Shown: in pieces, positions 1 through 37,999 of the stretch
How positions within the stretch are numbered: the first letter of the stretch is position 1
Layout of the letters: each line of letters starts with the position of its first letter
Origin: an uncultured Spirochaetales bacterium
Lineage (GTDB): Bacteria > Spirochaetota > Spirochaetia > Sphaerochaetales > Sphaerochaetaceae
Direction: 5' to 3'
Assembly: GCA_947305945.1 (NCBI GenBank)
Contig: CAMZFA010000003.1
Span: 1-37,999, forward strand
DNA: 37,999 nucleotides
Position numbers and translations under genes: made by a program
Notes under the pieces: model-generated
Seen by the model: the letters and a program-made list of their open reading frames with translations, nothing else
Databases searched by the model: none
What the model was told of the DNA's origin: nothing

Positions 1-20
1 CAGAGTGCAGGCGTTGGCTC

Positions 21-46
21 TGCATCCAGGTTTTGCATCCAGGTTT
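21..46. repeat. 13-bp perfect tandem duplication (tgcatccaggttt x2)
   Basis: Direct reading: tgcatccaggttt at 21-33 and 34-46. Confidence 0.9.
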
Positions 47-92
47 TCAACATGAGCGGGGTGGATTAAGTAGTGCGGGCTGGAGGGACAGC

Positions 93-119
93 AAGAACAC
101 CAAGAACACCAGGAACACC
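93..119. repeat. 9-bp tandem repeat (aagaacacc, aagaacacc, aggaacacc)
   Basis: Direct reading; three consecutive 9-mers with one mismatch in the third. Confidence 0.9.
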
Positions 120-324
120 AAACTCAGCATGTTCAGCAGGCTCAACAAAGAAGAGCAAAACAGAAAGGTGTCTCTTCAATTGTGTATACGTTTTTCAGGG
201 GAAATGGCTTGAAAACGTCGATATTAACAGCGTTTTTTGCCCCAAAACCGGGTTCTCTAGTGTCGGCTATGCGCAAAGGCTCGCTATCGCTCACTCAGAG
301 GCGCTCATGTGCGGTCAATCCGAG

Positions 325-355
325 AAAAAAAGGGCTGCAACTATTGTCACAGCCC
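325..355 (-). terminator. Rho-independent terminator at the end of the minus-strand gene run
   Basis: Minus strand reads GGGCTG-TGACAATAGTTG-CAGCCC-TTTTTTT, just downstream of the stop of the 378-926 CDS. Confidence 0.75.
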
Positions 356-377
356 GCATGAATAAATACTGCTTGAA

Positions 378-926
378 TTATTTCTCAAACCTGTAAAGTT
401 TGACGGAGTAGATAACGTAGACCAGGCCAATGATTATGGCAACAACTCCAATGACAGTGACAGCCACACCCATGACAATGGTGGGGTTCACGAAAAGGAT
501 TACTGCAAGAACAAAATCAATCAGAGCATCCCAGATCAGATTTACAACGGGAAGATCGGGAGCAATGCGCCTGAGCACCACCAGATTCTGAATGTCAACA
601 ACAGCTGAGAACAGAAGACCGACTGCAAAGATGTAGACATAGGTGGTCACCAGGAAGGTTGCAGTTGAGAAGGGAGCGTAGACGGCAAGAAGACCGAGCA
701 GGAGCATCAGTGAGGCTCTGACAACGGAAAGCACCTTCGTGGCGCCCTCAAACTGCCATTTTCCTACGTTGAAGAAACCAGAAAGGCCCTCGATTACGGC
801 AACAACACCGGCACCGACCATGGCAATTTTTATAAAAGAATCCTTGTTTGCAAGAATGAGAATTCCCAGAACCGCAAATGCAGTACCTAGAAGGATATTA
901 CAGATAAGTCTGAAAACGTTTTTCAT
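378..926 (-). CDS. DUF308/HdeD-like multi-pass membrane protein
   Basis: ORF 378..968; start refined to MKNVFRL (926), preceded by AAAGAGGAATT (SD). Repeated hydrophobic helices with HdeD-like layout. Confidence 0.75.
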   Translation of the reverse strand: MKNVFRLICNILLGTAFAVLGILILANKDSFIKIAMVGAGVVAVIEGLSGFFNVGKWQFEGATKVLSVVRASLMLLLGLLAVYAPFSTATFLVTTYVYIFAVGLLFSAVVDIQNLVVLRRIAPDLPVVNLIWDALIDFVLAVILFVNPTIVMGVAVTVIGVVAIIIGLVYVIYSVKLYRFEK

Positions 927-957
927 AACAAATTCCTCTTTGATGAATTTACACCGT

Positions 958-963
958 ATTATA
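958..963 (-). promoter_or_regulatory. Putative promoter of the DUF308 gene (TTTCCA-17-TATAAT)
   Basis: Minus strand TTTCCA, 17-nt spacer, TATAAT overlapping the stop region of the upstream radical SAM gene. Confidence 0.5.
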
Positions 964-1897
964 TGCAAAGGTCTCCCTGGTGGAAACCCTTTGACATCAT
1001 GTAGCCGGAAAGAACCTTAACGAAAGTGTTCTTGTCAGGAAAGTCCCTGGGGGCAACAAGTTTGCCGTCAGGGGTCTCACAGATAAGGCGCTCGACAACA
1101 ATGTCCGCTCTGATCCTGCGCAGGAGAAAACATGCCTTTGCAACATATTCCTGCAAATCAGGAGCCTGTGCCTCGCCTTTCAGATATTGTGCATGAAGGG
1201 CCGTGCCCTCAACAATGTTGAGATTGTGAAGCTTGATGAACTGCGCACCGCTGCGGTTTACAACATCTGCCGTGAGGGCCAGTTCCTCCTCTCCTTCTCC
1301 GGGGAAACCCAGAATTGTATGAACGGAAAGCTCAAGGCCTGCGTTTCTCACAAGCTGTGCCGAGCGCAGGAAACAGGAAACATCGTGACCGCGGTTCATG
1401 GCCTTGAGAATCTCATCGCTTCCGCTCTGAAGTCCCAGCTCAACACAGACCTCAAGGCCCCTGTCCCTGTAGGAGGAAAGTAATGCAACCTTATTTTCAT
1501 CAATGCAGTCAGGTCTTGTGGAGACAATCAGTGCGTCCCAGACATTACCCTCAAGACCTGCATCATAGATTTCCCTCAGATTGTCCACCGGGGCAAAAGT
1601 ATTGGAAAAGGCCTGGAAGTAGAGGGCAAAATGCTCTGCGCCGTACCTTCTTTTCATGAATGTACGTCCGCGCTCAATCTGGTCTTTTATGCTTTGGAAC
1701 CTGACGGATGAACCGTCAAAGGATCTCTGGTAGGCTGCTGCGGCGCCGAGGGCATCGCAGAAAACGCAGCCTCCGTGTCTCTGAGCATTCCTGTTGGGAC
1801 AAGAAAAGCCCGCGTCCACGCCTACGCGCCAGATTCTGTATCCGTATTTTTCTTCAAGGTAGGATGAGTATGAATTCCAGGGCAGGGACTCAGGCAT
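959..1897 (-). CDS. TIGR01212/YhcC-family radical SAM protein
   Basis: Full-length ORF; SAM cluster motif CPNRNAQRHGGCVFC; LQSGSDEILKAMNRGHD and HTILGFPGE motifs. Confidence 0.88.
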   Translation of the reverse strand: MPESLPWNSYSSYLEEKYGYRIWRVGVDAGFSCPNRNAQRHGGCVFCDALGAAAAYQRSFDGSSVRFQSIKDQIERGRTFMKRRYGAEHFALYFQAFSNTFAPVDNLREIYDAGLEGNVWDALIVSTRPDCIDENKVALLSSYRDRGLEVCVELGLQSGSDEILKAMNRGHDVSCFLRSAQLVRNAGLELSVHTILGFPGEGEEELALTADVVNRSGAQFIKLHNLNIVEGTALHAQYLKGEAQAPDLQEYVAKACFLLRRIRADIVVERLICETPDGKLVAPRDFPDKNTFVKVLSGYMMSKGFHQGDLCI

Positions 1898-2831
1898 TGA
1901 ACTTTTCCTGAAGAATCCACGGATTGCCGTTTACAAAGGCCCTGTGGTCAAGTTCCTTCTTTGTGGGAAGTTGAAGTCCGTTTATCCAGAGTACCTTGTC
2001 CGCACAGGCAACCCCTATTCCCCTGTCCTTGCGCATACCCACAACAGTGCCGGGCTCAGCCTGCACGGGAGGCTCAGCCTCAAGTTCGGCAAAACCGCCC
2101 CAGACAGAGGTGACCGAAACCGTGGTTCCGTGGATATTGGCCCAGGCCTTGGGCCAGGGAAGCATTGCTCTGACAAGTGCATGAAGCTCACAAGCTTTTC
2201 TGTTGAAATCCAGAAAGGCCATTTCCCTGTCAATTTTGGTACAGTAGGTAGCCTCCCCTTCCTGGGCTTTACAACAGATTCTGCCGTTTTCAATATCTGA
2301 AAGTGCATCCGGGACAAAAACCGAGGCCCGGACAGCCACCTTATCTGAGAGGCTTTTCGTGTTCTCCGTTCCGTCAAGCGGGAAAGTGTCGGTTGCCCAG
2401 ATATCACCCTCATCCATCTTCTCGGAAAGGCTCTGAAGACTGATGGTGCACTCTCTCAGACCTTCAAGAATCTGACCCTGAACCGGGGCAGGTCCCCTGA
2501 GATGGGGCAGAGCCGAGGGGTGTACGTTGAATGTTCTTTCAAACAGGGCAAGAAATTTAGGCCCGAAAATTCTTCCGAAGGCAAAGGTGACAAGTGTGTC
2601 TGCCCCGGTAAGGGCAACGGCCTCCCTTGCCTCGGTCCTGATCGTATCAAACTGGAGAACAGGCAGACCCAGTTCAAGAGCCGCCTCCTTGACCGGAGAC
2701 GGGCGCAGGGCCTTTGACCTTCCCTCGGCCTTGTCTGTGGAGGTGAGAACACCGCAGACCTCAAAGCGTGAGGAAAGTTCTCTGAGAAGAGGTACTGCAA
2801 TTTCAGGTGTTCCCGCAAAAAGAATCTTCAA
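1890..2831 (-). CDS. fmt: Methionyl-tRNA formyltransferase
   Basis: FAGTPEIAVPLL, NVHPSALPHLRGPAPVQ; start refined to the TTG at 2831 (TTG-KILFAGTPE), abutting the def stop. Confidence 0.93.
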   Translation of the reverse strand: MKILFAGTPEIAVPLLRELSSRFEVCGVLTSTDKAEGRSKALRPSPVKEAALELGLPVLQFDTIRTEAREAVALTGADTLVTFAFGRIFGPKFLALFERTFNVHPSALPHLRGPAPVQGQILEGLRECTISLQSLSEKMDEGDIWATDTFPLDGTENTKSLSDKVAVRASVFVPDALSDIENGRICCKAQEGEATYCTKIDREMAFLDFNRKACELHALVRAMLPWPKAWANIHGTTVSVTSVWGGFAELEAEPPVQAEPGTVVGMRKDRGIGVACADKVLWINGLQLPTKKELDHRAFVNGNPWILQEKFNA

Positions 2832-2832
2832 A

Positions 2833-3348
2833 TCAGCCCCGCCTTGCAGCCTTTCTTCTTGCCTTCTGCTTTTTGGCATAGAGGGCTTCCATGTGCTGCT
2901 TCTCGGATTCATCGAGATGGTCTATGTAGAGAACTCCGTTCAGATGGTCATTCTCATGCTGGATGGCACGTGCAAAAAGACCGTCGGCCTTCAGGGTGAA
3001 GGCCTTTCCGTTCACGTCCTGGGCATAGACGGTGACACTTGAGTTTCTGGTGACCTCGTGTTCAAGGCCGGGAAGACTCAGACAGCCCTCGGGAGCGGTT
3101 ACCGTATCAACGGAGGTTTCAATGATCTCCGGGTTGATGAAGGTCTTCTTAATACCCTCGGAGGGGATCTCAATTACGAAGATGCGTTTTGTCACACCGA
3201 CCTGGGGACCTGCAAGGCCAACACCGTCAGCCTCCGCCATGGTTTCATACATGGCCTCCTCAAGAAGTCTGAGAGAGTTGTCGAATACCGTTATCTTTTC
3301 ACATTTCTCGCGGAGAACGGAGTCCCCGAGTTTATAAATATCAAGCAT
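2833..3348 (-). CDS. def: Peptide deformylase
   Basis: Motifs GVGLAGPQVGV, EGCLSLPG, QHENDHLNG. Confidence 0.95.
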   Translation of the reverse strand: MLDIYKLGDSVLREKCEKITVFDNSLRLLEEAMYETMAEADGVGLAGPQVGVTKRIFVIEIPSEGIKKTFINPEIIETSVDTVTAPEGCLSLPGLEHEVTRNSSVTVYAQDVNGKAFTLKADGLFARAIQHENDHLNGVLYIDHLDESEKQHMEALYAKKQKARRKAARRG

Positions 3349-3362
3349 GATTAGAATAATAT

Positions 3363-5318
3363 CTAGAGTATGTCCAGAGGGTCAACATCAGTTTCAAGCG
3401 TAACAGAAGCGGGAACCTTCACTTCCCTGAGCACCGCAGCCAGACTGTCCATCATCTTTCCCGGGTGAACCGACCTGAGAAGAACCTGGAAACGCCACTG
3501 GTTCCTCACCCTCTCAAGTGCACATTCCTGGGCTCCGAAAACCTCAAAACCCTCAAATTTTCTAAGTTTTTCCGCAAAAACGGAGGCGCAGTCGGAAGCT
3601 GCCTTCCTGTTGAGGGACCTAAAGACAAGGTTGATCATTCTTGAATACGGCGGGAAGCCCGTTTCCTTTCTCACTGCAAGTTCCCTGTCTAGAAAACCTT
3701 CAACATCCATGGCGGTGGAGTACTCGATTGCGCTGCTGTTCTTCATCCTTGTCTGTATGACAACCTTACCTTCCGAGTCAGCCCTTCCGCTTCGTCCGCT
3801 CACCTGCACCAGAAGATCAAAGGTTCTTTCCTCGGCCCTGAAATCCGGGACAAGCAGACCGCTGTCCGCAAGGACAATGCCCACAAGCGAGACATTTGGG
3901 AAGTTAAGGCCCTTGGCAACCATCTGGGTTCCAAGAAGTATCTGAATTTCATTGTTGCGGAATTTCTCCAGGGTCTGCGGGATTATGTTCCTGTCAGAAG
4001 AGACAACATCAGTATCAAGCCTTGCCACGGTGTACTCCGGGAAAAGGCGTCTTATCCCGGCCTCAACCTGCTCGGTTCCGAAACCTGCGTACATAACATC
4101 AAGGGAGCCGCATTGGGGGCATACGGTTATGGGTTTCTGACGGTGACCGCAGTAGTGACAGACAAGTTCCCCGCGCCTCTTGTGGTAGGTCATGGCCACA
4201 TCGCAGTTGGGACACTTCAGCTCATAGCCGCAGGTCCTGCAGTGGAAACTGTAACTGAAACCGCGCCTGTTCAGAAAAAGAATCACCTGCCTTCCGGCAA
4301 GAAGGGCGCTGTTCATCATGTCGGTCAGAAGGGTGCTGAACATGCCCTTCTCCTTTGACATATCGGCCACAGTCACGGTGGGCAGAGCCCCGCCTCCCAG
4401 ACGCTCGGTCAAGTCCAGGCGCTCCATCTTCGAGCCGTCCTTCATCAGCTTCCACGCCTCCAGACTGGGCGTTGCGCTTCCCATCAGAAGCTTTGCGCCG
4501 CTTTGGGCACAGCGGTACTGGGCCACCTGCCTGGCATGGTAACGCGGGTCGTTTCCGCTCTTGTAGGAATTCTCGTGCTCCTCATCAATGATGACGAGCC
4601 TGAGGTTCTCAAACGGGGCAAAAACCGCACTGCGAGCCCCTATGACCAGCCCCACCTCGCCGTTTTTGATCTTACGCCACTGGGTAATGCGCTGGGCATC
4701 CGTCAGGGCGGAGTGCAAAATGGCAACATTGTCATGGAAACGTGCCGTGACCTGCCTTGAAAGCTGATGGGTAAGTGTAATCTCTGGAACAAGATAGATT
4801 ACCTGCCCTCCACGGGCGATGGTTTCCTCCGCGCAGCGGAGAAAGACCTCTGTCTTTCCGCTTCCGGTTATGCCGAAGAGGTAGAACATGCGGCCGTCCG
4901 AGTCCATGACACGCCTCAGGGCGCGCTCCTGGGAAGGGGAAAGGACCACATCCGGGCGGCTGTCCGCACTGTCAGCGTCAAAGGCGGGACTGGAGACATC
5001 GCGCCTGCCGCCTGGAATCATTGTATCAAGTATGTTGCCGCGGCTTGAGAAGTAAAAACTCTCCATCCACAGTGCTAGTTTGTAATCGTTTTCTGAAAAG
5101 ATGGGTTTGGGATCTATGATCCGGCTTATGTCCCTGATCTCAAAGGATGCAGTCTCAATGCGGTCCCGCACCCTGACCACGTAGGCACGGCTCTTTCTGG
5201 CTCCGAAGGGAACCATGACCCTTATGCCGGGCCTGACGTCCATGACAGTGTCATCAAAGCGGTAGGTGAACTCCGTTCTCAGCGGAACGGGAACAACCAC
5301 ATCTGCATACCTTATCAT
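3363..5318 (-). CDS. priA: Primosomal replication protein N' (PriA helicase)
   Basis: GITGSGKTEVFL Walker A, DEEH box, zinc-binding CxxC pairs (CRTCGYELKCPNCD, CHYCG, CPQCG). Confidence 0.95.
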   Translation of the reverse strand: MIRYADVVVPVPLRTEFTYRFDDTVMDVRPGIRVMVPFGARKSRAYVVRVRDRIETASFEIRDISRIIDPKPIFSENDYKLALWMESFYFSSRGNILDTMIPGGRRDVSSPAFDADSADSRPDVVLSPSQERALRRVMDSDGRMFYLFGITGSGKTEVFLRCAEETIARGGQVIYLVPEITLTHQLSRQVTARFHDNVAILHSALTDAQRITQWRKIKNGEVGLVIGARSAVFAPFENLRLVIIDEEHENSYKSGNDPRYHARQVAQYRCAQSGAKLLMGSATPSLEAWKLMKDGSKMERLDLTERLGGGALPTVTVADMSKEKGMFSTLLTDMMNSALLAGRQVILFLNRRGFSYSFHCRTCGYELKCPNCDVAMTYHKRRGELVCHYCGHRQKPITVCPQCGSLDVMYAGFGTEQVEAGIRRLFPEYTVARLDTDVVSSDRNIIPQTLEKFRNNEIQILLGTQMVAKGLNFPNVSLVGIVLADSGLLVPDFRAEERTFDLLVQVSGRSGRADSEGKVVIQTRMKNSSAIEYSTAMDVEGFLDRELAVRKETGFPPYSRMINLVFRSLNRKAASDCASVFAEKLRKFEGFEVFGAQECALERVRNQWRFQVLLRSVHPGKMMDSLAAVLREVKVPASVTLETDVDPLDIL

Positions 5319-6121
5319 TTTCTCTCCCCGGCTATGCCAAGATTGAGAAAGCGGGCCAGTTTCTTAAGGTCTTCCCACACCGGACGTTTGAGATCCGTGT
5401 TGCGCAGAACCGCAGCAGGGTGGTAGGTGCAGATCATGGGAATGCTGCCGTCATAGAAGAAGAATCTTCCGCGCAGCTGGGCCATTGAGCAATCTTCCTG
5501 ACCTGTGAGCATGCATGAGGCACCCCTGCCCAGACAGAGTATGGCCTTGGGCCTGATCAGGGCAATCTGCTGTCTGACATAAAGGCCGCAGGCCTGCTTC
5601 TCATCAGGAAGCGGATCCCTGTTCTCTGGCGGTCTGCACTTTACTGTGTTTGTAATATAACAGTTGCTTTCTCTGTAAAGAGATATAGAAGAAAGCATCT
5701 TTGTCAGAAGTTCACCCGCCCTGCCCACAAAAGGCAGACCTGTCTTGTCCTCGGTCTCACCGGGACCCTCACCTACAACAAGCACATCGGGCCTTGCTAT
5801 GCAGCCGTCACCGAAGACGGTCTTTGTGCGTGTAGACGCCAGGCGGCATCTCGTGCATTTTGCACAGTCGGCGGCAAGACCGCCCAGGTCCAGTGAAAGT
5901 CTTATATCCGCACTCTCCCGCGGGGGAATGAATGCAGGCTTTTCCTCTTGCTTTTCGTCTTCACCTTCAAGATTCCTGAGAATCATTTCCGCGGTACGTG
6001 AGTAATCAGGCTGTTCAAACTCCATGTCCCAGTTCTTGCGCACGGTCTTCTCAAACATGTTCATCAGGTCCCCGGTTTTGCCCAGAGCCGTCTCAAGGGC
6101 CTTCTTCTTATCTTCCTGCAT
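5315..6121 (-). CDS. Family-4 (4Fe-4S) uracil-DNA glycosylase
   Basis: CAKCTRCRLASTRTKTVFGDG, GEGPGETEDKTGLPFVGRAGELL, TYHPAAVLRN; start taken at MQEDKKK. Confidence 0.9.
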   Translation of the reverse strand: MQEDKKKALETALGKTGDLMNMFEKTVRKNWDMEFEQPDYSRTAEMILRNLEGEDEKQEEKPAFIPPRESADIRLSLDLGGLAADCAKCTRCRLASTRTKTVFGDGCIARPDVLVVGEGPGETEDKTGLPFVGRAGELLTKMLSSISLYRESNCYITNTVKCRPPENRDPLPDEKQACGLYVRQQIALIRPKAILCLGRGASCMLTGQEDCSMAQLRGRFFFYDGSIPMICTYHPAAVLRNTDLKRPVWEDLKKLARFLNLGIAGERK

Positions 6122-6911
6122 GTTCTTCCTCAAACCACCTGAATTCCTCAGGGTCATAACTTATGCGCCACAGATAAAGACCTGCAGACGGTGCGGTCTT
6201 TCCGCATCTGCTCCTGTCACATGAAGACAGTACCTGCTCAAAATCCCGTGCGCTTCTGCCCTCCGAGGCCATCTGGATCATGGTACCTGCAAGAGATCTC
6301 ACCATGTGGTACAAAAATGCGTTGCCGCAGATTCTGTAGCAGAGCACGGGATAACCGTACATTGACGGGATTACGGAGAACTCCGAGATATAAATGTCAC
6401 GGAACTTGCTGGGACTCTGGTCCCCGGCTCCGCAGAATGTGGAAAAATCGTGGGTGCCGGCAATTATGCGGGCATAGGAGTCCAGCAGAGTGCGGTCCGG
6501 GAACTCCCTCAGGCGGGTGACAAAACTCTCCGTGAACGGGTCGTGGTCCGGAACAACAGCCCAGAAATACCTGTACTCCCTGGCCATTGCACTGTAGCGG
6601 GCATGAAATGAGTTTTCCACGCTGTGCGCCTCAGTAACACGCACACCCTGCGGGAGGAAACTGTTCAGACCGTGACAGAACGCCCTGTCCGGGATGGTAC
6701 AGGCAGCGGGAATCTCAATATGGGCAACCTGGCCCACGGCATGAACACCGCTGTCCGTTCTGCCGCTGCCCACAACGGTAACCTCATCAAGTCCGGTAAG
6801 TTTCAGAACGGCCTTTTCAAGCTCATCCTGAACACCCATGCTGTCAGTCTGGCTCTGCCAGCCGTGAAAAAGACTGCCGTTGTAACACAGTGTAAGAGCT
6901 ACGCGCCTCAT
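6108..6911 (-). CDS. truA: tRNA pseudouridine synthase A
   Basis: GSGRTDSGVHAVGQVAH, YRYFWAV, FLYHMVRSLAGTM; start probably MRRVALTLCYNG (longer ORF to 6962 possible). Confidence 0.94.
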   Translation of the reverse strand: MRRVALTLCYNGSLFHGWQSQTDSMGVQDELEKAVLKLTGLDEVTVVGSGRTDSGVHAVGQVAHIEIPAACTIPDRAFCHGLNSFLPQGVRVTEAHSVENSFHARYSAMAREYRYFWAVVPDHDPFTESFVTRLREFPDRTLLDSYARIIAGTHDFSTFCGAGDQSPSKFRDIYISEFSVIPSMYGYPVLCYRICGNAFLYHMVRSLAGTMIQMASEGRSARDFEQVLSSCDRSRCGKTAPSAGLYLWRISYDPEEFRWFEEEHAGR

Positions 6912-6962
6912 GTTCTCAGGGGCGCTGAATTCGGAGGGTCTGTGCCAGTCGCTTCTTGCCAT

Positions 6963-7343
6963 TCAACCCTCCTTCTCAAGAATCACAACCGCAATTGCAA
7001 GCGGCTTTTCGTGTGTTAATGAAACATGAACGGTACAGCCCTCAGGGTGGCCCTCAAGGGTGGCTCCGCAGAGCTCGATCCGGGGCTTTCCAAGACTGTC
7101 CGTCACGGTATTTATCTCACAGGGAACAACGCTCTCACAGAATCCCGTACCGCGGGCCTTGGCGTAGGCCTCCTTGACGGCAAACCTGGAGGCTAGAAAC
7201 TGCGCCCTGATTCCGGGTGCTGCCGTCTCCAGGCTCTTCCAGCGCTCATACTCGTCCGGGTGGAAGTATTTTTTTACAAAGTGCTCTCCCTTATCAAGAC
7301 AGCGCTCTACCGATGTTGCGTCAATTCCCAGACCCGTTATCAT
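6963..7343 (-). CDS. acpS: Holo-[acyl-carrier-protein] synthase
   Basis: GLGIDATSVER, FLASRFAVKEAYAKA, HVSLTHEKPLAIA. Confidence 0.92.
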   Translation of the reverse strand: MITGLGIDATSVERCLDKGEHFVKKYFHPDEYERWKSLETAAPGIRAQFLASRFAVKEAYAKARGTGFCESVVPCEINTVTDSLGKPRIELCGATLEGHPEGCTVHVSLTHEKPLAIAVVILEKEG

Positions 7344-7735
7344 AAAGCCTCAAAGTAAACCCTTATCCTGGAAGGAACTGAATAGATTGTAATTGCAGAG
7401 AAGTTCAGACTGTCCTCCGTCCCTTCGTAGTTGATCGTCACGGGTACTGCGGACACACCTGTCCTGTCCACACCGGAGAAATCCGCCATGACGGAGAACT
7501 TTTCCGCATTCACCATATAAATGCGGTCCTCCGTTCCCTGGATGATGACATCGGCACTGTCCGGTATGTAGCTTGTGGCCCTGTATCCCACCGGCATGAC
7601 CACCTCAAGCGGCAGTGTTATGACGCGTTTGGACTGGATGCCGTAGGAGAGGATGAAAACCGTGGCCACCGCAAAGAGGAAGCACAGGAGTTTGATGTGG
7701 AAGTCTGCAAAAAAGCCTGTAAGTTTCTTTTTCAT
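7340..7735 (-). CDS. Short YbbR-domain protein (CdaR-like), single domain
   Basis: N-terminal TM helix plus one YbbR-like beta domain; immediately downstream of cdaA with a 4-bp overlap. Confidence 0.72.
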   Translation of the reverse strand: MKKKLTGFFADFHIKLLCFLFAVATVFILSYGIQSKRVITLPLEVVMPVGYRATSYIPDSADVIIQGTEDRIYMVNAEKFSVMADFSGVDRTGVSAVPVTINYEGTEDSLNFSAITIYSVPSRIRVYFEAL

Positions 7736-8511
7736 TCCCTGTTCCCCCTTTCATTTCTGATGTTAATGTCCGAGTTGTTGAACAGTGCAAGCAGCGCGTT
7801 CTTCATCTCGGGAAGGCTGAGCTGATAGTAGATGTTTCCGTTGTAGGCAAGGGAAATGGCCTTTGTTTCCTCGGAAACGATGATTACAGCCGCATCTGAT
7901 TCTTCGGAAAGTCCCAGGGCCGCCCTGTGCCTTGTTCCGAAGGCCTGCCTGATTCCTGTCTGTGAACTGAGCGGGAGGTAGCATCCGGCGGCCACAACCT
8001 TTGAGCCCTGGATGACAACGGCTCCGTCATGCAGAGGAGTGTCGTGGTCAAAGATTGTGACGATCAGTGCGGTTGAAATGTCCGCATTGAGTTTTGTTCC
8101 GGTATCGATGATGTTCTTTATGGATACGTTACGGGGGAAGACTATCAGAGCACCGCGCTTTACCTGTGAAAGGCGCTGGCAGGCATTCAGAATGCTGTCA
8201 ATGTTCTCGGTACTTGTCTGACCTGAGTGGAAGAACCTCTTTCTGCGTGAGAAACCGGGTGCAAAGGCACGCCTGATTTCAGGCTGGTACAGAATGCACA
8301 TAAACACTGCAGCGGGGACAAGAAGTACCTTGAGAAAACTCTCAAGAACCGTCAATCCCAGAATTCTGCACAGCAGGTAGGCTGCAACATAGATAATTGT
8401 GCTCCTGACCACCTGTCCGGCCTGGTTGCGTGTGAACGAGGTGAAAAACACGTAATAAAGGACGGTAAGAACAATAATCTGTACGCCCGTCTTCACAATC
8501 AGAAGAACCAT
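7732..8511 (-). CDS. cdaA: Membrane diadenylate cyclase CdaA (DisA_N domain)
   Basis: LHDGAVVIQG and GTRHRAALGLSEESDA catalytic motifs; three N-terminal TM segments; start refined to MVLLIVKTG. Confidence 0.92.
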   Translation of the reverse strand: MVLLIVKTGVQIIVLTVLYYVFFTSFTRNQAGQVVRSTIIYVAAYLLCRILGLTVLESFLKVLLVPAAVFMCILYQPEIRRAFAPGFSRRKRFFHSGQTSTENIDSILNACQRLSQVKRGALIVFPRNVSIKNIIDTGTKLNADISTALIVTIFDHDTPLHDGAVVIQGSKVVAAGCYLPLSSQTGIRQAFGTRHRAALGLSEESDAAVIIVSEETKAISLAYNGNIYYQLSLPEMKNALLALFNNSDINIRNERGNRE

Positions 8512-8521
8512 CTGTATCTCC

Positions 8522-10015
8522 TCAGGCCCAGTTGAGCGTGCGCTCAACCGCCTTCTTCCATAAACTTACCTTGGACCGGCGCTCTTCTTGACCCATGGCC
8601 GGTTCCCACCTTGACTCTTCCTTCCACCTTGAGGAAAGCTCATCAAGGTCTTTGAATACATTCACCGATATTCCCGCCGCATAGGCAGCGCCCAGGGCCG
8701 TGGTTTCAATGACTGCAGGTCTGACAACCGGAATTCCAAGTATGTCCGCCTGGAACTTCATGAGAGGACGGCTGTTGGTAAGTCCGCCGTCAACCTTGAG
8801 CGTTGTCATCTTTATCCGGCTGTCCCTCTCAATGGCCTTGAAAATGTCAAAGGCCTGAAAGGCTGTGGATTCAAGTGCAGCACGGCATATGTGGTTTCTG
8901 TTGCTGTAACCGGTAAGTCCTGCAATCACGCCTCTGGCATCCGAACGCCAGTAGGGGGCAAAGAGACCGGCAAAGGCTGGAACTATGTATACACCGCCGC
9001 AGTCATCAACCTCTTCTGCAAACCTGTCCAGTTCCTGGGCTGTGGTGACCATTTTGAGGTTGTCCCTCAGCCACTGAACCAGTGAGCCGGCAACAGCAAT
9101 GGAGCCTTCAAGGGCATAAACCACATCCTGACCCTTCTTTTTGTATGCAACAGTGGATACAAGGCCGTTTTCGGAATAACACAATCTTGTACCGGTGTTC
9201 ATCAGCAGGAAGCATCCTGTGCCGTATGTGCACTTTCCAAAACCTGCAGTGAAACATGCCTGACCGAAAAGTGCGGCCTGCTGGTCACCCAGAATTCCGC
9301 ATACGGGGACCTTTCCCCTGAACGGACCGGCATCCTCGGTATAGCCGTATATGCATCCTGTTGAGTCCACAATCTCAGGCAGGGCTTTTTCCGGGATATT
9401 GAAAGCTTCAAGCAGATCCTTGTCCCATCTGAGGGTTTTCAGATCCATGAGCATGTAGCGCGAGGCGTTGGAAACATCCGTGACAAGACACTTTCCGCCG
9501 GTAAGGTTCCATGTAAGCCAGGTGTCAATTGTTCCGAAGACTGCCTCTCCGTTCTCAGCGGCCTCCCTGAGGCCTTGTACATTGTCCAGAAGCCATGCAA
9601 TCTTTGATGCGGAGAAATAGGGGGAGAACACAAGGCCGCTCTTTTCCCTGAGCCACTGTGCGGAGTGTTTTTCCTTCATGCTTTCAATCAGGGCGGCACC
9701 TCTGAGATCCTGCCATACAACGGCGTTGTACCAGAGCTTTCCGGTTCTGGGATTGAATGGAATTACGGTCTCACGCTGGTTCGTGATTCCCACACCCAGA
9801 ATATCCGAAGCCGTGGCTCCGGCCTGTCTCATGGTTCTGATTATGAGCTCTGCGGTGTTGTCCCAGATTTCATAGGGGTCATGCTCAACCCAGCCGGGCT
9901 GGGGGAAGAACTGTCTGTGTTCCTTCTGACAGGAAGCGGCAATGTTTCCGTCTGTGTCAAAGAGTATGAATCTGGTACTTGTGGTACCCTGGTCAATTGC
10001 TCCCAGGTATTTCAT
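8522..10015 (-). CDS. glpK: Glycerol kinase
   Basis: GAIDQGTTSTRFILFD, NQRETVIPF, GILGDQQAALFGQ, KVDGGLTNSRPLMKFQADIL. Confidence 0.96.
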   Translation of the reverse strand: MKYLGAIDQGTTSTRFILFDTDGNIAASCQKEHRQFFPQPGWVEHDPYEIWDNTAELIIRTMRQAGATASDILGVGITNQRETVIPFNPRTGKLWYNAVVWQDLRGAALIESMKEKHSAQWLREKSGLVFSPYFSASKIAWLLDNVQGLREAAENGEAVFGTIDTWLTWNLTGGKCLVTDVSNASRYMLMDLKTLRWDKDLLEAFNIPEKALPEIVDSTGCIYGYTEDAGPFRGKVPVCGILGDQQAALFGQACFTAGFGKCTYGTGCFLLMNTGTRLCYSENGLVSTVAYKKKGQDVVYALEGSIAVAGSLVQWLRDNLKMVTTAQELDRFAEEVDDCGGVYIVPAFAGLFAPYWRSDARGVIAGLTGYSNRNHICRAALESTAFQAFDIFKAIERDSRIKMTTLKVDGGLTNSRPLMKFQADILGIPVVRPAVIETTALGAAYAAGISVNVFKDLDELSSRWKEESRWEPAMGQEERRSKVSLWKKAVERTLNWA

Positions 10016-10038
10016 CAGCAGCCCTCCCCCTGTGTCAT

Positions 10039-10056
10039 ATGCATACAGATATGCAT
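10039..10056. promoter_or_regulatory. 18-bp operator-like inverted repeat ATGCATA-CAGA-TATGCAT upstream of glpK
   Basis: Perfect 7-bp arms with a 4-nt spacer, just downstream of a TATAAT box. Confidence 0.6.
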
Positions 10057-10061
10057 TATGA

Positions 10062-10088
10062 ATTATAACTCAAGAGAAGGGATTGCAA
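10062..10088 (-). promoter_or_regulatory. Putative glpK promoter (TATAAT; possible -35 TTGCAA with short 15-bp spacing)
   Basis: Minus strand TTGCAA-15-TATAAT; consensus -10, suboptimal spacing. Confidence 0.45.
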
Positions 10089-10096
10089 AAGGTCTG

Positions 10097-12973
10097 TCAG
10101 AGAGGAAGTTCCACTCTTGAGGCACCGGCCTCAGATGCCACGGAGTCCGCAAGAAGCGCACCGCAGACTGAGGCATCGGCGTGCTTTGCCGCCATGAGTT
10201 TTCCAAGCCTTTTTCCGGCCTTTTCAAGGTCCTCAACCGTGAGGGAAAGAAGGATCTTCCTGCGCCTCAGATAGTTCTGATCCGTGATGGCAAAGAGGCT
10301 TCTGCGGAAGGCCTCCGCGCAGAAGGCCGAAGGAGCAAGAGGCTTGAGTTCGCGCCCTATCACCGTGACCACCGTGCTGTCCAGTTCCGCACGGCTTATA
10401 CTGCATCCGGCAACCTTGTCGTAGACATTGTAAGTAGTGCTTACAGACGGGTCGCGGTAGGAGGAAAGCACGTAGAGCCTGTCACTCATGTGGACATGGG
10501 ATTCCACCCCGTAGGCCCCGCCTTTTGCGCGTACCTCGTTCCACAGCCAGGTGTTTCCGGTAACCGATGCAAAGAGCATGTCGGCCACAAGGTCCTCCTC
10601 TGTTTCTCCGCTCAGGTCAAAGACCCTGGCATTGAATGCAGGACCCGAGGAAAGGGTTAGTAAGTCAAACTTACTATTGCCCTGTATGCCCTCGACAATT
10701 AAGTTATGACTCCTTACCAACTCTCCTTCAGATAGGACGCAAGTCTTTTCTTTGACAATATTTATGCACTCTTTCATCATGTCTTCACTGCAGCCCAGTC
10801 CGAAGATAAGTCCTGCCTTGGTGAAAATCTTTCCGGCAAGTTTTGCAAGGTCTTCCCCAAGCTTCCCAAGGCCCTTTTCATCAAGTTCCCTGAGGCTCTT
10901 CATGTTAAGCCATGCCCGGGTTCCGCCCACAATATCCATGATGAGCATGGGTTCGGAAACAGCAGATGAGGCATACATGGATGCAAAGCTGTTGGCACTG
11001 TACTGGTAGTTCTGTTCAAAGCCTGTGAGAAGGTCCGTAAGGGAGTCTCTGATGCGGCCGGTATCCCGTAAATCCGCATCACTGAGAAGGTGCATGACAA
11101 GCTCCATGGCCTGTGCAAAATAACGGCCAAGAGCCTTGGCTCTGACCATGACATAGGAGGCGGTTGTGCCGTCATTGAGGCGGCTGCAGCCGTGGCTTAC
11201 CGAGAAGTCTCCGGTGACCATTCTCATCTGTCTTCCAACCTCTGTGTAGTCCATGTCCGAGGTGCCGCACATCTGAAGCATGCGGATCATCAGGGGAAGG
11301 ATTCTCCACTCCTCCTCAGTCAGGAAATCCGTGCGGAAAGCCATATCCGCATAGACCACTGAATTTGTGAAAAGACAGGACTTCCTGAGCTGGAAGGGAA
11401 GACCTTCCACACTCTCAAGGGCATATGGTCTTATCTGTTCGGGAAGATCATTGCGGTCAATCTTCTCAATGGTTGCCAGAGCCTCAGGGCTGTCCTCCCT
11501 GCTCAGAAATTCATTGAACTCCTTCTCGTCTTTTTCAAGAGCCGCAGGATCCGCGGCACTGCGGAATTCCCTGAACCTCTCATCAAGTTTTGCCTGAAGG
11601 TTCTTCTCAAAGTCAGGGTCGTATGAACTTGTGGTGTGGCATCTCAGGGGATTGGACACAAGAAGATTCTCAATGAGATTTTCAAAATAACGGCCCTTTG
11701 AAACTTCTCCCTTGAGTCTCTCAAAGAGGGCAACATCATCAAGAGCGGGCTCCGGGGCAAGGCCCCTTGTCCAGTAGTTACCGCACTTGACGGCAAGGTT
11801 GATTCCGTAGGGAAGTCCGCTTCCCTGGATCTCCATAAGGCGGAACTCCTGCCTTCTCATGGCCCCTTCCACCTCAACAGGGTCAATACCGTCAGAGGCA
11901 ATCTTCTTCAGAGTCCCGATAAGGAAGTTCTCAATCTCCTCAATCTTATCCTCCGAAGCTCCTGTGAAGCCTGCGGAGAATGTAAGAAGCGGACTGTAGT
12001 AGTCCAGACCCGAAAGCGGATTCAGATCCTCACCAAGACCTGACTCGATAATCTTTCTGTAAAGCGGTGAGCCGGGATTGCCCAGAAGTATATCTGTCAG
12101 GATTGACTGCGACAGAACGGCAAAGGGGTCATCCGCCGGACCGGTCACCCAAGTGACAAGGGCACCGGCTGCCGTCTTGGACGGACATAATGCCGTTTTG
12201 CGTATGGGAGAATTAAATTCAAGCTTATATTTTTCCGGGTTCGGAATAATTTTTCCGTTGTTCCATCTGCCCAGGTTTTCCTTTCCGAGGTACAGTTTTT
12301 CAAGCCTGTCCAGATACTCACGGGCATCAAGGTCTCCGTAGAGGAAAAGGCGGCAGTTGGAAGGGCTGTACCACTTCCTGTAACGGGCAAGGTACTCCTC
12401 ATAGGTTAGTCCGGTTATACAGAGAGGGTCTCCGCCGCTGTTGTAGCTTGCAGCAGTACCGGCAAAGACAGCCTCGTTTATGGCATTGCTTACAATGGAG
12501 TCCTCCGAGTTGTCCGCACCCCGCATCTCGTTGAACACCACACCGTCCACGCCCTTGTCAAAGAACCTTACTCCTTCCTGCTCGAAGGACTGCTTTCTTA
12601 GCAGGGGGTTGAATACGGCATCGGCATAAACGTTGAACAGAATGTCAAAGTCCTTTTTCAGCGGAGACGCAAAGGGATACATGGTCTTGTCCGTGAAAGT
12701 CATGGCGTTGAGGAAGGTGTTGGGGCTGGAGTTGATCAGCTGGCTGAACGGATCCTTGACCGGATAACGGCCCGAGCCGCACAGGACCGTGTGCTCCAGA
12801 ATGTGGGCAACACCCTTGCTGTCCTCAGACGGAGTTGCAAATATGAAATCCCCGCAGAGCTCAGTGCTTTTGTTCTTCAGGTGAAAGACTTCCATGCCGG
12901 TAAGGTCATGGACATAATAGATTCCCTCTCCGTCATATGACTTCATGACGGTTCTTCTGATTTCATTAAACAT
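10097..12973 (-). CDS. M16C-family zinc metallopeptidase (presequence-protease-like)
   Basis: Inverted zinc motif HILEHTVLCGS near the N-terminus; 958-aa architecture. Confidence 0.93.
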   Translation of the reverse strand: MFNEIRRTVMKSYDGEGIYYVHDLTGMEVFHLKNKSTELCGDFIFATPSEDSKGVAHILEHTVLCGSGRYPVKDPFSQLINSSPNTFLNAMTFTDKTMYPFASPLKKDFDILFNVYADAVFNPLLRKQSFEQEGVRFFDKGVDGVVFNEMRGADNSEDSIVSNAINEAVFAGTAASYNSGGDPLCITGLTYEEYLARYRKWYSPSNCRLFLYGDLDAREYLDRLEKLYLGKENLGRWNNGKIIPNPEKYKLEFNSPIRKTALCPSKTAAGALVTWVTGPADDPFAVLSQSILTDILLGNPGSPLYRKIIESGLGEDLNPLSGLDYYSPLLTFSAGFTGASEDKIEEIENFLIGTLKKIASDGIDPVEVEGAMRRQEFRLMEIQGSGLPYGINLAVKCGNYWTRGLAPEPALDDVALFERLKGEVSKGRYFENLIENLLVSNPLRCHTTSSYDPDFEKNLQAKLDERFREFRSAADPAALEKDEKEFNEFLSREDSPEALATIEKIDRNDLPEQIRPYALESVEGLPFQLRKSCLFTNSVVYADMAFRTDFLTEEEWRILPLMIRMLQMCGTSDMDYTEVGRQMRMVTGDFSVSHGCSRLNDGTTASYVMVRAKALGRYFAQAMELVMHLLSDADLRDTGRIRDSLTDLLTGFEQNYQYSANSFASMYASSAVSEPMLIMDIVGGTRAWLNMKSLRELDEKGLGKLGEDLAKLAGKIFTKAGLIFGLGCSEDMMKECINIVKEKTCVLSEGELVRSHNLIVEGIQGNSKFDLLTLSSGPAFNARVFDLSGETEEDLVADMLFASVTGNTWLWNEVRAKGGAYGVESHVHMSDRLYVLSSYRDPSVSTTYNVYDKVAGCSISRAELDSTVVTVIGRELKPLAPSAFCAEAFRRSLFAITDQNYLRRRKILLSLTVEDLEKAGKRLGKLMAAKHADASVCGALLADSVASEAGASRVELPL

Positions 12974-14357
12974 AAACAGCCTTTACCAGTGAGTAGAAAA
13001 TGTCCGAGATTGTGTTTCTGCCGTTCTCAAATGCTTCTTCAAAACTGTTGCCGAAGCCGGTTGCGTAGACGATTCCGCTTGAATAGACAATGCTGGAATC
13101 CCTGAGGTTGTATAGTGTTACCGAGCCTTCCATGGAAACCGCGGTAACGCCGGTATCGGATACAACCGTCTCTATAATTCCCGAACGGGAAAGGAAAAGC
13201 ACACCTGCATCCGGGAACCTGCTTGCGGCACTGTCCACAAGGAACAGATCCTGAAGATCATATTCGGCGGGGCTGCTGATTGCCTGCGCTCCGTCCTTTT
13301 CAAACAGACCGGCAATGTAATCCGTACTTGTTCCGTCCGAAATATACTGTCCCGAAGAAGAGTATTCCAGGGCGGTGACGGCAATCACGCCCATGGAGTG
13401 TTTTTTCTGATATGCAAAGTTGAAGCTGGTGTCCAGCATGGCCTCCCTGAGTTTCCTTGCGGCACTTTCGGATACCTCGGCCACTTCACTGATCTCATCT
13501 GAAAGACCCAGCATGAAGGTGACCGTGCCGGATGCAAGAATGTTCGGGTTTACCGCTGTGAAGTGGAAAAGGCCCTTGGAATCCGTGCTGAAAACGTACG
13601 AATCATTGTAGGTCTCGTACCTTCCGTCAACAGCCTCAAAGGATGTGAAGACCGGACACTCGGCAACCGGGGAGCTGATGAAGCTTCCGCGTCTTCTGAC
13701 GCTGACCGTGCATGAGGGTATTTCCGGATGCGGGTCCTGAACTGTCATCTCAATTGTTCCCAGAACGTACAGAACCTCATCAAGGATGGTATCAAAACTG
13801 TACTCCTTCCTGAGGTTTCTGGTATCCGTTTTTCCGGAAAGGACCATGGACTGCAGGTAGTATCTCAGGCCGGTGATATCGTGGCCCTGCTTTATTTCTT
13901 CATCGCCCTTGAGGATAAGGGCTTCTATTCGGTCAAGTCTTGTGCCAAGTTCAACGGCCTCCGGGCTTCTGAAGCTGTCAAGAATTGACCTGTCAGCAAC
14001 CACGCGGATAAGGACCATCACGTTACCGTCCTCTCCGGTGCGCACAAATCTTTCCGACACGGCAAGACCGTAGGCGGCAATGGTTCCGTCAGTGGAAAGT
14101 TCCCTGTAGACAGACCTTGATGTGGGTGTTCCCAGGTAGGAGGAAAGTTTGTCCGTAAGGTCCGTGAACGCAATCAGTTCCGCCTGTCTCTGCGTGGAAG
14201 CCGTTCCCTCGCCCACAAAGAAGACCTGTGTCTTGGTGTTCCTGGAGCCGAAGTACCACAGGGGAAGGCCGGACTCCAGGCTCTTCATCAGGCTGCAGCC
14301 GGAAAGGCAGAGAACGAGGAGAATCAGAACTGAAATGCGGGTGCGGAGCTTTCTCAA
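12966..14357 (-). CDS. LPP20-like lipoprotein
   Basis: Lipobox LCLSGC; GEGTASTQRQAELIAFTDLTDKL region resembling LPP20 family. Confidence 0.6.
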   Translation of the reverse strand: MRKLRTRISVLILLVLCLSGCSLMKSLESGLPLWYFGSRNTKTQVFFVGEGTASTQRQAELIAFTDLTDKLSSYLGTPTSRSVYRELSTDGTIAAYGLAVSERFVRTGEDGNVMVLIRVVADRSILDSFRSPEAVELGTRLDRIEALILKGDEEIKQGHDITGLRYYLQSMVLSGKTDTRNLRKEYSFDTILDEVLYVLGTIEMTVQDPHPEIPSCTVSVRRRGSFISSPVAECPVFTSFEAVDGRYETYNDSYVFSTDSKGLFHFTAVNPNILASGTVTFMLGLSDEISEVAEVSESAARKLREAMLDTSFNFAYQKKHSMGVIAVTALEYSSSGQYISDGTSTDYIAGLFEKDGAQAISSPAEYDLQDLFLVDSAASRFPDAGVLFLSRSGIIETVVSDTGVTAVSMEGSVTLYNLRDSSIVYSSGIVYATGFGNSFEEAFENGRNTISDIFYSLVKAVYV

Positions 14358-15010
14358 AGCCTGACCCCCAGAACAACGGAAACCGTCCCGTCCTTCAGCG
14401 TGAGGTCTGAGGCAAAACCGGTCATCCTCGAATAATCAACGCCCCAAAGAAAGCGCCCTATGCTGTGCCTGTACCCGCCGCCGTAAACCGCGGCAAAGGC
14501 AAGCGGCTTTCTGACTATGGCGCCCACGTAGGCAAAACCGCCCACCGACGCATCTTCCAGCAGGGTGAATGAAGTTGGGAACACCTTGCTCAGCGGAATA
14601 TCAACGGTAAAGCCCGCCATTGCAAACGGCTTTTTGAGCTTGTAATAGTAACCGCCGGCAACCGATGGCTGAACGGGATAAAGTGCACTTGTCACACTTG
14701 CACTTGCCATGGCCCTGTTCATTGAGACAGAGGCCGATACCGTGGTCAGCACCCCTCTGTTGAACAGCTCGGTGTCCTTTTCCACAACCCCCTTGGTATA
14801 TATCTTGTCCAGCATGGCGGCACCGCTGCTGACCGACTGAACAATGAAGATGCTTCCGTCTTCGGTCACATATACCATGCCCCTTTCGGGGTCCTCAAGG
14901 TTAGTACTTGAAACCGTGTTCCTGTAAATGTATTCAACACTCTGCGACCACACAGGGCAGAGGCAGAGGGTAATTGCAATCAATAATAAAAGTCTTTTCA
15001 TTTTGTCCAC
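14354..15010 (-). CDS. Exported outer-membrane beta-barrel-like hypothetical protein
   Basis: Signal peptide MKRLLLLIAITLCLCPVWSQ; amphipathic strands, C-terminal SVVLGVRL; overlaps the next gene by 4 bp. Confidence 0.55.
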   Translation of the reverse strand: MDKMKRLLLLIAITLCLCPVWSQSVEYIYRNTVSSTNLEDPERGMVYVTEDGSIFIVQSVSSGAAMLDKIYTKGVVEKDTELFNRGVLTTVSASVSMNRAMASASVTSALYPVQPSVAGGYYYKLKKPFAMAGFTVDIPLSKVFPTSFTLLEDASVGGFAYVGAIVRKPLAFAAVYGGGYRHSIGRFLWGVDYSRMTGFASDLTLKDGTVSVVLGVRL

Positions 15011-16227
15011 TGATTCACTATCTCCAGCAATAATAATGCGGCATCATTCATTGCTTCAAGGGCTGCCCACTCACAGCAGCTGTGCATATTGTGACCGCCC
15101 GCATAGATATTGGGGCAGGCAATCCCCCTTGCCGCGGCAATCCGGGCACCGTCCGTGCCGCCCCTGATCACCCTGTCTTCAAGCGGCTGTCCCAGGGCTC
15201 TGCCTGCATCCCAAACAGCCTGGAGGGCCTTCGGGTTGCTGCGGGCACTTTCTCCCATGTTCAGATAACTGATTTCGGAGCTGAATTCAACCTTTCCGCC
15301 CCTGAACAGGGCCTCCGTGGAAGAGGCCAGCTTCTCAAGCACCCTGATTCTTTCCTTCAGGGCATCATAGTCAAAGTCCCTGAGAAGGAGGTTCAGCTTT
15401 GCTTTCTCCACATTTCCCTCAGCCTCATGGGCACAGTAATAACCCTGTCTGCCGTCCGTTGCCTCAGGGCTTTCGGCCTGAGGGAGGGAGGAAACATAGT
15501 GACAGAGCATTGTAAGGGCATTTACCATGCGGCCGCGTGCGTCTCCCAGATGGTATGGCACGCCCTTGAAGCGCACCTCAACGCTTGCCGCGTTGAAGCA
15601 CTCGGAGGATATCTCATATCTTGTGCCGCCGTCCATTGTGTAAAGGACGGTGCTGTGAAGGCGTGAGGCATCAAAGAAGTCCATGCCGAAGCCTGTTTCC
15701 TCATCCGGAGAGAGGAGAATCTCAATCTCTCCGTGTTTTATCTGCGGGTTCTCAACCAGGCGGTGCACAGCCGTCATTATCTCGGCAACGCCGCTCTTGT
15801 CATCGCTTCCCAGAAGCGTGGTGCCGTCGGAGACAACCAGTGTCGTGCCTTTATAGGGCGCAAGCTCGGGATTTTCCGCGGCTTTGATCACAAGGCCGGA
15901 CTTAAGGACAATGTCCCCGCCGTCATAGCTTTCAATCACCCGGGGCTTCACGCCGTTTCCCATCACGTCCGACGCAGTGTCCACATGGGCGCTGAAACCA
16001 ATGCAGGGAACGTCCGGCATATTGGCCGGAATGCGGGCCAGAAGGTAGCCGCAGGAGTCAAGTTCAACATCCTCAAGGCCCATGTCCCGCAGTTCCTTTT
16101 CAAGCATTCTGAGAAGGTCCCACTGGCCCTCCGTGGAAGGGTGCTTTGTGCGGGCAACGTGGGCGTTGCTCATGGTATCAGTCTTCACGTATCGGATAAA
16201 GCGTTCCAAAAGTTCTTTGCGGAACAT
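14998..16227 (-). CDS. pepT: Peptidase T (tripeptide aminopeptidase, M20B)
   Basis: FRKELLERFIRYVKTDTMS, GFSAHVDTASDVMG, LLSPDEETGFGMDFFD, GGTDGARIAARG-type C-terminus; start refined to MFRKEL. Confidence 0.93.
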   Translation of the reverse strand: MFRKELLERFIRYVKTDTMSNAHVARTKHPSTEGQWDLLRMLEKELRDMGLEDVELDSCGYLLARIPANMPDVPCIGFSAHVDTASDVMGNGVKPRVIESYDGGDIVLKSGLVIKAAENPELAPYKGTTLVVSDGTTLLGSDDKSGVAEIMTAVHRLVENPQIKHGEIEILLSPDEETGFGMDFFDASRLHSTVLYTMDGGTRYEISSECFNAASVEVRFKGVPYHLGDARGRMVNALTMLCHYVSSLPQAESPEATDGRQGYYCAHEAEGNVEKAKLNLLLRDFDYDALKERIRVLEKLASSTEALFRGGKVEFSSEISYLNMGESARSNPKALQAVWDAGRALGQPLEDRVIRGGTDGARIAAARGIACPNIYAGGHNMHSCCEWAALEAMNDAALLLLEIVNQWTK

Positions 16228-16721
16228 CAGTTCTCCTCCTTCATGTCCCATCCCAGGGCATTGTAGAGCAGGCTTCTGTTTTTGAAGAGTTTCACGCTGG
16301 TGAACGAGACGCTTGAATACTCAGTGTGGACGGTAAAGCCCTTGCGAACTCCGGCAACCTTGCCGAATCCCACTGATTTTATGTCTGAAATATCCACAGA
16401 CCAGACCGCGGAAAAGGTTCCGTCCGTATTGCGGGAGATCAGGTTTATGCGGCCGTCTGAGAAGCACATTCTTCCGCGTTGCAGGTCATCACGCACGTCA
16501 GGGCCCACTTTTCCCACGAAAAACGAGGTATCCGGGGTCCTGCCCAGAACCCTGGCTGCGCGCTTCAGAGACACCCAGAACATGGCAAACCACAGCAGTG
16601 CAACCAGTGCGAACATAACGAGATAGACCGACCAGTAGAGTGCATCCGAGGGGAAGTACCCGCGGCCGAAAACAACCACTACGAACAGCAGCAGAATCAG
16701 TACTTTCAAAACTTTGTCCAT
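16227..16721 (-). CDS. Two-TM membrane protein with a C-terminal PH-like domain, unknown function
   Basis: Two N-terminal hydrophobic helices, then a beta-rich region; 3' end overlaps pepT start. Confidence 0.55.
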   Translation of the reverse strand: MDKVLKVLILLLFVVVVFGRGYFPSDALYWSVYLVMFALVALLWFAMFWVSLKRAARVLGRTPDTSFFVGKVGPDVRDDLQRGRMCFSDGRINLISRNTDGTFSAVWSVDISDIKSVGFGKVAGVRKGFTVHTEYSSVSFTSVKLFKNRSLLYNALGWDMKEEN

Positions 16722-16834
16722 AGGCAAATTTTATGAAAGAAACGGGTGAATAACAATGAAATTGATTCAAAAAGGTGAAAAAAACGGGGGGAGGAAAATG
16801 CCGTAAACCGACATAAGTATAAGTAGGAGGGTTT

Positions 16835-18868
16835 ATGAAACCGAGACTCGTTTTCATCATGGCGGTGTGCCTGCTGTTGTGCCTGACGTTTTCCGCATTG
16901 GTTTCCTGCTCGCAGGAGGCGGGGACCGGGACAATGCGGATACTGCTGCACAGCAACGACGGCAAGACACCGAAGACCATTGCACCGGATGAATCGGTCA
17001 ACCGCATAACGCGGTACACCGTCCGCGGCTCCGGCCCGGGCGGAAAGTCCTTCACTATGGACTCAACCAGTTCATCCGTCATTCTGGAGGGCATGCCGCT
17101 GGGCAACTGGAGCCTGTCCGCAACCGCCTACAGTTCAAAAGGGAGGGAACTTGCCAGAGGCAGCACCAATGCCAGCCTGACTTCCGACCAGGAACCGGTG
17201 ACCGTGATTCTGGATCCGGTGGCGGGTAAAGGCTCAATGCAGATAAGATTTGAGTGGGACAGCGGGCTTACAGGGGTAAGCCTTAAGGCATCGCTGCTGG
17301 CCGCCGCCGGAGCTTCAGGCGGGTCGGACAGCGGCACGGGCAGCAGCACGGGCAGCAACACGTTGGTCAGGCAGCAGACGTTCAGTCCACAATCCGGCGT
17401 TTCCTACTGCTCGTGGACCGTTTCGGAGCTTGACGAGGGGTCCTATATCCTGAGCGCGGAGCTGATGTGCAATTCCGTGCGCACCGGCGGGGCTGCCGAG
17501 GCGGTGGTGATTGTGAGCGGCGAGAAGACCTCCGGGACTGTGAGCCTTGCATCTGACGGCAGCGGGAACAGCGGCACCTCGGCAAAGCTGAGCGGACTGG
17601 CCGACCTGATGGCAAGCGGGGAAAGCCACACCGTGACCGTGGTGCCGGAAGGTTACTATGCCGCTTCATCGGCGTACACCGTGACGTGGTACCTGGACGG
17701 GGTACAGATTTCCCTGCCGGCTGCGCTTAAAGCCGAGGGCAACAGCATAACAATAGTCCCGGAAACCGGTTCGCACACACTGAGCGCCGTGATAACAGAC
17801 CCGGCAACGGGCGGTGTCACCTCGGCTTCAGGCAGGTTCACCGCAAAGCCCATGGGTGAAAAAGGCTGCGCCGTCTACTCGTCGGTAATTGAACACGCAG
17901 ACAGCGGGCCGCTGTACCTGAATGCAAACCAGATTGTCAGGCCGTTTGCCGGAAGTTACTTCCTCTCCGCCTCTCCCGGGTTCGGCACGCTCCAGCTCAT
18001 CTCGTTCAAATCCGGCGTGCTGACAGTGGAGCAGACCCTGGATTGTCAGGACAGCCTGTGGTCACGCCTGTCCTATATGAGCGGCATGTGGGCCGACTAC
18101 CGCTCGGAGTTTGCGGGATTTACCGGCAGCTCCACGGATGTGAACGTCCTGCGCCTGAAGAACGGCCAGCTTGAATACGCGCTCTACGGGGATAAGCCGG
18201 AGATTGTAAGCGGCACGCTCACCTCGCCGTATGTAAATCTGAACGACATAAGATGCGGCTCAATAAATCCTTACGGGGAAGACACATGCATCTTCTTCTG
18301 CCCCTCCGCCGGCACCAAGGTCCTGATAGAGGTGACGGATACACTTGGCATCAAGACGCGCTGCGGAATGCTCAAGCCGGAAAACATCTTCAACCCCGCC
18401 TTCATCAAGGCAAACAACATCTCGGTCATCTGCGCCGGGCAGAACACGGGCACCCTCTACGCCGCCTCGTTCGACGGCCTGGGCAGGACCTCGGTCTGGA
18501 AGGCCAACACCACAAGCTTCCAGACAATCCGACACGCCGTCTTCCTCTCGGACAACATCCTCATCCTCTCCGACGGCAAAAAGCTGGCCCTCTTCTCCTC
18601 CCAGGACGGCATGACGTGGATTGAAAGACGCACCTCGGCCACCCCCGCGCTGGACATACAGGCCGTCCAGGACAAAGGCCTGTTCTACGTACTCACCGCA
18701 CCCGACACGCTCGCATCATTCAAATCCAACGGCACCGTGATAGAGCATCTGGGCAGCGCCACGGTACCCTTCGGGGCCGTCTCAATTGCAGCCGGACCCG
18801 ACCATATTCTTGCCGTCTCCGCAGACGGCGATATTGCAATCTACGAGATTGCAGGAGGTGATTTATGA
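16835..18868 (+). CDS. Large lipoprotein of unknown function; N-terminal beta-sandwich-like repeats, C-terminal propeller-like region
   Basis: SD AGGAGG; signal peptide and lipobox SALVSC; Ser/Gly linker; WD/propeller-like C-terminal repeats. Confidence 0.7.
   Translation: MKPRLVFIMAVCLLLCLTFSALVSCSQEAGTGTMRILLHSNDGKTPKTIAPDESVNRITRYTVRGSGPGGKSFTMDSTSSSVILEGMPLGNWSLSATAYSSKGRELARGSTNASLTSDQEPVTVILDPVAGKGSMQIRFEWDSGLTGVSLKASLLAAAGASGGSDSGTGSSTGSNTLVRQQTFSPQSGVSYCSWTVSELDEGSYILSAELMCNSVRTGGAAEAVVIVSGEKTSGTVSLASDGSGNSGTSAKLSGLADLMASGESHTVTVVPEGYYAASSAYTVTWYLDGVQISLPAALKAEGNSITIVPETGSHTLSAVITDPATGGVTSASGRFTAKPMGEKGCAVYSSVIEHADSGPLYLNANQIVRPFAGSYFLSASPGFGTLQLISFKSGVLTVEQTLDCQDSLWSRLSYMSGMWADYRSEFAGFTGSSTDVNVLRLKNGQLEYALYGDKPEIVSGTLTSPYVNLNDIRCGSINPYGEDTCIFFCPSAGTKVLIEVTDTLGIKTRCGMLKPENIFNPAFIKANNISVICAGQNTGTLYAASFDGLGRTSVWKANTTSFQTIRHAVFLSDNILILSDGKKLALFSSQDGMTWIERRTSATPALDIQAVQDKGLFYVLTAPDTLASFKSNGTVIEHLGSATVPFGAVSIAAGPDHILAVSADGDIAIYEIAGGDL
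17333..17362 (+). repeat. 12-bp in-frame repeat (rrcacgggcagc x2.5) encoding a Gly/Ser/Thr linker
   Basis: ggcacgggcagc / agcacgggcagc / aacacg, translated ...GTGSSTGSNT. Confidence 0.8.
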
Positions 18869-19416
18869 AAAAACTACTGACCTTGCCGGTCCTCTTCGCA
18901 GCCTGCACCCTTATGCTCCGGGCAGGCCTCTTCAACCGGTCCGCTGATTCCTCTGACGGCTCCGGCTTCAGACTGCCGCCGATCAGTATCAGCGCAGATG
19001 CCGCTTCAGCTCAGGACTACTTCCTGAAAACCGGCTCATACCAGATCAATGCAGACATCCGCATGGACATCTCGCAGATCTTCCAGCTCCGTCTCCCCGT
19101 GAACGTCACATTCAAGAAGGGCACCTGGATGGCGGACTGCGGCCTGATGATTACCGGGTACCCGGTTGACAACTGCGGCTTCAACCTGGGCGTGAACCTG
19201 ATCCAGGCCGGATACAGGCAGGGGAAATACTATGCCCTCAATGAGATTGTTTCCGGCTGGACCTTCAGATTCAAAGACCGCTGCTTTGTGGAGCCCCAGA
19301 TTGCCGTCAGGGACCCCTCTGGCGCCTTCAAAGACGAGTACGCGGAAATACTTGGAATCTTCCCGTGCTACAAAAACTTCAGAGTCCGCCTGCTGTGCGG
19401 AATCAAACTGTTATAG
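18865..19416 (+). CDS. Exported small beta-barrel-like hypothetical protein
   Basis: ATGA overlap with the upstream stop; signal peptide MKKLLTLPVLFAACTLMLRAG; strand-rich, C-terminal RVRLLCGIKLL. Confidence 0.6.
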   Translation: MKKLLTLPVLFAACTLMLRAGLFNRSADSSDGSGFRLPPISISADAASAQDYFLKTGSYQINADIRMDISQIFQLRLPVNVTFKKGTWMADCGLMITGYPVDNCGFNLGVNLIQAGYRQGKYYALNEIVSGWTFRFKDRCFVEPQIAVRDPSGAFKDEYAEILGIFPCYKNFRVRLLCGIKLL

Positions 19417-19425
19417 GAGAACAAA

Positions 19426-20316
19426 ATGTACTACAGAAAAACTTCGGATTTCATCAGAGCTCTTGTTGCTCTCGTGTTGCTTTACACAATTCTTTTCACC
19501 GCCTGCTCATGCAACATGTCGGGCTCCGAGACCCGCTCATCCTGGACCTCCTCTTCGGTCAAGAGTGTTGTCTCGGAGGCAATTGACAGGGAAATGGAAT
19601 TTGTAAAACCCAATCTCGAGCCGGACCTCCAGGCCAGCATTGAAAACGGCGGAGCCAAGGGCACCGGGATGACCGGCCGTCAGATTGTGGATCTCACAGA
19701 ACGTGAGCAGGGCGGATCGGGCTACATTGACTTCTGCTACACGGTCAACGTGGACGGCTCGGCCGACTCAAGGACCGTCATGGAGAACGCCCGCCCGCTC
19801 ATGTCGGAGAGCCGGTTCTCCGAACTTGAGTCACAGGCCGCAGAGATAGAGAAAGCCTTTGAAGAAGCTGCTCTGTCATACAGCAAGGCCCTCCCCGAGA
19901 GCCAGAAAGAGGCATTCTTCAAGGATCTGAAAAGCCTTGTAACCCGCACCGTGGTCTTACTGACCGCCGGGATAGTCTACGCAGTCATCCCTGACGTGAT
20001 CTTATGGGGAAAGGTCTCCGCAGCTGCTGCAATCTCAATAGGTGCCGGTCTTGTTGCACTGACAATCATGACCATCTATGAGAAATACAAGTTCGGCATG
20101 AGTGAAGAGGAGCAGAAGCGCTCCCTCAAGGACTGGCTGAACCAGCTGATCCAGGTTCCCAAGGCGGATTTTGCCTTGACAACCGCAGCAGGGACCCTTG
20201 CCACTGTCTTTGCCGAGGGCCCCGTTGTGAAAGGGATCACAATCTGTGTCTTTGCCTTCACAAACTGCCTGGAAACCGTCTCCACAATGATGAAAAAGTA
20301 CAATTTCAACATGTGA
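19426..20316 (+). CDS. Hypothetical lipoprotein with long internal hydrophobic segment(s)
   Basis: SD AGGAGA; lipobox-like ILFTAC; hydrophobic VVLLTAGIVYAVIPDVILWGKVSAAAAISIGAGLVALTIM. Confidence 0.6.
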   Translation: MYYRKTSDFIRALVALVLLYTILFTACSCNMSGSETRSSWTSSSVKSVVSEAIDREMEFVKPNLEPDLQASIENGGAKGTGMTGRQIVDLTEREQGGSGYIDFCYTVNVDGSADSRTVMENARPLMSESRFSELESQAAEIEKAFEEAALSYSKALPESQKEAFFKDLKSLVTRTVVLLTAGIVYAVIPDVILWGKVSAAAAISIGAGLVALTIMTIYEKYKFGMSEEEQKRSLKDWLNQLIQVPKADFALTTAAGTLATVFAEGPVVKGITICVFAFTNCLETVSTMMKKYNFNM

Positions 20317-20323
20317 ACGGCTG

Positions 20324-20351
20324 ATGTGCAGTTTCTTTGCGCATGTTTTTT
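20324..20351 (+). terminator. Weak putative intrinsic terminator after the three-gene envelope operon
   Basis: ATGTGC-(9 nt)-GCGCAT followed by G+TTTTTT. Confidence 0.45.
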
Positions 20352-20447
20352 ATCTGAAAAACAAAAAACAGGGTTCACGAGATGAAAATTCATCTGAAAA
20401 CCATAAGAAATTACTTTTGAGATTAAAAACAAAACAGGAGTTAATCT

Positions 20448-21239
20448 TTGAATCTGAAAACAATTAAAAAACCGCTGATCGAAATGATTACAGACATTAA
20501 AAATGACCTTGTATCCATAAAAGAAAGGAAAAAGCCTGACGGCTTTGCAATTATAAAAACTCAAAACGGCACTTCAAGATACTACTTTCAGAAATCAGGA
20601 AACATACAATACATCAAAACAGGAGATGAGGAGAAGCTCAGGAAATATTGTCAGGAGAGGTACTACAGGAAGCTGGAGCAGGAGCTGCCGGGGCAGATTG
20701 CAAAGCTGGAAAAGATTCAAAAGCTCCTGAACAGTGTCAAAGATGAGCAGGATATCTATGCAGAGCTGCCTGAGGCAATCAGAAAATATGCGGTTCCTGA
20801 AACCTGCAGTCAGAAAAAGATGATTGATGACTTTTACGAGGAGGGGCGGTTCGCAGAGCATAACACATATCCCAAAAGCGAGAAGTATGAAACCGAGAGG
20901 GGTGAGATTGTCAGGTCAAAGAGCGAGCTGATCATAGCCAACATGCTGCACAGCATGAATGTGCCGTATGACTATGAAAGGATTTACTATCTGAGAGACG
21001 GGAGCTGGAGGTACCCGGATTTTACAATTCTGAACACCGGGACGGGCAAAGAGCTTTTATGGGAGCATCTGGGCAGGATGGATGATGAGAAATACAGGAA
21101 CAACAATCTGCAGAAGATTGAAGAATACCAGAAAAACGGGGTTTATCCGGGGGAGAATCTGATTCTGACGTTTGAGACAAATGAAAAGCCCATCAGTACT
21201 GCGCACCTCAGGGCTTTGATTGAACACTGTTTCAAATGA
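20448..21239 (+). CDS. Stand-alone PD-(D/E)XK-like nuclease with N-terminal coiled-coil-like region
   Basis: TTG start preceded by AGGAG; RSKSELIIANML...YDYER...RYPDFTILN...LLWEHLGRMDDEKYRNNNLQKIEEYQKNGVYPGENLILTFET pattern. Confidence 0.65.
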   Translation: MNLKTIKKPLIEMITDIKNDLVSIKERKKPDGFAIIKTQNGTSRYYFQKSGNIQYIKTGDEEKLRKYCQERYYRKLEQELPGQIAKLEKIQKLLNSVKDEQDIYAELPEAIRKYAVPETCSQKKMIDDFYEEGRFAEHNTYPKSEKYETERGEIVRSKSELIIANMLHSMNVPYDYERIYYLRDGSWRYPDFTILNTGTGKELLWEHLGRMDDEKYRNNNLQKIEEYQKNGVYPGENLILTFETNEKPISTAHLRALIEHCFK

Positions 21240-22719
21240 ACCGGCCGTAGAGCCTTATGTATTCCCTCAGCCTGTCTGTCATCCAGGGCCGGAGGGCACC
21301 GGGTTCCATCCTCCAGGACCAGTTGAAAGTGCCCACGGTTGAGGGGGCATTCATTCTGGCGCTGTCATCCAGCCCCAGAAGGTCCTGGACGGGGAAGATG
21401 ACGGTGTTTGCGCTGGAGGCAAGGAGACTGCGCATGACCTGCCAGACAACCTCCTCGTCGGAGCACTGGAAGTAGCGGCGCACCATGTCACGGTACTGGT
21501 CGGAAAGACTGTTGAACCAGCCGCGGGTGGTCTGGTTGTCATGGGTGCCCGAATAGGCCACGCAGTTCTTGGGATAATTGTGCGGCAGGTAGGGGTTGCC
21601 CGTGGCAATCCAGCCGTCGCGCAGTTCGAAAGCAAACTGGACAATCTTCATTCCGGGCCAGCCGGTTTTGTCCAGAAGCTCAACAACCTGATCTGTGATT
21701 ATGCCCAGGTCCTCGGCAATTATGGAGTACTTCCTGAAGTGTTTCAGGAGGTTCATGCCGGGGCCGGGAAGCCAGCTGCCCTCTTTTGCGGTGCTGCTGC
21801 CGGAGGGAACCTCCCAGTAGCTTTCAAAGCCGCGGAAGTGGTCGATACGGACCACATCAACCATGCTCAGCATGTGTTTCATGCGGCTCTTCCACCAGGC
21901 GTAGTCATCTTTTGCGTGGACGTCCCAGTCGTAGACGGGGTTGCCCCAGAGCTGACCGTCGGGGGAGAAAGCATCCGGCGGGACACCGGCACCGGCTTTC
22001 TGGTTGCCGTCCTTGTCAAACTTGAACAGGCTGCGGTTCACCCATACATCCACGCTGTCCGAGGCAGCGAAGATGGGGATATCGCCGACGATGGAGATTC
22101 CGACAGAGGAGGCATACTCATGGAGGGCCTTCCACTGGGCGAAGAAGAAGTACTGGAGCGCCTTCCAGATTGCAATCTGGGGGGCCAGCTTTTTCCTGTA
22201 GGATTCAAGGGTTCTTGCGTTTCTGTTCTTGAGGCCGCTCTCCCAGACGAACCATCTGGAGTCCTGCTTTTCGTCCACGAGGGCGCGGTAGAGCGCGTAG
22301 TCTTCAAGCCAGAAGGCCTCTTCCTTGCAGAAGGCGGCAAACTGTCTGTCCTTGGGGTTGAGCTTCAGGAATTCTGCGGCGGCCTGCTTGAGGAGGGGCA
22401 GTTTGAAGCCGTAGACTGAGTTGTAGTCAACGTTGCCGTACTGCGAGTTCTCCGGGGGTGTGAAGACGGTTCTGATGCCCGGGATGGATCTGAGGTCTAT
22501 GAGGTACTCATTGCCTGCAAAGCAGGAACGCGATGCGTAGGGCGAATCCCCGTATCCCGTGGGGCCCAGAGGAAGTATCTGCCAGAGTCTGACTCCGGCG
22601 TCCGAGGCGGTTCTCAGGAATTCACGTGCCTCGGCTCCCAGATCGCCGATTCCGAACGGTGACGGGAATGAGGTGGGATGGATGAGCAATCCGCATTTTC
22701 TGATGTTTTTTTCTGTCAT
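21232..22719 (-). CDS. malQ: 4-alpha-glucanotransferase (amylomaltase)
   Basis: GLLIHPTSFPSPFGIGDLG, WQILPLGPTGYGDSPYAS, VRIDHFRGFESYWEVP, AEDLGIIT, GTHDNQTTRGW; start refined to MTEKN (22719). Confidence 0.95.
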   Translation of the reverse strand: MTEKNIRKCGLLIHPTSFPSPFGIGDLGAEAREFLRTASDAGVRLWQILPLGPTGYGDSPYASRSCFAGNEYLIDLRSIPGIRTVFTPPENSQYGNVDYNSVYGFKLPLLKQAAAEFLKLNPKDRQFAAFCKEEAFWLEDYALYRALVDEKQDSRWFVWESGLKNRNARTLESYRKKLAPQIAIWKALQYFFFAQWKALHEYASSVGISIVGDIPIFAASDSVDVWVNRSLFKFDKDGNQKAGAGVPPDAFSPDGQLWGNPVYDWDVHAKDDYAWWKSRMKHMLSMVDVVRIDHFRGFESYWEVPSGSSTAKEGSWLPGPGMNLLKHFRKYSIIAEDLGIITDQVVELLDKTGWPGMKIVQFAFELRDGWIATGNPYLPHNYPKNCVAYSGTHDNQTTRGWFNSLSDQYRDMVRRYFQCSDEEVVWQVMRSLLASSANTVIFPVQDLLGLDDSARMNAPSTVGTFNWSWRMEPGALRPWMTDRLREYIRLYGRFI

Positions 22720-22725
22720 GGCTGA

Positions 22726-22754
22726 ACTATAACCCATAGTACTTCTTTTTTCCA
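22726..22754 (-). promoter_or_regulatory. Putative malQ promoter TGGAAA-17-TATAGT, 6 nt before the ATG
   Basis: Minus strand ...gtggaaaaaagaagtactatgggtTATAGTtcagccATGACAG. Confidence 0.5.
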
Positions 22755-22760
22755 CTCTTC

Positions 22761-22789
22761 TTGTTTCAGCGCTTTTTTCGGTGTATAAT
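22761..22789 (+). promoter_or_regulatory. Putative carD promoter TTGTTT-17-TATAAT, 6 nt before the ATG
   Basis: Direct reading TTGTTTcagcgcttttttcggtgTATAATggggccATG. Confidence 0.7.
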
Positions 22790-22795
22790 GGGGCC

Positions 22796-23290
22796 ATGAA
22801 TCCGGAAACAGAATTTCATATCGGCGACCACGTTGTTTACCCTCTTCAGGGTGTTGGCGTAATCAGAGACATCCGCGAACGGACTATCAAAGACCAGACA
22901 AAAACCTTCTATGTCATCTATCTGGACATCTCGGACATGACCGTCAGCATTCCTGTTGACAGGGCAAAGGAGATAGGCATTAGAGGGCTGGTCCAGCCGG
23001 CGGAGGCAAAGGCCGCACTGGAATCAATTTCCGACAAATACGAACCTGTGAATGTGGACTGGAAGGCCCGCTACCAGATGAACGTGAACCTTGTGAAGGA
23101 AGGTTCGATCATGTCCATCTCACAGGTGGTTCAGGGACTGTACCACAGGAGCAAGATCAAGGAACTGCCGGTTCAGGAGCGCAAGCTTTATGACAATGCG
23201 CTCAGGCTCCTCATTGACGAGTGCGCCTTCTCGCTGGACAGGAATCCCGAAGATGTTGAAAAAGAAATCTTCACACGTCTGGAGAAATAA
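22796..23290 (+). CDS. CarD-like transcriptional regulator (CarD/CdnL family)
   Basis: FHIGDHVVYPLQGVGVIRDI N-terminal RID domain, helical C-terminus. Confidence 0.9.
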   Translation: MNPETEFHIGDHVVYPLQGVGVIRDIRERTIKDQTKTFYVIYLDISDMTVSIPVDRAKEIGIRGLVQPAEAKAALESISDKYEPVNVDWKARYQMNVNLVKEGSIMSISQVVQGLYHRSKIKELPVQERKLYDNALRLLIDECAFSLDRNPEDVEKEIFTRLEK

Positions 23291-24136
23291 ATGTTCCCCG
23301 GGAACGTTGTAATCATAACGGCAGCCGGCTCTTCCACGCGCTTCAACGCCTCCGCTCCGGGGCGGCCGTATCCGGGCGCCGGGAAAAACACAAAGAAAGA
23401 ATTTCTCACCATTGACGGACACACCGTTCTCTACCGCTCTGCCGCCCCGTTCTTTGAGGTGCCGAACCTCCGTGCCTGTGTTGTCACATGCAGGGCGGGA
23501 GAGGAAGATCAGACGGAAAAAGCTCTGGAGGACCTTACCGGGCGCGGTGTGCCGGTGTACATAGTGCCCGGTTCGGACACCCGCCGCGGCTCTGTCTTCA
23601 ACGGCCTGAAAGAGCTGATGAAGTATGAAGAGTACGCGGATTGCGTGGTGGCCGTCCATGACGGGGACAGACCCTTCATTGACAAAGAGACAATCATGGA
23701 CTGCATAGTCTATGCCCATATGTTCGGCGGCTCCGTACCGGCCCTGAAAATAACGGACACAATAATCCGTGCCGATGAAGAGGGTTTTTACACCGCTTCG
23801 GTTCCCAGGGACGGAGCCTACACGGTCCAGACGCCGCAGTGCTTCAAACTGAAGGACCTGTACCTTGCACACGCAAAGGCCGCCTCTTCTCCGGATGCGG
23901 ACAAATACACTGACGATGCCGGCCTGTTTGCCGCCGCCGGTTTCAAGGTTGCGGTTGTGAACGGAAGTGAGAAGAACAGGAAGATCACCTACCGCTCGGA
24001 CCTGAGAACGGAAAATGACGGGGCTGAAAACGGCAACCCGGATGAAGAAGATCCGGAAGAGATTACAGGCTGCACCGGAAACTGCTCGACATGCAGGGGC
24101 GCCTGCGTTGCTTTTGATTCAAGAGAAGATTTTTAG
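23291..24136 (+). CDS. ispD: 2-C-methyl-D-erythritol 4-phosphate cytidylyltransferase with C-terminal Cys-rich tail
   Basis: ITAAGSSTRFN...KKEFLTIDGHTVL, VHDGDRPFI, VQTPQCFKL; followed by ispF. Confidence 0.88.
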   Translation: MFPGNVVIITAAGSSTRFNASAPGRPYPGAGKNTKKEFLTIDGHTVLYRSAAPFFEVPNLRACVVTCRAGEEDQTEKALEDLTGRGVPVYIVPGSDTRRGSVFNGLKELMKYEEYADCVVAVHDGDRPFIDKETIMDCIVYAHMFGGSVPALKITDTIIRADEEGFYTASVPRDGAYTVQTPQCFKLKDLYLAHAKAASSPDADKYTDDAGLFAAAGFKVAVVNGSEKNRKITYRSDLRTENDGAENGNPDEEDPEEITGCTGNCSTCRGACVAFDSREDF

Positions 24137-24159
24137 GATATTTCCAAGGAGGCCGGTCA

Positions 24160-24636
24160 ATGAGAGTCGGAACTGGTTGGGACATTCACCCCCTGGTTGA
24201 AGGCAGGGACCTTGTACTGGGCGGAGTTTATATTGAGAACAACAAGGGTTGTGCGGGCCACTCCGACGGAGACGCCCTCATTCACGCAGTAATAGACGCC
24301 ATGCTCGGAGCAGCCGGCCTTGGGGACATAGGCGACATGTTCCCGGATACGGACGAGACATACAGGGGCATATCCTCCGTGGTTCTCCTTCGCATTGCAA
24401 ACGACAGACTGCGCGAGAACGACTTTGAGATAGTTAACGTGGACTGCACCGTAATTCTGCAGAGCCCCAGACTTGGAGCTTACAAGGACAGGATGTGTGA
24501 GACAATTGCCGAGGCACTGGACCTTGACCTGAACATGGTGAACGTCAAGGCCAAGACCGCCGAGCACATGCTGGGGGAACTGGGAAGTTCAAATGCCGTC
24601 ATGGCACAGGCCGCAGTCCTCCTGGAAGAAGCGTGA
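24160..24636 (+). CDS. ispF: 2-C-methyl-D-erythritol 2,4-cyclodiphosphate synthase
   Basis: RVGTGWDIHPLVEGRDLVLGG, GHSDGDALIHAVIDAMLGAAGLGDIGDMFPDTD; SD AGGAGG. Confidence 0.96.
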   Translation: MRVGTGWDIHPLVEGRDLVLGGVYIENNKGCAGHSDGDALIHAVIDAMLGAAGLGDIGDMFPDTDETYRGISSVVLLRIANDRLRENDFEIVNVDCTVILQSPRLGAYKDRMCETIAEALDLDLNMVNVKAKTAEHMLGELGSSNAVMAQAAVLLEEA

Positions 24637-24659
24637 AGCATCAACAAAAGGACAAAACC

Positions 24660-25724
24660 ATGGAAAGACAGGACAAAGACCTTGCATTCATGCTCAGATA
24701 TGAAAACATTGCGTGGTATGAGGAAGGAACAGTCAGGATCCTTGACCGCAGAATCTACCCTGCGCAGACAAGTTTTGTAATCTGCAGGAGCCACACGGAT
24801 GTGATGCAGGCCATAAGGGACATGGTCACCCAGAGTGCAGGCCCCTACACTGCAGCACCCATGGGAATGGCCCTTGCCGCATGGGAATGCAGGGACATGA
24901 GAGCGGAAAAACAGCTTGAGTACCTGCATCAGGCAGCGCGCACAATTACAAGCGCAAGACCCACCACAAAGGACAGACTGACACAGGTGACCCAGGCCTG
25001 CATTCCGGTGGCGGAAGAGGCACTCAGGCGCGGAGAACGTGCGGACCTTGCCATACGCGGGCACGTGGTTGAGGCCAACAACAGGCGCTATGCAAGCATA
25101 AAGAACACGGCAAAACACCTGGTGGACACATTCCCGGACAACGGAACGGTCATGACACAGTGCTTTGCCGAGACAATAGTGGGCATGATGCTCCTTGAGT
25201 GCAGAAACCGCGGGAAAAAGATAAGGCTGTTCTGCCCGGAAACCAGACCGTACTTCCAGGGGGCAAGGCTCACCGCCACGGTCTGCGCGGAGATGGGATT
25301 TGACACAACGGTCATAACAGACAACATGCCGGCCTTTGTGATGGCCAACGAGCACGTTGACGTATTCACCTGCGCCGCAGACGTGATAAGCGCGGACGGC
25401 TACGTTTTCAACAAGGTGGGCACCAGCCAGATAGCAATCTGCGCCAAACACTTCGGAATACCGGTCTACGTAACAGGCGTACCGGACGCCGGCCACCCCG
25501 ACCACAACAGCGTCACAATCGAAATGCGCGACCCGGACTTCACCCTCCGGGCCATGGGGGTGCGCACCGCCGCGCAGGGCCTAGGCATCAAAGGCTACTA
25601 CCCTGCCTTCGACATGACCGAACCCTCCCTCATAACGGGCATTGTGACCCCCGAAGGAATAAAAAGCCCGAGCGAACTCGGGCGATATCTTGAAGAATCA
25701 AAAACCAAAGGTTTTCTCTGCTGA
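24660..25724 (+). CDS. eIF-2B alpha/MtnA-like sugar-phosphate isomerase family protein
   Basis: GTVMTQCFAE (catalytic-Cys position), VITDNMPAFVM (Asp position), GYVFNKVGTSQIAICAKHFGIPVYV; alternative GTG start at 24633. Confidence 0.8.
   Translation: MERQDKDLAFMLRYENIAWYEEGTVRILDRRIYPAQTSFVICRSHTDVMQAIRDMVTQSAGPYTAAPMGMALAAWECRDMRAEKQLEYLHQAARTITSARPTTKDRLTQVTQACIPVAEEALRRGERADLAIRGHVVEANNRRYASIKNTAKHLVDTFPDNGTVMTQCFAETIVGMMLLECRNRGKKIRLFCPETRPYFQGARLTATVCAEMGFDTTVITDNMPAFVMANEHVDVFTCAADVISADGYVFNKVGTSQIAICAKHFGIPVYVTGVPDAGHPDHNSVTIEMRDPDFTLRAMGVRTAAQGLGIKGYYPAFDMTEPSLITGIVTPEGIKSPSELGRYLEESKTKGFLC
25661..25683 (-). terminator. Intrinsic terminator for the minus-strand ATPase gene, inside the 3' end of the convergent MtnA-like CDS
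   Basis: Minus strand GCCCGAG-TTCG-CTCGGGC-TTTTT-ATT; perfect 7-bp stem, UUCG loop, U-tract. Confidence 0.85.
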
Positions 25725-25742
25725 TTTATCTGCCGGGAAACC

Positions 25743-26450
25743 TCAGCCGTCAATAAGCATTGTCTTGGGATCCAGAGACACACCGGAAGGTCTGGGAATC
25801 TCCCTGTCACCGCATTTGACAATTGTCATGATTACGCGGCTTCTCTCGTCGTTGTAGTGAAGACCGACAAGCACATCAATGATGGGTTTGTAGGGCTCCA
25901 TGCTCTCCGGAACACCGTACTCGTCAAACCTGACGTCCGGTCTTACCGGTGAAACGCTGAACCATACCTCAACGTTCATCTCCTGTGCAAACTGCTTGAT
26001 CTTCCTGACATCATCCTCGGCGGCAACCGTGAGTTTGTAGCCGTCAAAGAAAATTGCGTCCGCCTTGAAGGAACCCTGTCTGATAAGTGTCTGAAGGCTG
26101 TTGATTATGGTCTCAACGGATGTATTCTCCTGGGAGAAGTTCATCATGACCCTGTTCCTGCGGATGGTCTCATAAACATCCACCGCATCCTCAAGGCTTC
26201 TGAAGTCCGTAATCTCCCTGAAGACCTCCTTGTACCAGTTCATCATATGCTCGACATTGGCACCGAAAGAAACATGGACCACGTTGAGGTCCTGGATGAT
26301 CTTGTCCAGTGCAAGGTGAACCATACATGCGCTCTTGCCTACACCGTGACGTGAAACAAGAACACCGAGATTGCCTCTGCCCAGGCCGCCGTCAAGTGCG
26401 TCCTCAAATGCCCTGATGGGGCTTTTGCTGATAAGTTCTCTGATTTCCAT
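25743..26450 (-). CDS. RecA/DnaB-fold P-loop ATPase of unknown function
   Basis: Walker A SRHGVGKSA, Walker-B-like ADAIFFDGYKL; start refined to MEIRELISKSP. Confidence 0.7.
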   Translation of the reverse strand: MEIRELISKSPIRAFEDALDGGLGRGNLGVLVSRHGVGKSACMVHLALDKIIQDLNVVHVSFGANVEHMMNWYKEVFREITDFRSLEDAVDVYETIRRNRVMMNFSQENTSVETIINSLQTLIRQGSFKADAIFFDGYKLTVAAEDDVRKIKQFAQEMNVEVWFSVSPVRPDVRFDEYGVPESMEPYKPIIDVLVGLHYNDERSRVIMTIVKCGDREIPRPSGVSLDPKTMLIDG

Positions 26451-26500
26451 AAAAACTCCGAATGGACTGTAAAAAAGCAAGGCCGCTTCTTCCTGGGGCT

Positions 26501-26517
26501 CTCTTCCCCGGGAAGAG
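26501..26517 (-). promoter_or_regulatory. Stable leader hairpin upstream of the P-loop ATPase gene
   Basis: CTCTTCC-CCG-GGAAGAG perfect 7-bp stem in the 26451-26576 intergenic region, not followed by a U-tract on either strand. Confidence 0.55.
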
Positions 26518-26576
26518 CAACCTTACTCCGTATAACGATGCCTTATTATAGCACAGCATCGGTTGTTTTGTCCCTA

Positions 26577-28682
26577 TTATTTCTTCTTTTCCTTCTCCGC
26601 AGCCTGTTTCTTCAGTTCCTCGGAAATTGCTGCGGGAACCTTTGCGTAGCGGCACACTTCCATTGTGAACTCCGCCTTGCCCTGGGTCATTGACCTGAGA
26701 ACGGTTGAGTAACCGAACATCTCCGCAAGAGGCACTTCGGCATCTACAATGCAGTTTCCGTTGTCCTCCGTTGAGCTGATGATCATACCTCTTCTCTGGT
26801 TGATGGTTCCGAAAATTGCGCCCTGGAATTCGGACGGTCCCTGGATCTCAACCTTCATTATGGGCTCCAGAATTGCGGGATTGGCCTTAGCAAAAGCTTC
26901 CTTGAAGGCACCGATTGCCGCAGTCTGGAAGGCCATGTCGGAGGAATCGACGGGGTGGAACGCACCGTCATTGACCGTAAGGGAAACGCCCACAATGGGG
27001 AAGCCGAGCTGGGGGCCCTTCTTCATGGCCGCTATGAAGCCCTTGTCGCAGGAGGGGATGTATTCGGTGGGAATGACGCCGCCCTTGACCTCGTTGATGA
27101 ATTCGTATTCCTTGGGCTCCTCTTCGGAACCGGGGACCGCAATGATGGGCTCCATGAAACCGGCAACCCTTGCGAACTGTCCGCTTCCGCCCGTCTGCTT
27201 CTTGTGGGTGTAGTTGAACTCCGCCTTTTTCGTGATTGTCTCGCGGTATGCAACCTCGGGCTTTCCTACCTCTACCTCGCACTTGTACTCACGTCTCATC
27301 CTCTCAACGTAAACGTCAAGATGGAGCTCTCCCATACCCTTGATGATGGTCTGGTTGCTCTCGGGATCAACGTAGCACTGAAAGGTGGGGTCTTCCTTTG
27401 TGAAGCGGTTGATTGCCTTGGACATGTTGTCCTGGCTCTTCTTGTCCTTGGGAATGATTGCAAGGCTGATGACGGGATTGGGAACATACATTGATGTCAT
27501 GGCATAGTTGACCTTGCCGCCGCAGAATGTGTCTCCGCTTGCGCAGTCAATTCCGAACAGGGCTGCAATGTCTCCGCAACCTGCCTCGGAAATGTCTTCC
27601 ATCTCACTTGCATGCATCTTGATCAGTCTTCCGATCTTGAACTTCCTGTGGGTTCTTGTGTTTACAAGCTCATCACCCTTCTTCAGGCAGCCTTCGTATA
27701 CGCGGATGTAGGTCAGCTGGCCGTACTGTCCGTCCTCAAGCTTGAATGCAAGGGCAACAACCGGGCGCTCCGGGTCTGCCTTGAGCAGGACCTCACGCTC
27801 GTTGTCATTGAGATCCAGTGCACGGTTCTCAACCTCAGTGGGATCGGGCAGGTACTTGCATACACCGTCCAGGAGAACCTGGACACCCTTGTTCTTGTGG
27901 GCCGAGCCGCAGAATACCGGGCAGAACTTCAGTGAGAGTGTTCCCTTTCTGACGGCCTTCTCAATCAGCTCAATCTCCGGCTCCTCGCCGTCCAGAACCT
28001 TTTCCATCAGGTCATCATCAAAGTCACTGGCAGCCTCAATGAGCATGGCTCTTCTTTCAAGACACTCCTCGAGCATGCCTGCGGGAACCTCGTCTTCCCT
28101 GAGGACCTGACCGTTGTGGCCGTCAAAGTAGATTGCCTTCATTCTCAGAAGGTCAACCACACCCTCAAGCCTGTCTTCAAGGCCTATGGGCAGGTCCATC
28201 ATGACTGCGTTGAGCTTGAGCTTTTCCTTCAGCTGCTCAACTACATGGTAGGGGTTTGCTCCTACACGGTCGCACTTGTTTATGAAGGCAATACGGGGAA
28301 CGCGGTAGCGGTCCATCTGTCTGTCTACGGTAATGCTCTGGCTCTGTACACCTGCTACGGAGCACAGGACAAGGATTGCACCGTCCAGAACCCTGAGGGA
28401 GCGCTCCACTTCAACTGTGAAGTCAACGTGGCCCGGAGTGTCTATAACATTGATATCGTATCCCTTCCAGTGTACGCTCGTTGCGGCACTGGCAATGGTG
28501 ATTCCTCTTTCTCTTTCAAGCTCCATGCTGTCCATGGTAGCTCCCACGCCGTCTTTTCCGTGTACTTCGTGAATTGCATGAATGCGGTTGCAGTAGAAGA
28601 GTATTCTTTCACTGAGCGTGGTCTTTCCCGAGTCAATATGGGCACTGATACCTATATTCCTCATCTTGGATAATTCTGTCAT
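26577..28682 (-). CDS. fusA: Elongation factor G, mitochondrial EF-G1/spdEFG-like type
   Basis: [22 protein letters not shown]...[75 protein letters not shown]. Confidence 0.95.
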
Positions 28683-28763
28683 TCAAAACCTCATTTATTT
28701 CTTTTCAACTTATAATAATCCCGGCAAAATTAGCATATTTCTTAAAATACTTCAATAAGAAGA

Positions 28764-30065
28764 TCAATATGCGCTGTGGTTCTTGGGAGTACTGAACCTT
28801 TCGTGGGTCTTCTTGACGTCCGGAGTCTCCTGGATATCCCCCGAGCAGGTGAGGGCCCAGCGTGTGATGGACGGGCCTGCAAGCTCGTAAACAAGAACCG
28901 CAAAAAGAATTATGTTCTTGATTATCTTTCCGTCAACAGGTCCCAGCGTGACGGCCTGGTTGCACATTCCCAGGGCAACGCCCGCCTGAGGCAGAAGCGT
29001 GAAGCCCAGGTACCTGACCGTGTTGCGGTCGCAGCCGCTGATTTTTGCACTCTCCCCGGCCCCGAAGTACTTTCCGATTGAACGGGCAACTATGTAAAGC
29101 ACACCTATTGCCACAACGGTGAGGTCGGAGAACACGCCCAGTTCAAGCTCCGCACCGGAGATGATGAAGAACAGGGCGTTCAGCGGAGCGGTCCAGCCCT
29201 CGGAACGCTTCATGATATCGCCCGAACGGGGGCAGAGGTTGCAGAGCGCCGTGCCCAGCATCATGCAGACAAGCAGGGATGAGAAGCGGACCGTGACGGC
29301 CCCGATTTCAAACTCAACGGTGGCCAGTGCAATTGTGAGCAGCACAAAGGCAATGGAGAGCGAGAGCCTGTTGGTGTTGGAGAAGAAGAGCTCCTCCAGT
29401 TTTGTCAGAACGGCGCCCATCACGGCTCCCAGGACAATTGAGGCGGCAATTTCAACAAGCGGGTTGACCAGTACGGCCACAAGGCTGACCGAGCTGCTGA
29501 TCAGGGCCTGGGCAATTCCGAATGAGACTGCAAACAGGACAAGGCCTACCGCGTCATCCAGTGCAACTATGGGCAGCAGGAGGCTTGTGAGTTTTCCGTG
29601 CGCCTTGTACTGCCTTACAACCATCAGTGTTGCAGCGGGGGCCGTTGCGGTTGCAATTGCACCCATTGTGATTGCCCCGCTCAGGCTCAGCTTGTCGGGC
29701 ATGAGAAAATGAACACCCAGAAGTACAATGTCGGTTACGACCATGGCCGCAAAGGCCTGCAGTATTCCTATAATTGTTGCCTGGCGTCCGGTTCCCTGAA
29801 GCTGGGAGAGTTTGAACTCGTTACCTATCGAGAACGCAATGAAGCCCAGGGCCGCCTTGGAAATGAAATCCACACGGGCCACGCTCTCCATTGTGGTGAA
29901 CCCCAGCCCCTCGATACCAAGTCTTCCGAGCCCGTAAGGGCCGATGAGCAGACCCGTGATGAGGAAAACCGTTACATCAGGAAAATTGAAACCCGCTTTT
30001 CTGAACAGACGGGTCATTAGAAGCCCTGCTATGAGGGCAAAGGAAATCAATACAAATTCTGTCAT
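28764..30065 (-). CDS. Kef-type cation:proton antiporter (CPA2) membrane domain
   Basis: About 12 hydrophobic segments; TGLLIGPYGLGRLGIEGL, LGFIAFSIGNEF, GAIATATAPAATLMV, LDDAVGLVLFAVSFG. Confidence 0.85.
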   Translation of the reverse strand: MTEFVLISFALIAGLLMTRLFRKAGFNFPDVTVFLITGLLIGPYGLGRLGIEGLGFTTMESVARVDFISKAALGFIAFSIGNEFKLSQLQGTGRQATIIGILQAFAAMVVTDIVLLGVHFLMPDKLSLSGAITMGAIATATAPAATLMVVRQYKAHGKLTSLLLPIVALDDAVGLVLFAVSFGIAQALISSSVSLVAVLVNPLVEIAASIVLGAVMGAVLTKLEELFFSNTNRLSLSIAFVLLTIALATVEFEIGAVTVRFSSLLVCMMLGTALCNLCPRSGDIMKRSEGWTAPLNALFFIISGAELELGVFSDLTVVAIGVLYIVARSIGKYFGAGESAKISGCDRNTVRYLGFTLLPQAGVALGMCNQAVTLGPVDGKIIKNIILFAVLVYELAGPSITRWALTCSGDIQETPDVKKTHERFSTPKNHSAY

Positions 30066-30133
30066 AATCTACTTTTGAACCAGCAACAGATATTAGTGAA
30101 CACGCAATTTTTTGTAAAGTACGGGAACTGCGG

Positions 30134-30162
30134 TTGAGAAATAAAAATAAAAGGGATAAAAT
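30134..30162 (+). promoter_or_regulatory. Putative STAS-gene promoter TTGAGA-17-TAAAAT
   Basis: Direct reading with exact 17-nt spacer; SD GGAG at 30173-30176. Confidence 0.65.
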
Positions 30163-30184
30163 ATCAGCAACCGGAGAAATGCAT

Positions 30185-30484
30185 ATGAAAGTAGACAGAA
30201 AAGTCAACGGACAGGAAATTACATACACAATCGAGGGAAGACTGGATACAAACACATCACCCGAACTTGATGGGGAGATAGGTACATCACTTGCCGGGAT
30301 GAGCTCCCTTGTGTTTGATTTCTCCAAACTTGAATATGTTTCTTCAGCAGGTCTGAGAGTTCTCCTCAAGGCTTTCAAGACCATGTCCGCCCAGAAGGGA
30401 GCCATGGTTATCAGAAACGTCCCCGGGGGAATAATGGAGGTCTTCACAGTTACAGGCCTCAATGAAGTATTCACAATAGAGTGA
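30185..30484 (+). CDS. STAS-domain anti-sigma factor antagonist-like protein
   Basis: GRLDTNTSPELDGEI, LVFDFSKLEYVSSAGLRVLL; start chosen 8 nt after GGAG. Confidence 0.9.
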   Translation: MKVDRKVNGQEITYTIEGRLDTNTSPELDGEIGTSLAGMSSLVFDFSKLEYVSSAGLRVLLKAFKTMSAQKGAMVIRNVPGGIMEVFTVTGLNEVFTIE

Positions 30485-31578
30485 TTCCGCAGATTATCAG
30501 TCAGAATAACCTCTCTCGTTGGGGAAACCTTTGGGAAACCCGCCGTGCTGAGATTCTGTCCCTTATTGAGGACACCATGTTCGGCAGGACTCCGGAAATA
30601 AAATTTGACAGAATTTCATGCAGTTTGATTGAGAGTGCGCAGGGGCTTGGGCATGTCAGGGAAACCTACAGGCTGGACATGTCCCTGGAAAACAGCAGTT
30701 GCTCTATGAGTTTCTCCATATTTTATAATCCTGAGCACGGCAAAGATGCACCTGTAATTCTCAACATAAACCCATTCTCCCGCAATGATAAGATTCTCTC
30801 GGATCCCCGGTACAGTTTCAAAGACGGCTCTGTCTTCCCCGCCGCGCTTCTTGTCAAAAGCGGCTTTGTTGCAGTTCAGTGCAATGTTGATGAACTGTCT
30901 GCGGACAGCACGGAAAAAGGTCCGCATGACATAATGAGCCTCTTTCCTCCGCAGGGTTCAAACGGCTGGTGTACAATTGACGCCTGGGCCTGGGCGGCAG
31001 CATTTGTTGCACATGAGATACACAAGATGGGTTTTTCTTCTGAAAGCGTTACTGTAAGCGGTTTTTCACGCGGTGCCAGAACAGCCCTCTGGGCAGCGGC
31101 AAAATATGACATTTTCACATCCGTATATGCCTGTCAGTCCGGCTGCTGCGGAGCGGCCATGCACAGGGGCAAAACAGGGGAAACAATCAGAGACATCACC
31201 ACCCGTTATCCCCAGTGGTCCTGTGACAACTTCAAGAAATATGCAGGCCGCGAGGAGGAGCTGCCCTTTGACCAGCACATGATGCTCTCACTCATCTTCC
31301 CCCGCCCTCTTTACATAAGCAGTGCACGTGAAGACCGCTGGTCATGCCCGGAGAAGGAATTTGAATCCTGTGTCCTTGTCAGCGCATTTCATGAAATAAT
31401 GGGTTTCAGGGGTCTTGAGAGCACAACCTTCCCCTCCGACAGCCGCACAATTCAGGGGGATCTTCTTGCCTACCACGTCAGGGACGGCGGTCATGACTGC
31501 ACAATAGAAGACTGGGAAAAGGCAATCTGCTTTCTTATGTGTTTGATGTCAGGAGAAAACCAGGGTCAGGAGGGGTAA
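30481..31578 (+). CDS. CE15/glucuronoyl-esterase-like alpha/beta hydrolase, no signal peptide
   Basis: NGWCTIDAWAWAAAFVAHEI, VSGFSRGARTALWAAAKY nucleophile elbow, SGCCGAAMHR, LPFDQHMMLSLIFPRPLYISSAREDRW, DGGHDCTIEDW; GTG start overlaps STAS stop. Confidence 0.75.
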   Translation: MIPQIISQNNLSRWGNLWETRRAEILSLIEDTMFGRTPEIKFDRISCSLIESAQGLGHVRETYRLDMSLENSSCSMSFSIFYNPEHGKDAPVILNINPFSRNDKILSDPRYSFKDGSVFPAALLVKSGFVAVQCNVDELSADSTEKGPHDIMSLFPPQGSNGWCTIDAWAWAAAFVAHEIHKMGFSSESVTVSGFSRGARTALWAAAKYDIFTSVYACQSGCCGAAMHRGKTGETIRDITTRYPQWSCDNFKKYAGREEELPFDQHMMLSLIFPRPLYISSAREDRWSCPEKEFESCVLVSAFHEIMGFRGLESTTFPSDSRTIQGDLLAYHVRDGGHDCTIEDWEKAICFLMCLMSGENQGQEG

Positions 31579-32475
31579 GGTCACCACGCAGAGAATTGAT
31601 GTGATTAAAACTGAGTAAGCCGCTTTGTCCTGCTCACAGTTGTGAACCTCGGAAAGAGAGAGAATTACGGAGGCGCACGGGGTTCCGGCGGTTACAAGCA
31701 TGGTCATGCGGAACAGATTGTCAACAGGAAGCAGCAATGTGACTGCATAGGCAAGGAGCGGAAATACAATCAGCTTGAAAAAGCCTGCAAGATAACCGAA
31801 GGGCTGGCAGAAAACCTGTGAAGGTTTCATTGCGGCCAGGCGGAAACCCATGACAAGCATGCACAGCGGTGCGGAAATGCTGCGCAGGGAGGCGGCCACG
31901 TTGTACAGAACCCCGGGAAGCCGGATTTGCAGCAGGTACATGGGGATTACGAACAGAAGAACAAATACCGTGGGGTTGAGGAGTGCGCGTCTTAATGAAA
32001 AGTATTTCTTCTCACCGGAGATCATGAACTCCCCTATTGTGAAAATGAGGAGGTTCATGCTTGCAGCAAACATGACGCAGTAGCACATTGCGATGGGAGA
32101 AGACGGAAAGAGAGCCTTGATTACCGGCTGGCCGAAAAAGCCTACATTTCCCATACAGGAGGCAATTGAAAGGATTCTGTACTTGCCGTCATTGAACTTC
32201 CTTCCGAAAACAAGGTACATGAGGAAGAACATGAGAATCTGGATGCCCAGACATGAAAGGAAGAAAATCAGGAGCAGTCTTGCACTCTCCGCTGTGTACT
32301 CCATCTCCTGGAAGGAGGCTATGAGCAGACCGGGCATGGCGGCGTAGACCAGAATTGCAGACATTGACCTGCCGTGCTCCGGTGATGCAAGTTTCAGTTT
32401 CACCAGGAGATAGCCTATGACCATGAAAAGAAGCATTGTCAGGGTTGTCTGAAAAACTATATGGAACTCCGTCAC
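31549..32475 (-). CDS. AEC (auxin efflux carrier) family transporter
   Basis: About 10 TM segments; MSAILVYAAMPGLLIASF, NVGFFGQPVIKALF, TAGTPCASVILSLSEVH. Confidence 0.85.
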   Translation of the reverse strand: MTEFHIVFQTTLTMLLFMVIGYLLVKLKLASPEHGRSMSAILVYAAMPGLLIASFQEMEYTAESARLLLIFFLSCLGIQILMFFLMYLVFGRKFNDGKYRILSIASCMGNVGFFGQPVIKALFPSSPIAMCYCVMFAASMNLLIFTIGEFMISGEKKYFSLRRALLNPTVFVLLFVIPMYLLQIRLPGVLYNVAASLRSISAPLCMLVMGFRLAAMKPSQVFCQPFGYLAGFFKLIVFPLLAYAVTLLLPVDNLFRMTMLVTAGTPCASVILSLSEVHNCEQDKAAYSVLITSILCVVTLPLLTLVFS

Positions 32476-32492
32476 TTCTCTCCAGCCTCCGT

Positions 32493-32780
32493 TCAGAATA
32501 ATTCGCAGTCAGTGCAGCAGAAGAACAGACCTTCGGACGGGAAGTCCAGCCTTATCTCATCAACTATCTTTCTGAAGACCTCAACTTCGCTGTCCGGGCA
32601 GATAATCATGATCCATGTGTTGAGCTGGGGCCATACGGAATCTCCCATGCGGGGGTTCAGACGGCCCTTGCCGGTTACGTTGTCAATGCGGGTGTAGGAG
32701 GAGCCCACGCCAAGTTCCTCACAGTGAGAGAAAAAGTCCTCTGCTATGGACTCATCCATAATGAATTCAAGCCTTTTCAT
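32493..32780 (-). CDS. Small PII-like RND-transporter-associated protein (PG0541-like)
   Basis: RLNPRMGDSVWPQLNTWIMIICPDSEVEVFRKIVDEIR; overlaps the 3' end of the RND gene. Confidence 0.65.
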   Translation of the reverse strand: MKRLEFIMDESIAEDFFSHCEELGVGSSYTRIDNVTGKGRLNPRMGDSVWPQLNTWIMIICPDSEVEVFRKIVDEIRLDFPSEGLFFCCTDCELF

Positions 32781-35700
32781 TGTCTCCCTCCTTTGAATTT
32801 GCCGCGGCTTTCTTCTCTGCCCTGCGTTCCTTGCCGCGGTAGAACAGGTAGTAGAGAACGGGCATGAGGTAGAGCGTCATGAGGGCGCTGAATGTAAGAC
32901 CGCCGAATATGGTAAGACCTATGGGCTGGATTGTCTCGCCGCCCTCCTTGACAAAGAAGGCCATGGGCACAAGGGCAAGAACGGTGGTGAGGGTTGTCAT
33001 GAGGACCGGGCGCAGTCTCGAGCGGGCTGCGGCCACACAGGCATCAAAGACACTCATTCCCCTCTCCTGCATGAGGTTTGTGTAGTCAACAAGAACAATA
33101 CCGTTGTTGACAACAATACCCACCAGAATCAGGGCACCTACGGCGGTGACAACTGTGAAGGAAAGACCGCCCACAATCTTGTAGATCATAACAATTCCTA
33201 TCAGGGCCAGGGGAAGCGTGAAGAGAACAATGAACGGCTTGCGGAAGCTCTCGAACTGGGCCGCCATGATGGCAAAGACCAGCAGGGCCGCAACGGAGAT
33301 TATCTCAATGAAGACCTTCAGGGTCTCCATCATGCTCTCATAGTTTCCGCTGTAGGAAATGACTACACCCTCGCGCAGGGGTATGTTCTCCTCAACCATG
33401 GTCTGGACAAGTTTCTGGATTTCAGTTGTGGAAGCAGTGTTTACCGCGGAGGCGGTAACATGCAGAACACGCGACTGGTTTTCCCTGATGATTGATGTGG
33501 CGGTGCGGTCCTCCCTGATTGTTGCAAAACTTGCCAGGGGAACACGGGTGCCGAAATTCGTGGCCACCATGATGTCCTCAAAATCAAGGCGCGTCTGCTT
33601 GTCGGCCACGGGCAGGGTCAGGACCACGTCAATGTCATGGCCGCTCTCCCTGTATCTTGCGGCGGTCATGCCGCCGATATTGGCACGTATCTCCGCGTTT
33701 GCCGCGGCAACAGTGACTCCCAGGCTGTTCATCTTCTCACGGTCAAAGTCAATTGAGAGCATGGGCGAGCCCTCGGAAATGTTTGTGGAAATATCCTTGA
33801 GCATGCCGGAGGCCTCAGCCTTGAGAAGGGCCTCAATCTCCAGGGCAGTCTGCCTGACGGCATCCATGTCAGTGGATGAAATCTTTATGTCAACGTCTGA
33901 GGAATCGCTGCCCATGGAGATGACCGAGGAGTCTCCGGAAACGGTGATTACGGCCTCCGGATAGTCATCCTTCATTGCATCAATTACAAGGGCGGCGCTG
34001 TCCGGGTCATCCCAGTCAGCCTGACGGTCTGCAGCATTCCGGAAGGTGTAGATCATGCTGGCACCGTTGGAGCCGGAGCCCATGGAGAGCAGACCAGACC
34101 CTATGATTACGGCGTCCATATCAAGACCTTTCACCTGCTCCCTGAAGCGGCTGTCAATCGAGGTGACAACCCTTCTGGTTTCCTCAATGGAGGTGCCTGT
34201 GGGCATTTGCACGGAAACTGTCATTGACTTGCTCTCGGTGACGGGCATGTACGAGAAGCCCACCACGGGAATCTGGATGCAGGCCCAGACAAACAGGGCG
34301 GCAATTACGGCAATGAGCAGGATCTTGTGTCTGAGGACCCGGGAAACGCTCTTTGCATATGCGTTGTCAAACTTCTCGTAGATCCGGTCGGTCTTCTCCA
34401 TGAAGGCGCTCTTTGTCTGCTTGCGTGCAGGGCCCTTGAATCTGAAGGTACTTGAGATAACCGGAATCAGGGTGATTGCAACAGCAAACGAGGTGAGAAG
34501 CGAGATTATGACGGTGATTGACAGCTGGCCGAAGACAGAGCCCAGGATTCCCAGCTTGTTCTTGTAGAGAACCATGGGGATGAAGACACAGCAGGTTGTG
34601 AGGGTGGATGAAAGAAGTGCACCTACCATTTCATCGGTTCCCAGAACCGAGGCCACCCTGGGTTTCACGCCCCTCTGTCTGTAGGAATAAATGTTTTCAA
34701 TGACAACAATTGAGCTGTCCACAAGCATGCCTATGCCCAGGGCAAGGCCGGCAAGTGTCATGAGGTTCAGGGAAAGACCTGAGTAGTACATGACAAGCAG
34801 TGTCACCAGAACCGAAAGGGGAATTGAGATGGCAATAAGGCCGGTGGACTTGAACTCCCTGAGGAAGATGAGGAGGATCAGGACGGCCAGAAGGGCACCC
34901 TGAAGGGCTGAATTTGAAACAAGGTCCACAGTCTCGGATATGAGCTCGGACGAGTCATAGACTATGTTGATCTCACAGTCGGACGGCATGGCCCTGTAGA
35001 TTGACGGAATGCGGTCCTTTATCTTCTGTGCGGCCTGAACGGTGTTCTTTCCGCTCTGCTTGGAAACGGAAATGCCTATGCATTCGCGGCCCTGATAGGT
35101 GAAGTACGTGGAGGCATCGTCATACGTGTCCTTGATTTCGGCAATCTCATCAAGCCTTATCTGCCTCACCTCGCCGGTCTGGGTGGCCACATAACTTATC
35201 ACGGTGTTGCCGATAGCCTCAATATCGGCGAACAGGCCGGAGGTCTGGATGGTGTACGTGAGGCCGTACTCGGTAATGCTTCCCACGGACGCATTGCTGT
35301 TCTGGGCGGCAACCATCTGGGCAATCTGGGAGAAGGTCAGGTTGTAGGCCTGAAGCCTGTCCTTGGGTATCTCAACGCGGATTTTCCTGTCGCGGCCGCC
35401 TATGACGGACGTTGACGCAACGCCGTCGATCTGTTCAAGAAGCGGCGAGATTGTCTCATCGGCAAGAAGCTTCAGCTCGTCCGTTGTCTTTGACGGGGAG
35501 CTGAGTGCTATGACCATGACGGGAAGCATGGTCATGTCCATCTGGATGATGAGCGGGCTTGTGGCTTCCGAGGGCAGGTAGTTCTTCACAAGATCTATGC
35601 GGTCCCTGGCATTGTTCGCGGCGTCCGAAAGGTCCGTTCCCGCTTCGAATTCCAGCGTGATGGATGAGGAGCCTTCACTTGAGGTGGAGGTTATGTTCTT

Positions 35701-35931
35701 CAGTCCGGTCACGCTTGAGAGCGCGCTTTCCAGTACCCTTGTCAGTTTGTCCTCAACCTCCTCCGGACTTGCATTGGGATAAGATGTGGAAACCACAAGG
35801 TACGGAATGTCCATATCGGGTATGAGTTCAAGCGGCAGATTGGTGAAGGCGTTTATGCCCAGAATTGCCAGAACTATGAATATGATTGCTACCGTGACCG
35901 GCTTGGCCACGGATTTTCCGGCTACAGACAT
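32767..35931 (-). CDS. RND-family efflux transporter permease (AcrB/HAE1-like)
   Basis: 1054 aa; SYPNASPEEVEDKLTRVLE, GLALGIGMLVDSSIVVIENI, GIVVNNGIVLVDYTNLMQERG. Confidence 0.95.
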   Translation of the reverse strand: MSVAGKSVAKPVTVAIIFIVLAILGINAFTNLPLELIPDMDIPYLVVSTSYPNASPEEVEDKLTRVLESALSSVTGLKNITSTSSEGSSSITLEFEAGTDLSDAANNARDRIDLVKNYLPSEATSPLIIQMDMTMLPVMVIALSSPSKTTDELKLLADETISPLLEQIDGVASTSVIGGRDRKIRVEIPKDRLQAYNLTFSQIAQMVAAQNSNASVGSITEYGLTYTIQTSGLFADIEAIGNTVISYVATQTGEVRQIRLDEIAEIKDTYDDASTYFTYQGRECIGISVSKQSGKNTVQAAQKIKDRIPSIYRAMPSDCEINIVYDSSELISETVDLVSNSALQGALLAVLILLIFLREFKSTGLIAISIPLSVLVTLLVMYYSGLSLNLMTLAGLALGIGMLVDSSIVVIENIYSYRQRGVKPRVASVLGTDEMVGALLSSTLTTCCVFIPMVLYKNKLGILGSVFGQLSITVIISLLTSFAVAITLIPVISSTFRFKGPARKQTKSAFMEKTDRIYEKFDNAYAKSVSRVLRHKILLIAVIAALFVWACIQIPVVGFSYMPVTESKSMTVSVQMPTGTSIEETRRVVTSIDSRFREQVKGLDMDAVIIGSGLLSMGSGSNGASMIYTFRNAADRQADWDDPDSAALVIDAMKDDYPEAVITVSGDSSVISMGSDSSDVDIKISSTDMDAVRQTALEIEALLKAEASGMLKDISTNISEGSPMLSIDFDREKMNSLGVTVAAANAEIRANIGGMTAARYRESGHDIDVVLTLPVADKQTRLDFEDIMVATNFGTRVPLASFATIREDRTATSIIRENQSRVLHVTASAVNTASTTEIQKLVQTMVEENIPLREGVVISYSGNYESMMETLKVFIEIISVAALLVFAIMAAQFESFRKPFIVLFTLPLALIGIVMIYKIVGGLSFTVVTAVGALILVGIVVNNGIVLVDYTNLMQERGMSVFDACVAAARSRLRPVLMTTLTTVLALVPMAFFVKEGGETIQPIGLTIFGGLTFSALMTLYLMPVLYYLFYRGKERRAEKKAAANSKEGDNEKA

Positions 35932-35939
35932 GTGACCTC

Positions 35940-36827
35940 CTACTCCACTATCCTGACAGGTGTTCCGTCGGCAAGAAGGCCCTGACCCCTGACAACCAGA
36001 AGGTCACCGGCTTTGAGTCCGGAAACAATCTCAACCCTGTCGGATTCCCTGATTCCCGTTGTGACAACGGTCTTCACTGCCCTGCCGTCACGCACTACAT
36101 AGCATGTTGTGACGTCATTGCCGGTTGAAAGGGCGCTGTATGGAACAACAATCACGTTGTCCTTTGTGTTTATGATCACATTCAGGTTGGCGTACATTCC
36201 GGCAATGACACGGGGCTCGGGAACATTCAGACGGGCCTTGACCGTCCTTGTGCGTGTCCTGCTGTCGATTGTCGGGCTGAGGGATGTGACTGCGGCCTCA
36301 AAGGTTTCACCCTCAATGGCGTCAAAGTTGACCAGCACCCTGTTGCCAAGGCTGATCAGGGTTGAGTAACGCTCAATGACGGATATGGTGATCTCAAGGT
36401 CATCAAGGTTCTCTATAACGGCAACGGGACTTGACGGTGCGACCATGGAGCCCTCAACGCCTGTAAATGATGTGACAATTCCGGCTATGGGCGCCTTGAT
36501 CAGGCTGGGCTTGTAGGTCTGACCGTCACGTGAGGCATCAACCTGGGCCAGAACCTGGTCCTTTTCAACCCTGTCACCCACCTTGACGCTTACGTTCTGA
36601 AGTTCACCGGTGACCGACGGCATGACATACACCGTGTCCTTTGCCGTAACCGTGCCGCCGAACTTCCTTGAGTCCGTTATGCTGTCCGTTGATACACGGA
36701 TTGTGCTGACAGGAGTAAGGTTGTCCTGTTCAGTTGCGGCTTCCTGTGAAGATGCAGTCTGCTTTGAACATGATACGGCCGCAAACAGAAGGCAGGCCGC
36801 AAGTATGATGACTGGTGCTTTTCTCAT
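35940..36827 (-). CDS. RND periplasmic adaptor (membrane fusion protein), lipoprotein
   Basis: Lipobox FAAVSC; VKVGDRVEKDQVLAQVD lipoyl-like motif, IKAPIAGIVTSFTGVEG, GIRESDRVEIVSGLKAGDLLVVRGQGLLADG. Confidence 0.92.
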   Translation of the reverse strand: MRKAPVIILAACLLFAAVSCSKQTASSQEAATEQDNLTPVSTIRVSTDSITDSRKFGGTVTAKDTVYVMPSVTGELQNVSVKVGDRVEKDQVLAQVDASRDGQTYKPSLIKAPIAGIVTSFTGVEGSMVAPSSPVAVIENLDDLEITISVIERYSTLISLGNRVLVNFDAIEGETFEAAVTSLSPTIDSRTRTRTVKARLNVPEPRVIAGMYANLNVIINTKDNVIVVPYSALSTGNDVTTCYVVRDGRAVKTVVTTGIRESDRVEIVSGLKAGDLLVVRGQGLLADGTPVRIVE

Positions 36828-37999
36828 TATCTTATCTCCCGGTTCACCGCATACTCAAGGTCAATGAGGGCGGAGAGGTAGTTGTATCTGCTGCTTAGCT
36901 CTGCAAGCATGGCCTGGTTGAGCTGGTTCTCGGCATCACGCAGTTCAAGTGCTCCGGTGGAGCCGTTGTCAAAGGCCTTCTGCGTCATGTCGAATGATTT
37001 GCGGGCAAGTTCTATTGTGCCCTGTGTGTTTTCAAGTTCGTCCCTGCTCTGCTCAAGCTTGTCAACAAGGCCCATTATCTCAATTCTTGCGTTCTCGGTG
37101 AGAAGGGTCTTTGAGAGCTCAAGCTTCTTCTTTCCGTCCTGCAGATCCTTCAGGCTCTGCATTGAGGAACTCCAGGGAAGCAGGTTGGAAAGGTTCCACG
37201 CCACGGTGGCGGAGAATGAACCGCTGTCGGTCCAGTTGTCCCTTGTCCAGAAGTCATTGTCCAGATCCGAAAGTGTGAGCTGGACCGAGTAACTTAACGC
37301 CAGGTTGGGGATGAAGAGTGACTGCTTGAGGGCTTTTTCCTGGAGGTTGAGCAGCCTCAGCTGTCCTTCCAGTGCCATGACGTCATACCTGCCGCCGGCA
37401 AGGGCCAGAAGCTCCTGTTCATCAACCACCACATAGGCGGTGTCTATCCTGTCCGTCAGCACCAGGGCGGTGTCTATGGGCAGATTCAGAAGCATGGCCA
37501 GCTGGCGCTTTGAGGACTCAACACCGGCACGTGCGCTGTTTATCTGCGGCAGGCTGTTGTTGTAAGTCACCTGTGCCTGAAGTACGTACAGCTCCGGGAC
37601 ATAACCGTTTTCATAGTCCGTCTTTGCCTGGATGTATCTTTCATACTGGGCATCCGAGGTTGCCTTCCGGATTTCCAGTGCCTGCTCCTGCAGGACTATA
37701 GCATAGTAGAGTTTCTTTATGTTGACGGCAATGCTGTCCCTTGTCTGCTGCCAGGTCAGAAGTCCGTTGTTGTACTTCTCCTTTGCAATCTTTATGTTGG
37801 TGATCATTGCCGGGTTGAAGGCTTCCTGGATTGAGATGCCGGTTGAGTACATGAACTCGGGATCCGAGGAACCGGTATCCGGCATGATATGCAGAAAGTC
37901 GAAAAGCGGCTTGAGCATGCCGGTCATTGCCTCCATGCTCTTTGCGCTTGTGTTCTCATTCTGCCTCATGAATCCGGCGTTTCCGTTGACTGTGGGAAA
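36827..37999 (-). CDS. TolC-family outer membrane efflux protein (N-terminus beyond window)
   Basis: Coiled-coil TolC repeats; frame stays open to 37999 (FPTVNGNAGF before the internal Met), so the gene is truncated. Confidence 0.88.
   Translation of the reverse strand, partial: FPTVNGNAGFMRQNENTSAKSMEAMTGMLKPLFDFLHIMPDTGSSDPEFMYSTGISIQEAFNPAMITNIKIAKEKYNNGLLTWQQTRDSIAVNIKKLYYAIVLQEQALEIRKATSDAQYERYIQAKTDYENGYVPELYVLQAQVTYNNSLPQINSARAGVESSKRQLAMLLNLPIDTALVLTDRIDTAYVVVDEQELLALAGGRYDVMALEGQLRLLNLQEKALKQSLFIPNLALSYSVQLTLSDLDNDFWTRDNWTDSGSFSATVAWNLSNLLPWSSSMQSLKDLQDGKKKLELSKTLLTENARIEIMGLVDKLEQSRDELENTQGTIELARKSFDMTQKAFDNGSTGALELRDAENQLNQAMLAELSSRYNYLSALIDLEYAVNREIR

What the first reader, a model, noticed from the sequence alone, without database searches (positions are those of the whole stretch)
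22719..22796. Divergent pair of apparently leaderless genes: carD (+) and malQ (-)
Seen: TTGTTT-17-TATAAT-GGGGCC-ATG for carD and TGGAAA-17-TATAGT-TCAGCC-ATG for malQ. Both -10 boxes sit exactly 6 nt before the start codon, so the predicted +1 falls on or next to the A of ATG. Neither has a usable Shine-Dalgarno, whereas most neighbouring genes do (AGGAGG, GGAG, AAAGAGG). Known: CarD-family proteins act on RNA polymerase at promoters. Inference: these transcripts lack leaders and may respond differently to ribosome or CarD status.
Basis: partly seen in the sequence, partly recalled or inferred. Interest (0 to 1): 0.62.

Follow-up and report, generated by a model that had tools for sequence, protein, structure and literature searches.

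The report
Leaderless carD and malQ genes
In this spirochaete two back-to-back genes, the polymerase-regulator gene carD and the starch-enzyme gene malQ, have promoters placed so that the messenger RNA should begin exactly at the start codon; for carD this is kept across almost the whole class Spirochaetia, so it is real and probably selected, although leaderless genes as such are already known.

Summary
In detail: carD is TTGTTT-17-TATAAT-GGGGCC-ATG, malQ is TGGAAA-17-TATAGT-TCAGCC-ATG, and neither has a Shine-Dalgarno (SD) site. The window alone gives weak statistics; comparative data make leaderless transcription the best reading. In 727 kb of this genome the TATAAT-to-ATG distance spikes at 6-7 nt (33 and 17 genes, against 1-2 at 0-5 nt). 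These 50 genes mostly lack SD sites (8/50; 69% of others have one), and 98% have a pyrimidine before the ATG (48% in SD-led genes), as expected if the A of ATG is +1. Leaderless genes thus form a class, about 8% of genes. Nearly all Spirochaetia carD loci keep a -10 box 6-10 nt before the only usable ATG; where the protein gained a long lysine-rich N-terminal tail, the box usually sits at the new start. Spirochaetes outside the class, and the presumed Borreliaceae, mostly have SD-led carD. malQ is leaderless-like in 48 of 64 adjacent loci. A link to CarD or ribosome status is untested; a G-14/AT-rich-spacer signature hints at autoregulation. No 5' ends were mapped. Leaderless bacterial genes are a known kind.

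The parts
22796..23290 (+). carD (CdnL-type CarD), 164 aa, predicted leaderless
   Evidence: Pfam CarD_TRCF_RID and CarD_C; only ATG before the conserved core
22761..22766 (+). carD -35-like hexamer TTGTTT
   Evidence: Direct reading; TTGTT conserved at 75-100% per base in 54 Sphaerochaetaceae carD promoters
22784..22789 (+). carD -10 box TATAAT
   Evidence: Direct reading; box at 6-10 nt before the ATG in nearly all of 75 single-ATG carD loci
22790..22795 (+). carD discriminator GGGGCC; predicted +1 is A22796
   Evidence: 6-nt spacing and pyrimidine at -1 (73/75 carD loci)
21232..22719 (-). malQ (GH77 4-alpha-glucanotransferase), 495 aa, predicted leaderless
   Evidence: Pfam GH77; homologues align from the 22719 start
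22749..22754 (-). malQ -35-like hexamer TGGAAA
   Evidence: Promoter scan, 9 of 12 matches
22726..22731 (-). malQ -10 box TATAGT
   Evidence: Direct reading and scan; box at 6-8 nt in 48 of 64 adjacent malQ loci
22720..22725 (-). malQ discriminator TCAGCC; predicted +1 is the A of ATG (22719)
   Evidence: Direct reading

Best explanation
carD and malQ are transcribed divergently from two sigma-70-type promoters packed back to back in the 76 bp between their start codons. Each -10 box is set so that RNA polymerase starts at the A of the ATG. The mRNAs are leaderless (5'-AUG, no SD) and are presumably translated by the leaderless route, in which the ribosome recognises the 5'-terminal AUG. They belong to a class of about 8% of genes in this Sphaerochaetaceae genome, and for carD the coupling of promoter to start codon is old and maintained across the class Spirochaetia. 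Shown by sequence: promoter anatomy, spacing class, lack of SD, pyrimidine at -1, conservation. Inferred: the actual 5' ends, the translation route, and competition between the two promoters, whose expected polymerase footprints overlap.
For: Spacing histogram in 601 genes spikes at 6-7 nt (33, 17) over a background of 1-2. SD in only 8/50 of these genes against 357/518 others. Pyrimidine at -1 in 49/50 against 48% in SD-led genes, p=2e-13, a property not used to choose the genes. carD: 54 of 75 single-ATG loci have the box at exactly 6 nt and nearly all the rest at 7-10; -35 and -10 conserved with a fixed 17-nt spacer. Where carD has a 130-395 aa N-terminal tail, the far-upstream ATG again has a box at 6-9 nt in five of seven cases. 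malQ: 48 of 64 adjacent loci.
Against: No transcript 5' ends are available. Part of the carD set has 8-10 nt between box and ATG, which may mean leaders of 1-4 nt. Other promoters may also transcribe these genes. malQ is not constant: 16 of 64 loci lack the box. Related sequences are not independent.
Confidence: 0.88

Rival explanations
1. The box-ATG spacing is a chance alignment in an AT-rich intergenic region; the real transcripts have ordinary leaders made from other promoters.
For: Within the window the pattern is only slightly above chance, and the simple promoter scan reports only the malQ promoter.
Against: Spacing spike, pyrimidine at -1, missing SD sites and deep conservation. Without the promoter-adjacent start neither gene has a ribosome-binding site.
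Confidence: 0.04
2. Translation starts elsewhere: GTG 22781 for carD or ATG 22797 for malQ, so the mRNAs have leaders or different N-termini.
For: Both codons are in frame and the longest ORFs begin there.
Against: GTG 22781 overlaps the -10 region and has no SD. In 75 of 93 non-redundant carD loci only one ATG is possible and it nearly always follows the box. Most malQ homologues align from about residue 1-7 of the 22719 start.
Confidence: 0.03
3. carD is leaderless and its promoter is autoregulated by CarD through core-promoter features (G at -14 and an AT-rich spacer), as reported for Rhodobacter; leaderlessness is incidental or a partner of this control. This adds to the best explanation rather than replacing it.
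For: G-14 in 71-76% and AT at -21..-17 of 0.96 / 0.78 in carD promoters, against 41% and 0.65 in other leaderless-like genes. PMC8820732 summarises Rhodobacter CarD repression through the extended -10 and T-rich spacer; PMC10232725 shows CarD repressing promoters with stable open complexes.
Against: In the window the GG/T-tract pattern is shifted by one base and there is no TG at -15/-14. Phylogenetic non-independence inflates the counts. The discriminator varies. No regulation data exist for these organisms.
Confidence: 0.3

Closest known systems
Leaderless genes of bacteria (TA-led genes, PMC3160421; Deinococcus-Thermus -10-adjacent ORFs, PMC12340547; Mycobacterium tuberculosis, PMC3898074)
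   Same: -10 box about 6 nt before the ATG, no SD, a distinct class in the genome.
   Different: Different phylum; here one regulatory gene keeps the arrangement through a whole class and in a divergent pair. PMC3160421 lists Spirochaetes as 6 of 18 genomes with a mean of 3.9% leaderless genes.
Leptospira interrogans leaderless mRNAs (dRNA-seq, PMC5243855)
   Same: Same phylum; about 440 mRNAs with leaders under 10 nt, experimentally mapped.
   Different: The genomes of family f36, which I take to be Leptospiraceae, have carD starts without an adjacent -10 box; the paper does not mention CarD.
Rhodobacter sphaeroides carD promoter (Henry 2021, cited through PMC8820732 and PMC10232725)
   Same: carD promoter with extended -10 / G-14 and a T-rich spacer in most spirochaete relatives.
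   Different: Autoregulation not tested here; the signature is shifted by one base in the window; the original paper was not readable.
Borrelia burgdorferi LtpA (PMC6037790)
   Same: Spirochaete CarD/CdnL protein that supports 16S rRNA expression.
   Different: LtpA lacks the conserved tryptophan (the window protein has a W in DWKARYQ); the f19 carD, which I take to be Borreliaceae, has an SD-like GAGG before its start.

Membership tests
Leaderless (5'-AUG) bacterial genes | -10 box about 6 nt before the start codon, more than chance gives | tested here: met
Leaderless (5'-AUG) bacterial genes | No Shine-Dalgarno site | tested here: met
Leaderless (5'-AUG) bacterial genes | Transcription start mapped at or within a few nt of the ATG | not testable with these tools
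   No RNA data; pyrimidine at -1 is indirect support
Leaderless (5'-AUG) bacterial genes | Protein made from that 5'-terminal AUG | not testable with these tools
   Needs N-terminal proteomics or ribosome profiling
CarD/CdnL RNA-polymerase-binding proteins | RNA-polymerase-interacting domain plus CarD C-terminal domain | tested here: met
   PF02559 and PF21095 above cut-off
GH77 4-alpha-glucanotransferase (MalQ) | Full-length GH77 domain | tested here: met
   PF02446 over residues 13-475, E 5e-167
CarD-autoregulated promoter (Rhodobacter type) | Extended -10 and T-rich adjacent spacer, with repression by CarD | tested here: inconclusive
   Sequence signature enriched across spirochaete carD promoters but shifted in the window; repression not testable here

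The most novel reading that the evidence does not exclude
In Spirochaetia, carD has long been locked to a leaderless, core-promoter-autoregulated arrangement: CarD tunes its own open complex at a promoter whose first transcribed base is the start codon, so CarD supply depends on polymerase kinetics and 5'-AUG translation and bypasses SD-based control, with malQ competing from the other side in lineages that keep the pair.
Probability: 0.22. Interest if true: 0.62.

Novelty: new member of a known kind. Interest (0 to 1): 0.45.

Why it matters
Leaderless genes are usually studied in Actinobacteria and Deinococcus-Thermus. Here one regulatory gene keeps the arrangement through a whole spirochaete class, even when its start codon has moved by hundreds of bases, which suggests selection on leaderlessness itself or on the promoter-start coupling. 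Because CarD acts on RNA polymerase at promoters, its own promoter is a natural place to test feedback between CarD, open-complex stability and leaderless translation. It also bears on annotation: about 8% of genes in this genome sample have a -10 box, not an SD, marking their start.

Tried and rejected
Helical phasing of the two start codons (spacings near 64, 75, 85, 106, 117, 128): not significant when neighbouring spacings are treated as blocks (p=0.19). A conserved operator upstream of the carD -35: none visible in the profile. A conserved discriminator as a CarD-response signal: it varies, mean GC 0.51. A pooled figure of 22% leaderless genes was inflated because every pooled locus contains carD and usually malQ; corrected to 8%. 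Pfam found no domain in the N-terminal tails of carD. Henry 2021 is not held; it is cited through two other papers.

Full report
Place and identity. The window is contig 3 of a 1.33-Mb, 78%-complete genome. Its closest named relatives are Sphaerochaetaceae / Spirochaetales MAGs, many from gut and rumen. The two genes are carD (CdnL-type: RID plus CarD_C domains) and a GH77 4-alpha-glucanotransferase, malQ. carD is followed by ispD, ispF and an IF-2B-family gene on the same strand.

The observation. Both promoters are as described: carD TTGTTT-17-TATAAT-GGGGCC-ATG at 22796 and malQ TGGAAA-17-TATAGT-TCAGCC-ATG at 22719. Neither start has a usable SD. Inside the window the pattern alone is barely above chance (6 matches against 2.6 expected, reached by 4 of 100 shuffles), so the test must come from the genome and from relatives.

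A class in this genome. In 726,528 bases (601 called genes), the number of genes with a TATAAT-like box at distance d before an ATG is 2,2,1,1,1,2 for d=0-5, then 33, 17, 7 and 4 for d=6-9, then 2-5 for d=10-14. The excess is about 50 genes, or 8%. Only 8 of the 50 genes at d=6-7 have an SD of at least 4 nt, against 357 of 518 others. The base before the ATG is a pyrimidine in 49 of 50, against 48% in SD-led genes (p=2e-13). RNA polymerase prefers a pyrimidine at -1 and a purine at +1 (general knowledge), so this is what a start at the A of ATG predicts, and it was not used to pick the genes. -35-like matches (at least 4 of 6) are also commoner than at SD-led genes (25 of 50 against 13%). The class is present in G020 (7%), weaker in G004 and G023 (about 3-4%) and marginal in G060. 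All six orthologues of these genes found in the G020 sample kept a box at 6-8 nt, and two in G023 did.

carD across the phylum. In 75 non-redundant carD loci with only one possible ATG, a box lies at exactly 6 nt in 54 and at 7-10 nt in nearly all others, against 0-1 at most other distances; the base at -1 is a pyrimidine in 73 of 75. In Sphaerochaetaceae the promoter profile is cTTGTT-17-TATAAT; in several other families of the class the -35 is TTGAC-like. In several lineages carD encodes a lysine/alanine-rich N-terminal tail of 130-395 residues. In L330, L332, L333, L334 and L337 the far-upstream ATG again has a box at 6-9 nt; L335 is ambiguous and L336 showed none. The start codon moved and the promoter coupling stayed. 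Outside the class most carD genes examined have SD-led starts or no adjacent box, and so does the f19 genome that I take to be Borreliaceae; L309, outside the class, is an exception with TATAAT 8 nt before its ATG. The trait thus looks typical of Spirochaetia without the Borrelia lineage.

malQ. The divergent carD-malQ pair is kept in many genera. Of 64 distinct loci with the pair, malQ has a box at 6-8 nt in 48, and in all of those carD is leaderless-like too, with 59-226 nt between the two ATGs. malQ is less constant than carD; the rumen subgroup around L037-L045 lacks the box. In the window the predicted start sites are 77 bp apart, so two polymerases could hardly occupy both promoters at once (inference from the usual footprint of about -55 to +20).

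Mechanism. Most likely the sigma-70 holoenzyme starts both RNAs on the start codon and the 5'-AUG is translated by the leaderless route. One hint: carD promoters carry G-14 (71-76%, against 41% in other leaderless-like genes) and an AT-rich stretch at -21 to -17 (0.96 in Sphaerochaetaceae, 0.78 elsewhere in the class, 0.65 in other leaderless-like genes). PMC8820732 summarises that Rhodobacter CarD represses its own promoter through the extended -10 and a T-rich spacer, and PMC10232725 shows CarD repressing promoters with stable open complexes. In the window the signature is shifted by one base, and related sequences inflate such counts, so I give autoregulation 0.3.

Known or new. Leaderless genes are known in bacteria and in spirochaetes (PMC3160421: 6 of 18 genomes, mean 3.9%; PMC5243855: about 440 short-leader mRNAs in Leptospira). 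New here, as far as the sources searched show, are the class-wide leaderless carD, its persistence when the start codon moves, and the divergent leaderless pair. I file it as a new member of a known kind.

Limits.

Noticed in passing
L330, L332, L333, L334, L337 (also L335, L336): carD in several Spirochaetia lineages encodes a 130-395 residue lysine/alanine-rich, histone-H1-like N-terminal tail with no Pfam domain. Myxococcus CarD has a basic HMGA-like DNA-binding region, but at the other end.
   Followed up: partly
window 3348 (-) and 16721 (-): Two more leaderless-like genes in the window: a protein that looks like peptide deformylase (TATTAT-7 nt-ATG) and a 164-aa protein (TAAAAT-6 nt-ATG).
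   Followed up: partly
carD and malQ promoters of relatives, position -17 relative to the predicted start: A T at -17 is kept in 93% of Sphaerochaetaceae carD and 87% of malQ promoters, but in only 45% of other leaderless-like genes. Unexplained.
   Followed up: partly
window 22795-22798: The carD start lies in a CATG palindrome, so an in-frame malQ ATG (22797) sits on the opposite strand across it; probably chance.
   Followed up: no
L134 (G001:C39): The malQ copy next to carD in a same-genus genome has an in-frame TGA inside the match: a pseudogene or an assembly error.
   Followed up: no
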